The notes beneath the pieces were generated by a model that saw nothing but the letters and a program-made list of their open reading frames with translations, did no database searches and was not told the origin of the DNA. From an uncultured Bacteroidales bacterium (lineage in GTDB: Bacteria > Bacteroidota > Bacteroidia > Bacteroidales > UBA932), in NCBI GenBank assembly GCA_905234795.1, contig CAJOIQ010000008.1, positions 29,308 through 93,307 of the forward strand: a stretch of 64,000 nt of DNA, read 5' to 3'. Positions within the stretch are counted from its first letter, which is position 1. Each line of letters begins with the position of its first letter. Of this stretch, positions 1 to 64,000 are shown one piece after another. Made by a program: the position numbers and the translations under genes.

Positions 1-452
1 TGGCGCACAAGATGGGCTACCGGGAGCTCCTGTTCCTGGACAGCGCCACGCACAGCCACATCGAGGAATTCGGCTCCTCCAACTTCTTCGGCATCAAGCA
101 CGGCTGCTATGTAACGCCCAACTCCCCCAGCGTACTGCCTTCCATCACCAACAAGTCCCTGCGCAAACTGGCCGAGGAAATGGGCTTGAAGGTTGAACGC
201 CGTACCATCTTCATCGACGAGCTGGAAACCTTCGAGGAAGTGAACTCCTGCGGCACGGCGGTGGTGATTACCCCTATCTCCCGCATCGACGACAAAGTTA
301 CGCTGGAAAGCGGCACCATCACCCGGGAATACAAGTATGCCGACGTGTGCGGTCCCATCTCCGAAAAACTCTATCACCGCATGGTGAACATCCAGAAGGG
401 CGTGGAGGAAGACCCGTACGGCTGGTGCATGTTTGTGAACGACCCTAAATAA
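1..452 (+). CDS. ilvE: Branched-chain amino acid aminotransferase, C-terminal part (5' end outside window)
   Basis: PLP-dependent transaminase that interconverts Leu/Ile/Val and their 2-oxo acids. The reading frame is open from base 3, so the gene begins upstream of the window; the ATG at 12 is internal. The visible part carries fold-type IV transaminase features, including the segment around FFGIKHGCYVTPNSPSVLPS, the SITNKSLRKLAEEMGLKVERR region and the conserved EVNSCGTAVVITPI stretch near the C-terminus. The catalytic lysine lies upstream and is not seen. Its stop codon overlaps the next start (TAATG), so the downstream TPR gene is co-transcribed. The neighbouring 2-oxoacid:ferredoxin oxidoreductase could use the 2-oxo acids it produces, which is an inference from context. 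Family assignment is firm. Confidence 0.9.
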   Translation, partial: AHKMGYRELLFLDSATHSHIEEFGSSNFFGIKHGCYVTPNSPSVLPSITNKSLRKLAEEMGLKVERRTIFIDELETFEEVNSCGTAVVITPISRIDDKVTLESGTITREYKYADVCGPISEKLYHRMVNIQKGVEEDPYGWCMFVNDPK

Positions 453-712
453 TGAAAGACAGGATTTCCGCGCTCCTTGCCCGGGACAGGGCCGACGAAG
501 TCATCGCCCTCATGGAAAGCTATGACGGGCCCATGGACGACGCCCTGTACTACCTTCTGGGCAACGCCTGGCGCAAAAAGGGAAACTGGCAGATGGCCAT
601 GAACAACTACCTGGAAGCCGTAAGGATCAATCCGGACAGTCCCGCGGCGCAAGCGTTGGAGATAGCTAACGAAATCCTGGATTTCTACAACAAGGATATG
701 TACAACCAATAA
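452..712 (+). CDS. Small TPR-like protein
   Basis: An 86-residue soluble protein with no signal peptide or membrane segment. Residues about 30-65 (ALYYLLGNAWRKKGNWQMAM, then NYLEAVRINPDSPAA) match one tetratricopeptide repeat plus a flanking helix, so it is probably a small helical scaffold that binds another protein. It starts inside the ilvE stop codon and ends 9 bases before korD. It is therefore embedded in the ilvE-kor transcription unit. Its partner cannot be read from sequence; a role in assembling the oxidoreductase is possible but only suggested by position. Confidence 0.75.
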   Translation: MKDRISALLARDRADEVIALMESYDGPMDDALYYLLGNAWRKKGNWQMAMNNYLEAVRINPDSPAAQALEIANEILDFYNKDMYNQ

Positions 713-721
713 TTAATAACT

Positions 722-949
722 ATGGCTAAAATGAAAGGCGCGACAGTAGTCGACACCGAACGTTGCAAAGGCTGCAGCCTTTGTGTGGTGGCCTGTCCCC
801 TTCACGTCCTGGAGCTCTCCAAGACCGTGAACCAGAAAGGCTACAACTATGCCCAGGCCGCCCTGGAGGACACTTGCACGGGATGCGCATCCTGTGCAAT
901 CGTGTGCCCGGACGGATGTATTACCGTTTATCGTAAAAAGGAGGAATAG
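722..949 (+). CDS. korD: 2-oxoacid:ferredoxin oxidoreductase, delta (4Fe-4S ferredoxin) subunit
   Basis: A 75-residue two-cluster ferredoxin. It has two CxxCxxCxxxC motifs, CKGCSLCVVACP near residue 15 and CTGCASCAIVCP near residue 52, which should hold two [4Fe-4S] clusters that pass electrons from the thiamine-diphosphate site to ferredoxin. It is the first of four tightly packed genes in the order delta, alpha, beta, gamma, usual for four-subunit 2-oxoglutarate (Kor) or 2-oxoisovalerate (Vor) oxidoreductases. The substrate cannot be decided from this subunit; linkage to ilvE makes branched-chain 2-oxo acids a serious alternative to 2-oxoglutarate. Confidence 0.9.
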   Translation: MAKMKGATVVDTERCKGCSLCVVACPLHVLELSKTVNQKGYNYAQAALEDTCTGCASCAIVCPDGCITVYRKKEE

Positions 950-952
950 ACC

Positions 953-2035
953 ATGGCAGAGAAAGAAGTTACCTTGATGAAAGGCAATGAGGCCATTGCC
1001 CATGCCGCCATCCGCTGCGGCTGCGACGGATATTTCGGCTATCCTATCACTCCCCAGAGCGAAGTCCTGGAAACTCTGGCCGCCGAGAAACCCTGGGAAA
1101 CCACCGGCATGGTGGTCCTGCAGGCCGAGAGTGAAGTGGCATCCATCAACATGGTCTACGGCGGTGCCGCCACCGGCAAGCGCGTGATGACCTCCTCCTC
1201 CAGCCCGGGCATTTCCCTGATGCAGGAGGGTATCTCCTATATGGCGGGTGCCGAGCTTCCCGCCCTCATCGTGAACGTTTCCCGCGGCGGCCCCGGCCTG
1301 GGCACCATCCAGCCCAGCCAGGCCGACTATTTCCAGACCGTCAAGGGCGGCGGCCACGGAGACTACCGGCTCATCACCCTGGCCCCGGCATCGGTGCAGG
1401 AAATGGCCGACTTCGTGGACCTGGCCTTTGAACTGGCGTTCAAATACCGTAACCCGGCCATGATCCTTTCCGACGGCGCCATCGGCCAGATGATGGAAAA
1501 AGTGGTGCTCCCGCCTTTCAAGCCGCGCCGCACGGAGGAACAGATTGCCAAGGAATGCCCCTGGGCCACCACCGGCCGCATCGGCATGCGCAAGCCCAAC
1601 ATCATCACTTCCCTGGAACTCCGTTCCGAAGAAATGGAGCAGAACAACCTGCGCATCCAGGCCAAGTACCGCGTGATTGAGGAAAAAGAAGTGCGTTATG
1701 AGGAATACATGACCGACGACGCCGACTTCCTCATTGTGGCCTTCGGCAGCGCCGCCCGCATCTCCAAGAAGGTGATTGCCATTGCCCGCGAACAGGGCAT
1801 CAAGGTGGGTCTGCTCCGTCCCATCACCCTGTGGCCGTTCCCGTACAGGAGAATCGGCGAGCTGGGCAAGAAGATGAAAGGCATCCTTTCCCTGGAAATC
1901 AACGCCGGCCAGATGGTGGAAGACGTCCGCCTGGCCGTGGAATGCAAGGTTCCGGTGCAGTGGTACGGCCGTCTGGGCGGTATTATCCCGGAGCCCGAAG
2001 AAGTGGTTGAACAGATTAAGAAAATGACCCTCTAA
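953..2035 (+). CDS. korA: 2-oxoacid:ferredoxin oxidoreductase, alpha subunit (KorA/VorB family)
   Basis: A 360-residue alpha subunit of a CoA-acylating 2-oxoacid:ferredoxin oxidoreductase. The N-terminal pyrimidine-binding domain shows GNEAIAHAAIRCGCDGYFGY followed by PITPQSEV, and the middle carries the TSSSSPGISLMQEG segment typical of the family. The C-terminal third (FLIVAFGSAARISKKVI, then GLLRPITLWPFP) is the transketolase-C-like domain. With the beta subunit it forms the TPP site that decarboxylates the 2-oxo acid and makes acyl-CoA plus reduced ferredoxin. It starts 3 bases after korD. Length is normal. The Kor versus Vor naming is uncertain; the family is not. Confidence 0.93.
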   Translation: MAEKEVTLMKGNEAIAHAAIRCGCDGYFGYPITPQSEVLETLAAEKPWETTGMVVLQAESEVASINMVYGGAATGKRVMTSSSSPGISLMQEGISYMAGAELPALIVNVSRGGPGLGTIQPSQADYFQTVKGGGHGDYRLITLAPASVQEMADFVDLAFELAFKYRNPAMILSDGAIGQMMEKVVLPPFKPRRTEEQIAKECPWATTGRIGMRKPNIITSLELRSEEMEQNNLRIQAKYRVIEEKEVRYEEYMTDDADFLIVAFGSAARISKKVIAIAREQGIKVGLLRPITLWPFPYRRIGELGKKMKGILSLEINAGQMVEDVRLAVECKVPVQWYGRLGGIIPEPEEVVEQIKKMTL

Positions 2036-2048
2036 AGTGCAGCGCCTT

Positions 2049-2816
2049 ATGACTAGAGAAGAAATCATCAGACCGGAAAACCTGGTTTACAAGAAACCGG
2101 AACTGCTCAATGACGTGCCCATGCATTACTGCCCGGGCTGCAGCCACGGCGTGGTGCACAAACTGGTTTCCGAGGTTATCATGGAGATGGGCATGGCCGA
2201 AAAGACCATTGCCATCTCTCCCGTAGGATGCGCCGTTTTCGCCTACAAATACATCGATGTGGACTGGCAGGAAGCCGCCCACGGCCGCGCACCGGCACTG
2301 GCCAGCGCCGTCAAGCGCCTGTGGCCGGACCGCCTGGTGTTCACGTATCAGGGAGACGGTGACCTGGCCTGCATCGGCACGGCCGAGACCATCCACGCCC
2401 TCAACCGCGGGGAGAACATCACCATCATCTTCATCAACAACGCCATCTATGGTATGACGGGCGGCCAGATGGCCCCCACCACCCTGCTGGGCATGAAAAC
2501 AGTCACCTGCCCCTATGGCCGTGACCCCAAGCTTCACGGTTACCCGCTCAAGATGGCCGATATCGCCGCCCAGCTGGAAGGTACCTGCTATGTAACGCGT
2601 CAAAGCGTGGAAAATACAGGCGCCATCCTCAAGGCCAAGAAGGCCATCCGCAAGGCGTTCGATTACTCCATGCAAGGCAAGGGTTCCAACCTGGTGGAGA
2701 TTGTGTCCACCTGCAACACCAACTGGAGGATGAGCCCGGACAAAGCCAACAAGTGGATGGAAGAAAACATGGTCCCGTTCTACCCGCTCGGAGACCTCAA
2801 GGACAACGGTAAATAG
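2049..2816 (+). CDS. korB: 2-oxoacid:ferredoxin oxidoreductase, beta (TPP-binding) subunit
   Basis: The beta subunit binds thiamine diphosphate. The TPP motif is visible as GDGDLACIGTAETIHALNRG with the later NNAIYGMTGGQMAPTT segment, and cysteines of the HYCPGCSHG motif near the N-terminus fit the cluster-proximal site. The ORF track begins at a GTG at 2037. I prefer the ATG at 2049, giving 255 residues, because MTREEIIRPENLVYKKPELL is a plausible native N-terminus and the four codons before it look like spacer. It lies directly after korA and 8 bases before korC. Confidence 0.92.
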   Translation: MTREEIIRPENLVYKKPELLNDVPMHYCPGCSHGVVHKLVSEVIMEMGMAEKTIAISPVGCAVFAYKYIDVDWQEAAHGRAPALASAVKRLWPDRLVFTYQGDGDLACIGTAETIHALNRGENITIIFINNAIYGMTGGQMAPTTLLGMKTVTCPYGRDPKLHGYPLKMADIAAQLEGTCYVTRQSVENTGAILKAKKAIRKAFDYSMQGKGSNLVEIVSTCNTNWRMSPDKANKWMEENMVPFYPLGDLKDNGK

Positions 2817-2824
2817 GACAGCTT

Positions 2825-3367
2825 ATGACACACGAAATCATTATATCCGGATTCGGAGGACAAGGTGTCCTCTCCATGGGTAAAATCCTGGCCTACAGCG
2901 GCCTGATGGAAGACAAGGAAGTGACCTGGATGCCTGCCTACGGTCCCGAGCAGCGCGGCGGCACGGCCAATGTGACCGTCATCGTGAGCGACGAACCCGT
3001 GTCGTCCCCCATCCTTTCCTCCTACGACACAGCCATCGTCCTGAACCAGCCTTCCCTGGAGAAATTCGAGAAGAAGGTCAAGAAGGGCGGCACCCTCATC
3101 TATGACGGCTACGGCATCACGGTCCCGCCCACGCGCAAGGACATCAACGTGTACCGTATTGACGCCATGGACAAGGCGGCCGAAATGAACATGATCAAGG
3201 TGTTCAATATGGTGGTGCTGGGCGGCTTGCTCAAGGTGCATCCCATCGTGAGCATCGAGAGCGTGCTCAAGGCCCTGCGCAAAACACTTCCCGAACGGCA
3301 TCACCACCTCATTCCCATGAATGAGGAGGCCATCCGCCTGGGAATGGACATCATCCAGAAGCAATAA
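2825..3367 (+). CDS. korC: 2-oxoacid:ferredoxin oxidoreductase, gamma subunit
   Basis: A 180-residue gamma subunit. It opens with EIIISGFGGQGVLSMGKILA and contains the WMPAYGPEQRGGTANVTVIV segment, both signatures of the pyruvate/ketoisovalerate oxidoreductase gamma family. It completes the Kor/Vor enzyme and is the last gene of the operon. A strong hairpin with a T-rich tail begins 3 bases after the stop codon, so transcription probably ends here. The next gene, the UvrD/PcrA helicase, is on the opposite strand and converges on the same terminator. Confidence 0.92.
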   Translation: MTHEIIISGFGGQGVLSMGKILAYSGLMEDKEVTWMPAYGPEQRGGTANVTVIVSDEPVSSPILSSYDTAIVLNQPSLEKFEKKVKKGGTLIYDGYGITVPPTRKDINVYRIDAMDKAAEMNMIKVFNMVVLGGLLKVHPIVSIESVLKALRKTLPERHHHLIPMNEEAIRLGMDIIQKQ

Positions 3368-3369
3368 GA

Positions 3370-3402
3370 AGAATGCCAGCCACGCGGCTGGCATTCTTTA
3401 TA
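3370..3402 (+). terminator. Rho-independent terminator after korC
   Basis: An 11-bp perfect stem, GAATGCCAGCC / GGCTGGCATTC, with an ACGC loop is followed by TTTATATA. It sits just after the korC stop codon and overlaps the stop of the converging helicase gene, so it may act in both directions. The T-rich tail is better on the plus strand. Confidence 0.9.
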
Positions 3403-5800
3403 TATGACGGAGTTTGGCGAACTTCAGAATCAGGAGTTTCTCCCCGTACTGGTCAAAGGCAATCTTGGCCTTGAGGTCCGGAACCTGACCGTAGATTTCC
3501 AGCACCTTACCGGCACCGAAGCGGTTGTGCTCGATGCGGTCCCCTACCTTGAAAGAGGTCATGGGTTCCGGCACAAAGTTGGGGTCTATCACTGCCGGCT
3601 TCTCCGGTATTACTGTACGTTTCACCGGCTCACTTGCAGGGCCAGAGGAGGGAACAGATTTCCCGTCACTAAAATGAGGGCCGATGTTCCGGGAAATCTG
3701 TCCCCCCCTCCCGGCCATTCGACCGGCACCGGGGAAGGGTGAAAGGTTTGTTTTCCCTTCCCAGGTGACGGAAAAACCGTCAGCTTCCCATGGCTCAAAG
3801 GACTCTTTGCGTAAGGGTTTATCTAGGTACTGGGGGGCGAGTTCGCGGAGGAAGCGGCTGGGGCCGTTGGATTCGTGCTTGCCGTTGCGCATGCGCGTTT
3901 CGGCAAAGCTGAGGGAAACGGCCTTTTTGGCACGGGTGATGGCCACGTAGAACAGACGGCGTTCTTCCTCCAGATCCTGCGGAGTGAGCATCCAGCCGCC
4001 GGAGGGAAACAGATTCTCCTCCATGCCGGCCACGAATACATAGGGGAATTCCAGGCCCTTGGCGGTGTGTACGGTCATCAGGGCCACTTTGTTGTTGGTC
4101 TCGTCATCGGCCACGTCCACGTTGGAGAGCAGGGACACGTTCTCCAGATAGTCGGCCAGGGTGACCGTGGGTTTTTGGTCCACGGCGTCGGGGTCTACAT
4201 CGGCCTCCACGTCCTCCACGTATTCCTTGACGCTGTTCAGCAGTTCCTCCACGTTGGCAAAGCGGGACTGGCCTTCGATGGAGGTATCGGCCTTGTAAAA
4301 GAGGTACAGGCCGCTCTCCTGGGCCAGGGACATGGCTACGTCGTAGGCGTCTCCGTGCACGGCATCCTGCGCGGCCTTTTCCATGAAGGTGCAGAAAGCG
4401 CGGATTTTGCCGATGGCCGCTCCCTTGAGGCCATAGTCCTCCAGATTGGGCAGAGCCGCAGCTTTGAACAGGGAAACCATATTTTGCCTGGCGGCTTCTA
4501 AGAGAGCGTCCATGGAGGTGCCGCCTATACCGCGGGCGGGCTTGTTCACCACGCGCTTGAACGATTCATCGTCATTGAGATTCACCGCAAGCTTGAAATA
4601 GGCCATCATGTCCTTCACTTCCAGCCGTTCGAAGAAGGAATTGCCGGAGAAGATCATGTAGGGAATGTTGCGGCGGCGCAGCTGCTCTTCCAGCGCGCGG
4701 GATTGGGAATTAGTGCGGTACAGGATGGCAAAATCCTCATACTCACACTGTTCCGCGCGCATACGGGTGAGGATGGAAGAGGCTATCTGCATGGCTTCTT
4801 CCTGTTCCGTGAAAGTGCGCACCAGGTGGATCTTCTCCCCTTCCTCCCCCATGGACACGCAGTTCTTGGGGATGCGGCCTTCGTTGTGGGCGATGAGGGC
4901 GTTGGCGGCGTTCACGATGGTGGCCGTACTGCGGTAATTGCGTTCCAGGCGGAAGAGCCGGGCCGTGGGGAAATCCTTCTGAAAATTGAGAATATTCTGG
5001 ATTTGAGCGCCGCGGAAACCGTAAATGGATTGGGAATCGTCTCCCACCACACACAGGTTCTTGTGACCTGCCGCCAGCTTGCGCAGGATGAGGTACTGGG
5101 CCATGTTGGTATCCTGGTACTCATCCACCACGATATGGTCGAATCGGCCGGCGATATCGGCCAGGGCATCCTCCGACTTCTTGAGGAGGAGGTTCATGTA
5201 CAGGAGAATGTCATCAAAGTCCATCACCCCCGACTGCTGGCATTTCTGACAGTACAGCTGGTAGATGCGGTAGATTTCCGGCTTCTTGTGCGCATTGTCG
5301 GCCTCCCGGTATCCGCCGGCGCCGTTCATGTAGGGCGTGGGGGTGACGAGGTCGTTCTTGGCCTTGGAGATGCGGGAAAGCACTTCCTTGGGTTTGTACA
5401 GTTTGTCGTCCAGGTTGAGCTGGGCGATGCAGGCCTTGACGGCGCTCACGGAATCCGTGGTATCGTAGATGGTGAAGGTGGCGGGGAAGCCGATGACCCC
5501 GGCGTAATCCCGCAGGAAGCGGATGAAGACGGAGTGGAAGGTGCCCATCCACAGGCGGCGGGCCTTGCGCTCACCCACCATGAGGGCGATGCGTTCCTTC
5601 ATTTCTCCGGCGGCCTTTTTGGTAAAAGTCAGGGCCAGGATGCGCTCTGGGGGCACACCCTGCTCAATCAAATACGCTATCCGTGAGGTAAGTACACGGG
5701 TTTTGCCGGAACCGGCCCCCGCCACTATTAGCATGGGGCCTTGCGTACATGTTACTGCGGCTGATTGTTCCCCGTTCAGGGACGCCAGGATCTCACTCAT
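3398..5800 (-). CDS. pcrA: UvrD/PcrA-type superfamily 1 DNA helicase
   Basis: An 800-residue ATP-dependent 3'-5' DNA helicase for nucleotide excision and mismatch repair. All SF1A motifs are visible in order: Q motif LNGEQSAAVT, Walker A GAGSGKTRVLTSRIA, motif II DEYQDTN, motif III GDDSQSIYGFRGA, motif V MTVHTAKGLEF and motif VI VAITRAKK. The last 50 residues, FKVGDRIEHNRFGAGKVLEI and onward, are the Tudor-like C-terminal domain of PcrA. I start at the ATG at 5800 (MSEILASLNGEQ) rather than the track's 5872, whose extra 24 residues overlap the nqrA promoter region. Residues about 697-718, in the linker before the C-terminal domain, are encoded by a palindromic insertion described separately. 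Confidence 0.93.
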   Translation of the reverse strand: MSEILASLNGEQSAAVTCTQGPMLIVAGAGSGKTRVLTSRIAYLIEQGVPPERILALTFTKKAAGEMKERIALMVGERKARRLWMGTFHSVFIRFLRDYAGVIGFPATFTIYDTTDSVSAVKACIAQLNLDDKLYKPKEVLSRISKAKNDLVTPTPYMNGAGGYREADNAHKKPEIYRIYQLYCQKCQQSGVMDFDDILLYMNLLLKKSEDALADIAGRFDHIVVDEYQDTNMAQYLILRKLAAGHKNLCVVGDDSQSIYGFRGAQIQNILNFQKDFPTARLFRLERNYRSTATIVNAANALIAHNEGRIPKNCVSMGEEGEKIHLVRTFTEQEEAMQIASSILTRMRAEQCEYEDFAILYRTNSQSRALEEQLRRRNIPYMIFSGNSFFERLEVKDMMAYFKLAVNLNDDESFKRVVNKPARGIGGTSMDALLEAARQNMVSLFKAAALPNLEDYGLKGAAIGKIRAFCTFMEKAAQDAVHGDAYDVAMSLAQESGLYLFYKADTSIEGQSRFANVEELLNSVKEYVEDVEADVDPDAVDQKPTVTLADYLENVSLLSNVDVADDETNNKVALMTVHTAKGLEFPYVFVAGMEENLFPSGGWMLTPQDLEEERRLFYVAITRAKKAVSLSFAETRMRNGKHESNGPSRFLRELAPQYLDKPLRKESFEPWEADGFSVTWEGKTNLSPFPGAGRMAGRGGQISRNIGPHFSDGKSVPSSGPASEPVKRTVIPEKPAVIDPNFVPEPMTSFKVGDRIEHNRFGAGKVLEIYGQVPDLKAKIAFDQYGEKLLILKFAKLRHI
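3647..3711 (-). repeat. In-frame palindromic insertion element in the helicase gene
   Basis: Two self-complementary arms, about GGAGGGAACAGATTTCCCG on the left and CGGGAAATCTGTCCCC on the right, flank a core containing ACTAAAATGAGGGCCGATGT. Within a 28-base alignment this core agrees with the two rfbD elements at about 21 positions, including the block GGCCGATG. The arms are unrelated to the rfbD arms. The element lies in the poorly conserved linker of the helicase and keeps the reading frame open. Confidence 0.65.
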
Positions 5801-5842
5801 ATCTACCCTCAAATTTATATGCGAAAATAGCGATTTTTTTCG

Positions 5843-5850
5843 TATCTTCG
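5843..5850 (+). promoter_or_regulatory. Possible -7 promoter element for the nqr operon
   Basis: TATCTTCG resembles the Bacteroidota -7 box TAnnTTTG and lies 38 bases before the nqrA start. No clear -33 TTTG is present at the right distance, so this is a weak call. The same octamer occurs at 57048 before another operon. Confidence 0.4.
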
Positions 5851-5852
5851 CC

Positions 5853-5872
5853 GTGTATTTCGGCAAATACAC
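5853..5872. promoter_or_regulatory. Perfect palindrome upstream of nqrA, candidate operator
   Basis: GTGTATTT, CGGC, AAATACAC is an 8-bp perfect inverted repeat with a 4-base spacer. It lies directly after the possible -7 element and 16 bases before the nqrA start, in the divergent region between the helicase and nqr genes. The position suits a repressor or redox-sensor site, or a 5' UTR hairpin. The binding protein is unknown. Confidence 0.4.
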
Positions 5873-5887
5873 AAAACTTTTACAATA

Positions 5888-7213
5888 ATGTCAAACAATC
5901 TCGATTTGAAGAAGGGTCTGAACGTTCCCGTTAAGGGCGTTGCAGCCCCTGTCGTCATCAAAACCGTGACTCCTGACGTTGTTGCCGTGAAGCCCACCGA
6001 CTACTTCGGCCTGGTCCCCAGGCTGCTGGTCAAGGAAGGCGACTCGGTGCAGGCTGGCTCTCCGGTGATGGCCGACAAAATGCATCCCGAGATTCTGTTC
6101 ACCAGTCCCGTCAGCGGTACGGTGCAGGAAATCGTCAGGGGTGCCAAGAGAAAATTGCTGGCAGTTCTGGTAAAGGCCGATGTCAAACAGGTTTATGTAG
6201 ACTTTGGCAAGGAGGCGCCCAAGGACGCCGCCGCCGTCAAGGCTCTCCTCCTCAAGACGGGCCTGTGGGGTACCCTGGTTCAGCGTCCCTACGGCGTCAT
6301 GGCCGGCCTGGATGTCACGCCCAAGGCAATTTTCATTTCCACTTTCAGCACGGCTCCGCTTGCGGCCGATACCGATTACGTCCTGGGAGACGCTCTGGCC
6401 GATTTCCAGGCCGGTGTGAACGCCCTGGCCAAGGTAGCCCCCGTGCACGTTTCCATCCACAAGGGTGAATCGGCCTTTGTCAAGGTGAAGGACGCCACCC
6501 TCCATGTGGTGAGCGGTCCGCACCCCGCCGGCAACGTGGGCGTGCAGATCAGCCACATCTCCCCCATCCAGAAGGGAGACACCGTGTGGACCATGAATCC
6601 GCTCCATGTGGCCGCCCTGGGTCATGTGGTGAACACCGGCAAGCTGGAACTCACCCGCAAGGTGGCCGTCACCGGCCCCGCAGCCGAAAAACTCGGCTAT
6701 GTGGTGGCCCTTCCCGGCACGCCCGTCAAGCAACTCACCAGCGTGGGTGAAGGCGTGCGCGTGGTGGGAGGAGACGTCCTTTCCGGCGAAAACCTGGGAG
6801 CCGACGGATACCTGGGCATGTTCCAGAGCCAGCTCACCCTTCTCAAGGAGGGTTATGAGCGCGAGTGGTTCGGCTGGGCCAAGCCTTTCCGTCCCAAGGT
6901 GCACAGTTCTTCCTGGTGCTACTTCTCCTGGCTCACCCCCAAGAAGGAGTACGACATGAACACCAACCTGCACGGCGGTCCCCGCGCCTTCGTAGAGACC
7001 AAATGCTTCGAGGATGTCACCCCCATGGACATCTTCCCCATCTATCTCATCAAGGCCTGCCTGGCCGGAGACATTGAGAAGATGGAGAAATTCGGCATCT
7101 ACGAAGTCCTGCCCGAGGACCTTGCCCTGTGCGACTATGTAGACCCTTCCAAGAACGAGATCCAGGCCTATATCCAGAAGGGTATCGACCTCATGATCAA
7201 AGAAATGGCATAA
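5888..7213 (+). CDS. nqrA: Na+-translocating NADH:quinone reductase subunit A
   Basis: A 441-residue peripheral subunit of Na+-NQR, the pump that couples NADH oxidation by quinone to Na+ export. The N-terminal half is a biotinyl/lipoyl-like domain (LVPRLLVKEGDSVQAGSPVM, then SPVSGTVQEIVRGAKRKLLA). The C-terminal part holds the conserved FVETKCFEDVTPMDIFPIYL segment. There is no transmembrane segment, as expected for the subunit that contributes to the quinone site. It is the first gene of a complete nqrABCDEF operon with short gaps throughout. Length is normal and the start codon is unambiguous. Confidence 0.96.
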   Translation: MSNNLDLKKGLNVPVKGVAAPVVIKTVTPDVVAVKPTDYFGLVPRLLVKEGDSVQAGSPVMADKMHPEILFTSPVSGTVQEIVRGAKRKLLAVLVKADVKQVYVDFGKEAPKDAAAVKALLLKTGLWGTLVQRPYGVMAGLDVTPKAIFISTFSTAPLAADTDYVLGDALADFQAGVNALAKVAPVHVSIHKGESAFVKVKDATLHVVSGPHPAGNVGVQISHISPIQKGDTVWTMNPLHVAALGHVVNTGKLELTRKVAVTGPAAEKLGYVVALPGTPVKQLTSVGEGVRVVGGDVLSGENLGADGYLGMFQSQLTLLKEGYEREWFGWAKPFRPKVHSSSWCYFSWLTPKKEYDMNTNLHGGPRAFVETKCFEDVTPMDIFPIYLIKACLAGDIEKMEKFGIYEVLPEDLALCDYVDPSKNEIQAYIQKGIDLMIKEMA

Positions 7214-7216
7214 GCT

Positions 7217-8359
7217 ATGGCAGAAGAAATGAAACCTGGCCTTTTTGAAAAAGGCGGCAAGCTGTACTGGCTGCATTCTTCCATCGACGCTTTCGACACC
7301 TTCCTGCGCGTTCCCGGCACCGTAACGGCCAAGGGAGCACATGTGCGTGACGGTATCGACCTCAAGCGCGTGATGATCATGGTGGTCATCGCCCTGGTGC
7401 CTGCCGCTCTGTTCGGCATGTACAACGTGGGTCTTCAGACCTCTACCCTCTATGGCCTCAACTGGACCTTCTGGCACATGTTCTTCTATGGACTGCTCCG
7501 GATGCTGCCCCTGTTCGTGGTCTCCTACGCCGTGGGTCTCGCCATCGAGTTCGGCAGCGCCCAAATCCGCGGTGAAGAAGTGAACGAAGGTTACCTGGTA
7601 ACCGGTTTCCTCATTCCGCTCATCGTCCCGGTGGATGTTCCGCTGTGGATGCTGGCCCTGGCCGTGGCCTTCTCCGTCATCTTCGTGAAAGAAGTCTTCG
7701 GCGGCACCGGCATGAATATCTGGAACCCCGCTCTGGTGGCCCGCGCCTTCCTGTTCTTCTCCTATCCTTCCAGCATGTCCGGCTCCTCCGTGTGGGTCTC
7801 CAAGACCTGGGCCGGTCTGGGTGACGTGGATGCCATTTCGGCCGCCACTCCCCTGGCCATCGCCCACGACGCCGGCATCGAAGGCCTCACTTCCCAGTAT
7901 TCCTTCATGGACATGTTCTACGGCTTCATCCCCGGTTCCACCGGTGAGACTTCCGTGATCGCCATCCTCCTGGGCGCCATCCTCCTGGTTTGGACGGGCG
8001 TGGCCTCCTGGAAGATCATGGTGAGCTCGGTGGCCGGCGGCCTGCTCATCGGCTGGCTGGGCCAGCTGGGCGGCGCCACTCAGCTTCCCTGCTACTATCA
8101 GCTGGTCATGGGCGGCTTCCTCTTCGGCTCCGTCTTCATGGCTACAGACCCTGTCACCGCCGCACAGACCGAAACCGGCAAATGGATTTACGGTTTCCTG
8201 GTGGGTGCCCTGGCCGTGATCGTGCGTCTGTGGAACCCCGGCTACATGGAAGGTATGATGCTGGCCATCCTGCTCATGAACACCATGGCCCCGCTCATCG
8301 ACCACTGCGTGGTTTCCGTGCACACCTCCCGTCGTGCCAAAAAAGCCCTAACCGTTTAA
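7217..8359 (+). CDS. nqrB: Na+-translocating NADH:quinone reductase subunit B
   Basis: A 380-residue polytopic membrane subunit of Na+-NQR, homologous to RnfD, with about ten hydrophobic segments. It carries a covalently bound FMN in the family. The sequence has FGGTGMNIWNPALVARAF and, at the expected flavinylation region, DAISAATPLAIAHDAG, where relatives usually have SGAT. The threonine is kept but the glycine is alanine here. NqrB also forms the membrane core through which Na+ passes. It starts 3 bases after nqrA and is followed by nqrC after 12 bases. Confidence 0.95.
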   Translation: MAEEMKPGLFEKGGKLYWLHSSIDAFDTFLRVPGTVTAKGAHVRDGIDLKRVMIMVVIALVPAALFGMYNVGLQTSTLYGLNWTFWHMFFYGLLRMLPLFVVSYAVGLAIEFGSAQIRGEEVNEGYLVTGFLIPLIVPVDVPLWMLALAVAFSVIFVKEVFGGTGMNIWNPALVARAFLFFSYPSSMSGSSVWVSKTWAGLGDVDAISAATPLAIAHDAGIEGLTSQYSFMDMFYGFIPGSTGETSVIAILLGAILLVWTGVASWKIMVSSVAGGLLIGWLGQLGGATQLPCYYQLVMGGFLFGSVFMATDPVTAAQTETGKWIYGFLVGALAVIVRLWNPGYMEGMMLAILLMNTMAPLIDHCVVSVHTSRRAKKALTV

Positions 8360-8371
8360 AGGAATTGCGCC

Positions 8372-9241
8372 ATGAATACCAACAGTAACGTATATACCAT
8401 TATTTATACTACAGTCATTGTAGTGGTGGTGGCCGCACTCCTTGCCTTCGTGTCCCAGAGCCTCAAGACCAAGCAGGACGCCAACGAAAAGGCCGAAACC
8501 ATCTCCCAGATGCTCACCAGCGCCCAGTACGGCACCAAGGCCGAGCTGGACAAGCTGGGCAACGAGGCCAAGCTGGACAAATATGCCGAGGAAATCGCCG
8601 AGGCCTTTGTCATCAACCTGGAGGGAGAGCGCGTAAGTGACCTGGGCATCGCCCGTGACAACATCGAGGTGTACAGTCCCAAGGCTCTCAAGCGCCAGAA
8701 CTACAACATCAAGGGCGGCGCCAACAAAACCGGCGAAGCCCAGATTCCCGTCTTCATCTTCAAGAACGGCCGCACGGTGGTTCCCATCTACGGTGCCGGT
8801 CTGTGGGGTCCCATCTGGGGATACATCTCCTTCAATGGCGGCAGCGCCACCATCGGCGGAGCCTACTTCGACCACGAATCCGAGACCGCCGGTCTGGGTG
8901 CCAAAATCAAGGACGACCCTTCCTTCCAGCAGGAATTCGTAGGTGAGGTGGCCGATTTCTCCAGCGCCAACGTCTTCGATATCGTGAAGGGCGGAGCCCC
9001 CAAGGATGCCGAAGGAAAATCGGTGGTGGACAACAAGATTGACGCCATCTCCGGCGCAACCATGACCTCCCAGGGCCTGGATGCCGCCATCGACACCTGG
9101 CTGGGTGCCTATGCCAAGTACTTCCAGGGCGTAACTCCCGCCAAGCAGCACTGCGGCAAGCACCAGCACCAGGGTGAGTGCGAAGGCGAGCATGAAGGCT
9201 GCGACGGCAATTGCGAACACCATAACCATATGGAGGAATAA
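8372..9241 (+). CDS. nqrC: Na+-translocating NADH:quinone reductase subunit C, with His/Cys-rich tail
   Basis: A 289-residue subunit with one N-terminal membrane helix (IIYTTVIVVVVAALLAFV) and a periplasmic FMN domain. The flavinylation motif is clear: DAISGATMTSQGLDAAI, with FMN expected on the threonine after SGA. The odd part is the last 32 residues, which contain four Cys and eight His in alternating Gly/Glu-rich sequence (for example CGKHQHQGECEGEHEGC). This tail is not part of the FMN domain as I know it and looks like a metal-binding extension. The body sits in normal operon context between nqrB and nqrD. Confidence 0.95.
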   Translation: MNTNSNVYTIIYTTVIVVVVAALLAFVSQSLKTKQDANEKAETISQMLTSAQYGTKAELDKLGNEAKLDKYAEEIAEAFVINLEGERVSDLGIARDNIEVYSPKALKRQNYNIKGGANKTGEAQIPVFIFKNGRTVVPIYGAGLWGPIWGYISFNGGSATIGGAYFDHESETAGLGAKIKDDPSFQQEFVGEVADFSSANVFDIVKGGAPKDAEGKSVVDNKIDAISGATMTSQGLDAAIDTWLGAYAKYFQGVTPAKQHCGKHQHQGECEGEHEGCDGNCEHHNHMEE

Positions 9242-9244
9242 GCC

Positions 9245-9859
9245 ATGGATGCAAAACTGAAAGAAACCATTCTGAACCCCATCTTCAAGGGCAACCCCAT
9301 TACCGTGCTGGTGCTGGGTATCTGCTCTTCCCTGGCGGTTACCGTTACCCTTAAGGGTGCGCTGGTCATGGCCCTCTCCGTGATTGTGGTGTGCGGCATT
9401 TCCAGCCTCATCCTGTCGCTGCTGCGCAACACCATTCCCGGCCGCGTACGTATCATCGTGCAGCTGGTGGTGGTGGCCATGATGGTTATCCTGGTGGACC
9501 AGGTGCTCAAGAGCTTCGAAGCCACCTATGCCATCGACAAACAGCTGTCCGTGTACATCGGCCTAATCATCACCAACTGCATTGTGATGGGCCGAATCGA
9601 GGCTTTCGCCCTGGGCAACAAGCCCTGGCCCAGCTTCCTGGACGGCGTGGCCAACGGCGCCGGCTACGGCCTCATCCTCCTCATCGTTGCCTTCTTCCGT
9701 GAGCTTCTGGGCTCCGGTACTCTGTTCGGCATCGATATCCTCAACCGCTTCGGCTATGTTCCCAACAACCTGGTCATCCTGCCGCCCTTCGCCCTCATCC
9801 TCCTGGGATGCATCGTGTGGGTGCAGCGCAGTATCCAGAAAGATCTCCAGGAAAAATAA
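9245..9859 (+). CDS. nqrD: Na+-translocating NADH:quinone reductase subunit D
   Basis: A 204-residue integral membrane protein of the NqrD/RnfE family with about six helices. The segments YIGLIITNCIVMGRIEAFAL and LILLIVAFFRELLGSGTLFG are diagnostic. NqrD and NqrE form a pseudo-symmetric pair that holds an Fe-S centre between them and carries electrons across the membrane; the cysteine in ITNCIVMGR is the expected ligand region. It lies 3 bases after nqrC and 13 bases before nqrE, with no irregularities. Confidence 0.95.
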   Translation: MDAKLKETILNPIFKGNPITVLVLGICSSLAVTVTLKGALVMALSVIVVCGISSLILSLLRNTIPGRVRIIVQLVVVAMMVILVDQVLKSFEATYAIDKQLSVYIGLIITNCIVMGRIEAFALGNKPWPSFLDGVANGAGYGLILLIVAFFRELLGSGTLFGIDILNRFGYVPNNLVILPPFALILLGCIVWVQRSIQKDLQEK

Positions 9860-9872
9860 ACTGTAACGCCTT

Positions 9873-10457
9873 ATGGAATATCTTAGCTTATTCACCAAGT
9901 CCATCTTTGTGGACAATATGATCTTCGCATACTTCCTGGGAATGTGCTCATTCCTGGCAGTATCGAAGAACGTGAAGACGGCTGCGGGCCTGGGTGTCGC
10001 AGTTATCTTCGTGCTCCTGGTCACTCTCCCGGTGAACTACCTGCTCAACACCTATGTACTGGCTCCCGATGCCCTCATCAAAGGCGTGGACCTGAGCTTC
10101 CTCAGCTTCATCGTCTTCATTGCCGTCATCGCCGCCATCGTGCAGATTGTGGAGATGGTGGTAGAGAAATTCTCTCCGGAGCTGTACTCTTCCCTGGGTA
10201 TCTTCCTGCCGCTGATTGCCGTGAACTGCGCCATCCTGGGCGGTTCCCTGTTCATGCAGCAGAAAGACTTCCTCAATATTGGATACTCCCTGGGCTCCGG
10301 TCTGGGCTGGTTCCTGGCCATCGTATCGCTGGCCGCCATCCGTGAGAAGATGAGCTACTCCAATGTTCCCCCGGCACTCAAGGGCCTGGGCATCACGTTC
10401 ATCACCGTGGGTCTGATGGGCATCGCCTTCATGACCTTTATGGGCATTTCACTGTAG
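9873..10457 (+). CDS. nqrE: Na+-translocating NADH:quinone reductase subunit E
   Basis: A 194-residue integral membrane protein, the NqrE/RnfA partner of NqrD. The motifs [20 protein letters not shown] and [20 protein letters not shown] each contain a cysteine in the inverted half-helix that binds the shared Fe-S centre. About six hydrophobic segments are visible. The gene sits 13 bases after nqrD and 12 bases before nqrF. Length and sequence are normal. Confidence 0.95.
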
Positions 10458-10469
10458 GAGGACGCAGAT

Positions 10470-11712
10470 ATGGGTAATACAATTTTAGCTTCTATCGCAG
10501 TCATCGTAGTGGTGACCCTCATCCTGGTGGCGCTGCTGCTCTGGATCAAGACCGCCCTCACTCCTTCCGGCACCGTGAAGATCAACATCAACAACGGCAC
10601 CAAGGAGCTGGAGGTCACCCCCGGCGGAGACGTCATGCACACCCTGGCCGACAACGGCATCTTCCTCCCCTCCGCCTGCGGCGGCAAGGCCAACTGCGGC
10701 CAGTGCAAACTGCAGGTGCTGGAAGGCGGCGGAACCATCCTTCCCACCGAGACCGGATTCTTCTCCCGCAAGCAGATCAAGGAAGGCTGGCGCCTGGGCT
10801 GCCAGGTAAAGGTGAAGGACAACATTGCCATCGCCGTTCCGGAAAGCGCCCTCAGCGTGAAGAAACTGGAATGCGAGGTCATCTCCAACGAGAACGTGGC
10901 CACCTTCATCAAGGAATTCACCGTGAAACTCCCCGAAGGAGAGCACATCGACTTCAAGTCCGGTGAGTACATCCAGATCGACATCCCCGAATACGAGGCC
11001 GACTTCTCCGACATGGGCGTGGCCGATATCTACAAGGGAGATTGGGAGAAATACGGTATCACTTCCCTCAAGTTCAAGAACACCGTTCCCACCATCCGTG
11101 CCTACTCCATGGCCAGCTATCCCGCCGAGAAAGACCTCATCAAGCTGAATGTGCGTATCGCAACGCCTCCGTTCGACCGCACCCAGCCCAAGGGCGTGTT
11201 CAAGTTCGTGCCCGGTGTGCCTCCGGGAATCGCCTCCACCTATGTGTTCTCCCGCAAGCCGGGTGACAAAGTGTGGATTTCCGGTCCTTACGGAGAATTC
11301 CTCCTGCCTAAGGACGATCCCGATTCCCAGGAATACATCTTTGTGGGCGGCGGCGCCGGCATGGCTCCCCTCCGCAGCCACATCATGCACCTGTTCAAGA
11401 CCCTCAAGACCAAGAAGGAAGTGCACTTCTTCTATGGCGCCCGCGCCCTGGTGGAAGCCGGATTTCCCCAACTTCCACTTCCATCTGGCCCTGGACCGTC
11501 CGGATCCCGCAGCCGATGCCGCCGGCGTCAAGTACACCGCTGGCTTCGTGCACAACGTGATGAACGAGACCTACCTCAAGAACCACGAGGCTCCCGAGGA
11601 CATCAAGTACTTCATGTGCGGTCCGCCCATGATGACCAAGTGCGTGTGCGACCTCCTGGATTCCCTGGGCGTTGCACCCGAGAGCATCCTCTTCGACAAC
11701 TTCGGAGGTTAA
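10470..11712 (+). pseudogene. nqrF: Na+-translocating NADH:quinone reductase subunit F, broken by a frameshifting deletion
   Basis: NqrF is the NADH-oxidising subunit. It has an N-terminal membrane helix (residues about 5-27), a [2Fe-2S] motif CGGKANCGQC with the fourth Cys in LGCQVKV, an FAD motif RAYSMASYP and a nucleotide-binding loop FVGGGAGMAPLRSH. The frame holds to FFYGARALVEA at about 11460. There it changes: the original frame runs into unrelated sequence, while FPNFHFHLALDRP, YTAGFVHNVM and MCGPPMMTK continue one frame over to a stop at 11710-11712. Family members have about ten more residues between these parts, so roughly 30-odd bases, not a multiple of three, seem to be missing. 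It is either a real lesion that would disable Nqr or an assembly error. Confidence 0.85.
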
Positions 11713-11718
11713 TCGTTG

Positions 11719-11748
11719 AAAGCCTGGCGGTTTCGCCAGGCTTTTTTT
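11719..11748 (+). terminator. Rho-independent terminator of the nqr operon
   Basis: A 9-bp perfect stem, AGCCTGGCG / CGCCAGGCT, with a short GTTT loop is followed by a run of seven T. It begins 8 bases after the restored nqrF stop codon. Its position supports the view that the second reading frame is the true nqrF end. Confidence 0.93.
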
Positions 11749-11793
11749 GATGGGGTTTCCGGCCGATGGTTGGCCGATAATTGATTGGTTATC

Positions 11794-11850
11794 AATAGTT
11801 TAAGTTTTTCTCTTGATACCAAATGGGATCAAGAGAAAAACTTAACTATT
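11794..11850. repeat. Long hairpin repeat, copy 1
   Basis: An imperfect palindrome of about 23 bp per arm: the left arm runs AATAGTT...CTCTTGAT and the right arm ATCAAGAG...AACTATT. The centre is ACCAAATGGG, and the left arm has one extra T. It lies between the converging ends of nqrF and parE. A second copy with the same centre is at 15163-15208, also between converging genes. It may act as a bidirectional terminator or be an intergenic mobile repeat. Confidence 0.8.
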
Positions 11851-11895
11851 TAAAATTCAATATGTTATAGAAAAAACGCACCGTAAGTACAGGTA

Positions 11896-12201
11896 CTAGT
11901 ATATATTAAAATGGAGAGAATAATCCATTCTCTCATGGAGTACTCTCGCAATTAGAACTCGACCGTCTTGCTGAATGAAATAAAAAACCATATGACGACG
12001 AAAATGAAATGCTCTAAGGCCTGGAAGTATCTCATCAAAAGGCTTTCCGTTTAGCAATGGTGCAGAAGCTATTTTTGAAATAGCTGTTTCGAGGCCGTCA
12101 TAATATTGGTCAGCTTGCTCTTCAGACCATGTATCTACGGTATAATTCCAGATGTTATAGAGGTCCTCTACGGCCTCTTTTGTTATGTTATATTTTACCA
12201 T
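11896..12201 (-). CDS. parE: ParE/RelE-family toxin of a type II toxin-antitoxin pair
   Basis: A 101-residue small basic protein of the ParE/RelE fold. The N-terminus KYNITKEAVEDLYNIWNYT, the middle LLNGKPFDEILPGLRAFHF and the ending HMVFYFIQQDGRVLIARVLH match the ParE toxin pattern. ParE toxins usually poison DNA gyrase, whereas RelE relatives cleave mRNA; the target here is not decided by sequence. It overlaps the upstream antitoxin gene by 14 bases, the usual tight coupling. A conserved hairpin repeat follows its 3' end. Confidence 0.88.
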   Translation of the reverse strand: MVKYNITKEAVEDLYNIWNYTVDTWSEEQADQYYDGLETAISKIASAPLLNGKPFDEILPGLRAFHFRRHMVFYFIQQDGRVLIARVLHERMDYSLHFNIY

Positions 12202-12436
12202 GCTTACGATCCTTCATCTTTTGCAGGTATCCCTGCGAGTCGAAATCTTCCACGATTCCACTATCAAGGCCTGCTTCAATTGCGGAGCGTAATGCAGCCA
12301 TTTTCTGTTCCTGCTCTTCTAGAAGACGAAGGGAGGAACGAACTACTTCGCTGGCGTTGTTATACCGCCCACTTTGGATGCAACTCTGAATGAAGTCCTC
12401 GAAATGCGAACCTAGTGCAACTGATGTGGTTTTCAT
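12188..12436 (-). CDS. parD: ParD-family antitoxin
   Basis: An 82-residue antitoxin with an N-terminal ribbon-helix-helix domain. The pattern TTSVALGSHFEDFIQSCI, then GRYNNASEVVRSSLRLLEEQ, is typical of ParD. The C-terminal part wraps and neutralises the toxin. I use the ATG at 12436; an in-frame ATG two codons upstream at 12442 is equally possible. A good promoter lies immediately upstream. ParD proteins usually repress their own operon, but no clear operator could be assigned. Confidence 0.88.
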   Translation of the reverse strand: MKTTSVALGSHFEDFIQSCIQSGRYNNASEVVRSSLRLLEEQEQKMAALRSAIEAGLDSGIVEDFDSQGYLQKMKDRKHGKI

Positions 12437-12455
12437 AAGCATAAAAATAACACCA

Positions 12456-12485
12456 CAAAGTTACCAATATTTCATAAAATTCCAA
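12456..12485 (-). promoter_or_regulatory. Promoter of parDE
   Basis: On the minus strand TTGG, 18 bases and TAACTTTG give a good match to the Bacteroidota -33/-7 pattern, about 20 bases before the parD start. Confidence 0.75.
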
Positions 12486-12493
12486 TACATTTT

Positions 12494-13339
12494 TTAAATA
12501 CTGGACACTGATACAATGATAGGATATACCGTATTCCTCCTCACTTCCCCCAGGGGAACGCGGTAAGTGAGGGGCTCGCCGGGGGTGGTGTGGTAATCCG
12601 GGGAGTGGTACTGGGCCTTGATTTCAAGAAAGCTCTCGTGCGTGGGGTTGACATTCTCCAGGAGGTACAGACTCACGGTGCCGCTGAGGGCATCGGCAGA
12701 ATCCCGGTTCAGGGCGTCCACCTCGGCATCTTTGAGGGTAAAACCTTGCTGGAAGGTCTGGGAGGCGGTTTCTACGCCGCTACCGGGGAATAGGGAAACA
12801 GAAGAAGGACAGTTGCCGATAGAGACCTCCGTCACTTTGAGAAGGACATCGGCCTCCAACTCCCGTCGGTCCATGCGAAGGTCCATGCGGGCCATCAGGC
12901 GCTCCAGCTGCAGGGACATCTGCTCCGTTACAAGAACTTCTTCCAGCACCACAGCCATGGGGATTCCCTGCCGGTAATCGTCGGGCCGAACCAGCCGATA
13001 GCGGTACTCCAGGGCATCGGAGAGGCAGTGGATGGGCAGCTGATAACCCAGGTTGGCCGTAGCTATAATGGTATAAGGAACCTCCCGCAGCAGACGCGTT
13101 GTGTGACTAAGGCTGTACCCGGCGTGAGATGGCACATAGACATGTTCCTCCAGGTCTCCGAATGCGTTGAATATAAGGAGGTTCCAATCGGTCGTTTTAA
13201 CCTCGTCCGGCATGTCTGCACGCGTGGGGATATCATCGGCCAGTCCAAGGATGAGAGTGGTATCCACATACGGGGACGGCGCTGTTTCACGCGTGCAGGC
13301 TGCCAGAACAACCATAACAATAAGAACCAACGGTTTCAT
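12494..13339 (-). CDS. FimB/Mfa2-family fimbrial lipoprotein
   Basis: A 281-residue lipoprotein when started at the ATG at 13339, where MKPLVLIVMVVLAACTRE gives a short hydrophobic signal and a VLAAC lipobox. The body (DWNLLIFNAFGDLEEHVYV, then RLLREVPYTIIATANLG) matches the FimB/Mfa2 anchor family of type V pili, two-domain immunoglobulin-like proteins that anchor fimbriae and limit their length. Its start overlaps the stop of the upstream gene by 4 bases (ATGA), so both are translated from one mRNA. No major fimbrillin gene lies next to it, so its pilus partners are elsewhere or lost. Confidence 0.75.
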   Translation of the reverse strand: MKPLVLIVMVVLAACTRETAPSPYVDTTLILGLADDIPTRADMPDEVKTTDWNLLIFNAFGDLEEHVYVPSHAGYSLSHTTRLLREVPYTIIATANLGYQLPIHCLSDALEYRYRLVRPDDYRQGIPMAVVLEEVLVTEQMSLQLERLMARMDLRMDRRELEADVLLKVTEVSIGNCPSSVSLFPGSGVETASQTFQQGFTLKDAEVDALNRDSADALSGTVSLYLLENVNPTHESFLEIKAQYHSPDYHTTPGEPLTYRVPLGEVRRNTVYPIIVSVSSI

Positions 13340-14325
13340 AAGTAAAAGGTTTGCGTTTCTTCCCTCATCCAAGGGACGGTGATGCTTTCTATCACCACGG
13401 TGCCGCTTTCCACCGGCATGTCCGGTTCGGGCGCCCCCTTGCGCAGAATGGTCAGGTCCAGCCGAAAAGAGCAGCCGGCCTTCATGTTACGGAGGGGAAT
13501 GGGATAGTAGCAGATATCGGCCCCTACCCGTCCTTCCAGTACCAGGCAAGTGTTGAGGCCGGGATAACAGTAGAAATCCCGGTTCAGGTTGAGTCTTGAC
13601 GGGCCGATTTCCCCGCACCCCTCCTGTAGCACCATCTCCGGCCGGGGCAGGCACATTACCGCAGTGCTGTCCAGGTAACCGGGATTCAGCCAGGAAAGGG
13701 ATTCCGGAGCGTCTCCTGCGCCCAGCGGGCGACACTCGGCACCCGCATAGGTCAGATATATCAGCTTATTGAAAAAAGAGCCATTGGAATAAGGTTGAGT
13801 GCTATAGTCGCAGGAGACAGACCGGAGTTGGATATGGACAAGCAAGGGATTCAAAGGCAAGGAAACTTCCCGCGAAGCGCCGTCTTCTACCAGGATTTCC
13901 CCGTATTGCATAGGGGCCGATGGAGAATCTTTCTCCAGCTGGAAACTCAGTTTGCAAAGGTCGGCATAACCGCGAATCCCGTACCAGGTTTCGGCAGTGG
14001 CGGGATATCGCGACAAAGCGACCAGCCGTTTGGGGCCACTGCGGGAAAGGCCCATTATCGGAACTCCCTCTTTTGACGACAACTGCTGGTAGGCATCTAG
14101 CAATTGCGTCCCGGTGGTGTCGAAAAAGAACAAATCCACAGGGTATTGTATTGGATATTTGGCGCTTTGTAAGTAAATTTGCCTTTCAATTCGCGCGCGC
14201 AGGGTATCACAGGAATTAAAAAAGGCCGGAAACTGCAAGACGGCAGCAAGTGTTATCACAGAGGCGTGACGGGCGGCGAAGCGCGAACAGAAAATTGGAA
14301 TAAAGTTTTTTTTCCGGCCTTTCAT
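13336..14325 (-). CDS. Probable DUF5119-like lipoprotein next to a fimbrial anchor gene
   Basis: A 329-residue exported protein. I start at the ATG at 14325 (MKGRKKNFIPIFCSRFAARH) rather than the track's 14382. A hydrophobic stretch ending in FPAFFNSC is a plausible lipobox, although the N-terminus is long and basic. The region YPVDLFFFDTTGTQLLDAYQ and the overall layout resemble DUF5119 proteins, commonly paired with FimB/Mfa2 genes in Bacteroidales. That name is from memory of the family pattern. Function is unknown, probably part of a surface fibre assembly. It is the promoter-proximal gene of a two-gene operon. Confidence 0.55.
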   Translation of the reverse strand: MKGRKKNFIPIFCSRFAARHASVITLAAVLQFPAFFNSCDTLRARIERQIYLQSAKYPIQYPVDLFFFDTTGTQLLDAYQQLSSKEGVPIMGLSRSGPKRLVALSRYPATAETWYGIRGYADLCKLSFQLEKDSPSAPMQYGEILVEDGASREVSLPLNPLLVHIQLRSVSCDYSTQPYSNGSFFNKLIYLTYAGAECRPLGAGDAPESLSWLNPGYLDSTAVMCLPRPEMVLQEGCGEIGPSRLNLNRDFYCYPGLNTCLVLEGRVGADICYYPIPLRNMKAGCSFRLDLTILRKGAPEPDMPVESGTVVIESITVPWMREETQTFYL

Positions 14326-14351
14326 GGTTTTGGCGTGTTGTGGTCCGGAGG

Positions 14352-14383
14352 CAAAACTAAAGAAGAAGGATTGTTTGCGCAAT
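14352..14383 (-). promoter_or_regulatory. Promoter of the fimbrial lipoprotein operon
   Basis: On the minus strand ATTG, 20 bases and TAGTTTTG fit the Bacteroidota -33/-7 pattern, 26 bases before the start at 14325. Confidence 0.6.
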
Positions 14384-14385
14384 AA

Positions 14386-14460
14386 CCCGCTAAAAAGTTT
14401 TTAAGTTTTAGCCGGATTAGAGAAAGATTTTTAAGTTTTAGCTGGAAAACCCGCTAAAAA
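14386..14460. repeat. Repeated half-sites in a divergent promoter region
   Basis: CCCGCTAAAAA occurs at 14386 and 14450, and TTTTTAAGTTTTAGC occurs at 14398 and 14428. The GCTAAAA / TTTTAGC halves are complementary, so the region can pair in several ways. It lies between the divergent fimbrial operon and the DUF47 gene and could be a multi-site operator. Confidence 0.55.
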
Positions 14461-14473
14461 AATATTGTTTTAT

Positions 14474-15112
14474 ATGAAATTTTGGCGTCTGTTTCACCCC
14501 ACACAGGATCTGATTCCCATTCTGGAACGTCAGTCGGCCCTGCTTTGCAAGAGCGCTTCCCAGTTCTGCGAGATGCAGAATAGCCTGGATCCCGAAACCT
14601 GGAAGAGCTGCTTTAAGGAGATGAGAAACCTGGAGCATCAGGGTGATGCCTTGCTCACGGAATTCCGGGAGCAGATTGCCCGCGTGGCCCTGGGCCCCGG
14701 CGTCCGCAGGGAACTCACCACCATCTCCATGGCCATGGACGACTGCCTGGACGTCCTCAAGGACTGCTCCAACGCCCTCAACATCTACAAACCCGCCAAA
14801 ATTGACGAGCAGCTCAAGGAACTCACCCGTATCAACCTGGACGAGACCAAGGCCATCCGGCAACTGATGCCCCTGCTTGCCGACATCAAGAAAAACGCCA
14901 CCGCCATCACCCTGCAGGCCGACCGCGTAACGGAACTGGAACACGACGCCGACGAAACCTATGAGAACTACGTGGGCTACATCTTCTCCCAGGAACCCGA
15001 CATGCGGGAAATGACCAAATACAAGAACCTGGCTGAACTCTATGAAAAGGCCACGGACTCCGGGAAGCACGTGGCCGATTGTGTCAGGATTCTGCTGATG
15101 CGGTTCATGTAG
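14474..15112 (+). CDS. DUF47 family (PhoU-like) protein
   Basis: A 212-residue all-helical cytoplasmic protein. The sequence DLIPILERQSALLCKSASQF, the segment MRNLEHQGDALLTEF and the second-half ELEHDADETYENYVG repeat the pattern of the PhoU/DUF47 fold, in which E/D-xx-xD motifs bind metal. DUF47 proteins usually accompany a Pit-type phosphate permease and probably regulate it. No pit gene is nearby, so this one is an orphan. The ATG at 14474 is preferred over the track's TTG at 14465. Confidence 0.85.
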   Translation: MKFWRLFHPTQDLIPILERQSALLCKSASQFCEMQNSLDPETWKSCFKEMRNLEHQGDALLTEFREQIARVALGPGVRRELTTISMAMDDCLDVLKDCSNALNIYKPAKIDEQLKELTRINLDETKAIRQLMPLLADIKKNATAITLQADRVTELEHDADETYENYVGYIFSQEPDMREMTKYKNLAELYEKATDSGKHVADCVRILLMRFM

Positions 15113-15162
15113 GGTTACTGCCGTTCAGGCGCTTGTTGGTTAATTACCTGATTTTTAAATAG

Positions 15163-15208
15163 TTAAGTTTCTCTCTTGACACCAAATGGGGTCAAGAGAA
15201 AAACTTAA
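15163..15208. repeat. Long hairpin repeat, copy 2
   Basis: TTAAGTTTCTCTCTTGACAC, then the CCAAATGGGG centre, then TCAAGAGAAAAACTTAA form a palindrome with about 19 bp per arm and one mismatch. It closely matches copy 1 at 11794-11850 in the same orientation of the asymmetric centre. It lies between the converging DUF47 gene and the end of the long LRR operon, where it may terminate both. Confidence 0.8.
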
Positions 15209-15251
15209 GTTATTATTAATCAATCGATTAGAACTCCTGCACAAAAACCGC

Positions 15252-18200
15252 CTACTGCGCATCCTCCACCGTCCAGCCGGAAGGGATGCCGCTGGCGCCG
15301 GTGGGCCAGTCGTTCATTTGAGGCGATTTCACGAAGGTGCCGTTGGAGGAAACATTCATGAGCCATGAACTCACGCAAGACGAGGCACTAATATCCGTTG
15401 CCAAACATTCCAGATAGGAAAGATTACTGCAGCCGGAAAACATTCCGGCATAACTGGAGTCAGAGAGTTTGCTGGCAGGAAGAACAGGAGCCGTAGTAAG
15501 GCTGGTGCAATCTCCGAACATGATATAATAACAGTTGGAGCGTACGGTGGTAGCTGGTAATTCCGGTGCATCCGTAAGGTTGGTACAACCATAGAACATC
15601 CAGGCATAACAATACTCGGCCAAAGAAGTGGAAGACAATACCGGTGCTTTTGTAAGAGACGTACACCCCCTAAACATATCGGCATAGCAGGCTGTGGCCA
15701 TGTCAGTTGCAGGGAGTTCCGGCGCTTCTGTTAGAGAAGTACAGTCATAGAACATACTCATGTAACATCTGGACTCAAGGTTCATGGCTGGGAGGACAGG
15801 CGTTGAAGTAAGTGAAGAGCACCCCATAAACAATCGATTATAACAATAGGGGGTCAAGATCGTCGCCGGCAATTCAGGTGCCGATGTCAGGAGTCCGCAC
15901 TGATAGAAAAGGGAATAGAAACAATACTTCGATGGTATTTCCAAGAGAGCCTCGTCCTTGTTAATCAACGACATGATATCTCCGGAGATGGAAAACTTAT
16001 CCCCCGTTGCAACAAAATTGCAGTAATGGCTTTCGTCCGATCCAATTCCATTAGGGTTGTCACCACAAATATACACGGGGACATCTTTTGTCAAGGTAAT
16101 CTCACTGAAATCCCAAATAGACCAGTTAGTTTTATCGATTGAGTAATACAATACAGGCGTTTTTGAATGTGTGGACAATGAGATAGAAGTAGTCCCCTCC
16201 GAAGTAAATGTCAAATATCTGGAAGCACTTATACTCTCGGCACCATCATCCAGCACGACCCATCCGCCAGGAATGGCATCTGTACCACGACTCCATCCTG
16301 TCATTTCTGGTGCCTTTACAAAGATTCCCAGGGATGATACATTTGTCGTCCAGTTTAATGTACAATATGTAGCACTGATATCCGTGGCCAAGCACTTAAT
16401 ATAGGAAAGACTGGTGCAGCCATATAACATATGGTAATAACTGTAGTCGGCCAATATGGGAGCAGGCAATTCCGGTGCACTCGTCAGTGACGTACATCCA
16501 AAAAACATATGCCCATAGCAATAAGGTGCTAAAGATGTAGCCGGCAACACTTCTGGAACCGACGTCAGACCAGAACAGTAAACAAACATTGATTCGTAGC
16601 AATGTTCTGTCAAAACCATTGCAGGAAGCGAAGGCGCAGAAGTAAGAATGTCGCAATTGCCGAAGAGCTGGAAGAAGCAATAATTGTTAGGAATTATTGT
16701 TACGTCTTCTGTTCCGTTAATCAAGGACATAACACTGCCGGAAACAGCAAACTTATCCCCTTCAGCTTTGAAATTATGGAAGTTAGAGCCTCCATAACTG
16801 AATCCATCCGGATTATTCCCATAGATATACAGAGGAGAGCCGTTCGTAAATGTAAGCCGGCTGTAATTCCACTTTGTCCAGTTCTTGGCGTCGGTGGAAT
16901 AGTACAAAACCGGCGCGTAATCAGGATTATAGGATAAATAGATGGTGGTAGTCCCCTCCGAAGTGAAAGTAAGGTACTTGCTGACTGGAAGAACCTCTGG
17001 AATCGCCTGAATCCTATCGGCATAGGCACTCCAGTACTGGGCGGTCTTGTAAGCCTCCACGGATTCGGCAGGGACGTAGAATGGGCCGTCGCCCTGTAAA
17101 TCGGCAAACGTATCTTCCTTGATAACGGGCGGCGTAACGGGCAGGAAAGTGATGTTGTAAAGCCCGCCATAATCCTTTCCAGCTTGGCCGAAGGCCCTGC
17201 TGCCGATGGACTCCACCTCTTCCGGAACCGTGAGGCTGATGAGGCCGTACATAGCATAGAAAGCCTCGTCCCTGATCTCCTTCAAATGGGCAGGCAAGCC
17301 AAGGGTGTCTATCTGTGACTGCCCAAATGCCTGTCTGCCGATATAGGTGGCCGATTCAGGCAGAATGAGCCTGCCAATCTGACTGAAACCATTGTATAAG
17401 GCATAATTCCCCACCCCGGTGATAGGGTCCGTTACCACATAGCTGGTAAGGCCTTCCGGAGCGATGGCCCTAAGTTCGCCATCGATGATGACGCAGCGAT
17501 GGTCCTCACTTGTCTGGGGGCCGTAAAATGCTTCCAGATGATACAGGCTGGGGAAACCGTATTCGGTATCCTTCAACCCCTCCGGAAGCGTAATGCTCCT
17601 GTAATGGCATTGCTCGAAAACGCCCCGCTCCACTTTTGTCACGCCCTCCGGAATCACAAAGTCCAGATCCTCGTTCATACGGGCAACGGCCGACAGCGTT
17701 CCGCCGATAACCAGCGAAAGATGGTCCTGAGAGGCTCCCTTGCCATAAAACGCCTCCAGTGTTCTCTCGCTGCCATTCTGGTTAAAAGCGCCCTCCCCCA
17801 CCTCCTCAACGGATGAAGGGAGCGTAACCGTTACCAGCCGAGACTGATAGAAAGCCGATTCCGGAATCCTCGTCACCGGGCCGTCAAAAGCGATGACACC
17901 CTTCCCGTCCTCATTGGTATTGGATACGATGCGGGCGCCGAAACCATCCTTTACAGTGGGATTGACCACCACTCCGTCCACGGAAGTATACCAGATTTCA
18001 CTGTTGGGCTGTGAAGGGTCCTTCATCTCCAGATTAAACGGTATACGGCTGTAGCCCGTACCGTCTTTGTCGTCCTCGGCATAAGCTATCACGTAGTACG
18101 TTCCATAGCCCACCTCACCCAGCGGCAGCGTGAACGTCTTTCTATCCTCGTTCAGGGTGCCGACATAGCGTTTTTCCCGCTTCAGGGCCTTGCGCTCGTT

Positions 18201-18689
18201 GCTGGTGCCCCACATAAAGCCCACTTCCTCAATAGAACGGCCTCCGTTATCCTCGATTGTGGCCACCAGGAAATTGTCACGGACAGTCACATCGGAAATG
18301 GAGGCCACGGAGGTCTCTGGCGTCTGCTGAGTGATGGTGGAAGAATACATCTTGCTGTAGCCGTTGCCAATAAAAGCCCGCAGGAAATACGTGTTGTTGG
18401 ACTTGAGGTCCGTCACGCCAAGGGAAAAACTGATCCCGGTCACCTGAGGCGTCAGTGTCTTATAGGTCTTTCCGGCCTCAAAAAGCGTCTCTGATATCTC
18501 TACACCATAGGCCGTAATGTCGGTCATGTTTTTGCCGAAGCTACCGTTCACCAGCATGGACACACGCGTGACGGAGGTTTCGTCCACCGACAACGCGGGA
18601 GCGTCCGGAAGGTTAGACGGAGCGTCGGGGTCCTGGACACAGGACACGGCCGTCAAAGCCATCAGGAGATAAGTGTAGAGACGCTTCAT
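15252..18689 (-). CDS. Large modular surface lipoprotein: FN3-like, BspA-type LRR and two CYxxMF-repeat modules
   Basis: A 1145-residue protein. The signal MKRLYTYLLMALTAVSC ends in a lipobox Cys at residue 17. Residues about 20-225 form a beta-rich module nearly identical to the start of two neighbours (SVTRVSMLVNGSFGKNMTD, VEEVGFMWGTS-like segment). Residues about 235-560 are BspA-type LRRs (ITLPEGLK, LTVPEEVESIGSRAF) ending in YVPAESVEAYKTAQYW. Two modules follow, each a beta domain starting KYLTFTSEGTT and then 26-residue repeats of pattern CYxxMFxGCTSLTxAPxLPA (4 and 7 copies). Each is closed by a CLATDISA cap and an IPxGW ending. Likely surface adhesion or recognition; ligand unknown. 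Last gene of the long operon. Confidence 0.8.
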   Translation of the reverse strand: MKRLYTYLLMALTAVSCVQDPDAPSNLPDAPALSVDETSVTRVSMLVNGSFGKNMTDITAYGVEISETLFEAGKTYKTLTPQVTGISFSLGVTDLKSNNTYFLRAFIGNGYSKMYSSTITQQTPETSVASISDVTVRDNFLVATIEDNGGRSIEEVGFMWGTSNERKALKREKRYVGTLNEDRKTFTLPLGEVGYGTYYVIAYAEDDKDGTGYSRIPFNLEMKDPSQPNSEIWYTSVDGVVVNPTVKDGFGARIVSNTNEDGKGVIAFDGPVTRIPESAFYQSRLVTVTLPSSVEEVGEGAFNQNGSERTLEAFYGKGASQDHLSLVIGGTLSAVARMNEDLDFVIPEGVTKVERGVFEQCHYRSITLPEGLKDTEYGFPSLYHLEAFYGPQTSEDHRCVIIDGELRAIAPEGLTSYVVTDPITGVGNYALYNGFSQIGRLILPESATYIGRQAFGQSQIDTLGLPAHLKEIRDEAFYAMYGLISLTVPEEVESIGSRAFGQAGKDYGGLYNITFLPVTPPVIKEDTFADLQGDGPFYVPAESVEAYKTAQYWSAYADRIQAIPEVLPVSKYLTFTSEGTTTIYLSYNPDYAPVLYYSTDAKNWTKWNYSRLTFTNGSPLYIYGNNPDGFSYGGSNFHNFKAEGDKFAVSGSVMSLINGTEDVTIIPNNYCFFQLFGNCDILTSAPSLPAMVLTEHCYESMFVYCSGLTSVPEVLPATSLAPYCYGHMFFGCTSLTSAPELPAPILADYSYYHMLYGCTSLSYIKCLATDISATYCTLNWTTNVSSLGIFVKAPEMTGWSRGTDAIPGGWVVLDDGAESISASRYLTFTSEGTTSISLSTHSKTPVLYYSIDKTNWSIWDFSEITLTKDVPVYICGDNPNGIGSDESHYCNFVATGDKFSISGDIMSLINKDEALLEIPSKYCFYSLFYQCGLLTSAPELPATILTPYCYNRLFMGCSSLTSTPVLPAMNLESRCYMSMFYDCTSLTEAPELPATDMATACYADMFRGCTSLTKAPVLSSTSLAEYCYAWMFYGCTNLTDAPELPATTVRSNCYYIMFGDCTSLTTAPVLPASKLSDSSYAGMFSGCSNLSYLECLATDISASSCVSSWLMNVSSNGTFVKSPQMNDWPTGASGIPSGWTVEDAQ
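15410..15930 (-). repeat. 78-bp tandem repeats coding the CYxxMF units (7 copies)
   Basis: Seven tandem 78-base units code 26-residue repeats at the C-terminus of the lipoprotein. A further block of four units lies at about 16400-16684 in the same gene. Confidence 0.75.
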
Positions 18690-18691
18690 GA

Positions 18692-19804
18692 TTAATTAAC
18701 TTTGCGGAAAACCAGATCGTCAATGCCGAAGAGCGCACTGGTAGCAGTGTTGTTATCCTGCCTGATAAAACTGAACTGAGCCAGATCCTCCTTGTAACCG
18801 GACAGATCCTCCTCATTCATGTGATACCATTCATAACCCTCGCCCAGCTGGAGGGTTGTGGGGTCCAGATTTCCAGCCGCCCACGAATGGGAGACCATAT
18901 TGCCTTCCTGGTCATAGGAGACATCGGTATAGGCCTGCTGGGCCGACTCAATATCGTATGTGATGACTCCATCGGCATAAGAATAACGGCCCAGATAATG
19001 CTGTCCCCATGCAATGATGTACAGATCCAGATGTTCACCGTCGAACAAGGCCACGAAGGCCGTGGAACCGGGCTCATTTTCATGGCGCAGCGCGTCCCAG
19101 CGGCCGTCCAGGCTGCCGTATTCTTCCTCTCCCAGTGCCAGTTCCAGAGGGATACGGCTGTAACCCGTGCCGTCCCGGTCGTCCTCGGCATAGGCCAGGA
19201 CGTAATACGTCCCCTGCCCTACCTCGGCAAGCGGCAGCGTGAACGTCTTCCCGTCCTCGCTCAGGGTGCCCGGGTAGCGTTTCTCCCGCTTGATGTCCTT
19301 GCGCTGGGAACTGGTGCCCCACATGAATCCCACTTCCTCCACGGTACGGCCGCCGTTGTCCTCGATGGTGGCCACCAGGTAGTGGTTGTCCCTTACCGTT
19401 ACGTCGGACAAGGACGCCACGGAGGTTTCCGGCGTCTGCTGCGTAATGACAGAGGAGTACATCTTGCTGTAGCCGTTGGAAATGAACGTGCGCAGGAAGT
19501 ACGTACTGTTGGTCTTGAGGTCCGTCACGCCCAGGGAGAAGCCGTTATTACCTACTTCCTGGGGAATCAGGGTCTTATAAGTTCCGCCAGTCTCGAACAG
19601 GGTCTCCGATATCTCTACGCCATAGGACGTGACATCGGTCATATTCTTGCCGAAGCTGCCGTCCACCACCATCGACACGCGCGTGACAGAAGTCTCGTCC
19701 ACCGACAACTTGGGAGCGTCCGGCAGATTGGTGGGGCATTCGCGGTCCTGGATGCAGGACGCGGCCGCCAGGGCGAATAATAATATAGAGTAGAAACGTT
19801 TCAT
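18692..19804 (-). CDS. Lipoprotein with FN3-like N-terminal module and unknown C-terminal domain
   Basis: A 370-residue lipoprotein (MKRFYSILLFALAAASC, lipobox ending at residue 17). Residues about 20-225 are a close paralogue of the start of the genes at 15252 and 26904, sharing stretches such as LSVDETSVTRVSMVVDGSF and ATIEDNGGRTVEEVGFMWGT. Here the module is followed not by LRRs but by about 140 residues (EEYGSLDGRWDALRHENEP, then WGQHYLGRYSYADGVITYDI), which resemble small lipocalin-like beta-barrel domains of Bacteroidetes; this comparison is tentative. It is packed between two large LRR lipoproteins with gaps of 2 and 13 bases. Function unknown. Confidence 0.72.
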   Translation of the reverse strand: MKRFYSILLFALAAASCIQDRECPTNLPDAPKLSVDETSVTRVSMVVDGSFGKNMTDVTSYGVEISETLFETGGTYKTLIPQEVGNNGFSLGVTDLKTNSTYFLRTFISNGYSKMYSSVITQQTPETSVASLSDVTVRDNHYLVATIEDNGGRTVEEVGFMWGTSSQRKDIKREKRYPGTLSEDGKTFTLPLAEVGQGTYYVLAYAEDDRDGTGYSRIPLELALGEEEYGSLDGRWDALRHENEPGSTAFVALFDGEHLDLYIIAWGQHYLGRYSYADGVITYDIESAQQAYTDVSYDQEGNMVSHSWAAGNLDPTTLQLGEGYEWYHMNEEDLSGYKEDLAQFSFIRQDNNTATSALFGIDDLVFRKVN

Positions 19805-19817
19805 AGCTACTTATACT

Positions 19818-22800
19818 TTAATTGGAGACGCTAATCAGTGTGGCATCTTTCAGTTGAACCGTATTATTATATGTTGTCCGTTTCCCCAAAACCGTTATAA
19901 CGCTATTCTCCGAGATACCAAAACCATCCCAACCGCCAACGGTATCCTTCGGGTATAGCCCATTCAGATTATAAAGTCCGTAAACGTACAGTTGGGAATC
20001 GGATGAATTATCGGTCAGGTATAGATTGCCATAGTTAGTGTTGGCAATTTGTGAAACCGTGGCCGTTACCTTATAGAACATATCATCGGCTCCATCCAAT
20101 ACTTCTTGAACAGAAGCGTCCGTGTAAGGGGCATCAGCTTCGTAAAGATTGGCTATCAATAAATTATGAAGACCGTTGTTGGATTGTTCAGCCTCGTTAC
20201 GGAACAGCCAGAATCCCTCCACTTCAACAAATTGGCCATTATAGTTGAAATACTGTGAATCGGGCCAATACAGGTACATATGAGGATACTGGATGGTCAA
20301 GGACGCATTGGTGGCATTCTCTTCCATAGCCAACAGATAATTAAAGGTATACACGCTGTTGCTACGCTGGAATACCGTGCCGGAAACCCGTACCGGGGTC
20401 ACCTTGTCATACTGGCCGATTTCGGGCGAGTAGGCCACTTCCGGCAGATTATTGTCGGAAGAAAGAATCTCCACCGTCTTGATATTGTTGATTTCGGCTA
20501 CACCCATGAAGGTAATCTTGCTGGCTGAAATGGTAACCCGGTCACCCGCATTTACGCCGAAAGGCATATCGTCCCCGTAATAGACGTTGATGAAGTTCTC
20601 GGCAGCGTCGTCTCCCACCACAAAACTGCGGCTGCCCACGGCATAGACCAGAGCATCGGAGAGCGTCAGGGACCATCCGTCGGGAAGGTCGTATACTTCG
20701 GCAACAGATACGGGGCCATCATCTTTCACTGTCCAACCTTCGGGAATTCCGCTGGCACCTGTGGGCCACTGGACGTTGGGTGCCTTGACAAAGGTGCCCT
20801 GGGAAGAAACATTGCCCAACCAGTTGTACAGGCAGTCGGAAGCAGTGATATCCGTGGCCAGGCATTTAACAGAACTAAGGTTGGTGCAACCGTTGAACAT
20901 CTGTCCGTAGCATCCGGGGCTCAAGGTAACAGCAGGCAGTTCCGGAGCGGTCGTCAACTCCGTACAGCCACTGAACATATCCCAGTAGCATTGGTGGCTT
21001 AACGTGGTTGCCGGCAATGCGGGTGCCTGTGTCAGAGACGTGCAGCTGCTGAACATCATATTATAACAGCCATCAGCCAACTCCGTAGCAGGCAGTTCCG
21101 GGGCCGACGTCAAGCTATAACAATAGGCAAACATCAACTGGTAGCAATGATAAGCCAATTCAGTGGCGGGAAGAGCCGGTGCCGACGTCAAACCAGATGC
21201 CGAGAACATATTGTCATAGCAATAGTCTGCCATTATAGTTGCCGGCAATTCCGGGGCAACGGTCAAAGATGTGCATCCGGAAAACATAAACGTATAGCAG
21301 GACTCACTTAGCACAGTGGCCGGCAATGAAGGGGCTGATGTCAATCCGGAACAGTTACTGAACATCTCAGAATAACACTCGGATGCAAGAACGGTTGCCG
21401 GAAGGGCAGGTGCTGTTTCAAGGGCCGTGCAATCCTCAAACATTTGCGCGTAACACACATTGGTCATTGTCATTGCCGGCAATTCAGGGGCCTCGGTCAA
21501 ACTGGAACAGCCGCGGAACATGGCAGTATAACAATTTGTCGCCAGGGTTTCGGCAGGCAGCTCGGGGGCGGACACCAGTCCGGAGCACCCGTAAAACATA
21601 CCAAAATAGCACTTGTCCGTGAGGGTTGTCGCCGGGAGTGAAGGCCCGGACGTGAGCCCAGCGCATTCTCTGAAAAGTTCCCCGAAACAATTTGTACTGG
21701 GAATGACCAGAAGGTCTGTTTCCCTGTCCAGGAGGGACATGATGTCTCCGGAAACGGAGAAAGAGTCCCCTCCAGTTTTGAACTGGCTGTATATTTCCGT
21801 TCCTATACTGAATCCATCCGGATTGTCACCGCAAATGTACAGCGGAGCGGTGTCCGTAAAGGAGAGTTCGCTATAGTCCCACAGTGTCCAGATTTGGGCA
21901 TCGGTAGAATAATACAGTACAGGCGCGTTGTCACCTTCGTTCAATAAGAAGACCGTGCTGGTGCCCGTAGAGGAGAAGGTCAGGTACTTGCTGGCCGAAA
22001 TAGGCGTATTGTCCACATCGGCACTGGCCACCCGGCGCCAGATGGAACGCTTGAGCTCCACGGACGCGGTGCGCTCGCGCGTGGCCACCACGGCGTCGTC
22101 CTTGTCATAGAAAGTCATGGTGTAGCCGGCCGACAAGGTAGCCGGGAGGGATACAATGTAGTACCATTTCCCCACCTCAAAACCGTTGGCGTTTGGAGCA
22201 TCCAACCGGAGTTCGGTGGCATAGGTATCATATCCTGTCACCTGCGGTTTTCCGTTGTCGTCAAATGCGGCCATAACCGTACCCGCCAGTTTTTCTCCAT
22301 CATTACCCTTGAAGGTAACATACTGGATTCCAGGGTTTTCCACAGAGAATTTGACACCGCCGCAAAGGTTATAGAAAGACAGGGTATAATCCGTACTCCG
22401 GGCCATGGAAATGAACAGGTCTTTGGCAAAGGTGCCGGCCATGCCGGTCTGTGTGGAAGGTAGCGAGACCATTGCCTCCGTGCCGTCATACCGGTTTCCT
22501 ACATCATATGGATAAATGGCCAGGAAATAGTCCGTTCCGTTGGGGATATGGCTATCCAGCGTACCGGAGAAAGTGGTGGTCTCCGTGGTGTCTTTGCTGT
22601 CCGACGTGAGCTGGATTGACCCCAAATCTCCAAAGAACAGGTTAATGGCATCGTTGGGTGTCCAATATACAGAGCCGTCTTCCATGAGGGTTGTTTTGCT
22701 GGAAGGGGCGTCTCCATAGACTGCACGGAAGGTAACCCGTTCCGGCACAACTTCCTCACTCCGGATGCAGGAAAGCGCACCGCCGCAAACGGCAATGGCC

Positions 22801-22823
22801 AGAATGATTAATTTGCTTCTCAT
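19818..22823 (-). CDS. Fimbrillin-like surface lipoprotein with eleven CYxxMF repeats and OB-like C-terminal domains
   Basis: A 1001-residue lipoprotein whose signal ends near CGGALSC. Residues about 30-265 follow the fimbrillin-like pattern (SSKTTLMEDGSVYWTPNDAI, then YFLAIYPYD). Next come the KYLTFSSTGTSTVFL beta domain and eleven 26-residue CYxxMF repeats, closed by CLATDITASDC and IPEGWTV. The last 300 residues (VYDLPDGWSLTLSDALVYAV, AGDRVTISASKITFMG, VRVSGTVFQRSN) look like two or three tandem OB-fold-like domains seen in Bacteroidetes surface proteins. The protein is probably a surface binding protein. It shares modules with the next gene, implying duplication and shuffling within the operon. 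Confidence 0.75.
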   Translation of the reverse strand: MRSKLIILAIAVCGGALSCIRSEEVVPERVTFRAVYGDAPSSKTTLMEDGSVYWTPNDAINLFFGDLGSIQLTSDSKDTTETTTFSGTLDSHIPNGTDYFLAIYPYDVGNRYDGTEAMVSLPSTQTGMAGTFAKDLFISMARSTDYTLSFYNLCGGVKFSVENPGIQYVTFKGNDGEKLAGTVMAAFDDNGKPQVTGYDTYATELRLDAPNANGFEVGKWYYIVSLPATLSAGYTMTFYDKDDAVVATRERTASVELKRSIWRRVASADVDNTPISASKYLTFSSTGTSTVFLLNEGDNAPVLYYSTDAQIWTLWDYSELSFTDTAPLYICGDNPDGFSIGTEIYSQFKTGGDSFSVSGDIMSLLDRETDLLVIPSTNCFGELFRECAGLTSGPSLPATTLTDKCYFGMFYGCSGLVSAPELPAETLATNCYTAMFRGCSSLTEAPELPAMTMTNVCYAQMFEDCTALETAPALPATVLASECYSEMFSNCSGLTSAPSLPATVLSESCYTFMFSGCTSLTVAPELPATIMADYCYDNMFSASGLTSAPALPATELAYHCYQLMFAYCYSLTSAPELPATELADGCYNMMFSSCTSLTQAPALPATTLSHQCYWDMFSGCTELTTAPELPAVTLSPGCYGQMFNGCTNLSSVKCLATDITASDCLYNWLGNVSSQGTFVKAPNVQWPTGASGIPEGWTVKDDGPVSVAEVYDLPDGWSLTLSDALVYAVGSRSFVVGDDAAENFINVYYGDDMPFGVNAGDRVTISASKITFMGVAEINNIKTVEILSSDNNLPEVAYSPEIGQYDKVTPVRVSGTVFQRSNSVYTFNYLLAMEENATNASLTIQYPHMYLYWPDSQYFNYNGQFVEVEGFWLFRNEAEQSNNGLHNLLIANLYEADAPYTDASVQEVLDGADDMFYKVTATVSQIANTNYGNLYLTDNSSDSQLYVYGLYNLNGLYPKDTVGGWDGFGISENSVITVLGKRTTYNNTVQLKDATLISVSN
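20870..21692 (-). repeat. 78-bp tandem repeats coding the CYxxMF units (11 copies)
   Basis: Eleven tandem units of about 78 bases code the pattern CYxxMFxxCxxLTxAPxLPATxL. One unit lacks the second cysteine and is a residue shorter. The units are diverged at the DNA level, so this is a protein repeat and not a recent array. Confidence 0.8.
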
Positions 22824-22835
22824 AGGCCTTGTCTT

Positions 22836-25800
22836 TTAATCCATGTCTTCGTCACCGGTACCTTCGTTGCCGCCGCCGGGAACGTCTCCGTCGTTCATCA
22901 CCGTCCAGCCCTCCGGGATACCGTTGATACCTGTAGGCCACTGGGAATTGGCTGCCTTGACAAAGAGGCCGGTAGAAGAAACACTATTCATCCAACTCAG
23001 TGTGCACTCACTGGCACTGATATCCGTTGCCAGGCACTTTACATAACTCAGATTGCTACAGCCCGCGAACATAGCCGCATAGCAGCTAAACTCCAGTGTA
23101 GGGGCGGAAAGGATCGGAGCCGTCGTAAGGCTGGTGCAACGCTCGAACATATTGTAGTAACACGACCCCGCAAGGGTTGTGGCCGGTAATTCGGGAGCGG
23201 TTTCCAGAGCGGAGCATCCCCCGAACATACCCCAGTAGCAACTGGGGGCAAGCGTTGTTGCGGGAAGTTCAGGAGCAGTAGTGAGACTGGTACAGTTCAA
23301 GAACATGGTGTAATAGCACTGCTCGGCCAGCGTGGTCGCGGGAAGCGAAGGCGCCGTGACCAGAGAACTGCATTCCTGGAACATCCCGTAATAACAACGG
23401 TATTCCAGGTCCGTCACCGGGAGGCTCGGAGCTACAGTAAGGCCTGAACAACCATTAAACATATTGGCATAGCAGGAAGGGGCGAGCGTTGTTGCAGAAA
23501 GCTCCGGAGCCGCCGTGAGGCCCGTACAACCGTAGAACATATTGGCATAGCAGTTCTCGGCCAGGGTTTCGGCAGGAAGTGAAGGAGTCGATGTGAGACC
23601 AGAATTACTCTGGAACATGCCATAATAGCAGCCGGTGGTGAGGGTAGTTGCCGGAAGGTCCGGTCCGGAAACCAGGCTGCTGCCGCCAAAGAGGAAGGCA
23701 AAACAGTAGGGATTGGGAATCTCAGTCAGTTCATCATCCTTATCCAGCAGCGACATCACGTCTCCGGAAACAGAGCAATTGTCTCCATAAATGCCCAGGG
23801 TACTGTATGCAGAAACGTCGAAGCTGAACCCGCCGGGGTTGCTGCCGCAAAGGTAAAGCGGAGCATCGGCGGTAAAAGTGAGAGTGCTGTAATCCCACAG
23901 TTCCCAGGACACGGTGTCATAAGAGTAGTACAGAACGGGCTGGTCGGCGCCTCCGGAACTGCTCAGATACACCATCGAGGATCCCGTGGAGGAGAACGTA
24001 AGGTACTTGCTGGCCGAAATACCATTGGGTATGGCCTGGATGCGGCTGGCATATTTGCTCCAGTTCTCGGCCGACTTATAAACATCCACAGATTCGGCCG
24101 GAACATAAATCGGGCAATCGGACACCATCTCATCAAAGGTGTCGGACATAATAGCCGGAGGCGTTGTGGAAAGGAACGTTACATCCGACAATCCGGTGCC
24201 ACTGCCATCATACTTGTAACCAGCGGCTTGAAACACCGTGCTTCCTAAGGACTCGACCGAAGCCGGAACAGTAAGCCGAGTGAGATTATAGGCGGCGAAA
24301 AACGCCTCATCCCCAATAACCTTAAGCGACGAAGGCAATTGAATGGTCTCAATACCGGTAAGCCCAATGATACTATTTTCTATGGTTTCAACGGTTTCCG
24401 GAAGAATCAATTCCTTGAGGGTACTGTTATTCTGGTTATAAAACGCCCCACGTCCAATAACTTTCACAGGCTCGGCAAGCGTATATTTACTGGCACCCAG
24501 ATTGTAATGGGCAAAATAAACCAGTTTATCACCAAGGATCAGACAACGGTTATCTGCCGAGACATGACTTCCATAAAAAGCAGACAAACGTTGGGGACTA
24601 GAAAAACCGTTATAGGTATCATCCGTCTCTTCAAAACTGTCCGGGATGGTAATACTCCTATAGTAGCAAGAATAATCGAAAACAGAACCACCGAAAGACT
24701 TAACGCCATCAGGGACGATGAAATCCAATTCCTCAGACTTATGGGTAATACCAATCAGGCAGCCGTCCCAAACCAGGCAAGAATGATCTTCGGATGCACC
24801 TTTACCATAGAATGCTTTCATCGGAGTGCGTTCTCCGAAAACGCCATGGGGGGAAATATATGTCACCGACTCCGGAATGGTAATTTCCTCTAATGCGGTA
24901 TTCTCGAATGCGTAATGATCGATTTTGTCTAAGGAATCCGGCAATTTGACGGACACCAGGTTGCTGCAGGACAGGAAAGCTCCCCAATTAATACTGGTAA
25001 CGGTATTACTAATATACGTCACCGTTTCCAGTGTAGTGCAGTCACGGAACGCCGATGTGGCTATTTTGGTAATAGGTCCGTCAAACGAAATCACACCCTT
25101 CCCATTTTCATAGGTGTTTGAAACCAAAGTAGCCCCAAACTCATTGATGTACGTTTCGTTCAATGGCACCACATCCCCATCCGTAGAGGTATACCATATC
25201 TCATTATTGGGGAGACCATCAGTCTCAACCGTCCACCCTTCGGGGATACCACTGTTTCCGGTGGACCACTGCGCGTCAAACATCTTGACAAAGGTGCCGG
25301 TGGTAGCGACACCGTACACCCAGTCTGTAAGGCAGTCGGAAGCACTGAAATCTGTAGCAAGACACTTTATATAGGACAACTTGCCGCTGGAATAGAACAT
25401 GCCCCTGTAGCACTCTTCGGCAAGAGTGGCTGCAGAAAGGCTGGGGGCTGCTTCCAGAGAGCCGCAGTCATAGAACATATATGCATAGCAACCCTTGGCC
25501 AGTTGGGCAGCCGGAAGATCCGGCACCTCCGCAAGGCTGGAGCAATGGGCAAACATACTATGGTAGCAACTCTCTGCTAACGTGGTTGCAGGAAGAGCGG
25601 GAGCCTCCACCAAGTTGGAACAGGCACCGAACATACTCTTATAGCAGCCCTCCGTGAGCGTGGTAGCAGGCAGCGTTGGAGCCGAAATAAGTTTCTCGTT
25701 GGTTCCGAACAGATTATAGAAGCAATAGGGATTGGGAATCTCCAGAACGTCCGATTCCATATTGATGAGAGACATGATGTCTCCGCTTACAGAATACATA

Positions 25801-26888
25801 TCACTGGAGAAACTTGCTCCCGAGGTAAGAAACGTGCTGTTCCTGTTTTCTGCAAAGCTGAATCCATCGGGATTGTCACCGCAAATGTACAGCGGAGCAT
25901 CGGCAGTGAAAGTAAGCTCACTGTAATCCCAAAGCGTCCAGTTTTGGGCGTCGGTGGAGTAGTATAGTACAGGAGCGTTATCCCCCGAATTGGACAGGAA
26001 AATCGTGGTGGCTTCCGTAGAAGTGAATGTAAGGTATTTACTGGGCGAAATAGATTCCGCCACATAATCGGCCTCGGTCAACTTTCCCCATACTGCACGC
26101 TTGATGGTAACGGGATCCTCGGAGATGCGTTCGGCCACCATTTCGCCGTCCTGGCCATAGAAAGTCATCCTATAGCCATTGGTCAGTTCGGCCGGGAGGG
26201 AAACCATGTAGTACCACTTACCTACCTCGAATTCCTTGCCGTCGGGGGCATTCAGGAGAATCATGTTCACGTACTTGACCGGTTCCTGTACAACGGGTTT
26301 TCCCTCGGCATTGAAGGTAACTTTTACCTGGCCGGAAAGGACCTCATCATTCAGGCCCTGGAAGGTCACGGACTGGATTCCCGGATTGGCTACGCTGAAC
26401 TTGATGCCGCCGCACAGGTTGTAGAAACTCAGTTCATAGCCCGTGCTGCGGGCCAGGGAAATGAACAGGTCGTCGGAAAAAGTACCTTCTACCGCTGTCT
26501 GGACTTCGGGCAAGGAAAGGGTGACGGTACTGCCATCGAAGCTGTTGTCCTTGCTATAAGGATACACTGCCCAGAAATTGTCTGTTCCGCTGGGAGAGAA
26601 CCCGGCGGGCAAAGCCCCTGCAAACGAGGCCTGGGCAACTGCGGCAGTAGCCGAACTGTCAAACACCATCTTGGTGGACACGGCGTCCCCGTAAAACAGG
26701 TTGATGGCATCACCGGGGCTCCAGAACACGGATCCGTCGGACTGAAGGACTGTCTTGGTGGGCGGGACATCGGCCATGACGGCCTTGAAAGCCGTCTTCT
26801 GGGACAGCGGTAAAACATCCTCCCGCACGTTGCAGGAAACAATGATGGCAAGGGCCGATGCGGCCAGGACAATACTTTTCTTATTCAT
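22836..26888 (-). CDS. Very large surface lipoprotein: fimbrillin-like domain, LRR block and two CYxxMF-repeat modules
   Basis: A 1350-residue lipoprotein with signal and lipobox ASALAIIVSC. Residues about 30-285 are fimbrillin-like (TKTVLQSDGSVFWSPGDAIN, NFWAVYPYSKDNSFDGS) and are paralogous to the neighbour at 19818. Residues about 290-555 form a first beta domain plus five CYxxMF repeats. Residues about 560-955 are BspA-type LRRs (KLPDSLDKIDHYAFENTALE) ending in YVPAESVDVYKSAENW. Residues about 960-1340 form a second beta domain with nine CYxxMF repeats, a CLATDISASEC cap, and a short acidic Gly-rich tail. It is 15 bases after the upstream LRR gene and 12 before the next, so co-transcribed. 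Likely surface exposed; ligand unknown. Confidence 0.78.
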   Translation of the reverse strand: MNKKSIVLAASALAIIVSCNVREDVLPLSQKTAFKAVMADVPPTKTVLQSDGSVFWSPGDAINLFYGDAVSTKMVFDSSATAAVAQASFAGALPAGFSPSGTDNFWAVYPYSKDNSFDGSTVTLSLPEVQTAVEGTFSDDLFISLARSTGYELSFYNLCGGIKFSVANPGIQSVTFQGLNDEVLSGQVKVTFNAEGKPVVQEPVKYVNMILLNAPDGKEFEVGKWYYMVSLPAELTNGYRMTFYGQDGEMVAERISEDPVTIKRAVWGKLTEADYVAESISPSKYLTFTSTEATTIFLSNSGDNAPVLYYSTDAQNWTLWDYSELTFTADAPLYICGDNPDGFSFAENRNSTFLTSGASFSSDMYSVSGDIMSLINMESDVLEIPNPYCFYNLFGTNEKLISAPTLPATTLTEGCYKSMFGACSNLVEAPALPATTLAESCYHSMFAHCSSLAEVPDLPAAQLAKGCYAYMFYDCGSLEAAPSLSAATLAEECYRGMFYSSGKLSYIKCLATDFSASDCLTDWVYGVATTGTFVKMFDAQWSTGNSGIPEGWTVETDGLPNNEIWYTSTDGDVVPLNETYINEFGATLVSNTYENGKGVISFDGPITKIATSAFRDCTTLETVTYISNTVTSINWGAFLSCSNLVSVKLPDSLDKIDHYAFENTALEEITIPESVTYISPHGVFGERTPMKAFYGKGASEDHSCLVWDGCLIGITHKSEELDFIVPDGVKSFGGSVFDYSCYYRSITIPDSFEETDDTYNGFSSPQRLSAFYGSHVSADNRCLILGDKLVYFAHYNLGASKYTLAEPVKVIGRGAFYNQNNSTLKELILPETVETIENSIIGLTGIETIQLPSSLKVIGDEAFFAAYNLTRLTVPASVESLGSTVFQAAGYKYDGSGTGLSDVTFLSTTPPAIMSDTFDEMVSDCPIYVPAESVDVYKSAENWSKYASRIQAIPNGISASKYLTFSSTGSSMVYLSSSGGADQPVLYYSYDTVSWELWDYSTLTFTADAPLYLCGSNPGGFSFDVSAYSTLGIYGDNCSVSGDVMSLLDKDDELTEIPNPYCFAFLFGGSSLVSGPDLPATTLTTGCYYGMFQSNSGLTSTPSLPAETLAENCYANMFYGCTGLTAAPELSATTLAPSCYANMFNGCSGLTVAPSLPVTDLEYRCYYGMFQECSSLVTAPSLPATTLAEQCYYTMFLNCTSLTTAPELPATTLAPSCYWGMFGGCSALETAPELPATTLAGSCYYNMFERCTSLTTAPILSAPTLEFSCYAAMFAGCSNLSYVKCLATDISASECTLSWMNSVSSTGLFVKAANSQWPTGINGIPEGWTVMNDGDVPGGGNEGTGDEDMD
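23040..23709 (-). repeat. 78-bp tandem repeats coding the CYxxMF units (9 copies)
   Basis: Nine tandem 78-base units lie at the C-terminal end of the lipoprotein. A block of five units is at about 25370-25728 in the same gene. Confidence 0.75.
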
Positions 26889-26903
26889 AAGCCGTACCCT
26901 TTA

Positions 26904-29900
26904 TTAATTCCACTCCTCTTCACTAGTCCCTTCGTTGCCGCCGGAGGCAGTGTCTCCACCTATCGGCTGAATCCTGTCGGCATAGGCGCTCCAGGAATTC
27001 TTGTAGGAAGCAAGGCTTGCCGAAGGAACATAGATGGTGAGGTTGTCGTCCTGGTTAAAAGCATTCTCTCCCAAGGTGGGAGGGGTATCGGCCACAACCT
27101 TAAACTCCACGAGGCTGGTACAATCGGCAAAGGCATATCGGCCGATGGACATGATCGAGGAAGAAAGCTCTATGGATGGCAAGGAATTGCAATATCTGAA
27201 CGCCTCACTGCCGATTTCCTGTACATTCATGCCTCCCATAACCATTTCGAGACCCATGCAGCGGAAGAACGCCCCATCATTAATACTATATACACTTTCC
27301 GGCAGGAAGATTTCCTTCAGTTCGGTGCAATAGAAAAAAGCAGAACCGATTGTGTTTACTCCGTCGGGAACGGAATAAGCGGTAAGGCCGGCCGGAGCAA
27401 ATGCAATCAATTTATTAAGTGCACCTTCCATCACCAGGCAACGGTGGTCGTCTGATGCAAACTTCCCGGTAAAACGCTCCAATGCATTACAATGGGAGAA
27501 CATGTTGCCTCCAAAATATGTAACCGTACTGGGAACGTGGAAAGAAGTGAGAGAAGAGCAATACGTAAAAGCATAATCCCCCAAATAGGTAACTCCTTCC
27601 GGAACAGTCAGTGATGTGAGTTTGGAGCAGTAGTAGAATGCAGCATCATCTATGCGCTCCACGCCTTCCGGTACCGAATATGACGTAAGACCGGCCGGAG
27701 CAAAAGCACGGACACCATTGTCAACAATCACACAACGGCCATCGTCAGAAGCAAATTTTCCGTAAAAATGTTCCAATTTATCACACTGCATAAAAACGCC
27801 TGTCCCAAGCGCAGTAAAGCCTTCCGGGAAAGTAACGGAAGTAATTGCGCAGCCCGAAAAAGCAGAATCCTCAATAGTTTCCAGCGATTGGGGCAGTTCA
27901 ATATCCCAGAACCGGGTACAGTTTCCAAAAGCAAACTCCCCAATGACGGTCAAGCCCTCTTGAACATCCAGCTTTTCCAACAAATTGCAGGACTGGAAAG
28001 CCGCAGAACCAATGCTGGTTACCGTGGAGGGAAGCCACATGGCCGTGAGCTGTTTACAATCGTTGAAAGCAAATTCTCCCACCGACGTCACATTCCCGTC
28101 AAAAAGGATGATTCCCTTACCGTTAGAATAAGTATTGGACACAATATTGGCCCCAAAAACATCGGTTTTATACGGTTCTACCACATTTCCATCCCGGGAC
28201 GTATACCAAATCTCATTATTGGGCTGTTCCCCATCCATCGACTGAATCCTGTCGGCATAATTGCTCCAGTATTCGGCAGTCTTGTAGGCTTGAACAGACT
28301 CGGCGGGAACATACACAGGGAAATTGAAATCCTTCAAATACTGCGTCTCGAACATAAGTCCCGATGCCGTTGGAGGGGTGGTCGAGAGGAAAGTCAGTTT
28401 GTCAAAACCGGCGGCAAAAGCGTCGGCCCCAATGGAAGTCAACGATGCCGGAAGCGTGAGTGTGTCGGCTCCGCACATGACAAAAGAACCTTCTCCTACG
28501 GATTCCAAGTTACTCCCGAAATCTATAGACTTGATATAATATGCATAAGCAAACGCTTCTTTCTCTACGCTGATCAGAGAGCCGGCAAAACTGAGGGCAC
28601 CATTATAAGCGCTATTACGCAAAGCATTTGCTCCTACGACGGAAACATTCTGAGGGAAAACATACTCCTCCCCAAGCCCGGCATAAGCAAACGCGTTGAG
28701 GACGCCGTTCACGATGAGGCACCGGTTGTCGGCCGAAGCAAAACGGCTTGTAATGGATGCCAGATTAGGACAAGTCTGAAAAATAGAATAGCCGAACTCG
28801 GTCACGGTTTCGGGTATCGCCACCCGGGTGAAGGCTTCACAACCAAAAAACGCACTGTCCCCAATCCTGGTAACAGATTCCGGAATATCGGGCCATGCCA
28901 AAGCGGAACAGTTGGTGAAGGCGCCTTCATCTATGACAGTCACACTTCCGGGAATGGAAATGGTGGCCAAAGTAGATTTTCCGGCAAATGCATAATAACC
29001 AATGCGCGTAACCGGCTGATTAAATGTTATAACACCCTTTCCGTCTTCGTATTTGTTGGATACGATTTCGGCACCAAATCCGATATTGTAGATGTCGGGG
29101 TCCACCACTTTCCCGTCGGTAGTAGTATACCAAATCTCGGTATTGGGCTGCCCCTGCGGTTCGTCCGGCTTGTCCACATACACAATCCGGCAACCCTGGG
29201 GATAACGGAGCTCGTTGAACTTCTGGTAATAGGACAGGTACAGGGTTTCCATGGGATTACCCTCGCAGTTCAGGTACTCCAGGTCCGGAATCATGCTGGC
29301 ATCCAGTTCCTTGAGCTGGTTGTTGCTGCAGTCCATGAACCTTACCAGGGTGTCCTTCTTCACAATCAGGGATGTGAGCTTGCCGCTCCCCTCCTGCATA
29401 CCGCTCACCATCAAGGAGCGCAGCGGCATCTGCTCAATCTCACGCACGGAACGGATGTTGTCCGTGTGCACGTCGATGGTCTCTATCTGCTTGATTTCGG
29501 CATAGGATATCTTCCCGTCCTGGTTGAGGTCGTGGTACATCACCAGGTATTTCTTGAACTCGGGGTCCTCGATCTGGGCTTCGTCCTCTCCCTTGAGCAC
29601 AAACTCATACGGGATACGGCTGTAACCCGTGCCGTCTTTGTCGTCCTCGGCATAGGCCATGATATAGTGCGTACCCTCTCCTACCTCGCTCAGCGGCAGC
29701 GTGAACGTCTTCCCGTCCTCGCTCAGGGTGCCCGGGTAACGCTTCTCTCGCTTAATGCTCTTGCGCTCACTGCTGGTGCCCCACATGAAACCCACGTCCT
29801 CGATGGAACGGCCGCCGTTGTCCTCGATGGTGGCTACAAGGTAGTAGTTATCCCTCACCGTCACATCCGAGATGGACGCCACGGAGGTCTCAGGAGTCTT

Positions 29901-30269
29901 CTGGGTGATGGTGGAGGAATACATCTTGCTGTGCCCGTTGGAAATAAAAGCACGCAGGAAGTACGTCCCGTTGGACTTGAGGTTGCTCACGCCCACGGAG
30001 AATCCGCTGGCACTCACATCCTGGGGAACCAGGGTGGTATACGTGCCGCCGTCCTCGAACAGCGTCTCCGACACCTCTACGCCATAGGCGGTGACGTCGG
30101 TCATATTCTTGCCGAAACTGCCGTTCACCACCATGGACACGCGAGTGACGGAGGTTTCATCCACCGTCAGCTTGGGGGCGTCGGGAAGGTTGGACGGAGC
30201 TTCGGGGTCCTGGATACAGGCCATGGCTATGATGGCCAGAGTACCCAAAGATAAGTACCTGGCTTTCAT
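26904..30269 (-). CDS. BspA-type LRR lipoprotein with FN3-like and EF-hand-like N-terminal parts
   Basis: A 1121-residue lipoprotein (signal ending LAIIAMAC). Residues about 20-230 are the same FN3-like module as the genes at 15252 and 18692. Residues about 245-265 read YHDLNQDGKISYAEIKQIET, a good EF-hand calcium loop, followed by a short LRR stretch (CSNNQLKELDASMIPDLEYL). The remainder is two long BspA-type LRR blocks separated by an IWYTSRDGNVVEPY linker. The units have the form LPESVYSINDGAF and SLTVPEGVTYLGDYAF. The C-terminal SLASYKNSWSAYADRIQPIG matches the cap seen in the other LRR proteins. It has no CYxxMF repeats. It starts 3 bases after the porin-like gene upstream, so it belongs to the TIR operon. 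Confidence 0.8.
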   Translation of the reverse strand: MKARYLSLGTLAIIAMACIQDPEAPSNLPDAPKLTVDETSVTRVSMVVNGSFGKNMTDVTAYGVEVSETLFEDGGTYTTLVPQDVSASGFSVGVSNLKSNGTYFLRAFISNGHSKMYSSTITQKTPETSVASISDVTVRDNYYLVATIEDNGGRSIEDVGFMWGTSSERKSIKREKRYPGTLSEDGKTFTLPLSEVGEGTHYIMAYAEDDKDGTGYSRIPYEFVLKGEDEAQIEDPEFKKYLVMYHDLNQDGKISYAEIKQIETIDVHTDNIRSVREIEQMPLRSLMVSGMQEGSGKLTSLIVKKDTLVRFMDCSNNQLKELDASMIPDLEYLNCEGNPMETLYLSYYQKFNELRYPQGCRIVYVDKPDEPQGQPNTEIWYTTTDGKVVDPDIYNIGFGAEIVSNKYEDGKGVITFNQPVTRIGYYAFAGKSTLATISIPGSVTVIDEGAFTNCSALAWPDIPESVTRIGDSAFFGCEAFTRVAIPETVTEFGYSIFQTCPNLASITSRFASADNRCLIVNGVLNAFAYAGLGEEYVFPQNVSVVGANALRNSAYNGALSFAGSLISVEKEAFAYAYYIKSIDFGSNLESVGEGSFVMCGADTLTLPASLTSIGADAFAAGFDKLTFLSTTPPTASGLMFETQYLKDFNFPVYVPAESVQAYKTAEYWSNYADRIQSMDGEQPNNEIWYTSRDGNVVEPYKTDVFGANIVSNTYSNGKGIILFDGNVTSVGEFAFNDCKQLTAMWLPSTVTSIGSAAFQSCNLLEKLDVQEGLTVIGEFAFGNCTRFWDIELPQSLETIEDSAFSGCAITSVTFPEGFTALGTGVFMQCDKLEHFYGKFASDDGRCVIVDNGVRAFAPAGLTSYSVPEGVERIDDAAFYYCSKLTSLTVPEGVTYLGDYAFTYCSSLTSFHVPSTVTYFGGNMFSHCNALERFTGKFASDDHRCLVMEGALNKLIAFAPAGLTAYSVPDGVNTIGSAFFYCTELKEIFLPESVYSINDGAFFRCMGLEMVMGGMNVQEIGSEAFRYCNSLPSIELSSSIMSIGRYAFADCTSLVEFKVVADTPPTLGENAFNQDDNLTIYVPSASLASYKNSWSAYADRIQPIGGDTASGGNEGTSEEEWN

Positions 30270-30272
30270 AGC

Positions 30273-31163
30273 TTAGAACATTACGCCAATACCTACATTG
30301 GCTTCGTAAAACTTAAAGGAATTGGTCTGGACACCGGCCGACAGCACCACGCCTCCAAAACGGAATACCAAACCGGTTTCGGCCTCTATTCCGCTGAAGG
30401 AAGAGGGAACCACCTTGGCATACTCATAATCCCCTTCGGAGCCGTACATCTGCCAGGCCACGGTGCGGGTGCCATAACCGCCACCCACATAGGCATACAT
30501 AGAACCGTTGTCTCCCAGGTCTGTGAGATGACGCATATAACCGCCGGTGACGGCGAAGCGGCTCTTCTTGGTTTCTCCGGTGAACCAGCCCTTCACGCCG
30601 TCTATCATCCCCTCGGCGTCGGTATCGGCCGTAGTCTTGAGGCCGAAAGTGAAGTCCGTCTTGATACGGAAATAACCGCCATTCAACTTGCAGAAGCCCA
30701 CCATAATGCCGTAGCTCATGTGCATGGGCTTGGCAAAGCCGGTGCTCAGCGTGGGCATGATGAGGGTGCGCATCTTCACGGCCTCCTCAATGTCCAGGTC
30801 CATCAGGTACACCATACCGGACTCGATGGCCAGATTGGCGGGGATGGTGAACTCCACGGGTTTGGCGTCTTCCATGGAAATCTTGATGCGCGTGGTGCCC
30901 TCGGGAACATGGATGAGCCATTCACCGGGGTACTGCACGGGGTCTCCCACCGCGCCCTCGAACACAAGGTTGGCGTCGGAAGCGGCGAAGGTGATGTCGA
31001 TGAGCGCCGCAAGCTTTTTGTTATTGTCGAAAACGGGCGATGTCCTGGCACGCATATCCCCAATGTCAGACTTGGAGAAATTGCGAACAATGAGCTTGCT
31101 GTTCTGCGCGCTGGCGCAAACGGCCAGCGAGGCCAGGATAAGGAGGGTAATAATACGTTTCAT
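30273..31163 (-). CDS. Exported protein with PEGA-like domain and outer-membrane beta-barrel-like C-terminus
   Basis: A 296-residue protein with a cleavable signal (MKRIITLLILASLAVCASAQ). Residues about 80-130 (GEWLIHVPEGTTRIKISMED, then KPVEFTIPANLAIESG) look like a PEGA domain, a surface-layer or peptidoglycan-associated beta fold. The second half alternates short beta strands and turns (GYMRHLTDLGDNGSMYAYVG, GYGTRTVAW) and ends in GVMF, as expected for a small outer-membrane barrel. The start overlaps the upstream stop by 4 bases, and the next LRR lipoprotein starts 3 bases on. It could hold the downstream lipoproteins at the outer membrane, but this is inference. Confidence 0.6.
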   Translation of the reverse strand: MKRIITLLILASLAVCASAQNSKLIVRNFSKSDIGDMRARTSPVFDNNKKLAALIDITFAASDANLVFEGAVGDPVQYPGEWLIHVPEGTTRIKISMEDAKPVEFTIPANLAIESGMVYLMDLDIEEAVKMRTLIMPTLSTGFAKPMHMSYGIMVGFCKLNGGYFRIKTDFTFGLKTTADTDAEGMIDGVKGWFTGETKKSRFAVTGGYMRHLTDLGDNGSMYAYVGGGYGTRTVAWQMYGSEGDYEYAKVVPSSFSGIEAETGLVFRFGGVVLSAGVQTNSFKFYEANVGIGVMF

Positions 31164-32137
31164 CGGATGGTGAAGCTATTGATGTTAAACACTTTATCTT
31201 CGGAGAGTTTCTGGGTCTTTTTGTCGTCCAGCCAGTAGGGCTGCCAGGTTCTTACGTGAATCTGGGGATGGGCTTCATCCCTGAAGTCCCAGAGCATGAA
31301 CAGGTATCCGTCGTCGGAATAGGTGGACGACTTGTACCCCTGGCGCAGCATCACGCCATAGTATCCGTCCACGGACGGGTGTTTGGACACCTTGATGTCC
31401 GTAAACGTAACCTGGATGTATTTGTTGTTGGGGAACACCCGGGTGCGCAGCTTTTCAATATACTCGTGCTTGCGCTGTTGGGTGTACTCGATCTGGGTAT
31501 CCTCCTTGAGCACGGCCATGCGGTCCCCTTTCTTGCGGCGGACCACCTTGCCGGTGATGATGAGGGCGTCGTCGCTGAACACATTCTCCAGGAAGTCGAT
31601 GTCCTTACGGTTGTAGGCCGTACGGAACTGCTCCACATAGTCCAGGATCATCTGGCGACAGCGGAGGTCGGTAACCTCGGAGCCGTCGGACATCACCTTG
31701 CGGTACAGGTGGTTCTGCAAGGCCAGGTTCACGCGGGAAACCGTTCCGTCGGGTTCCAGGTCAATGACCAGCTCCTGGTAATCGGTCCTTCCGTCATCGG
31801 CCCTGAGTTCGATGGGAACATTTCTCACCTGGTAACCGGAATAGGTTTTGGCAATCCTTTCCACAATCTCCGGTTCTTCACAGTGGAAGGGCATATTGCC
31901 CCACAGCATGCTAAGGGCGTCGGCGGCGTCCGGAGTGATGAACACACCGGAGAGGTTGAGGCCGGAGCCATCGTCAAAGCAATCGTTGAAGCTGGTGAGC
32001 AGGTTGGTCAGGTTGTTGTCAATCTTCTGCCTCAGCGGCCCGTTGGCCAGGCCTTCGCTGATGGAGAAGGTTACGGACTGCGCCTGGGCCGCCGTCCATG
32101 CGGCCAGCGCTAACAGGGTTATAATGAGTCGTTTCAT
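31160..32137 (-). CDS. Exported NTF2-like (SnoaL-type) domain protein
   Basis: A 325-residue protein with a signal peptide ending AAWTAAQAQ. The C-terminal half contains a cone-shaped NTF2-like fold pattern: VEQFRTAYNRKDIDFLENVF, then DDALIITGKVVRRKK and a closing beta region with YLFMLWDFRDEAHPQIHVRT. The N-terminal half (residues about 25-150) is unrecognised. Residues expected for catalysis in enzymatic members cannot be assigned, so it may only bind a ligand. The 4-base overlaps at both ends show tight coupling in the TIR operon. Confidence 0.6.
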   Translation of the reverse strand: MKRLIITLLALAAWTAAQAQSVTFSISEGLANGPLRQKIDNNLTNLLTSFNDCFDDGSGLNLSGVFITPDAADALSMLWGNMPFHCEEPEIVERIAKTYSGYQVRNVPIELRADDGRTDYQELVIDLEPDGTVSRVNLALQNHLYRKVMSDGSEVTDLRCRQMILDYVEQFRTAYNRKDIDFLENVFSDDALIITGKVVRRKKGDRMAVLKEDTQIEYTQQRKHEYIEKLRTRVFPNNKYIQVTFTDIKVSKHPSVDGYYGVMLRQGYKSSTYSDDGYLFMLWDFRDEAHPQIHVRTWQPYWLDDKKTQKLSEDKVFNINSFTIR

Positions 32138-32841
32138 AAAACGTTACTGTTTTTCAAGCCTTCTACATACACCCAGAGCGGGGCGTTTTTATATCTCATG
32201 GGTTGCGCAGGTTCTCCGGTCTTGGCGTTCTTGCGCTGGTAATTGTCGTCCATGGGCGTCATCACTTCCAGGATCTTCTTGTTGCGGGCGTCGAAGAATA
32301 CCAGGATGCCGTCGTTGGCATATTGCTGGGTATCGGCATCAATCTTCTGGGCGGCACGGATTTCGGCCGATAAGGGGCTGGCGGAAATCAGGTCCAGGAC
32401 CTGGTTGATGGTAACGGCCGAAAGGATGCCGTCCACCAGCGCCTTAAGGTCTTCCTTGCGGGTGTCGCTGCCCAGCTCCTGAGCCAGGGACTGTTCCACC
32501 TCCAGCAGGCGCGCCTTCTCCACATACACAATGCTGCGGTAAGTGTCGGGACGCATCAGGCACACGATGCTCTCTACCAGTTCGTCGGGAATGGTTTTCT
32601 TCTCTTTCAGATACACAAAGTCGTCGGAGTCCAGGAAAGCTTCCACCTGGATCATCAGTTCCTTCCGGGCCTGTTCCCGGGACACTTCGGGGTTGGGCTC
32701 GGCAGGAACCGTGGACAGCCCGTAAAGGTAACGGTCCGTGTCTTTCTTGATCTGGTTGATCTGCCTCAACAGCGCATCCTTGTCCTGCGACAGCACGGGC
32801 AGGGACACCAGCAGAAGTGCGAGGGTGAATAGTTTTTTCAT
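32134..32841 (-). CDS. Exported protein of unknown function in the TIR operon
   Basis: A 235-residue protein with a signal peptide (MKKLFTLALLLVSLPVLSQ). The first 160 residues are helical and charged (DKDALLRQINQIKKDTDRYL, then EKARLLEVEQSLAQELGS). The C-terminal part (ANDGILVFFDARNKKILEVM, then TPMDDNYQRKN) is beta-rich and recalls small domains that report on a stored numeric value, but I cannot name a family. The 4-base overlaps on both sides place it in the same translation-coupled unit as its neighbours. Periplasmic location is likely. Confidence 0.6.
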   Translation of the reverse strand: MKKLFTLALLLVSLPVLSQDKDALLRQINQIKKDTDRYLYGLSTVPAEPNPEVSREQARKELMIQVEAFLDSDDFVYLKEKKTIPDELVESIVCLMRPDTYRSIVYVEKARLLEVEQSLAQELGSDTRKEDLKALVDGILSAVTINQVLDLISASPLSAEIRAAQKIDADTQQYANDGILVFFDARNKKILEVMTPMDDNYQRKNAKTGEPAQPMRYKNAPLWVYVEGLKNSNVL

Positions 32842-33455
32842 CGGGCAAGATTATGAATGGGGGTAAAGGTATAGGCTTCGGCCTGCAGGAGGCCTTCTTC
32901 CTTTTCCAGAATCCCCGGGTCAATGTCAAAAATGAAGGTATGGCTGTATCCCAGCTTTTCGTTCACCAGGAAGAGCGTGGCCTTGACATGGTCTTCCTGG
33001 GCCTTTTCTATTCCCACGAAAGGGACGAAGGCGCATTCCATGATGCAGAAGCCCAGCAGGCGGTTCAGCGGCACATCCACTTCCTCCATGGCGTAGTTGT
33101 AACGGTGCTGCTTGAGGGCCACGGTGTAGTTGGTACTGCCGGTGTACCCGGAAAGCAGGGTGAGAATGGATTCCACGGGACGGTCCTTGTCCCTCAAGGG
33201 AGTATAGTTTCCTTTTTTATCCCGCAGAAAATAGGATACGGCGCGCACGGATTCGGTCTCATAGTGGCCGTAATCGGACACATAGAGGTCTTTGTCTACA
33301 CGCTGCAGGCTGTCGGGGAGAGGTCTTTCCAGCCCCCCTTCATAAAGGGAAAGGCCGTCCATGAAAAACTTTTCCATGGCCGGCTTGTCGGGTTCCTGGG
33401 CGAAGGCGGCGAGTGAAACCGCCAGACACAGGAGTATGGTTATTTCTTTACGCAT
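32838..33455 (-). CDS. Exported protein of unknown function in the TIR operon
   Basis: A 205-residue protein with a signal peptide (MRKEITILLCLAVSLAAFAQ). No known domain is recognised. A conserved-looking core is RLLGFCIMECAFVPFVGIEK with two cysteines, and a C-terminal segment YSHTFIFDIDPGILEKEEG has a calcium-loop-like acidic run, though not a canonical EF-hand. Its start lies 16 bases inside the end of the TIR gene, so the two are translationally coupled. The most economical guess is a periplasmic partner of the TIR protein's outer domain. Confidence 0.6.
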   Translation of the reverse strand: MRKEITILLCLAVSLAAFAQEPDKPAMEKFFMDGLSLYEGGLERPLPDSLQRVDKDLYVSDYGHYETESVRAVSYFLRDKKGNYTPLRDKDRPVESILTLLSGYTGSTNYTVALKQHRYNYAMEEVDVPLNRLLGFCIMECAFVPFVGIEKAQEDHVKATLFLVNEKLGYSHTFIFDIDPGILEKEEGLLQAEAYTFTPIHNLAR

Positions 33456-34606
33456 TTTCCAAGGTTTTGATCGGCTGCGTTATCCGGGTTGTCTCCCAGA
33501 CGGATGAAAGCTTTCTTCACGCCATCGGACCCGTACCATTCACCGTAGTTCAGGTGGCCTTCCCGCCAGTCTCCTTTGATGTAGTCTCCAGCCTCGGCGA
33601 ATCTTTCCTCGGGATCATGCATGTCGATGCGCCGGCGCTTCTTGAAGGTGTAGGTGCCGAAGCCGTCGGGATAGCCGTCCTTGACGGTTCCGCTGAAGGT
33701 GTCAGCCTTGAGGTCCACCTTGACCTTCTGGGGAGGCGCTTCCTCCTTGGGTTTGCGCATGACGGTTGACGACTGAGAGGTGGACGAACCGGCCGACTGG
33801 GTAGAAGTCTTCTGGGTAGTGGTCTTAGGCTGTTCCTGGACCTTGGGTTGCTCCTGGGTTTTGGGCTGCTCCTGAACCACGGCCGCCTGATCCTTGGCCT
33901 GTTCTTCCTTCACCGGCTCCGTCACGGGCTGTTCGGCAGGCTGTCCGGCAGGCTGTCCGGCGGGTTTTTCGGCCACGGCAGTCTGTTCGGCGGCTGGCCG
34001 GGCCGGCTTCCTGAGGAGGAAGAAGGCGCCTCCGCCACCCAGCAGGAGGACGGCGGCCACGATGCCGATCACCAGCCCCCCCTTCTTTTTGCCGCCAGCA
34101 GGTGCGGGTGCGGGAGTGGCTGTAGCCACAGGGGTCACAGGAGCCACGGGGGCCGATGTTACCGGCTGCTGCACCGGAGTAGGCTGCTGGACAGGAGCCA
34201 CGGGGGCAGGTTCGGCCGGTTCCCCGCGGTAATCCCGGATGAACTTCTCTATGAGGGCGAAGTCCTTTTCCTGGCTGTCTCGGGTTTTGATATGCTGCTT
34301 GAGCGACAGGAAATACTCCATGTCGTCGTCGTAGGGATTGTCCTCCAGCAGATAAGGGATGATGTGCTTGTGCTTGTTGAAGGCCAGCGTAACCTCGTTT
34401 TTCACGTGTTCCGACCGGCATGACTCCTTGCTGCACACCACCACCATGATGTCGGAATTGCGCAGCGCACGCGTAATTTCTCCGGAGAAATTCCCGGATG
34501 TGATGTCCCTGAAAGCAATCCAGCACTTGATGCCCCTGTTTTCCAGGTAATTGAGCAGAGCCTCGGCAACTATTCTGTCGCAACTGCTATAGCTGATGAA
34601 AACCAT
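33440..34606 (-). CDS. Transmembrane TIR-domain protein with MORN-like C-terminus
   Basis: A 388-residue protein with an unusual layout. Residues 1-128 are a TIR domain (MVFISYSSCDRIVAEALL, then KCWIAFRDITSGNFSGEI); Glu43 is at the position of the NADase glutamate of active TIR domains. Residues about 129-170 are Pro/Gln/Val-rich, residues about 177-198 (GGLVIGIVAAVLLLGGGGAF) are a single membrane helix, and residues about 200-290 are again Pro/Gln-rich. The end holds two MORN-like stretches (FSGTVKDGYPDGFGTYTFK and GDWREGHLNYGEWYG). The topology suggests a cytoplasmic TIR and a periplasmic MORN part. It is the first gene of an eleven-gene operon. No Thoeris (thsA), CBASS or Argonaute gene lies nearby. 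Confidence 0.85.
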   Translation of the reverse strand: MVFISYSSCDRIVAEALLNYLENRGIKCWIAFRDITSGNFSGEITRALRNSDIMVVVCSKESCRSEHVKNEVTLAFNKHKHIIPYLLEDNPYDDDMEYFLSLKQHIKTRDSQEKDFALIEKFIRDYRGEPAEPAPVAPVQQPTPVQQPVTSAPVAPVTPVATATPAPAPAGGKKKGGLVIGIVAAVLLLGGGGAFFLLRKPARPAAEQTAVAEKPAGQPAGQPAEQPVTEPVKEEQAKDQAAVVQEQPKTQEQPKVQEQPKTTTQKTSTQSAGSSTSQSSTVMRKPKEEAPPQKVKVDLKADTFSGTVKDGYPDGFGTYTFKKRRRIDMHDPEERFAEAGDYIKGDWREGHLNYGEWYGSDGVKKAFIRLGDNPDNAADQNLGKCVKK

Positions 34607-34611
34607 TGTAA

Positions 34612-34668
34612 TTTGTCCTAATTATGTGTGTGGCTTTTATTCCTTGGAATAAACTTTATTAGGACAAA
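34612..34668. promoter_or_regulatory. Nested inverted repeats in the leader of the TIR operon
   Basis: TTTGTCCTAAT and ATTAGGACAAA are a perfect 11-bp inverted repeat 35 bases apart. Between them lies a second palindrome, TTATTCC TT GGAATAA. The outer copy on the far side overlaps the -7 box and the near one ends six bases before the TIR start codon. This is a good candidate operator pair. Confidence 0.6.
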
Positions 34669-34696
34669 GTTATTTAAAAAAAGTGGAAATTACAAA
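34665..34696 (-). promoter_or_regulatory. Promoter of the TIR/LRR operon
   Basis: On the minus strand TTTG, 20 bases and TAACTTTG match the Bacteroidota -33/-7 consensus exactly, about 58 bases before the TIR start. It is the only convincing promoter I see for the eleven genes down to 15252. Confidence 0.8.
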
Positions 34697-34712
34697 CCAT
34701 TATAAATGGTTT
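34694..34712 (-). terminator. Probable terminator after rfbD
   Basis: AAACCATT, three bases and AATGGTTT form an 8-bp hairpin one base past the rfbD stop codon. On the minus strand it is followed by only a short T-rich stretch, so strength is uncertain. It overlaps the -33 box of the TIR promoter. Confidence 0.5.
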
Positions 34713-34713
34713 T

Positions 34714-35703
34714 TTACGGAAGCAGTTCTTCCAGGCACTTTTTGAGGGCGTCACGCCAGTGAGGAATGTTTATTCCCAACTCCCGTTTGATACGGGTTTT
34801 ATCCAGGACGGAATAGGCGGGCCGATGCACCTTGGAGGGGAATTCGTCGCTGCTGCACGGCTGGATGTTGCAGTTTATATGACCCGCATAACCGGCTATG
34901 GCACAAGCAAATTCGTACCACGTGCATTCCCCTTCATCGGTAAAATGGTAGATGTTGGCCGATGGCGTTCCCGCCGGGGAAGGACCCACCTCTTCGGTCG
35001 CGAATTTGATGGCCGATGCTCCCTCAGAGGTGGGGGTCCTTCCCCCGGCTAAAAGGCGCACAATCACATCGGCAAGATCGGCGGCAAAAGTGGGCGTGCC
35101 GCGCTGGTCGTCCACCACCTTGAGCGAGGGCTTTTCCGCAGTGAGGCGAAGCATGGTCTTGACGAAGTTCTTTCCGTAGGGGCTGTACAGCCAGGCCGTA
35201 CGGATGATGATGTGCCGGCAACCGACTCGTTGGATGGCCTGTTCTCCATGCAGTTTTGTAACGGCATACACGCCCTGCGGAGCCGGTTTCTGATCCTCCT
35301 TTATAGGCGAGTTAAGAGGCTCTGCACCAAATACATAGTCTGTTGAAATATGCACCAGCAGGCCGTTCACTTCCTTCATGGCCACCGCCAGATTTTCCAC
35401 AGCCTTGGCATTGAGCAGTTCGGCCAGTTCCGGCTGGTCCTCGGCCCCCTCCACATTGGTATATCCCGCACAGTTCACAATGGTATCTATCCCCTCCTTC
35501 CTCACCATCTCCCGTATAGCCTCCAAGTCCGTGATATCCAACTCGTTAAGATCAGTGAAAACCGCATCTGGCAGTAACGCCCCTTCGGTCGCTGATTTGA
35601 TGGCCGATGCTCCCTCAGGGGCGTCACTACCAGAAGCGTCTGCCCAGATGCTTCTGAGAGACATTCCAAGCTGCCCGTTGGCACCGGTTACCAGGACTTT
35701 CAT
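34714..35703 (-). CDS. rfbD: dTDP-4-dehydrorhamnose reductase, with two palindromic insertions
   Basis: A 329-residue RmlD/RfbD, which reduces dTDP-4-dehydro-L-rhamnose to dTDP-L-rhamnose with NAD(P)H. Seen are the Rossmann motif VTGANGQLGMSLR, the active-site pattern STDYVFGA and the YxxxK-like YAVTKLHGEQA, and the ending HRPAYSVLDKTRI. Two stretches interrupt the normal sequence: residues about 24-44 (EGASAIKSATEGALLP) and about 219-243 (SEGASAIKFATEEVGPSP). Both are coded by related palindromic elements lying in surface loops, so the protein is about 45 residues longer than usual and may still fold. It overlaps rfbC by 4 bases. rfbA and rfbB are not in the window. Confidence 0.93.
   Translation of the reverse strand: MKVLVTGANGQLGMSLRSIWADASGSDAPEGASAIKSATEGALLPDAVFTDLNELDITDLEAIREMVRKEGIDTIVNCAGYTNVEGAEDQPELAELLNAKAVENLAVAMKEVNGLLVHISTDYVFGAEPLNSPIKEDQKPAPQGVYAVTKLHGEQAIQRVGCRHIIIRTAWLYSPYGKNFVKTMLRLTAEKPSLKVVDDQRGTPTFAADLADVIVRLLAGGRTPTSEGASAIKFATEEVGPSPAGTPSANIYHFTDEGECTWYEFACAIAGYAGHINCNIQPCSSDEFPSKVHRPAYSVLDKTRIKRELGINIPHWRDALKKCLEELLP
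34973..35049 (-). repeat. In-frame palindromic insertion element in rfbD (distal copy)
   Basis: Arms GCCGGGGAAGGACCCACCTC and GAGGTGGGGGTCCTTCCCCC (complementary with two small indels) flank a 34-base core that includes TTCGGTCGCGAATTTGATGG. The core matches the other rfbD copy at 32 of 34 bases, while the arms are different. Confidence 0.85.
35570..35631 (-). repeat. In-frame palindromic insertion element in rfbD (proximal copy)
   Basis: Arms GGCAGTAACGCCCC and GGGGCGTCACTACC (12 of 14 positions complementary) flank a 34-base core that includes TTCGGTCGCTGATTTGATGG and GGCCGATGCTCCCTCA. It lies in a loop of the N-terminal Rossmann domain and keeps the frame open. Confidence 0.85.
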
Positions 35704-36260
35704 AGGCCGTACTCAAAGAGGTAAGGGCAGTCCTTGAGAAGGGGGTTGTGAAGGTCCTTTTGGGAGAGGATGATATCCTCTGTGGGAAGGCCCCAGTCGA
35801 TACCCAGAGAGGGGTCGTTCCAGGCAATGCCGGCCTCCTGCTCAGGGTCATAAAAACGGTCACATTTGTACTGGAAAACAGCCTCCTCACTGAGCACGGC
35901 GAATCCATGCGCAAAACCATGAGGTACAAAGAATTGCCTGTGGTTATCTCCAGTAAGTTCACAACTGACATGCTGGCCGAACCAGGGGGACCCGCGACGG
36001 ATGTCAACGGCAATGTCCAGCACCCTTCCGGAGACCACTCTCACTAGCTTGGCCTGGGCATGTTCTCCCCGCTGGAAATGGAGCCCGCGAACCACGCCGT
36101 ACCGGCTCTTGCTCTCATTGTCCTGGACAAAGCGGACGGAGCCCACAGCCTGGTCAAAAACCCGCTGGTTCCAGCTCTCGAAGAAATAGCCCCGGTTATC
36201 CCCGAAAACACGCGGTTCCAGGATAAAGACTCCGGGTATGGCAGTTTCAATGACGTTCAT
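35700..36260 (-). CDS. rfbC: dTDP-4-dehydrorhamnose 3,5-epimerase
   Basis: A 186-residue RmlC cupin that epimerises dTDP-4-dehydro-6-deoxy-D-glucose at C3 and C5 in dTDP-L-rhamnose synthesis. Motifs are FGDNRGYFFESWNQ, VRGLHFQRGEHAQAKLVRVV (with the conserved catalytic-region His) and FVPHGFAHGFAVLSE. The track's start at 36830 runs back through the divergent gene. I use the ATG at 36260, directly after a TATCTTTG -7 box, which gives the normal family length. It is the first gene of the rfbC-rfbD pair. Confidence 0.95.
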   Translation of the reverse strand: MNVIETAIPGVFILEPRVFGDNRGYFFESWNQRVFDQAVGSVRFVQDNESKSRYGVVRGLHFQRGEHAQAKLVRVVSGRVLDIAVDIRRGSPWFGQHVSCELTGDNHRQFFVPHGFAHGFAVLSEEAVFQYKCDRFYDPEQEAGIAWNDPSLGIDWGLPTEDIILSQKDLHNPLLKDCPYLFEYGL

Positions 36261-36265
36261 CGGCA

Positions 36266-36273
36266 CAAAGATA
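36266..36273 (-). promoter_or_regulatory. -7 promoter element of rfbCD
   Basis: TATCTTTG on the minus strand matches TAnnTTTG only 5 bases before the rfbC start codon, so the mRNA would have almost no leader. No clear -33 TTTG is seen. Confidence 0.5.
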
Positions 36274-36309
36274 CAAATAAAATTTATGGGATTTTTCCTT
36301 TTTTTTGCA

Positions 36310-36317
36310 TAATTTTG
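36310..36317 (+). promoter_or_regulatory. -7 promoter element of the nonulosonate operon
   Basis: TAATTTTG matches TAnnTTTG exactly and lies 27 bases before the start at 36345. The -33 region is not well conserved. Confidence 0.6.
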
Positions 36318-36344
36318 TAGACTTATATATAAACGAGAGTACTT

Positions 36345-37553
36345 ATGTTCAGTATAGAGAGTTTTATTGCAGAGAGCGTCACCGGCCGCAAGGAAAGTTT
36401 CTTTGCCCGGGACCTGGAGGAGCATAAGGAGGAAATCCGCGCCCAGATAGCCGGGAAAAAGGTGTGCGTCATTGGCGGCGCCGGTTCCATCGGCAGCGCC
36501 TACATCAAGGAACTGGTCAAATTCGGCCCCGCTTCCCTTACAGTGGTGGACCTGAGCGAGAACGGCCTGGCCGAGCTCACGCGGGACCTCCGTTCCACCC
36601 AGGGCATCCCCATGCCGGAGGTTTACCGCACCTACGCCCTCAATTTTGCCGATCCCATTTTCGAGCGCATCTTCCGGGAGGAGGAAGGCTTCGACATTGT
36701 AGCCAATTTTAGCGCCCACAAGCATGTGAGGAGCGAAAAAGACAAATACGCCGTGCAGGCCCTCATGGAGAACAACGACATCAAGGCCGCCGGCCTGATG
36801 GACCTGCTGTGCGAATATCCCCCTCAGCATTTCTTCTGCGTGAGCACGGACAAGGCCGCCAATCCCGTGAACGTGATGGGCGCCAGCAAGCGCATCATGG
36901 AGGACCTTATCATGGCCTACAAGGACCGTTTCAAGGTAACCACCGCGCGTTTTGCCAACGTGGCCTTCAGCAACGGTTCCCTGCCCGACGCCTGGATTCA
37001 GCGCCTACGCCGCCGTCAGCCCCTGGCCGCCCCCAAGGACGTCCTCCGCTACTTCGTCTCCCCCGCCGAGAGCGGCCAGATTTGCCTGATGGCCTGCATC
37101 CTGGGCCACAGCGGAGAAATCTTCTTCCCGCGCCTGCAGGAGAACCAGATGAAGACATTCTCCCAGATTTGCGACGCTTTCCTGGAGGCCAACGGCCTGG
37201 TCAAGAAGGAATTCAGCAACGACGCCGATGCCCGCGCCTTCGCTGCCGCCATGCCGGAAGGAAGCAAGGAATATCCCGTGGTGTACAGCCTGAGCGATAC
37301 CACCGGAGAGAAGAGTTTCGAGGAATTCTATGTCCCCGGAGAAAAACTGGACATGGACCGGTTCTCCTCCCTGGGCGTCATCCTGGAAAGCCCCCGAAAA
37401 ACGGCCGCCGAGGTACGTGCCTTCCTGAATGGACTGGAAGCCCTCTTTGCCAACCCGGATTTTACCAAAGAAGAGGTTGTGCAGGCCATCAAGCGCTTTA
37501 TCCCTAACTTCGAACATGAGGAAAAGGGGAAGAACCTGGATCAAAAGATGTAA
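36345..37553 (+). CDS. NDP-N-acetylglucosamine 4,6-dehydratase-like (LegB/CapD family)
   Basis: A 402-residue extended SDR enzyme. GGAGSIGSAYIKELVKFGP is the nucleotide-binding motif, FSAHKHVRSEKDKYAVQAL corresponds to the KHVPL region of the CapD/PglF/LegB family, and STDKAANPVNVMGASKRIME has the MxxxK active-site form used by these dehydratases in place of YxxxK. It would convert a nucleotide-activated GlcNAc to the 4-keto-6-deoxy sugar, the first step toward legionaminic-type sugars. It is the first gene of an eleven-gene operon of overlapping or nearly touching genes. Whether the donor is UDP or GDP is not clear from the sequence; a PtmE-like gene downstream favours GDP. Confidence 0.85.
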   Translation: MFSIESFIAESVTGRKESFFARDLEEHKEEIRAQIAGKKVCVIGGAGSIGSAYIKELVKFGPASLTVVDLSENGLAELTRDLRSTQGIPMPEVYRTYALNFADPIFERIFREEEGFDIVANFSAHKHVRSEKDKYAVQALMENNDIKAAGLMDLLCEYPPQHFFCVSTDKAANPVNVMGASKRIMEDLIMAYKDRFKVTTARFANVAFSNGSLPDAWIQRLRRRQPLAAPKDVLRYFVSPAESGQICLMACILGHSGEIFFPRLQENQMKTFSQICDAFLEANGLVKKEFSNDADARAFAAAMPEGSKEYPVVYSLSDTTGEKSFEEFYVPGEKLDMDRFSSLGVILESPRKTAAEVRAFLNGLEALFANPDFTKEEVVQAIKRFIPNFEHEEKGKNLDQKM

Positions 37554-37554
37554 G

Positions 37555-38700
37555 ATGCAATACAAGGAAATTACCGATTTCGTACATGAACTGTACGGCA
37601 CAAAGGAGTTTGTTCCCCTGAGTGTCCCGCAGTTCGCCGGAAATGAGAAAAAATACCTAGAGGAGTGCATAGACACCACCTTCGTTTCCAGCGTGGGCCC
37701 CTTCGTGGACCGTTTCGAGAAAGAGATTGCCGCCTATACCGGCGCCGCCCGCGCCGTGGTGTGCGTGAGCGGAACCAACGCCCTGCACATGTCCCTGATG
37801 CTGACCGGGGTTCAGCGGGACGACGAAGTCCTCACCCAGGCCCTCACCTTCATCGCCACCTGCAACGCCATCAGCTATATCGGCGCACATCCCGTATTCC
37901 TGGATGTGGACAAGAGTACCCTGGGCCTTTCTCCCGACGCCGTGAAGGCGTGGCTGGAGGCCAACGCCGAACTGCGCGCCGACGGCTGCTACAACCGCCG
38001 CACCGGTCGCCGCGTAAAAGCCTGCGTGCCCATGCACACTTTCGGCCATCCCGTGCGCATCAGGGAAATCGTGGACGTCTGCCGGAAATGGCAGGTTGAG
38101 GTGGTGGAAGACGCCGCCGAGAGCATCGGCAGCCTCTATAAAGGGCAGCACACCGGCACCTTTGCCAAGATCGGCGCCCTCAGCTTCAACGGCAACAAGA
38201 CCATCACCACCGGCGGCGGCGGCATGCTGCTGTTCCAGGATCCCGCCGTGGGAGAACACGCCAAGCACCTCACCACCCAGGCCAAGGTGCCGCACCGCTG
38301 GGAATTCCGCCACGACGAAATAGGATACAACTACCGCATGCCCAATATCAATGCAGCCCTGGGATGCGCCCAGCTGGAGAATCTGGACCGCTTTATCGAA
38401 AGCAAGCGCCAGATAGCATCGGCCTATGCCGCCTTCTTCAAGGACATCCCCGGCGTGCAGTTCTTCACGGAACCCGAAGGCTGCCGCTCCAATTACTGGC
38501 TCAACGCCATCATCCTGGAAAACCGCGAGGCCCGCGACGCTTTTCTGGAATACAGCAACGACAACGGCGTGATGACGCGTCCCGTGTGGGAGCTCATGAA
38601 CCGCCTTCCCATGTTCGAGAACTGCGAGACCGACGGCCTGGCCAATACCGTCTGGCTGGCCGACCGCATTGTGAATATCCCCAGCAGCGCCAAGGTATGA
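37555..38700 (+). CDS. PLP-dependent sugar aminotransferase (LegC/DegT family)
   Basis: A 381-residue DegT/DnrJ/EryC1-family aminotransferase that would place an amino group at C4 of the keto sugar. The N-terminus EITDFVHELYGTKEFVPLSV is typical of the LegC subgroup. VSGTNALHMSLMLTGV binds the PLP phosphate, VVEDAAESIGSLYKGQHTGT follows the PLP-ring Asp, and SFNGNKTITTGGGGML holds the catalytic lysine. The ATG at 37555 follows the previous stop by one base; the track's earlier start lies inside the upstream gene. It overlaps the next gene by 4 bases. Confidence 0.9.
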   Translation: MQYKEITDFVHELYGTKEFVPLSVPQFAGNEKKYLEECIDTTFVSSVGPFVDRFEKEIAAYTGAARAVVCVSGTNALHMSLMLTGVQRDDEVLTQALTFIATCNAISYIGAHPVFLDVDKSTLGLSPDAVKAWLEANAELRADGCYNRRTGRRVKACVPMHTFGHPVRIREIVDVCRKWQVEVVEDAAESIGSLYKGQHTGTFAKIGALSFNGNKTITTGGGGMLLFQDPAVGEHAKHLTTQAKVPHRWEFRHDEIGYNYRMPNINAALGCAQLENLDRFIESKRQIASAYAAFFKDIPGVQFFTEPEGCRSNYWLNAIILENREARDAFLEYSNDNGVMTRPVWELMNRLPMFENCETDGLANTVWLADRIVNIPSSAKV

Positions 38701-39797
38701 AAAGAAGGATAGCCGTGGTTACCGCCACCCGGGCCGAATACGGCCTCCTGCGCCGGACTGTAGAAGCCCTGCGCGCAGAAGCCTGCTTCGACGTGAAGCT
38801 GGTGGTGACCGGCACGCATCTGAGCCCGGACTTCGGGGAAACCTGGAAGCAGATAGCCGAGGACGGCGTCCGCATAGACTGCAAGGTGGATTACCTGTCC
38901 AAGGACCGTTCCCCTGCAGGCATTGCGCGGGAAGCGGGCCGATGCGCCGAACTTTTTGCCGATACCTTCGCGGCCATGAAGCCGGACCTGGTGCTGGTAC
39001 TGGGAGACCGGTATGAGCTCCTGCCCATCTGCTCAAGCGCCCTGGTGCTGGGTATCCCCGTAGCCCATATTGCCGGCGGAGAACGCACGGAAGGAGCTAT
39101 TGACGACGCCGTGCGCAATGCCGTCACCATGCTCTCCACCGTCCATTTTCCCAACAGCCCGGAGGCCGCCGAAGCCATCATCCAGATGCGCGGCAGCGCC
39201 CAGAACGTCTTCGAGGTGGGAGAACCCGGAGCCGAGAACATCCTCAAGGCCACCCTCCCTTCCCGCGAAGAGCTGGCCTCCCGGCTGGGCCTGGACGCTG
39301 CCAAGCCCTGGGTCCTGGCCACCCTGCATCCCGAAACCCGGGAATCCGAAGCATACAACCTGGACATGGCCCGCGCCATGCTGGAGGTGCTGGGGCAGCT
39401 TAAGGGCCATGAGGTGGTGCTCACCAAAGCCAATGCCGATCCCTGCGGGGAAAAGATGAACGCCCTCTATACCACCGCCAAGGGCCTGCATATGTACGCG
39501 TCCCTGGGCCAGAACGGCTATCTGGGCCTGATGAAAGAGGCCGTCTTCGTCATCGGCAATTCCAGCAGCGGAGTCATCGAAGCCCCGCTCTTCGGCACGC
39601 CCGTGGTGAACATCGGCCACCGGCAGACCGGCCGCCGCATGAGCCCCTGCGTCATCCCCTGCGAAGCCACCGCAACCGACATCCAACGGGCCGTGAACGC
39701 CATCCATGGCCGTTTCCAACCCGACATCCTTCCCGGCACCGGCCACACGTCGGAGCTCATCGTCAAGTATCTTAAAGCCTATTTCCATGAAAGCTAA
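38697..39797 (+). CDS. Hydrolysing NDP-sugar 2-epimerase (NeuC/LegG family)
   Basis: A 366-residue enzyme that removes the nucleotide and inverts C2, giving the free six-carbon precursor for the nonulosonate synthase. Family marks are RRIAVVTATRAEYGLLRRTV, the TGTHLSPDFGETWKQI loop, LVLGDRYELLPICSSALVLG, HIAGGERTEGAIDDAVRNAV and GNSSSGVIEAPLFGTPVVNI. These separate NeuC/LegG-type hydrolysing enzymes from non-hydrolysing WecB-type ones. I start at the ATG at 38697, overlapping the aminotransferase stop; the track's upstream start is a read-through artefact. The PLP-decarboxylase-like gene starts 11 bases before its end. Confidence 0.9.
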   Translation: MKRRIAVVTATRAEYGLLRRTVEALRAEACFDVKLVVTGTHLSPDFGETWKQIAEDGVRIDCKVDYLSKDRSPAGIAREAGRCAELFADTFAAMKPDLVLVLGDRYELLPICSSALVLGIPVAHIAGGERTEGAIDDAVRNAVTMLSTVHFPNSPEAAEAIIQMRGSAQNVFEVGEPGAENILKATLPSREELASRLGLDAAKPWVLATLHPETRESEAYNLDMARAMLEVLGQLKGHEVVLTKANADPCGEKMNALYTTAKGLHMYASLGQNGYLGLMKEAVFVIGNSSSGVIEAPLFGTPVVNIGHRQTGRRMSPCVIPCEATATDIQRAVNAIHGRFQPDILPGTGHTSELIVKYLKAYFHES

Positions 39798-40926
39798 CGA
39801 GCTCCGCACCCCCTGTTTTATCCTGGACGCCGATGTCCTTCGCGGGCTGTATCGCGGCTTCCGGGACGCCCTGGGCGCCCGCTTTGCGGCTTCCGAAGTG
39901 GCCTATTCCGTCAAGACCAATTCCAATCCCGCCCTGCTGCAGGTGCTGCTGGAAGAGGGAGCGGCGGCCGAGGTAGTATCGGATACCGAATATGACCTGG
40001 CCGCCTCGCTGGGATTCAAACGGATTGTGTTCAACGGCCCCGTCAAAGGCAAGGAACACTTCTTTAGGGCCCTGCAGGACGGACAAACGGTGAATATAGA
40101 CAGCAAGCGGGAACTGGACTGGCTGGAAGAGCTTCCCTCCGGCGTGCAGGCTTCCGTGGGCCTTCGCGTGAACGTGCCGCTTCCCGAAGACGAGACCTTC
40201 AGCCGTTTCGGCTTCGGTGAGGAGGAACTCTCGCAGGCCATCGGCCGCATCCGCGCCCTTCCCAACGTACAGCTGAGCGGCCTGCACCTGCACCGCACCT
40301 CCCACACCCGCAGCCTGGAAGTTTACGCCGCCATCGCCGCCAAAGCAGCCAAGGTACTGAAAACCTATGACTTGCAGCCCGACTACATTGACATCGGCGG
40401 CGGCTACTTCGGTTCCATGCCCGGCAAACCCACGTTTGAGGACTATGCCGCCACGCTGGCCGAATGGCTCAAGGATTTCCCCGGAGCCCGCATCATCGTG
40501 GAGCCTGGAAACGCCCTCTGTGCCGGCGCGTTTTCGTTCCTGTCCAGCGTGCTGGATGTGAAGACCATCGGCACAGAAACCGTAGTGGTGTGCGACGGCA
40601 GCCGCAACGACGTGGATCCCTTCTTCCGCAAATCCGACTATTTTAAAACCTTCCCCACGGTGGAGTCCGGCAGGCCCCTTGCCCCCAGCCAGACGGTGGT
40701 GGGCGGCACCTGCCTGGAAAACGACCGCCTCTTCACCCTGGAGAACGGTCCGGCACTGCGTCCCGGAGACCGCATTGCCTTTGCCAACACAGGGGCCTAT
40801 ACCATGGCCCTCAGTCCCCTGTTCATCCGCTATTTCCCGCGGGTATATGTCCTGGAAGACGGAGAATACCGCCTGGCCAGCGAACAGTGGAAAGCCCAAG
40901 ATTACTTAAATGCCTATGGAATATAA
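39787..40926 (+). CDS. Fold-type III PLP decarboxylase-like enzyme (LysA/NspC-like) within the nonulosonate operon
   Basis: A 379-residue alanine-racemase-fold PLP enzyme. SEVAYSVKTNSNPALL holds the expected Schiff-base lysine, YIDIGGGYFGSMPG is the Gly-rich phosphate-binding loop, and IVEPGNALCAGAF stands where relatives have EPGR. GGTCLENDRLF replaces the usual CES-D catalytic motif, keeping the Cys, and FANTGAYTMAL is the final motif. It resembles diaminopimelate/carboxynorspermidine/BtrK-like decarboxylases, not a known nonulosonate enzyme. The start at 39787 gives an 11-base overlap with the previous gene, and it overlaps the ATP-grasp gene by 17. It may make an amine, or process an amino acid bound to the sugar or a carrier. 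Confidence 0.8.
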   Translation: MKANELRTPCFILDADVLRGLYRGFRDALGARFAASEVAYSVKTNSNPALLQVLLEEGAAAEVVSDTEYDLAASLGFKRIVFNGPVKGKEHFFRALQDGQTVNIDSKRELDWLEELPSGVQASVGLRVNVPLPEDETFSRFGFGEEELSQAIGRIRALPNVQLSGLHLHRTSHTRSLEVYAAIAAKAAKVLKTYDLQPDYIDIGGGYFGSMPGKPTFEDYAATLAEWLKDFPGARIIVEPGNALCAGAFSFLSSVLDVKTIGTETVVVCDGSRNDVDPFFRKSDYFKTFPTVESGRPLAPSQTVVGGTCLENDRLFTLENGPALRPGDRIAFANTGAYTMALSPLFIRYFPRVYVLEDGEYRLASEQWKAQDYLNAYGI

Positions 40927-41914
40927 CCTGCTTTGCTGCAATGTGGGCCGTCGAGGCCGCCTGATGAAGGATTTCCGGCAATCGCTTGCCGGGAAAGGTC
41001 TGGTGGTAGGAACCGACAACTGGAGCGTGGCCCCCGCCATCTTCCTGGCCGACAAAATGTACGTGACGCCCAAGATTACAGACCCGCACTATATGGAAGA
41101 GGTCTTCTCCATCTGTGAGAAGGAGAAGATCCGGGCCGTGGGCACGTTCATCGACCCCGAGATCGAGGTACTGGCCGCCCACCGGGAGGAATTCCTGGCC
41201 AAGGGCATCCTGCCCCTGTGCCCTTCCCTTCATACGGCGCAGCTGTGCATGGACAAGTACCTGATGTTCAAGCATCTTCGTGAACATGGCGTGAGAACGG
41301 TACTCACCTACCGCACGCTGGCCGACTTCCAGGCCGGCCTGGGCGCCGGGGAAATCGACTTCCCCGTGTTCATCAAGCCCGTGAAAGGCAGCGGCAGCGT
41401 GGGCGCCCGCAAGGTGAACGATATGGAAACCCTCAAGGATCTCTTTGCCGAAGGGGCCCACGACTACATTATCCAGGAACTCATGACCCAGGGAGACTGC
41501 GACGCCGACGTTTACGTGGACTGCATCTCCCATGAGGTGGTTTCCGTCTTCAGCAAGCGCAAGATCGAGACCCGCATCGGCGGCGCCTCCAAGACCATCA
41601 GCTTCAAGGACCCGTCCCTCTTTGCCTTTGTGCAGGAAGTGGCGGCCGTGCTGGAGCTCAGCGGCCCCAACGACATGGACTTCTTCTACAAGGACGGCCA
41701 GTGGTATCTGTCAGAGATCAATCCCCGCTTCGGAGGAGCCTATCTGCACGCCTACGGCGCAGGGGTGGACTTTGTGAAATACATCCTGCAGAACATGGAC
41801 GGAAAGGCCTGCACGCCCGAAATCGGCCAGTACGACGAAGGCGTCCTCATGCTCATGTACGACGACGTGGTCATTGCCCGGGAGGCCGATTTATTAAGGG
41901 ACTACCATGACTAA
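40910..41914 (+). CDS. ATP-grasp ligase within the nonulosonate operon
   Basis: A 334-residue ATP-grasp protein. The N-terminal domain (NLLCCNVGRRGRLMKDF, then KMYVTPKITDPHYMEE) resembles the preATP-grasp domain of CarB-like and PylC-like enzymes. The ATP-grasp fold shows FPVFIKPVKGSGSVGARKVN, DYIIQELMTQGDCDADVYVD and the metal-binding end DFFYKDGQWYLSEINPRFGG. Such enzymes join a carboxylate to an amine through an acyl phosphate. No LegH-like N-acetyltransferase is visible in the operon, so this ligase may acylate the 4-amino group with an amino acid; that is a hypothesis. An ATG two codons later is an alternative start. Confidence 0.82.
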   Translation: MPMEYNLLCCNVGRRGRLMKDFRQSLAGKGLVVGTDNWSVAPAIFLADKMYVTPKITDPHYMEEVFSICEKEKIRAVGTFIDPEIEVLAAHREEFLAKGILPLCPSLHTAQLCMDKYLMFKHLREHGVRTVLTYRTLADFQAGLGAGEIDFPVFIKPVKGSGSVGARKVNDMETLKDLFAEGAHDYIIQELMTQGDCDADVYVDCISHEVVSVFSKRKIETRIGGASKTISFKDPSLFAFVQEVAAVLELSGPNDMDFFYKDGQWYLSEINPRFGGAYLHAYGAGVDFVKYILQNMDGKACTPEIGQYDEGVLMLMYDDVVIAREADLLRDYHD

Positions 41915-42905
41915 GACCTTCATCATAGCCGAAGCCGGAGTGAACCACAACGGCCGCCTGGACCTGGCGTTGAAGCTTTGCGACGCCGCCAGGGCCGCCG
42001 GGGCCGATGCCGTCAAGTTCCAGACATGGGTAACGGAGAAAATCATTGTCCCCGATACCCAGAAGGCCGATTACCAGAAAGCCAACAGCGGCGCCGGAGA
42101 GTCTCAGTTCCAGATGCTCAAGGCGCTGGAGCTGGGCTACGACCAGTTTGCCCAGATCAAGGCCTACTGCGATTCCATCGGCATCACCTTCCTTTCCACC
42201 GGAGACAATCCGGAGGACGTGGACTTCCTGCTGGGGCTGGGCATGCCGCTGGTAAAGATAGGCTCCGGAGACATCACCAACATTCCCCTGCTGCGCCACA
42301 TAGGTGCCTGCGGGAAGCCCGTCATTCTGTCCACGGGAATGGCCGATATGGCCATGGTCCGCAAAGCTTATCAGACGCTGCAAGACGCTGGAGCCAAGGA
42401 GATTACGGTGCTGCACTGCACCACCAACTACCCTTGCCCGCCGCAGGAGGTGAACCTCAAGGCCATGCTCACCATGCAGGCCGAACTGGGCTGCCCGGTG
42501 GGCTATTCGGACCACACGCTGGGAACCGAGGTTCCCGTGGCCGCCGTGGCCCTGGGCGCCACCGTCATTGAGAAACACCTTACCCTGGACCACAAGATGG
42601 ACGGCCCGGACCACGCCGCCTCCATGGAACCCGGGGACTTCAAGGAAATGTGCCGCCAGATTCGCGCCATCGAGGTGGCGCTGGGCAGCGGTGTCAAGGA
42701 ACCCAATGCCAGCGAGAAAGCCATCTCCGGCGTGGTGCTCAAACGCATCGTGGCCGCCAGGGACATCGCGGCAGGAGAAGTATTATCGGCCCAAAACCTG
42801 GCCCTGAAACGCGCTCCTGAAGGCCTGAGTGTGGACCATTGGGACGAAGTATGCGGGAAGAAAGCCCCGCGGGACTATCATAAAGACCAAGCCATCGAGC
42901 TATGA
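41907..42905 (+). CDS. Nonulosonic acid synthase (NeuB/LegI/PseI family)
   Basis: A 332-residue enzyme condensing phosphoenolpyruvate with a six-carbon amino sugar to a nine-carbon sialic-acid-like sugar. The motifs TFIIAEAGVNHNGRLDLALK, ADAVKFQTW, LVKIGSGDITNIPLLRHI, HCTTNYPCPPQEVNL, GYSDHTLGTEVPVAAVALGA and EKHLTLDHKMDGPDHAAS cover the TIM-barrel active site. The C-terminal 60 residues (RRIVAARDIAAGEVL-like) are the SAF antifreeze-like domain. Substrate choice (N-acetylneuraminate, legionaminate or pseudaminate) cannot be fixed by eye; the neighbouring 4,6-dehydratase and aminotransferase favour a legionaminate-type product. It overlaps both neighbours. Confidence 0.93.
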   Translation: MTKTFIIAEAGVNHNGRLDLALKLCDAARAAGADAVKFQTWVTEKIIVPDTQKADYQKANSGAGESQFQMLKALELGYDQFAQIKAYCDSIGITFLSTGDNPEDVDFLLGLGMPLVKIGSGDITNIPLLRHIGACGKPVILSTGMADMAMVRKAYQTLQDAGAKEITVLHCTTNYPCPPQEVNLKAMLTMQAELGCPVGYSDHTLGTEVPVAAVALGATVIEKHLTLDHKMDGPDHAASMEPGDFKEMCRQIRAIEVALGSGVKEPNASEKAISGVVLKRIVAARDIAAGEVLSAQNLALKRAPEGLSVDHWDEVCGKKAPRDYHKDQAIEL

Positions 42906-43618
42906 AGACGCTCATTACCATCTGCGCCCGCGGAGGTTCCAAAGGAATCCCGGGCAAGAACATCAAGACCATCGCCGGAAAACCGCTGATGGCCTATACC
43001 GTTGACTGCGCCCGCAAGGTACAGCAGGCCATCGGCGCCGATATCATCGTATCCACGGACTCGGAAGAGATCCTGGCCGTAGCGGCCTCCCTGGGGCTGG
43101 AAACCCCTTACCGCCGTCCCGCCGAACTGGCCAATGACACCTGCGGCAAGCTGGACGCCATAGACCATGCCTGGCGCTGGGCCGAGGATCATTTTGGCTG
43201 CCGTTACGACTATGTGCTGGACCTGGACTGCACCGCCCCTCTGCGCACGCTGGAGGATGTCCTGGAAGGGTTCAAGCTCTTGGAGGCCGATCCCAAGGCC
43301 CTGGACCTTTTCTCCGTGAGCCCCGCCGGCCGCAACCCCTACTTCAATATGGTGGAGCAGAAGGAGAGCGGGTATTTTGACCTGGTGTGCGACGGCAGCG
43401 CCTTCACCAGCCGACAGAGCGCGCCCAAGGTGTACGACATGAATGCGTCATACTATATCTATCGGCGCAAGTTCTTCGAGGAAGGACGCCGGGATCCCAA
43501 CACTCCCCTTTCGCTGGTCTATGTGATGCCGCACCGCTGCTTCGACCTGGACGAGCCCGCCGACTTCGACTACCTGGAGTATCTGCTGGAAAACGGCAAA
43601 CTGGGATTTGCATTATGA
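42902..43618 (+). CDS. CMP-nonulosonate cytidylyltransferase (NeuA/LegF family)
   Basis: A 238-residue enzyme that activates the nine-carbon sugar with CTP to the CMP-sugar used by glycosyltransferases. TICARGGSKGIPGKNIKTIA is the nucleotide-binding signature, VLDLDCTAPLRTLEDVLEGF holds the catalytic LDxT(x)PLR-type motif, and YIYRRKFFEEGR is common in LegF-like members. It overlaps neuB and the Gfo/Idh gene by 4 bases each. It completes the core route from activated GlcNAc to a CMP-nonulosonate in this operon. Confidence 0.93.
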   Translation: MKTLITICARGGSKGIPGKNIKTIAGKPLMAYTVDCARKVQQAIGADIIVSTDSEEILAVAASLGLETPYRRPAELANDTCGKLDAIDHAWRWAEDHFGCRYDYVLDLDCTAPLRTLEDVLEGFKLLEADPKALDLFSVSPAGRNPYFNMVEQKESGYFDLVCDGSAFTSRQSAPKVYDMNASYYIYRRKFFEEGRRDPNTPLSLVYVMPHRCFDLDEPADFDYLEYLLENGKLGFAL

Positions 43619-44520
43619 AAGTATTAATGGTAGGACTGGGCTCCATCGCCCGTAAACATATCGCCGCCCTGCGGCAGATAGACCCTGCGGTGCAGCTGGT
43701 GGCGTGGCGCAGTTCCCGCTCCGGCGCTTCCGTAGAGGGCGTAGCCGATGTCTACAGCCTGCCGGTGGGAGAAACCTTCGACTTTGCCATCGTATCCAAC
43801 CCCACCTCCTGCCACGCCAATACCGTGCGGGAACTGCTGGCGCTGAACATTCCACTCTTCATTGAGAAACCGCTCTTTTCCAGCCTAGGACAGGAGAAAC
43901 TGCTGGAAGAAATCCGCCGGCGCGGCGTACTCACGTACGTGGCCTGCAACATGCGCTTCATGGATACGCTGCAGTACCTGCACGCCCACGTGGGAGAATT
44001 GAAAGTGAACGAGGTCAATGTGTACTGCGGCTCGTATCTGCCGGATTGGCGTCCTGGCACCGACTGGCGGGGCAGTTACAGCGCCCGCCCGGAACTGGGC
44101 GGCGGCGTGCACTTAGACCTCATCCACGAGCTGGATTACGTGTGTTGGATCTTCGGCCGGCCGGACTCCTGCCACAAGCGGCTCCGCAGCCGGTCCACCC
44201 TGGGCATTCCGGCGGTGGACTATGCCAACTACTGCCTGGAATATCCGCATTTCGCCGTTTCCGTGGTCCTCAACTATTACCGAAAGGATTACAAGCGCAC
44301 GATGGAGATAGTGGCCGACGGAACCACCTGGACGGCCAATCTGGAAAACGGAGACATCACCGACGAAACGGGCCGGGTACTCTTCCGGACCGCCCAGAAG
44401 CCCAATGAGGATTATCTGGCGCAGATGCGCTGGTTCGTCTCTATGGTAGAGGCCCGTTCCACGCACTGTGACAACGATGTTTTTGAAGCTTACGAAGTAT
44501 TGAAATTATGCTTGGAATAA
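43615..44520 (+). CDS. Gfo/Idh/MocA-family NAD(P)-dependent sugar oxidoreductase
   Basis: A 301-residue protein when started at the ATG at 43615. The N-terminal Rossmann fold shows VLMVGLGSIARKHIAALRQI, the family catalytic region is LFIEKPLFSS (EKP motif), and the C-terminal beta-sheet domain includes GGGVHLDLIHELDYVCWIFG. Related genes occur in legionaminic-acid clusters, for example beside ptm genes of Campylobacter, where their step is unclear. It probably oxidises or reduces a sugar intermediate or decorates the final sugar. The track's upstream start lies inside the preceding gene. Confidence 0.87.
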   Translation: MKVLMVGLGSIARKHIAALRQIDPAVQLVAWRSSRSGASVEGVADVYSLPVGETFDFAIVSNPTSCHANTVRELLALNIPLFIEKPLFSSLGQEKLLEEIRRRGVLTYVACNMRFMDTLQYLHAHVGELKVNEVNVYCGSYLPDWRPGTDWRGSYSARPELGGGVHLDLIHELDYVCWIFGRPDSCHKRLRSRSTLGIPAVDYANYCLEYPHFAVSVVLNYYRKDYKRTMEIVADGTTWTANLENGDITDETGRVLFRTAQKPNEDYLAQMRWFVSMVEARSTHCDNDVFEAYEVLKLCLE

Positions 44521-45263
44521 AAGACAAAACCGTGATTGTGACCGGAGGCTGTGGTCTCATCGGCCGGGAAATCGTGAAAGAACTCAAGGAAGCCGGTGCC
44601 CGCGTGATCAACGCCGACATTGCCCTGGAGACGTCCCCGGAGGCCCTCACCTACAAGCTGGACCTTTCCTCCAACGCCTCCATCGACGGTCTGGTGGCCT
44701 TCGCCAGGGAGCATTGCGGCCGTATTGACGCCCTCATCAACAGCGCCTATCCCCACACCCGGGACTGGAGCGACTATTTCTTTGAGGAAGAGCCCTTCGA
44801 GCACTTCAAAAAGAACGTGGAGCTGCAGCTGGACAGCGTGTTTTACCTGGACCAGCAGGTAGCCAAAGTGATGATGGACCAGAAAAGCGGCTCCATCGTA
44901 AACTTCGGCTCCATCTACGGCATTGTGGGCAACGACTTCACCATCTACGAGGAGTACGGCGGCACCTCCACCGGAGCCTACTGCGCCATCAAGGGCGGCA
45001 TCATCAATTTCACGCGCTACCTGGCCAGTTACCTGGGCAAGTGGAACATCCGCGTGAACTGCGTATCCCCCGGCGGCGTCTTCGACCGCAACAGCAAAGA
45101 GCAGAACCAGATTTTCCTGCGCAACTATACCCATAAATGTCCCATGAAACGCATGGCCGAGCCCGAGGATATCGCCCCCGTGGCCATCTTCCTGGCCTCC
45201 GACATGGCCCGTTACGTTACCGGACAGAACATTGCCGCCGACGGCGGCTGGACAGCCATTTAA
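44508..45263 (+). CDS. Short-chain dehydrogenase (PtmA-like)
   Basis: A 251-residue classical SDR. TVIVTGGCGLIGREIVKELK is the cofactor site, VNFGSIYGIVGNDF gives the catalytic Ser, and the Tyr/Lys pair lies in TSTGAYCAIKGGIINFTRYL. The ending MARYVTGQNIAADGGWTAI is typical of the family. It resembles PtmA-type SDRs of Campylobacter flagellin glycosylation clusters, implicated in the GDP-sugar branch of legionaminate synthesis. It overlaps the previous gene by 13 bases. The exact substrate is unknown. Confidence 0.87.
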   Translation: MLGIKDKTVIVTGGCGLIGREIVKELKEAGARVINADIALETSPEALTYKLDLSSNASIDGLVAFAREHCGRIDALINSAYPHTRDWSDYFFEEEPFEHFKKNVELQLDSVFYLDQQVAKVMMDQKSGSIVNFGSIYGIVGNDFTIYEEYGGTSTGAYCAIKGGIINFTRYLASYLGKWNIRVNCVSPGGVFDRNSKEQNQIFLRNYTHKCPMKRMAEPEDIAPVAIFLASDMARYVTGQNIAADGGWTAI

Positions 45264-45265
45264 GT

Positions 45266-46276
45266 ATGAACAACACCATTTCCATCCACACCAGCGTCCA
45301 GGAAGCCCTGGCCAAACTGGAAGACCTGAACTTCCAGACCCTGTTCGTACTCGCCGATGACGGCCGTATGATGGGCACCCTTACCGACGGTGACATCCGC
45401 CGCGGCATCATGGCCGGAAAAGGCGTGAACCAGACCGTAGAGGCCTTCATGCACCGCAGCTTCCGTTCCGTCATGGAGGGAGAACTGGACGTCGAATTCC
45501 TCAAAGCCTGCCGGGATAAATTCATCTACATCATCCCGGTACTGGATGCCGACGGAAAGCTCAAGGACACCATCAACCTCAAGGAGAAAAAGAGCATCCT
45601 CCCCGTAGACGCCGTACTGATGGCCGGCGGACAGGGAAAACGGCTTCGCCCTCTTACGGAAACCACCCCCAAGCCCCTGCTGAAAGTGGGCGGAAAGGCC
45701 ATCATCGACCACACCGTCGGGCGCTTGAAAGAGTACGGTATCGACCGTATCTGTGTAACCGTCAATTACCTGGCCGACCAGATGATTGCCCATTTCAAGG
45801 ACTGCCCCGGAGTAGAATGCGTCCAGGAGCAGGAATTCCTGGGCACCATCGGGTCCCTGCGCTTTGTCAAGGACCTGGCCGACGAAATCCTGGTGATGAA
45901 TTCCGACATCTTCACCCAGATAGATTTTGAAGCCTTCTACCTGCAGTTCCGTCACAGCGGGGCCGACATGTGCATAGCCACCACCCCCTACGACGTTACC
46001 ATCCCTTACGGCATCATGGACTTCCGCAACGGCCAGGTCAAGGGAATCAAGGAGAAGCCCGTTTTCAACTACTACGCCAATGCGGGCATCTACCTCATAA
46101 AGAAATCGGCCCTGAACCTTATCCCGGAAGGACGCGTATTCGATGCCACCGACCTGGTGAACGCCCTGGCGGCCAACGGCGGCAAGGTGGTCCACTTCCC
46201 CATCAACGGCATCTGGATTGATATCGGCAGCTTTGAGGAATACCAGAAGGCCTGCGAGCTGGTAGCCAGAGGATAA
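45266..46276 (+). CDS. CBS-domain sugar-phosphate nucleotidyltransferase (PtmE-like)
   Basis: A 336-residue fusion of two CBS domains (residues about 1-115; TLFVLADDGRMMGTLTDGDI) and a nucleotidyltransferase domain. The latter shows VDAVLMAGGQGKRLRPLTET, TPKPLLKVGGKAIIDH, EILVMNSDIFTQIDFEAFY and the GIWIDIGSFEEYQKA end. This architecture matches PtmE, which makes GDP-linked glucosamine/GlcNAc for legionaminic acid in Campylobacter. Its presence suggests that this operon builds its own dedicated activated precursor. The CBS pair may sense adenine nucleotides. The ATG at 45266 is chosen; the track's earlier start is inside the SDR gene. Confidence 0.88.
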   Translation: MNNTISIHTSVQEALAKLEDLNFQTLFVLADDGRMMGTLTDGDIRRGIMAGKGVNQTVEAFMHRSFRSVMEGELDVEFLKACRDKFIYIIPVLDADGKLKDTINLKEKKSILPVDAVLMAGGQGKRLRPLTETTPKPLLKVGGKAIIDHTVGRLKEYGIDRICVTVNYLADQMIAHFKDCPGVECVQEQEFLGTIGSLRFVKDLADEILVMNSDIFTQIDFEAFYLQFRHSGADMCIATTPYDVTIPYGIMDFRNGQVKGIKEKPVFNYYANAGIYLIKKSALNLIPEGRVFDATDLVNALAANGGKVVHFPINGIWIDIGSFEEYQKACELVARG

Positions 46277-46279
46277 GTT

Positions 46280-47452
46280 ATGAACTGGGAGAAGACCAAG
46301 AAGTTGATCAATGGCCGAAAAGGCCTGCTGGAGCGGCTGGAAGCGGCTTGCGGCGGCATAGACGGCATCATCTGGTTCCACGTGGCGTCACTGGGAGAGT
46401 TCGAAGAAGCCCGTCCCGTAATTGAAGCCACCCGGGAGCGTTTTCCCCAGGGGAAAATCCTGCTCACCTTCTTTTCTCCCAACGGATACGAAGCCCGCTG
46501 CCTTTGGCCGGTAGTGAACTGGGTGTTCTATCTTCCCTTCGACACCCGCCGGAATATGCGGCGCTTCTTCGATATCGTACGCCCTTCCAAGGCCATTTTC
46601 ACCATCGGCGAACTCTGGCCCAACATGATGCGGGAAATCCGCAGGCGCGGAATTGACGCCTCCATCATGTCGGTTCGCACGGAGGAAGGGGCCTCCCTAT
46701 TCGGGCTGTTCGGTATGGGCCGGCGCAAGACCTTCCGCACCTGCTTCTCCCACGTACTGGTGCAGAATGAGGTGAGCCTGAAACTGCTGCAGGGCATCGG
46801 CGTCCCCAACGTGCAAAAGGTGGGTGACGCCCGCGTGGACCGCGTGCTCAAGATTGCGGCCGAGCCCTGGAGCAACGCCCTGGTGGAGCAGTGGTGCGGC
46901 GGAGAAAAAGTGCTGGTGGCCGGATGCACCTCCTCCCTGCAGGACGACGACCTGGTCATTGCCATCGCCAACGCCCACCCGGACAAAAAGATCATGGTGG
47001 TGCCCAAGGAGATGAATCCGGAGCCGATGCAAAGGATGATTTCGGCCGTGGGTGGCCGCGGTGCCCTTTACTCCAGCTTCGAGAACGGTGAAAAGGGCAT
47101 TGAGCAGGTTCAGGTACTCATTGTGGACAAAGTGGGCATGCTGGCCCAGCTGTACCGCTACGGCTATGCCGCCGTGGTGGGCGGCGGTTTTGCCTATATG
47201 CCGCACAGCGTCATAGAACCGGCCGTGTATGGCCTTCCGGTTCTGGTGGGACCCGTCTATTCGCGGGAAGTCCATTTCGTGAATCTGCTGGCCCTGGGTG
47301 CCGGCACTTCGGTGCATACCCCCGAAGAAGCCGTAGCCTGGTTTGACAGTCTCCCGGACAAGTTGGAGACGATGTCACAAAAAGCATCGTCGTACTGCCA
47401 GGCCAATGCCGGCGCCACCGATGCCATCATGCAAATCCTCTTTGGTAAATAA
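46280..47452 (+). CDS. Kdo-transferase-like (WaaA/KdtA) glycosyltransferase lacking the N-terminal anchor
   Basis: A 390-residue GT30-type protein. IIWFHVASLGEFEEARPVIE contains the conserved catalytic-region glutamate, LLTFFSPNGYEARC and NWVFYLPFDTRRNMRRFFDI follow, and the C-terminal half has GGGFAYMPHSVIEPAVYGLP, the donor-binding segment. The usual N-terminal membrane helix of WaaA is missing: the protein begins at the KKLINGRKGLLERL region, and an in-frame stop two codons upstream rules out an extension. It is the last gene of the nonulosonate operon, which makes a CMP-activated ulosonic acid. It could use that donor instead of CMP-Kdo, or be the ordinary WaaA with a short N-terminus. 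Confidence 0.82.
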   Translation: MNWEKTKKLINGRKGLLERLEAACGGIDGIIWFHVASLGEFEEARPVIEATRERFPQGKILLTFFSPNGYEARCLWPVVNWVFYLPFDTRRNMRRFFDIVRPSKAIFTIGELWPNMMREIRRRGIDASIMSVRTEEGASLFGLFGMGRRKTFRTCFSHVLVQNEVSLKLLQGIGVPNVQKVGDARVDRVLKIAAEPWSNALVEQWCGGEKVLVAGCTSSLQDDDLVIAIANAHPDKKIMVVPKEMNPEPMQRMISAVGGRGALYSSFENGEKGIEQVQVLIVDKVGMLAQLYRYGYAAVVGGGFAYMPHSVIEPAVYGLPVLVGPVYSREVHFVNLLALGAGTSVHTPEEAVAWFDSLPDKLETMSQKASSYCQANAGATDAIMQILFGK

Positions 47453-47453
47453 T

Positions 47454-47549
47454 GCAACCCATTACGCGAAAATCGCCAAAAACGCGTAATACATTACATT
47501 AGAATGTAACCTTTTACGCAAAAATTACAAAATACGTGTAATACGTTGC
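47454..47549. repeat. Nested palindromes between converging genes
   Basis: The gap between kdtA-like and uvrA holds ATTACGCG...CGCGTAAT (8-bp arms) and TTACATT AG AATGTAA (7-bp arms). It also holds a second, imperfect copy of the first unit (TTACGCAAAAAT...ACGTGTAATACGTT) and outer GCAAC/GTTGC ends. No T-run is present, so it is not a classical terminator. Confidence 0.6.
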
Positions 47550-47558
47550 GGGGGTAGC

Positions 47559-50495
47559 CTAAAAAGCACTCAAATATTTCGCCGTAAAAGTGCCGCCGCG
47601 GGCGACCAAGTCTTCCGGCGTACCGGCGAAGACCACTTCGCCGCCCTTGTCGCCGGCATCGGGGCCCAGGTCTATCACCCAGTCGGCACTGCGGATGACG
47701 TCCAGGTTGTGCTCCACCACAATCACGGTGTGGCCCTTGGAAAGAAGAACGTCGAAGGCTTTGAGGAGTTTCTCCACATCGTAGAAATGCAGGCCCGTGG
47801 TGGGTTCGTCAAAGATGAACATGATCTTTTCCCGCCCGTTGGACGCCAGGGACAGGAAGTAGGCCAGTTTGATGCGCTGGCTTTCACCGCCGGAAAGCGT
47901 GCTGGAAGGCTGTCCCAGCTTGATATAGCCCAGTCCCACGTCCATCAGCGGCTGCAGTTTCTGGGCAATATCCTTGGCCGTACTCTCCTTTTGTGCGCCA
48001 AAGAAGGTGATAGCCTGTTCTACGCTCATATTAAGGATGTCGTCCACATTCAGGCCCTGATAGCGCACTTCCAGGATTTCCGGCTTGAAGCGCTTGCCGC
48101 CGCAACTTTCGCACACCATGGTCACATCGGCCATGAACTGCATGCCAATCTTCACGAAGCCGTCTCCCTGGCATTCCGGGCACCGGCCGCCCTCCTGGTT
48201 GAAGGAGAAGTAGCTGGGCGTGAAGCCGTTGATGCGGGCAAACTGCTGGTCGCTCAGGAGCTTGCGGATATCGTCGTAAACCTTGAGATAAGTGACGGCG
48301 TTGGAACGGGAACTCTTGCCGATGGGATTCTGGTCCACATACTCCACCCGCGTGATGCGGGACAAGTCTCCTGAGAGGCCCTTGAACGTGCCCGGAAGGT
48401 CTCCGGTCTCGTTCAGACGCCGGTGCAGGGCCGGGTACAGGATATCTCCCACCAGGGAACTCTTGCCGCTGCCCGAAACGCCGCTCACCACCGTGAACGC
48501 GTTCAGCGGGAACTGTACGTCAATGTCCTTGAGGTTATTCTGCATGGCTCCCTCCACGGTAATACTGTACCGCCAGGGATTCTTCTCCCGCACATACGGC
48601 TTCCGGATGCCGGAAAGGTACTGCAACGTGAGAGATTTCCCGACTACGCCTTCGGCTCCGCTCGAAATGGCAGGAAGGCCTTCGAACACCACTTCCCCAC
48701 CATTCACGCCGGCTCGGGGGCCCAGGTCGATGAGGTGGTCGGCCGCCCGGATAATCTCCGCATCGTGCTCTACCACCACCACGGTGTTGCCAATGTCCCG
48801 CAGGCGCTTAAGGACCGCAATGAGCCGGTCCGTGTCCCTGGGATGCAGGCCGATGGAAGGCTCGTCCAGGATGTACAGGGAACCCACCAGGGAGCTTCCC
48901 AGCGCCGTTACCAGATTCACCCGCTGGCTCTCTCCGCCGGACAACGTATTCATGGTCCGGCTCAGAGTCAGATACCCCAGACCCACGTCCTGAATGCACC
49001 GCAGCCGGTACAGAATCTCCTCGATGGCATTTCCTGCTATGGCCTTTTCGTTCCCGGTCAAAAGACAGGTACCAAACCAAGTAAGGAGTTCATCCACCGT
49101 CATGCTCAGCAGGTCGTGGATGGTCTTCCCCGCCACCTTCACATACAAGGCCTCCTTCCGCAGGCGGCTGCCGCCGCAGGCGTGGCAGGTGGTGCGGCCA
49201 CTGTACCGGGACAGCATATATTTGTATTGGATCTTGTACCGGTTGCCCTCGACCCATTCAAAGAACTGGTCCAGGCCGCAGAAGTCGTCGGGGTTCTCAT
49301 AATCTCCCCTGTATGTCCAGATAATGTGTTTCTGCTCCTCCGTGAGCTTGGCATAAGGCTCGAAGATGGGAATCCCGAAGCGTTCGGCATTCTTGATGAG
49401 CTGGTCCTTGAACCATCCCATCTTGTCCCCTCTCCAGCACGCGATGGCCCCGTCGTAGATACTCTTGGTCTTGTCCGGCACCACCAGGTCCTCACTCACT
49501 CCCACAATCTTTCCCAATCCCCCGCACACCGGGCACGCCCCCAGCGGACTGTTGAAACTGAACAGATACTCGTCCGGTTTCCTGAACACAATCCCGTCCC
49601 TTTCAAAGCGACTGCAGAACCTGTGCAAGCCGGACGGGGCAGACGCCCCAGAATCGTCGCTTCGCGACCCCTCCCATGCGCCGTGCTCTTCGAGCACTGG
49701 CTTCGGGCCCCACCCTCTTACGGGACCGAGGGTGGTCACGGATTCTGGGGCGTCTGCCCCGTCCGGCTTTTCCCATAGGGCCATGTCGCCGCCACCTTTG
49801 TCGAAGGCAGTTTGGATGGAGGAATGCAGACGGGTGCGCAGGTCTTCGTCCAGGTCACCGGAGGTTTTCACGCGGTCCACCAGGAGCCACAGACCGGCGG
49901 GATAGGCGCCGTCCATCCGCAGGACGTCTTCTATCTGGTACACGGTACCGTCGGCCGGGGAGAAAAGGCGGCCGTAACCCTCCTCCTTGAGGGAGAGCAT
50001 CAGCTCCACTTTGTCATCCCGGGTGTCCCAACGGACATCGGAGAGGATGTACCACGCATGAGTTCCGGCCATGACGGAGAGGACATCGGCCACGGTGTGG
50101 GCCTTCACCTCCTGGCCGGAAACCGGCGAATACGTGCGGCCGATACGGGCAAAGAGGATGCGCAGGTAGTCGTAGATTTCGGTGGTGGTGGCAACGGTGG
50201 AGCGCGGGTTCTTGATGTTCACCTTCTGCTCGATGGCGATGGCCGGCGGAATGCCCTCGATGATGTCCACGTCGGGCTTGGACATGCGGCCCAGAAACTG
50301 CCGGGCATAGGAGGAAAGGCTCTCGGCAAAACGGCGCTGACCCTCGGCAAAGAGGGTATCAAAGGCCAGGGAACTCTTGCCGCTGCCGCTCACACCCGTA
50401 ATTACGACCAGGCGGTTACGGGGAATCTCCACCGTAATCTCCTTGAGGTTGTTCACCCGAGCCTTCTTCACTATGATATTTCCCTCGGCCGGCAT
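47559..50495 (-). CDS. uvrA: Excinuclease ABC subunit A, with a palindromic insertion
   Basis: A 978-residue UvrA, the damage-scanning ATPase of nucleotide excision repair. Seen are Walker A VVITGVSGSGKSSLAFDTLF, the first zinc module (GACPVCGGLG, CHACGGSRLR), ABC signature TLSGGESQRVNLVTALGSSL, the second Walker A VVSGVSGSGKSSLVGDILY, the zinc finger CPECQGDGF...CESCGGKRF and the second signature TLSGGESQRIKLA. Residues about 243-290 (ADAPESVTTLGPVRGWGPKP through DSGASAPSG) are foreign to the family and are coded by a 143-bp inverted-repeat element. They sit in the linker just before the zinc-containing insertion, so activity may survive. Confidence 0.95.
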   Translation of the reverse strand: MPAEGNIIVKKARVNNLKEITVEIPRNRLVVITGVSGSGKSSLAFDTLFAEGQRRFAESLSSYARQFLGRMSKPDVDIIEGIPPAIAIEQKVNIKNPRSTVATTTEIYDYLRILFARIGRTYSPVSGQEVKAHTVADVLSVMAGTHAWYILSDVRWDTRDDKVELMLSLKEEGYGRLFSPADGTVYQIEDVLRMDGAYPAGLWLLVDRVKTSGDLDEDLRTRLHSSIQTAFDKGGGDMALWEKPDGADAPESVTTLGPVRGWGPKPVLEEHGAWEGSRSDDSGASAPSGLHRFCSRFERDGIVFRKPDEYLFSFNSPLGACPVCGGLGKIVGVSEDLVVPDKTKSIYDGAIACWRGDKMGWFKDQLIKNAERFGIPIFEPYAKLTEEQKHIIWTYRGDYENPDDFCGLDQFFEWVEGNRYKIQYKYMLSRYSGRTTCHACGGSRLRKEALYVKVAGKTIHDLLSMTVDELLTWFGTCLLTGNEKAIAGNAIEEILYRLRCIQDVGLGYLTLSRTMNTLSGGESQRVNLVTALGSSLVGSLYILDEPSIGLHPRDTDRLIAVLKRLRDIGNTVVVVEHDAEIIRAADHLIDLGPRAGVNGGEVVFEGLPAISSGAEGVVGKSLTLQYLSGIRKPYVREKNPWRYSITVEGAMQNNLKDIDVQFPLNAFTVVSGVSGSGKSSLVGDILYPALHRRLNETGDLPGTFKGLSGDLSRITRVEYVDQNPIGKSSRSNAVTYLKVYDDIRKLLSDQQFARINGFTPSYFSFNQEGGRCPECQGDGFVKIGMQFMADVTMVCESCGGKRFKPEILEVRYQGLNVDDILNMSVEQAITFFGAQKESTAKDIAQKLQPLMDVGLGYIKLGQPSSTLSGGESQRIKLAYFLSLASNGREKIMFIFDEPTTGLHFYDVEKLLKAFDVLLSKGHTVIVVEHNLDVIRSADWVIDLGPDAGDKGGEVVFAGTPEDLVARGGTFTAKYLSAF
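49627..49769 (-). repeat. 143-bp inverted-repeat element in frame within uvrA
   Basis: Perfect 29-bp arms (49627-49655 and 49741-49769; for example GCCGGACGGGGCAGACGCCC and its complement) enclose three more hairpins. These are GTCGC-TTC-GCGAC, GTGCTC-TTC-GAGCAC and CCACCCTC...GAGGGTGG. Folded, the strand would be a cloverleaf. It contains no stop codon in the uvrA frame. Confidence 0.88.
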
Positions 50496-50568
50496 CTTTT
50501 ACTATCGAGTCTGCTAATTTACGAATTTTCTGCGCAAAGCACAAAATACGTGAAAGAGCACAAACACA

Positions 50569-50600
50569 TTTGGAGAATAACCTAAAAAAAGTTATTTTTG
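50569..50600 (+). promoter_or_regulatory. Promoter of the CHASE2/CHAT operon
   Basis: TTTG, 20 bases and TATTTTTG match the Bacteroidota -33/-7 consensus, 24 bases before the start at 50625. Confidence 0.8.
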
Positions 50601-50624
50601 CTATTTAGGCTTAGAAATCACAAC

Positions 50625-51152
50625 ATGCACAACAATAATCCCTTTTCCCAGGACAGCCGTCAGCAGACGCTTCAGTCTCCCCAACAGATTGGAAGCACGC
50701 TCCGGGTTACGGCGCTGCCCACTTACCTGCTGGCCTTCACTGCCCTGCTGCTCATACTGGCCTTCTTTGTACGGGGATTCCTGGGAACGGTCTCGGACAA
50801 AGTCTATTACAGCGGCGTCGTGTTCCCGCAGGAAGGCACCACGGACGTAACGCTGCCCAACCGCGGAATGGTCCGGACCATCTTTGTCCATAGCGGAGAC
50901 CGCGTGAACAAGGGACAGACCGTGGCCCTCATCTCCATGGAAGACAGCTACAGCATCCTCACCAGCACGGTGGAGGGAATGGTCATCAGCACCAAGGTGG
51001 ACAATGAGCCTTTCGAGGCCTTCGAGCCCATCATCAGCGTGGTGAGCGGCAACCAGGTCCAGACGCAGCGGTCCATGCTCATCGCCTACATCGACAATGC
51101 CGGCCAGCGGGACCTGCGGGAAGGAATGACCGCCATCGTAACGATGAAATAG
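50625..51152 (+). CDS. Membrane-anchored HlyD/biotinyl-lipoyl-like protein
   Basis: A 175-residue protein when started at the ATG at 50625 (MHNNNPFSQDSRQQ). It has one membrane helix (residues about 35-57, TYLLAFTALLLILAFFVRGF) and a periplasmic beta domain. The segment TLPNRGMVRTIFVHSGDRVN, then KGQTVALISMEDSYSILTST, is the biotinyl/lipoyl-like half of HlyD-type adaptor proteins. The long coiled coil and the second half of a true HlyD adaptor are missing, as are ABC transporter genes. It resembles the short HlyD-like proteins of bacteriocin-type export loci. First gene of the operon; role uncertain, possibly envelope anchoring. Confidence 0.7.
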   Translation: MHNNNPFSQDSRQQTLQSPQQIGSTLRVTALPTYLLAFTALLLILAFFVRGFLGTVSDKVYYSGVVFPQEGTTDVTLPNRGMVRTIFVHSGDRVNKGQTVALISMEDSYSILTSTVEGMVISTKVDNEPFEAFEPIISVVSGNQVQTQRSMLIAYIDNAGQRDLREGMTAIVTMK

Positions 51153-51156
51153 CCAT

Positions 51157-52077
51157 ATGACAATAAGACGATCCATAAAGGTTTACTGGCGCGCTTTCCA
51201 GATTTGGCAGAATCTGGGGTATCTGCCCTGGAATAAGCCCAAGGAGAAAAAAAGCAAAAAAAGGAAAGGGGACTTCTTCAAAGGAGCCTTCGACAGCATT
51301 CCCTTCCTGAACGAGGACGCCAAGCGCACCTTTTCCCACTTGCTGCTCCGGCCAGGCTATATGATCCGGGATTATATCCGCGGAGACCACGAACGCTATC
51401 TGGCCCCCCTCACCGCCCTCATTATCTTCTACGCTTTCTTTGCGCTGGTATCGGCCGTTTTACAGCCCGTGCAGCACGAGAGCCGGGCCAGGAAAGCCCT
51501 GGATGAGCTGGCCACAGCCGGCCAGAAATTGGACCTTGAGATGAATGACATCCATGTCACTTCCTCCGACTCACTTTCCAGACGGCAAGTGGGAGGAATC
51601 GTCCAGAATACGATAGAACTGGTGAGAACCGGCTACATCTACCTGCACCTGGACCAGTTCCCTGAGGAGGTGGATACCCAGCACGAATCCTCCATCGCCG
51701 CGTTTGAAAACACTATGCGCAGCCAGGGCATTCCCCTGTTCCTGGGAAAGTTCTTCGTGCTGTGGCTTGCACTGGGAATGGCCCTGCACCGTCACAAAGT
51801 GGGAATGGCGGCCTGCGCCACCATATCGGCCTACGTCCTGTGTCAGTTCAGCTTCTTCATGCTCTTTGTAGTACTGTTCACCTGGGGGCAAAGCACCTCC
51901 ATCGGAATCCTTCTCATGGGCGCGCTGTTGGCCTACGACTTCAAGCAGCTGCTGGGCCTCAGTGTCAAGAAAAGCATCCGCCGCGCCATCTCCGTGGGAA
52001 TCAACTACGCAGTGGTCTATGTCCTGGTGTTCCTGCTGGTGAGTATCATCGTCCTCACCGTTGCCTATTTCAAGTAA
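51157..52077 (+). CDS. DUF3667-like membrane protein
   Basis: A 306-residue membrane protein with about five hydrophobic segments. The stretch KRTFSHLLLRPGYMIRDYIR, then GDHERYLAPLTALIIFYAFF, is the core signature of DUF3667 proteins of Bacteroidota. The N-terminal zinc ribbon that many of them carry is absent; a basic segment KPKEKKSKKRKG stands in its place. A soluble loop of about 90 residues separates the second and third segments. Function of the family is unknown. It lies 4 bases after the HlyD-like gene and 9 before the CHASE2 gene. Confidence 0.75.
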   Translation: MTIRRSIKVYWRAFQIWQNLGYLPWNKPKEKKSKKRKGDFFKGAFDSIPFLNEDAKRTFSHLLLRPGYMIRDYIRGDHERYLAPLTALIIFYAFFALVSAVLQPVQHESRARKALDELATAGQKLDLEMNDIHVTSSDSLSRRQVGGIVQNTIELVRTGYIYLHLDQFPEEVDTQHESSIAAFENTMRSQGIPLFLGKFFVLWLALGMALHRHKVGMAACATISAYVLCQFSFFMLFVVLFTWGQSTSIGILLMGALLAYDFKQLLGLSVKKSIRRAISVGINYAVVYVLVFLLVSIIVLTVAYFK

Positions 52078-52086
52078 AAAAAGAGG

Positions 52087-53193
52087 ATGAAAAAAGCACT
52101 TCGGTATATCCTCACCATCGTTGTGGTCACCGCCACGGCGTTCGTCCTGTCCCACACCGCCATCAACAAGCTGCTCAGCCTCTCCACCTATTCCGGCCGG
52201 AACGAGTCTTTCTCCTTTCTGGATTTCTACGTGAGGACCGCCTCGCACGGGGTAGCCCGGATGAGCCAGGAGATTGCGGTGGTGGATATCGGGGACCTCT
52301 CCCGCGCCGGCATCGCCCAGTTGCTGGATTCCTTGTCGGTGATGGAGCCCAAGGCCGTGGCGATAGACGTGTTTTTCCGCTATCCCGGCCAGGAGGGCGA
52401 CGATGCGCTCACCGACGCCGTGTGCCTGGCCGACGGAATGGTACTTCCCCTGGACGTCACCCGTCCGGACCTGGTCTCGTTTTTTTATGACCAGGCCCGG
52501 GAAGCCCGCTTCGGCGCCGTGAATCTGGCGGCCGGAGGAGCGCGAGACGTCGTGAGGACCTTCCGTCCCGTGTTTGAGACGGAGGACGGTCCGGTGGAAG
52601 CCATGGCCCTGGTAGTGGCCGGACAGTTGCGGCCGGAAAAGGCCGAAGAAGTGCGCCAGCGGGGCTCTGCCAGCGGATTCATCCGCTACGACGGCGTGGA
52701 ATTCCCGCTCTTTGATGCCGATGAAATCCTGTCGGGAGACCCATCGGTGGCCGATGCCGTCCGCGGAAAGGGCGTATTTGTGGGAGACCTCAACAACTTG
52801 CAGGACCTGCACGTGACGCCGGCCGACCCTGATATGCCGGGCCTGCTGATTCACGCGAAAATAGCCCAGACCATTCTCTCCGGCAAACCCATCCGCCAGC
52901 TGCCCCGCTGGGTGGTGGTGCTCATTGCTGCGCTGGTCTGCGCCCTGTTTGTGTGGCTGCTGCTGTTCATCCGGGACAACAAATGGGGCCCTTCCGCCAA
53001 ACTGCTGGTGCGCGGCAGCCAGTTCCTGCTGATGTATGCCTTCTTCAATATCGGCTACTGGCTGTATGCCGGTCCGGGCTGGCTGATGGACTTTTCCCTG
53101 CCGATGCTGATGCTGGGCCTGGGCGCCCTGGCCTACGACATCGTCTTCGGCTTGTTTGACCTCATTACCCTTGCGCTAAAAAAGAAGAAATGA
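52087..53193 (+). CDS. CHASE2-domain membrane sensor protein
   Basis: A 368-residue protein with an N-terminal membrane helix, a large extracytoplasmic domain (residues about 30-275) and three C-terminal membrane helices. The outer domain shows the CHASE2 pattern: SFLDFYVRTAS, IAVVDIGDLSRAGIAQLLDS, EPKAVAIDVFFRYPG, DPDMPGLLIHAKIAQTILSG. CHASE2 normally precedes kinases, cyclases or CHAT domains in one polypeptide. Here the protein ends after the helices with a KKKK tail and has no output domain of its own. The TPR-CHAT protease two genes downstream may be the separate output. Confidence 0.85.
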   Translation: MKKALRYILTIVVVTATAFVLSHTAINKLLSLSTYSGRNESFSFLDFYVRTASHGVARMSQEIAVVDIGDLSRAGIAQLLDSLSVMEPKAVAIDVFFRYPGQEGDDALTDAVCLADGMVLPLDVTRPDLVSFFYDQAREARFGAVNLAAGGARDVVRTFRPVFETEDGPVEAMALVVAGQLRPEKAEEVRQRGSASGFIRYDGVEFPLFDADEILSGDPSVADAVRGKGVFVGDLNNLQDLHVTPADPDMPGLLIHAKIAQTILSGKPIRQLPRWVVVLIAALVCALFVWLLLFIRDNKWGPSAKLLVRGSQFLLMYAFFNIGYWLYAGPGWLMDFSLPMLMLGLGALAYDIVFGLFDLITLALKKKK

Positions 53194-53981
53194 AAAAGAG
53201 CCTTCTGATTCTGCTGACAACGATGCTGGCGCTGCCCCTGGGGGCGCAGAGCCGCTATTCCGTGTACAAGACACAAGGGTCGGTACAGGTCTGCCCCAAG
53301 ACGGGAAGCACCTGGGCCGATGCCGTGCGCAAGCAGGAGCTGCAGCTGGGAGACCGCCTGCAGCTGGGCCAACAGGCGGCCGTCACCATCTTCGACAACA
53401 GCAACAACCTGCTGTACACCTACGAGAAAGCGGGCGAATGCACCGTGATGGAGGCCGTGCGCAGTGTGCGCAACAAGGCCGGTGCCCGTACCGGAGCCGT
53501 GAATGCCGAGATGAAAAGGAGCATCCAGAGCCATGGGGCCAATCCCGGCTACGGGGTGCTGGGCGCGTCCTTCCGGGGCCAGGGAGAAGCCTCCTACACA
53601 GATTCGCTGGCCGTACGGCTGCGCAGGCTGGCCTTTACAGAAAAACAGAACCGGCAGCTTTCCCTCACCCTGCTGCCCGATAACGATGCAGCCGTGTTCC
53701 AGCTGCAAAACAAGTCCGATATCCCGCTGTATGTGAACGTGCTGCGTGTCAACGGGCAGGAAATCACCGTGTGCCTGGAATTCGACGGCAAGGAAGAGTC
53801 CGAGGGCGTGCTGCTGGACGCCGGCAGCCAAACCCGGCTGGACCAGTATCCCTTTGTGGTGATGGAAGGAGCCCGATACCTGGTCTTTGGCACCGTACGC
53901 AGTTACGATACCCGTTCCCTCCAGCGCGCCCTCAAGCGCGGGGACGGAGAGGATGCACTCACCGCCGGCTTTATCTATTAA
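53190..53981 (+). CDS. Exported FecR/DUF4384-like protein
   Basis: A 263-residue protein with a signal peptide (MKKSLLILLTTMLALPLGAQ). Residues about 25-110 (TQGSVQVCPKTGSTWADAVR, then LGDRLQLGQQAAVTIFDNS) follow the FecR/SH3-like pattern, beta-rich domains that bind envelope ligands. Residues about 150-260 (SLTLLPDNDAAVFQLQNKSD, LYVNVLRVNGQEITVC) resemble DUF4384. FecR, CHASE2, DUF4384 and CHAT domains recur together in bacterial genomes, which fits this operon. It overlaps the CHASE2 gene by 4 bases and the CHAT gene starts 3 bases on. Confidence 0.75.
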   Translation: MKKSLLILLTTMLALPLGAQSRYSVYKTQGSVQVCPKTGSTWADAVRKQELQLGDRLQLGQQAAVTIFDNSNNLLYTYEKAGECTVMEAVRSVRNKAGARTGAVNAEMKRSIQSHGANPGYGVLGASFRGQGEASYTDSLAVRLRRLAFTEKQNRQLSLTLLPDNDAAVFQLQNKSDIPLYVNVLRVNGQEITVCLEFDGKEESEGVLLDAGSQTRLDQYPFVVMEGARYLVFGTVRSYDTRSLQRALKRGDGEDALTAGFIY

Positions 53982-53984
53982 AAG

Positions 53985-56942
53985 ATGAAAAGAGCGCTGC
54001 TGATAGCTTGTTCCCTGCTTGCGGCCTGTCTGCTGCATGCGCAGGAAGCGGAACACACACGGGTGAAGGCCCTGCTGGACCAGGCCAACGACCTGGTCCT
54101 GGACGGGAAATGGGACCAGGCCAAACAGTCCCTGACCAGCACCGCACAGCGCTGCCGGGAGCTGGGGGAAGACTTCCTTCCGGAAGAGATGGACGCCCTG
54201 TTCTCCCTGGTGGGCCTGACGGAGGACATCGCCGATAAAAAGGCCCTCTTCCTGCAGATGCAGGAGCGGGTAGCCGGGGCGCAGCATCCCCCGCGTCCGG
54301 CATTCATACTGGCTTATCTTGCCCTGGCCGAAGCCAACATTAATGCGCAGGGAAACCACCTGGACCAGTCCCTGGACCCCATTCTCAATGCCTACAAGGC
54401 CTTGCGGCAGGACGGGTCCGACGACGGGGAGGCTCGGCAGCTCCGGGCCACCCTCTTTATGATGACGGCCCAGTCGGCCTTTGAACTGGGGGCCTATCAG
54501 AATGCCCTGGACCTGTACAAGGGCGCCGAGAAAGAACTGGGCCAGCCTTCCACGCGAATGGAGATGGTCACGCTGGGAAGCATCCTCACCCTCCAGGGCG
54601 GCTCCCAGAAGGAGCTGGTGCGGCTTGCCGAGGCCAGGCAGTGTTTCGACCGCGCCGAGGCTGTGCTCCGGCAAGCCCGGGCCGAGCAGTCCGTTTACTT
54701 TGCCCAGCTGCTCATCTATGTAGGTTCCCTGCAGGCCAGCCAGAAGAACTACAAACAGGCCATCAGGAATGTCAAACGGGCATTGGATCTGTATCCGCCC
54801 GTTTCCACGGAACGCACCGAAGTCCTGCTGCTGTATGTGACCTATGCCTTGAGCACGCAGGATATGTCCCAGGCCGACGCCGGCCTGCAGGAGGCCGAAC
54901 GGATGGCCGGTCAGCTGCAGATGCGGCCGCAATGGTGGCTGTCCTATTACCAGTGCCTGGCGTCCCGCCACCTCATTGCCGGGCAGGTGAAAAACGCCAT
55001 CGAAGCCACCGACAAAGCCATCGAAGTGGTGGAAAAGGAACACCTCTTCAACCCCAAGCTGGTATCCAGCCTGTACAATCAGCTGGCGGCCGATTACCAG
55101 ATGCTGGGAGATGCCAGGATGGCCAAGGCCTATAAGGAGTTGTCGGAATCCGTGCTCTCGGAGAATTACGGGCAGGAGTATATCGACAAGGAAAATGCGC
55201 GCCGGTCCAAGGAGGCGCAGGGCGTCTATGCCCAGGCCGGGAAGCTGATGGACCAGGTAGACAAGGACTTGTCGGCCGGAAGGACGGAGGCCGGCCTCAA
55301 AAAGATGGATGAAATCCTTTCCCTATACAGGCAGAACGGAGTTTCCGGAATGATTTACCTCACGGTGGAATCCACCAAACTGCCCGTCCTGGAAAGCATC
55401 GGCGACGAAAAACGGCTGAAAAAAGCCGCCGAGGAATACCTGACCGACCTGCGCGCCGACGTACGCCTGAACCTTTCCTATATGACCGAGCAGGAGCGGG
55501 AAACCTATTATGCCAACGTGATGCCTTACATCGGCTATGCTTATATGGCCGAGAAAAAGACCTCGCTGGCCGCGCCGGCCTACAACGCGGTCCTCTTAAG
55601 AAAGAATTTCATCCTGGGTGCCGGACTCAGCCTGGAAAAGCTCATCGCCGACTCCGGCGACGCTTCCCTGCAGGGCATCCTGGCCGAGATGAAAGCCCTC
55701 CGCAGCGGCCCCGCCGCCGATGAAAGCCTGCCTTCCCAGGAGCGGGAGGCTGCCATCAAACGGGCCACCGAGCTGGAAAACCTGCTGGTGAAGCAGTCGC
55801 ACGGCTACGGGGATTTCCTGGCCCTCTCCGACATCCGCTGGGAGGACGTACGGGACGCCCTGGGACCGGACGAAGTGGCCGTGGAGTATATCCAGGCGGG
55901 GTCGCAGAAAGTTCCCGTCTACTGCGCCCTGTTGCTGCGCTCCGGCTGGAAACAGCCCCAGTGCGTCATCCTCTCGGCAGATGAGGACCATATGATGGCC
56001 ACCCTGGCCGATCCACAGTACAACCAGCTGGTGTACGGCCAGTCAAATCTCTATACCATCTTCTGGACTCCCCTGGAAAGCCACATAAAGCCCGGGGATA
56101 AGGTCTATTTTGCGATGGACGGATTCCTGAACGCCTTTGCATTCGAGCACTTCCTCACGGAGAAGGGAGACCGGGCGATGGACCGTTTCCAACTGCACCG
56201 CGTATCGTCCACGCGTGAACTGATCGGGCGCAAAAAGCCCGTACAGGAGCACACCGCGGCACTGTTCGGCGGTTTCGACTACAACCTGAGCGGAGAAGAA
56301 GTATCCTATTACGCCTCTACCAGCCGCAGCGGTTCCTCGGCCGAAGACTGGGGCTACCTGCCCGGCTCGCTGGCCGAAGTCGAGGCGGCCGACGCCATCC
56401 TCAAAGGCAAACTGGATGTAGCCCTGTACACGGCCGAAGAAGGGCTTGAATCCCGTTTCAAATCCCTGTCCGGAGCTGCGCCGGACCTGATTCACGTGGC
56501 CACCCACGGCTATTATTATGAAGGGAAGGATGACCCGATGGACCGTTCCGGCCTAGTGTTCTCCGGCGCCAATGCGCTACGGGAAGAAGGCCCCGCGGAA
56601 TCGGGCGAAGACGGATTGCTGAAAGCGTCGGAGATTGCGCTGCTGGATTTGCGCGGAACCCACCTCATTGTGCTGTCGGCCTGCCAGAGCGGCGTGGGCA
56701 GCATCTCCTCCGACGGCGTCTACGGCCTCCAGCGTGCCTTCAAAAAAGCCGGCGTCCGTTCCATCCTGATGTCGTTGTGGAAGGTGGACGACCGGGTTAC
56801 CGCAGAGATGATGCGGCTCTTCTATTCGGGTTTGTCTTCCGGCCAGACCAGCCGGGAATCCTTCCAGGCAGCACGGGAAGCCCTGCGGAAAACCTATCCG
56901 AATCCCCTGCTGTGGGCTCCGTTCGTGCTGCTGGAAAGTTAA
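53985..56942 (+). CDS. TPR-CHAT caspase-like protease
   Basis: A 985-residue protein. The start MKRALLIACSLLAACLLHAQ looks like a signal peptide or lipoprotein signal, so it may act in the envelope. Residues about 25-560 are helical TPR-like repeats (for example AQSAFELGAYQNALDLYKGA, YKQAIRNVKRALDLYPPVS). Residues about 660-985 are a CHAT domain, a caspase-like cysteine peptidase. The catalytic pair is visible: DLIHVATHGYYYEG with His841 and LIVLSACQSGVGSISSDGVY with Cys900, followed by SILMSLWKVDDRVTAEMM. Last gene of the operon. It is presumably the effector that the CHASE2 and FecR-like proteins control; substrate unknown. Confidence 0.88.
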   Translation: MKRALLIACSLLAACLLHAQEAEHTRVKALLDQANDLVLDGKWDQAKQSLTSTAQRCRELGEDFLPEEMDALFSLVGLTEDIADKKALFLQMQERVAGAQHPPRPAFILAYLALAEANINAQGNHLDQSLDPILNAYKALRQDGSDDGEARQLRATLFMMTAQSAFELGAYQNALDLYKGAEKELGQPSTRMEMVTLGSILTLQGGSQKELVRLAEARQCFDRAEAVLRQARAEQSVYFAQLLIYVGSLQASQKNYKQAIRNVKRALDLYPPVSTERTEVLLLYVTYALSTQDMSQADAGLQEAERMAGQLQMRPQWWLSYYQCLASRHLIAGQVKNAIEATDKAIEVVEKEHLFNPKLVSSLYNQLAADYQMLGDARMAKAYKELSESVLSENYGQEYIDKENARRSKEAQGVYAQAGKLMDQVDKDLSAGRTEAGLKKMDEILSLYRQNGVSGMIYLTVESTKLPVLESIGDEKRLKKAAEEYLTDLRADVRLNLSYMTEQERETYYANVMPYIGYAYMAEKKTSLAAPAYNAVLLRKNFILGAGLSLEKLIADSGDASLQGILAEMKALRSGPAADESLPSQEREAAIKRATELENLLVKQSHGYGDFLALSDIRWEDVRDALGPDEVAVEYIQAGSQKVPVYCALLLRSGWKQPQCVILSADEDHMMATLADPQYNQLVYGQSNLYTIFWTPLESHIKPGDKVYFAMDGFLNAFAFEHFLTEKGDRAMDRFQLHRVSSTRELIGRKKPVQEHTAALFGGFDYNLSGEEVSYYASTSRSGSSAEDWGYLPGSLAEVEAADAILKGKLDVALYTAEEGLESRFKSLSGAAPDLIHVATHGYYYEGKDDPMDRSGLVFSGANALREEGPAESGEDGLLKASEIALLDLRGTHLIVLSACQSGVGSISSDGVYGLQRAFKKAGVRSILMSLWKVDDRVTAEMMRLFYSGLSSGQTSRESFQAAREALRKTYPNPLLWAPFVLLES

Positions 56943-57047
56943 AATGGCCATCCACCAGCCATATGAAGACGTTCTTAACCATCTGATGTACGCTAAAATA
57001 ATGTAAGAAATAGCGCGGGATTATTCCCAAAATCAGCAAGAAATTTT

Positions 57048-57055
57048 TATCTTCG
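57048..57055 (+). promoter_or_regulatory. Possible -7 promoter element
   Basis: TATCTTCG after a T-rich run lies 29 bases before the remnant ATG at 57085 and may drive the porin operon. The same octamer stands before nqrA. The -33 region is not clear. Confidence 0.4.
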
Positions 57056-57084
57056 TGGATTTGGTAATCGAATTGAGAAGAATA

Positions 57085-57239
57085 ATGAGATTGAGAGAAT
57101 TGTTGATGGCTGTTGTCCTTTTCGCCAGCTGCTTCGCGGGCAGGGCACAGGAAGAGGCCCTTGTTTTCACGCCCCAGTGGACGGCGGCATTTCCCTGGTG
57201 AACATCCTTGTGATTGCGGTAGCCTATTTCAAACAATAA
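57085..57239 (+). pseudogene. Chimeric remnant of the NMT1/THI5-like binding-protein gene
   Basis: This explains most of the 300-base gap between the CHAT and porin genes. An ATG opens a signal-like peptide (MRLRELLMAVVLFASCFAGR). Bases 57143-57185 are identical to 61076-61118 inside the binding-protein gene, and 57180-57208 are identical to 61291-61319. The intervening 178 bases are absent. The two parts join at GACGGC, present at both ends in the intact gene. The frame then stops at 57199. In another frame the tail reads LVNILVIAVAYFKQ and stop, recalling the end of the DUF3667 protein, but this second resemblance is too short to trust. Confidence 0.8.
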
Positions 57240-57243
57240 CAGA

Positions 57244-58566
57244 ATGAAAACAATCCTCATCATCGCCACGATACTCCTGCTGTCTGCAGAGAACGTTTTT
57301 GCGCAGAATGATACACTCAAGAACAATTTCAGCGTCGGTCTGGAATTCGTGACGCATGGCGAGATTTGCGGAGGAGGCTTGCCCCGGGCAGCCGAATCCA
57401 CAGAAAACAGGTCGGCCTTTCTCTTCGGCCGTGCGCGCATCAAAGCAGACTATGAGAGAAAAGGCCTTCAAGCCCACGCCGTTATCCAGAACAGCGCGGT
57501 CTGGGGCATGTCCGGTAATATGAATCTGGGGCTCTATGAGGGCTGGGTCAAGATGACCTCCAGGCACGGACTGTTCGCCCAGGTGGGCCGGGTGGCGCTG
57601 TCCTACGACGACGAGCGCGTCATCGGCACCAACGACTTTGCCACTGCCGCCCTTTCCCACGACGTACTGCGGGCAGGCTATGAAGGCCACGGCCACAAGG
57701 TGCACGCCATCCTGGCTTTCAACCAAAATGGGAAAAATGTCTATTTTGGCACCTATTACGATGGCGGAGCGCAGTTTTACAAGACCATGCAGACACTGTG
57801 GTACCATTACGACTTCTCCAAGTTTCCGCTGGGGGCTTCCCTGCTTTTTATGAACCTGGGCCTGCAAGCAGGCGTGGAAGGAAATGAAGACAATCCGGTA
57901 CGGGTGGAATACCAGCAGATGTTTGGCGGCTATGTGAAATACCACCCCAAATACTTCTCCCTGGAAGGCTCATATTACCGGCAAAGCGGCAAACTGGTGG
58001 ACGAGAACCATTTCTCCAAGCCCATCAAGGCCTGGATGGCCAGTGTAAAGGCCAACATCAATCCCAGTGACAAATATGGCTTTGTACTGGGCTATGACTA
58101 CCTGAGCGGAGACGACTTTGTTCCCGTACCCTACGGCGGCGCCTTCGGCATGCCCCGGCATGCAGTAGAAGGCGGATTTACGCCCTTGTACGGTTCTCGC
58201 AACCAGTTCTACGGTATAATGGATTATTTCTACGAGAGTGCCTACATCAACGGTTTTACGCCCGGTTTACAGAATGCATTCATCGGCGTTTCCGGCAAGC
58301 CTTTCAAGGATTTTTCCTGTGGAATCACCTATCATTATCTGGCCGTCGCCACACGTCTCAGCGACCTTGGCAGTACGCTGGGCCACAGCATTGAACTCAC
58401 GGCCGGTTATCAATTCTCCAAGGATATCATGCTACTGGCAGGCTATACCCAGATGATGGGCACGGAAACCATGGCCCGGCTTAAGCAGGAGGGCAGCGGC
58501 AACCGTGCCCACTGGGGCTGGTTTTCCTTGGTCATTTCCCCCAGCCTGTTCAATGCCAAATGGTAA
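57244..58566 (+). CDS. Outer-membrane beta-barrel porin (alginate-export/porin-like)
   Basis: A 440-residue protein with a signal peptide (MKTILIIATILLLSAENVFA). The body alternates amphipathic strands and turns: FLFGRARIKADYERKGLQAH, GRVALSYDDERVIGTNDFAT, EGSYYRQSGKL, GFVLGYDYLSGDDFVP, ending in an aromatic strand with LFNAKW. The layout matches alginate-export-like or related porins of Bacteroidota. No substrate can be read. First intact gene of an operon of five; the lipoprotein follows after 11 bases. Specificity might be inferred from the binding protein further along, but the link is unproven. Confidence 0.75.
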   Translation: MKTILIIATILLLSAENVFAQNDTLKNNFSVGLEFVTHGEICGGGLPRAAESTENRSAFLFGRARIKADYERKGLQAHAVIQNSAVWGMSGNMNLGLYEGWVKMTSRHGLFAQVGRVALSYDDERVIGTNDFATAALSHDVLRAGYEGHGHKVHAILAFNQNGKNVYFGTYYDGGAQFYKTMQTLWYHYDFSKFPLGASLLFMNLGLQAGVEGNEDNPVRVEYQQMFGGYVKYHPKYFSLEGSYYRQSGKLVDENHFSKPIKAWMASVKANINPSDKYGFVLGYDYLSGDDFVPVPYGGAFGMPRHAVEGGFTPLYGSRNQFYGIMDYFYESAYINGFTPGLQNAFIGVSGKPFKDFSCGITYHYLAVATRLSDLGSTLGHSIELTAGYQFSKDIMLLAGYTQMMGTETMARLKQEGSGNRAHWGWFSLVISPSLFNAKW

Positions 58567-58577
58567 TTTTATCGCTT

Positions 58578-59708
58578 ATGCATATACGACATTTCTTCAT
58601 TATTTCCCTTCTGACGGCCTTTTCGGCCTGCCAGCACAGTGAATACGATACCTCCAGAGGAATCGACAAAGAAATCACGGTGTTCACAGACCAGGTGAGT
58701 CTCCCGCTGGGAGACATCGGCCCATTGACGCCCAAATCGCTGCTGGGCAACGGGCTGCCCGACATGATCAAAAGTTTTATCCAGGAAGATGAGCAGGGAT
58801 ATCTGGTGTGCCAGGCAACCGGGCCGTTATCTTCCAATTATGTGGCGATGATTTCCATGGGCTTGCCGGATCCCTCATCGCCGGCCGATTTTTCCATTCC
58901 GGACAATACGGGAGAGATAGATGCCAACGCCGGGATGTTGGGGGCGTTGGGTTTTGCCGTGTCTCCCCAGATTTTCACCCTTCAGGCCAATAATCCCCTT
59001 ACGGAAGGGGTTTGCGTTTCAGGAAAACTGACCATCCTGGGAGAAGAGGATAAAACGCTGGCCACAGAGGAGTTTTCCAAGGTCCCGATGGAGGCAAGCA
59101 CATCCAACGAGGTTTTCCGCTTGGAAAAAACCGATGAAGATACCTTCACTAAATTCAAAGTGGAGAATACCGTCTTGCATCTGCCTGCCTCTATTCTGGA
59201 GAAGGATCCCCTGAACGGATTCGGCAGTTTCTCGCTGGATTACCAATACAAGGCTTATATCTATCTGAGCGCCGATTTCCCCATGCCCCTAAACTTCGAT
59301 GTCGACCTGAACGCTCCTCTGGGACAGTTCAAGGTGCAGGAAGCCAGGATTTGCACGGAAGTATCCAATGAGATTCCCCTTTCTCTGGAAGTTTCCAGTG
59401 TAATGATTCTGGTGAAACAGTTAGATGAAGAGGGAAAAGAATCCCTTGTCCCGTATGAGGACGTAAGCGTCACTCCAGGGCTCACGGTTGCTTCCGGATG
59501 TTCCGGGAACCCGGTCATTTCTCCTCTGGAAATGGTTATCAAGGCCAAAGAGGGAACCACCATTCCGGATATTGCCGGCCTGGAACTGGAGCTTAAACTC
59601 CTGGCACCTGCGGGAGTGGCCGACAAAAGAATCAATTTGAACCAGTCTGTTTCTTTCAATAACCTCCGCGCTACGGTTTCCGGCGGCATAACCATTCCCA
59701 GCCTATGA
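58578..59708 (+). CDS. Lipoprotein of unknown function
   Basis: A 376-residue lipoprotein when started at the ATG at 58578 (MHIRHFFIISLLTAFSAC), whose SAC lipobox gives a clear anchor Cys; the track's TTG/ATG at 58560 overlaps the porin stop. The mature part is beta-rich with repeated segments such as PLPMNFDVDLN-like strands and PASILEKDPLNGFGSFSLDY, and no known catalytic motif. A similar pairing of a lipoprotein with a DUF5723 protein is plausible in Bacteroidota, but I cannot name a family. It overlaps the next gene by 4 bases. Confidence 0.68.
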   Translation: MHIRHFFIISLLTAFSACQHSEYDTSRGIDKEITVFTDQVSLPLGDIGPLTPKSLLGNGLPDMIKSFIQEDEQGYLVCQATGPLSSNYVAMISMGLPDPSSPADFSIPDNTGEIDANAGMLGALGFAVSPQIFTLQANNPLTEGVCVSGKLTILGEEDKTLATEEFSKVPMEASTSNEVFRLEKTDEDTFTKFKVENTVLHLPASILEKDPLNGFGSFSLDYQYKAYIYLSADFPMPLNFDVDLNAPLGQFKVQEARICTEVSNEIPLSLEVSSVMILVKQLDEEGKESLVPYEDVSVTPGLTVASGCSGNPVISPLEMVIKAKEGTTIPDIAGLELELKLLAPAGVADKRINLNQSVSFNNLRATVSGGITIPSL

Positions 59709-61021
59709 AAAAGACAGTGATAACCTTGGCCATGCTGGCCTTCGGCGTAGCCCTATGGGCACAGGACAAGAATCCAGCCGGGAACGCTTCGCTGGAGAAC
59801 GGATTCGTGCGCATCGGCGAATTCCAACGCTTCAGCCGCAACAATGTGGGAGCTTCGGCCTTCCTCTTCCCCTCCGGTGACAAATTGGTAACCGGTCTTC
59901 ATTCTTCCGTATCGGCCGATGACTTCCTGGGTGGCCTCAAGGCGGTGAACAGCCTTTACACCCAGGACGACTACAATCTGGTTTCCTATGGATGGAAGGA
60001 TGCCACCCGGGGATTCCACACGGTGGAAGTGGGCGCCAAGGTCAACTACGGCCTTTCTGTCCCCAAGGAAATTTTCCACATCCTGAAGACGGGGACGGCC
60101 CAGTCCCCGTATGATCTGTCGGCCCTGCAGTCGTTCGGCAACCTGTACGCCGAGATTGCCTACGGTTACGCCCTCCCCATCAGCGAGACCTTCTCTGTGG
60201 GCGCACGCGCCAAACTGCTGGTGGGCATGAACAGCGTGGGGATTTCGGCCCGCAACTTCACCCTCACTACCACGGAAGATCAGTACCGGCTGGACATGGA
60301 CGCCGACATAGACCTCACCAACCGCAACAAAAAGGTAGGAACAGACCCGGACGGGTACCTGGACTATACCAGCTTCTCCGGCAAGGGGAAACTGGGCATC
60401 CCTACGGGTGCCGGGCTGGCCCTGGATCTGGGCCTTGTGTGGAAACCCTTCGACGGATTTACGGTATCGGCCTCCGTCCTGGATTTAGGCGGTATCCTCT
60501 GGTATTACGGAAACGCCGGTAAATCGTCGGGCTCTTACACCTTCGACGGCCTCAAGGTCCTTTCCACGGAAGAAATGACACAGGACAAGCTGGTTTCCAA
60601 GCTGAAGGATGTGGGAGAAGAAGTGCTGGGCGTCATTAAACCCAAAGCCGTGGACAAGTGCTTCAAGTGGAAAGCCGTCCCGCTCAACGCCAATATGAAC
60701 GTGAGTTATGCCCTGCCCTTCTGGCAAAAGCTTTCCGTGGACGCCTCCTGCCTGTATACCGGTTACAGTTTCTGCGCACCCTATTGGGAAGCGCGGGGCG
60801 GAGTCTCCCTGGACTTCCCCGGCCTGCTCCACCTGGGGCTTAGCGCCGGCAGCGGAGCACACGGTTTTGTTTACGCCTTTAACGGAAGCGTGGAATTCCT
60901 TAACTTCAAACTGTATGCGGCGTTTGAAAACGGCATCGGCGGTGTCATCCCCTATGAAAGCACTCCGCTCAAAGCCAATAACAAGTCACTTTGCATCGGT
61001 TTAGTCTATTTAATCAAATGA
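59705..61021 (+). CDS. DUF5723-family outer-membrane-like protein
   Basis: A 438-residue exported protein with signal MKKTVITLAMLAFGVALWAQ. The body has many beta strands (AEIAYGYALPISETFSVGAR, AKLLVGMNSVGISARNFTL) and the segment VSASVLDLGGILWYYGNAGK, which is the best recognised part of DUF5723 proteins. These are probable outer-membrane barrels of Bacteroidota with unknown function. It overlaps both neighbours by 4 bases, so it is translationally coupled within the operon. Confidence 0.75.
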   Translation: MKKTVITLAMLAFGVALWAQDKNPAGNASLENGFVRIGEFQRFSRNNVGASAFLFPSGDKLVTGLHSSVSADDFLGGLKAVNSLYTQDDYNLVSYGWKDATRGFHTVEVGAKVNYGLSVPKEIFHILKTGTAQSPYDLSALQSFGNLYAEIAYGYALPISETFSVGARAKLLVGMNSVGISARNFTLTTTEDQYRLDMDADIDLTNRNKKVGTDPDGYLDYTSFSGKGKLGIPTGAGLALDLGLVWKPFDGFTVSASVLDLGGILWYYGNAGKSSGSYTFDGLKVLSTEEMTQDKLVSKLKDVGEEVLGVIKPKAVDKCFKWKAVPLNANMNVSYALPFWQKLSVDASCLYTGYSFCAPYWEARGGVSLDFPGLLHLGLSAGSGAHGFVYAFNGSVEFLNFKLYAAFENGIGGVIPYESTPLKANNKSLCIGLVYLIK

Positions 61022-61965
61022 AAATGAGAGCGTTGTCGCTGACGGTTGCCCTGATTGTCAACTGCAGCATGGTTTGGGCACAGGAAGAGGCCCTTGTTTT
61101 CACGCCCCAGTGGACGGCCCAGGCCCAGTTCGCCGGCTACTATGTGGCCGAAGCCATGGGGTTTTATCGTGAGAACGGAGTGAATGTACGGATTGAACAT
61201 CCGTCGGCCACACAGCCCGCAATGACCCGTCTGCGCAAGAATGAATGCCAGGCCACCACGCTGCAACTTTGTCAGGCTATGGAGATTGTCGACGGCGGCA
61301 TTTCCCTGGTGAACATCCTGCAGACATCCATGAACAACGCGATGGTCATCGTATCGGCCCGCGGCAAGGACCCGCTCACCCAGAAAGGGGCCCGTGTGGG
61401 CATTTGGAGCGTGGGCTTCGGCCAGCTGGCCATCTGCATGAGCATCCAGGATCAGCTGGACTATGAATGGGTGCGTTTTGCCCAGAACACCAACCTGTTT
61501 GTGGCCGGTGCCCTGGACGCCACCCTGGCCATGAGCTACAACGAGTATTACCAGCTGGTACAGGCGGGCATCCAGATGACCGACAAAAATGTGTACCGTT
61601 TCTGCGACCACGGCTACAACGTGCAGGAGGATGGCGTCTACATGACCCGGGATTACTATGAAAAACACAAGGACCAGGCGCAACGCTTTGCCCAGGCCAG
61701 CCGGAAAGGCTGGGAATGGGCGGCCGAACACCCCGAAGAAACGCTGGAAATTGTGATGCAGTATGTGACCCGGGAACACATCGCCACCAACGAAGTCATG
61801 CAGCGGCTCATGCTGCAGGAAGTGCTTCGGCTTCAGGTGGACCGGGAATCCGGAGAACGCGAGTTCCGGCTTCGTCCCGACATGGTGCAGCTGGCCAGCC
61901 GGCTGATGGTGGAAAACCAGATGCTGGGACGTGAAATAACCTATGAAGAACTGAGCCATGAATAG
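61018..61965 (+). CDS. NMT1/THI5-like periplasmic substrate-binding protein
   Basis: A 315-residue protein when started at the ATG at 61018 (signal MRALSLTVALIVNCSMVWAQ region). The core TPQWTAQAQFAGYYVAEAMG, then FYRENGVNVRIEHPSATQ, is the NMT1/THI5-like fold that binds pyrimidine or riboflavin-like ligands, nitrate or sulfonates in different subfamilies. No ABC permease or ATPase gene is present. Instead the stop overlaps the start of a Cache-HAMP-SpoIIE phosphatase by 8 bases. The pair may therefore be a ligand sensor feeding a signalling protein. A truncated duplicate of this gene lies at 57085. Confidence 0.85.
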   Translation: MKMRALSLTVALIVNCSMVWAQEEALVFTPQWTAQAQFAGYYVAEAMGFYRENGVNVRIEHPSATQPAMTRLRKNECQATTLQLCQAMEIVDGGISLVNILQTSMNNAMVIVSARGKDPLTQKGARVGIWSVGFGQLAICMSIQDQLDYEWVRFAQNTNLFVAGALDATLAMSYNEYYQLVQAGIQMTDKNVYRFCDHGYNVQEDGVYMTRDYYEKHKDQAQRFAQASRKGWEWAAEHPEETLEIVMQYVTREHIATNEVMQRLMLQEVLRLQVDRESGEREFRLRPDMVQLASRLMVENQMLGREITYEELSHE

Positions 61966-63901
61966 AATCCTCACCTATATCCGTCGCAAGCTCTCCGTAC
62001 GCGTGAGCCTGTGGGTGGTGATTTTTGCCGCCCTCATCTTCATCGGCGCCCTCAGCTTCCTGTTCTATCAGTCCAGAGAGGCTGTGCGTCAGGAGGCCGT
62101 GAGCCGCGCCACCCAAATCCTGGATAAGACGTCCCTGCGGGTCGAGACCATCCTCAACCGCGTGGAAGTAGCTTCCGAAATGACCGAATGGCTGGTCCTG
62201 CGGCATTTAAATAAACCGGATTCCATGTTTGTGTACAGCCGGGGCATGCTGCAGAACAATCCCGACTTCTACAACTGTTCCATCGCCTTCGAGCCCTATT
62301 ACTTCAAAAAATGGGGCCGTTATTTCTCGGCCTATTCCAAGCACGACGGCTCCTCCATCCGTACCATCCAGGGAGGAAGCGACAACTATCAGTACTTCTA
62401 TACGGACTGGTATCTCATGCCCAAACTGCTGGAAAAGCCCTGCTGGACCGAGCCTTATATGGACCTTGACGTGCCCACCAACACCAGCGAGATGGTAACC
62501 AGCTACTGCCAGGCCATGAAGGACGAAGAGGGAACCGTGATAGGTGTCATCAATACCAGCCTTTCTCTGAACTGGCTCTCGCACACCATCTCGTCCGTCA
62601 AACCCTATCCCAACTCCTACAGCATCATGATCGGGCGCGGCGGTACCTATTTCGTCCATCCGGATTCAACCAAGATTACCCGCCAGACCATCTTCACCCA
62701 GACCATCGAGCACCCCGACACCTCCCTCACCGCCCTGGGACACGCCATGACACGGGGAGAAGAGGGCATGAAACAGATGCGGCTGAACGGGGAAAAATCC
62801 TATGTCTTCTACAAGCCCCTGGGTCAGACAGGCTGTTCAATGGCCATTGTTTGCCCGGAGAGCGACATTTTCGGCGGATTTGACCGCCTGCGCCGCACCG
62901 TTATGATTATCGTTCTGGCGGGCCTGCTGCTCATGCTGTACTTCTTTATCCGCATCATCACGCGCGAGCTCAGTCCCCTGAGGAGGTTGGCCGATGAGGC
63001 CGAGACCATCGCCTCGGGCCAGTTCGACGCCGAGCTTCCGGACTTCCGGCGCATCGACGAAATCGGCCAGCTGAGCCACTCGTTCGGCAATATGCAGCAG
63101 TCACTGGTGCGGTACATCGGCCAGCTCAAGGATACCACCGCACAGAAAGCCTCCATCGAGCGCGACCTGCACATCGCCAACCAAATCCAGATGGGAATGC
63201 TGCCCAAGGTGTTCCCCACCTACCCCGACCGCGAAGACGTCCAGATTTACGCTTCGCTGACGCCGGCCAAGGAAGTGGGAGGAGACCTCTTCGACTTCTA
63301 TTTCCGGGACGGAAAGCTCTTCTTCTGCATTGGCGACGTGTCCGGCAAGGGCGTCCCCGCCTCCCTGTTCATGGCGGTGACCCGCTCCGTTTTCCGCACC
63401 GTGTCGGCCCACGAGGACCTGCCGGACCGCATCATGAACAGCATCAATAAAACTATCGGGGAGATGAATGACTCTCTCATGTTCGTCACGCTGTTCGTGG
63501 GCGTACTGGACCTGAAAACCGGGCACATGCAGTATTGCAACGCCGGTCACGACGAGCCCTTGCTGGTGGGCGCCGGCGTGGGCACCCTCCCCTGCGACGC
63601 CAACATTCCCGTGGGTATAGATCCCACATGGAACTACACCCTGCAGGAAGCCGAAATCTATACCGGCACCACCATCTTCCTGTTCACCGACGGTCTCACC
63701 GAAGCCGAGAACATCAACCACGAACTCTTCAATATGGAGCGTGTGAAAGAGGTGGCCGAAAAAGCCCTCTCGAACCGGGAGCAGGCCCCCCGCCAGCTCA
63801 TCGCCACCATGACCGACGCCGTCCATCAGTATGTGGGAGAGGCCGAGCAGAGCGACGACCTCACCATGATGGGCATCCAGTTCCAGCCGGGAAATATTTA
63901 G
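61958..63901 (+). CDS. Cache-HAMP-SpoIIE (PP2C-type) phosphatase
   Basis: A 647-residue membrane phosphatase. One helix at residues about 18-40 (LWVVIFAALIFIGALSFLFY), a periplasmic dCache-like domain to about 305 (KPCWTEPYMDLDVPTNTSEM, YSIMIGRGGTYFVHPD), a second helix at 310-330 and a HAMP domain (SPLRRLADEAETIASGQFDA) precede the RsbU/SpoIIE catalytic domain. That domain shows TPAKEVGGDLFDFYFRDGKL, GDVSGKGVPASLFMAVTRS and FLFTDGLTEAENINHELFN, with the metal-binding aspartates present. It should dephosphorylate an anti-sigma-antagonist (STAS) protein in response to an envelope signal; no STAS or RsbW gene is in the window. Confidence 0.9.
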   Translation: MNRILTYIRRKLSVRVSLWVVIFAALIFIGALSFLFYQSREAVRQEAVSRATQILDKTSLRVETILNRVEVASEMTEWLVLRHLNKPDSMFVYSRGMLQNNPDFYNCSIAFEPYYFKKWGRYFSAYSKHDGSSIRTIQGGSDNYQYFYTDWYLMPKLLEKPCWTEPYMDLDVPTNTSEMVTSYCQAMKDEEGTVIGVINTSLSLNWLSHTISSVKPYPNSYSIMIGRGGTYFVHPDSTKITRQTIFTQTIEHPDTSLTALGHAMTRGEEGMKQMRLNGEKSYVFYKPLGQTGCSMAIVCPESDIFGGFDRLRRTVMIIVLAGLLLMLYFFIRIITRELSPLRRLADEAETIASGQFDAELPDFRRIDEIGQLSHSFGNMQQSLVRYIGQLKDTTAQKASIERDLHIANQIQMGMLPKVFPTYPDREDVQIYASLTPAKEVGGDLFDFYFRDGKLFFCIGDVSGKGVPASLFMAVTRSVFRTVSAHEDLPDRIMNSINKTIGEMNDSLMFVTLFVGVLDLKTGHMQYCNAGHDEPLLVGAGVGTLPCDANIPVGIDPTWNYTLQEAEIYTGTTIFLFTDGLTEAENINHELFNMERVKEVAEKALSNREQAPRQLIATMTDAVHQYVGEAEQSDDLTMMGIQFQPGNI

Positions 63902-64000
63902 CTTTAGTTCACGGCAAAAGTAGCACTACAACGGTCAAGCCGCGAGGCTGCTTCTGCTAATTTGTTGATTTATAGTAAATTTTTTTGTAAATATTGTTGT
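63902..64000. other. Intergenic end of the window
   Basis: An AT-rich stretch after the phosphatase gene. A small hairpin AGCC-GCGA-GGCT is visible near 63945, with no T-run after it. I see no gene and no convincing promoter. Confidence 0.5.

Follow-up and report, generated by a model that had tools for sequence, protein, structure and literature searches.

Why does the linker of a helicase gene carry a DNA palindrome whose core resembles those of two elements in a second gene, and why is it read there in another codon phase? This question arose from a 64,000-nucleotide stretch of an uncultured Bacteroidales genome (hereafter, the window), which holds one such element in uvrD and two in rfbD.

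A hairpin family in uvrD, rfbD and beyond

The UvrD/PcrA helicase gene occupies positions 3398–5872 on the minus strand (Pfam), and its hairpin, given here on the plus strand, spans 3645–3710, within 2 bases of the 3647–3711 proposed in an earlier sequence-only reading. As that reading had described, two arms enclose a core: a copy-specific left arm of 20 nt (3645–3664), 18 of whose 20 positions pair with a right arm that is its reverse complement (3691–3710), and between them the loop GTCACTAAAATGAGGGCCGATGTTCC (3665–3690), which is conserved across the family. Within the arms, GGAACAGATTTCCCG lies at 3651–3665 and its complement at 3690–3704. By coordinates, the element encodes residues ~721–743 of the helicase, in the linker between the UvrD_C domain (308–658) and the PcrA_UvrD tudor domain (776–819) matched by Pfam; this linker is hypervariable among congeners.

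The second host gene, rfbD (34714–35703, minus strand), encodes an RmlD-like dTDP-4-dehydrorhamnose reductase (Pfam PF04321, E = 3e-88) and contains two in-frame elements, matched on the plus strand by a covariance model at 34975–35045 (element 1; core 34997–35022) and 35566–35635 (element 2; core 35588–35613). The peptides that they insert are absent from ~24 aligned congeners, one of which (L269) has a different repeat family at the position of element 1. Compared by eye, GTCACTAAAATGAGGGCCGATGTTCC and the rfbD core GTCGCTGATTTGATGGCCGATGCTCC agree at 20 of 26 ungapped positions, close to the 21 of 28 first estimated, and the codon phase does differ, with rfbD reading ...GASAI... and uvrD reading ...RNIGPHF.... 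The resemblance exceeds chance level: the uvrD stretch alone finds copies in its own genome at E = 9e-8 and 2e-6, and chance is further ruled out by a core-pattern search with its control and by covariance-model matches, as follows.

The three window copies belong to a hairpin family of which the 2.29 Mb source genome has 60 copies or more, gathered through sequence searches and retrieved stretches. The core pattern GAKGGCCGATGYTCC, with at most 1 mismatch, matched the genome 42 times and the reversed control 0 times; a minority of the 42 are coincidental, falling in ordinary genes that have no arms there. A covariance model built from 28 own-genome copies returned 64 genome matches at E ≤ 0.1, a few weak ones of which may be false; it matched the uvrD element at 3643–3712 and scored the window copies, which are part of the model, at 77.6, 76.9 (rfbD element 2) and 66 bits (rfbD element 1). 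The 28 copies align gaplessly over 70 columns, comprising a left arm of ~20 nt, a 26-nt core with a consensus near GTCGCTRAAWTGATGGCCGATGCTCC, and the complementary right arm. Elements in the source genome often occur as opposite-orientation pairs at most ~130 bases apart (L024, L003, L018, L068, L069).

The same core is found in the uncultured Bacteroidia genome RUG12971 and in the water-buffalo reticulum Bacteroidales genome RGIG7856; at one RUG12971 locus (L040, 3340–3450, reverse strand) the left arm and core are tandemly repeated, head to tail, and at another locus (L038, 1190–1350, reverse strand) two elements are ~60 bases apart. Outside the family UBA932, 24 families of the order were sampled with a single genome apiece, and none yielded a core match. 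Four viral-contig matches to a looser core pattern lacked arms and were set aside as chance, and with them viral spread.

Congeners yielded further covariance-model matches, which form a sister family with a different, longer core, GTCGCTTCGCGACCCTGTACGGGCAAATGCTCC and variants. Elements measure ~66–80 nt overall, with a loop of 26 nt in the source genome and 33 nt in the sister family. A search of 400 congeneric genomes located the sister core in 38, with up to 20 copies in each (control, 0). A 72-nt long-core form with one extra hairpin (AACCGGGGTCCCCGGAAATTTCTAATTTTCGGGGTGGC) was seen at three loci (L261, L264, L265), and the 33-nt core may be an internal deletion of it. A third core type, GGGGGCTAAAAATAAGGTCGATGCCCCC, again with private arms, was observed in genome G319 (L257).

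Across the family, the loop is near-invariant, whereas the ~20 bp stem is Watson–Crick paired within each copy and different from copy to copy. Mean core identity within a genome was 99.4%, 99.5% and 100% in three sister-core genomes, while same-genome arms agreed on average at 9–12 of 20 positions (about 50–60%; best pair, 18 of 20), and no two copies of one genome had identical arms in the sister-core genomes measured. An invariant loop framed by private, exactly matching stems suggests that this small mobile DNA is copied or maintained by an unusual route.

Occupied and empty sites

Thirteen sites of the sister family are occupied in at least two species, giving 30 pairs that are not independent. 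At these sites the core differed at 3 of 990 positions (0.3%) and the flanks at 1637 of 15305 (10.7%), a comparison in which the mismatch-tolerant core pattern used to find the copies could favour conserved cores; among sister loci retrieved by their flanks alone, most of the occupied ones also had intact cores, the degenerate exceptions among the copies seen being L208, L337, L306 and L307. The loop was inverted in 9 of the 30 pairs. Arm changes included 19 two-sided Watson–Crick changes and 34 one-sided ones.

Several putative empty sites are consistent with one arm having been copied, in inverse, from host DNA. In the gene that we take from its sequence to be cysS (names for rsmH and miaA, below, were given in the same way), genome G204 reads ACAGAAGGGGAAACCCTTTCT-core-AGAAAGGGTTTCCCCTTCTGT where G313 and G208 have ACAGAAGGGGAAACCCTTTCTGT, and 21 nt at this putative empty site recur, exactly inverted, as the G204 right arm. 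One arm likewise looks native in an alanine/proline-rich gene (L111 vs L244 and L255, with the insertion placed by reading the aligned sequences), at L126 (vs L243) and at L112 (vs L258 and L259). The pattern recurs in rfbD element 2, near the N-terminus, whose left-arm side encodes LLPDA, similar to the native LLPSA of G028. In presumed rsmH the native-looking arm is on the opposite side, and in presumed miaA neither arm looks native beside G028 (L005 vs L317). A direct target-site duplication was not evident at the cysS, L126 or L112 sites. Throughout the family, arm length barely departs from ~20 nt, and the arms show a weak consensus with codon periodicity.

We favour the view, at a probability of roughly 0.6, that these are very small palindromic elements, non-autonomous and inserted in frame, which parallel the Rickettsia palindromic elements (RPEs) and have their stems rewritten when DNA is copied on a fold-back. 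Since some putative empty sites point to one native-looking arm, whereas the fixed arm length, the arm consensus and the foreign miaA arms point away from purely target-derived arms, we infer fold-back copying as the writer of the stem, with a first arm that could come from either target or donor. DNA synthesis on a folded-back strand, through snap-back or template switching, would use the first arm as template for the second, and the loop of the new copy, perhaps with the innermost stem bases, would come from another copy. Later rounds of hairpin-directed copying would alter both arms together and flip the loop, and tolerance of in-frame inserts in linkers, along with codon register, would decide which insertions survive.

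A bolder version, to which we would give less than even odds, has the mobile element carrying only its loop, with the stem built at each insertion as an inverted duplicate of the target and the loop replaceable or flippable at old sites. If true, a shared core with a private stem in every copy would follow directly. The near-fixed length and weak consensus argue against arms that are arbitrary target DNA, and weakened that idea in its pure form.

The arms might instead travel as ordinary transposon ends that differ through age, with mismatch correction in the hairpin (quasi-palindrome conversion) keeping the stems paired and the one-arm empty sites representing excision footprints. The fixed arm length and weak consensus, the concerted two-arm changes at shared sites and the foreign miaA arms all suit this alternative, and excision could have left its footprint at the putative cysS empty site, the arm ends there being direct-repeat-like in a way that would permit slippage. 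Against it, cores are more than 99% identical while arms are ~45% different, and no arms are shared within a genome; transposon ends would therefore require that the cores, too, be held constant through selection or conversion, and we judge the alternative unlikely, though a serious competitor.

Compatible with either account of the arms is movement of a REP-like element by a Y1/HUH (RAYT-type) transposase. Y1_Tnp-like genes were present in 10 of 10 core-bearing genomes and in 5 of 10 without the sister core (nominal p = 0.03, the genomes not being independent), but they also occur in several core-free genomes. None of 15 inspected Y1 genes was flanked by cores, an arrangement with which action in trans would still agree, and the elements lack the conserved stem or terminal tag of GTAG/CGTC REPs (PMC3733652). 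Such a transposase is a lead, and in our estimate a doubtful one. The analysis turned up no mobilising enzyme, and no autonomous copy was seen among those right-end copies of core-rich genomes that lay beyond the core-pattern matches, all of which were without an internal gene.

Stem pairing and codon register

Of the stem cells in the 28-copy alignment, 80.7% were paired; shuffling lowered this to 55%, and sliding the arms to 51% or less; stem covariation was 0.70 versus 0.24, and both sides changed at 19 of 20 pairs. Mismatches showed no preference for wobble. On the given strand, sister-core stems comprised 1754 Watson–Crick, 30 G·T and 50 A·C combinations, and stems around the source-genome core 617, 12 and 34, respectively, so each stem has the look of an exact copy undergoing mutational decay. 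That G·T is no commoner than A·C argues against selection on RNA structure, under which G·U pairs would be expected to persist, and so against a structured RNA element maintained in each mRNA through compensatory mutation. Such an element would fit the strong covariation, the conservation of the core at shared sites and a compensatory change in the inner core hairpin of sister-core variants (GTCGC/GCGAC to GTTGC/GCAAC), but it sits poorly with a core that can face either way within one and the same gene (9 of 30 pairs). A known RNA family was rejected, as the long-core copy had no Rfam match at E ≤ 10. We therefore consider an RNA explanation improbable.

Most copies lie in frame, in a single preferred register for each orientation. 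An ORF of 150 aa or more runs across all but 4 of 150 copies, 51 of which were frame-ambiguous. Practically every one of the six frames is open through the sister core, yet it was read in one register per orientation in 58 of 64 unambiguous host genes (p about 4e-21 against open frames), as was the source-genome core type in 29 of 31 (p about 2e-8); these p values are nominal, since each gene was defined as the longest ORF across the element and a site present in several species counts repeatedly. A register preference despite open frames indicates that host proteins also filter the insertions. The sequence-only reading had argued from the two frames of uvrD and rfbD that selection acts on the element and not on one peptide. 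Its conclusion gains from the conserved DNA core at shared sites and the use of both orientations, while its argument from frames is right only in part, frames not being free and the uvrD register being one of the few exceptions. That the inserted peptide itself is selected as a functional linker, with DNA similarity secondary, is hardly credible: the register preference and the Ala/Ser/Glu/Pro-rich peptides would suit it, but the peptides of one orientation are unrelated to those of the other, the uvrD register is a third one, and base pairing of the arms has no peptide-level reason.

Pfam domains are intact in the insert-bearing host proteins, which may remain functional. Short repeats here rewrite the linkers of housekeeping proteins, namely UvrD, RfbD and the presumed CysS, RsmH and MiaA.

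Other palindromic repeats share these locations. In-frame palindromic repeats of another kind (GTCATTTCGASCGGAGCCGAAGGC...GAGAAATCTC), encoding peptides such as SCHPERSEG and VIQSEAKDL, were seen in congeners (L269, L197, L201, L216), and in rfbD of genome G027 they occupy the same two places as the source-genome elements. A further, GCCCGGTCAGGCCGGGCATGAC-like palindromic repeat lies in the same gene linkers of sister genomes (L219, 1727–1767, reverse strand; L238; L330).

Comparison with known systems

Our search of the open-access literature returned no earlier description of this element; one may exist elsewhere. RPEs were described in 2000, and the way in which such protein-coding palindromes spread has since been an open question. 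Within one species-rich genus, many copies here combine near-identical cores with private stems, orthologous sites occur both filled and putatively empty, loops are inverted and the two arms of a stem change in concert; this makes the mechanism of insertion and maintenance readable by comparative genomics, and testable. In RPE families a consensus typically covers the palindrome in full; in the present family the copies have just the loop in common and each stem is private, with same-genome arms ~50–60% identical.

Among known kinds, the protein-coding palindromic elements of Rickettsia and the tagged REPs come nearest. Like RPEs and the Wolbachia WPEs, whose mobility mechanism is unknown, the present elements are short palindromes inserted in frame in conserved protein genes and absent from relatives, but they belong to another phylum and measure ~66–80 nt, as opposed to the 105–146 bp described for RPEs (PMC2229807). 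GTAG- and CGTC-tagged REPs, including dRS3 and RPE-4/RPE-6, are likewise short hairpins, some of them intragenic and some reported inside palindromes; both kinds bear a terminal tetranucleotide tag, and the CGTC repeats, with stems of 8–9 bp, similarly have no known transposase (PMC3733652). Our elements differ in that the loop is invariant and its stem, ~20 bp long, is private to each copy, with CGTC only internal to the element. Since the loop is the shared part and the stems are private, membership of the RPE or REP families is unsupported. The repeats that flank Y1 transposase genes in RAYT–REP systems have no counterpart at the 15 loci inspected, and the elements depart from MITEs in that their termini differ in every copy and that no direct duplication was evident at the three sites named above.

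There are also mechanistic parallels. In the mitochondria of Nematomorpha, coding inverted repeats are kept perfect, and template-switching repeat conversion has been proposed (PMC6649704); those repeats are not known to share a core, whereas a dispersed invariant loop marks each copy here. At breaks in yeast, inverted duplications of 5–34 bp arise by fold-back synthesis with microhomology (PMC11724301): these are repair events without a mobile core, but they proceed by the very mechanism that we infer for the stems of this family.
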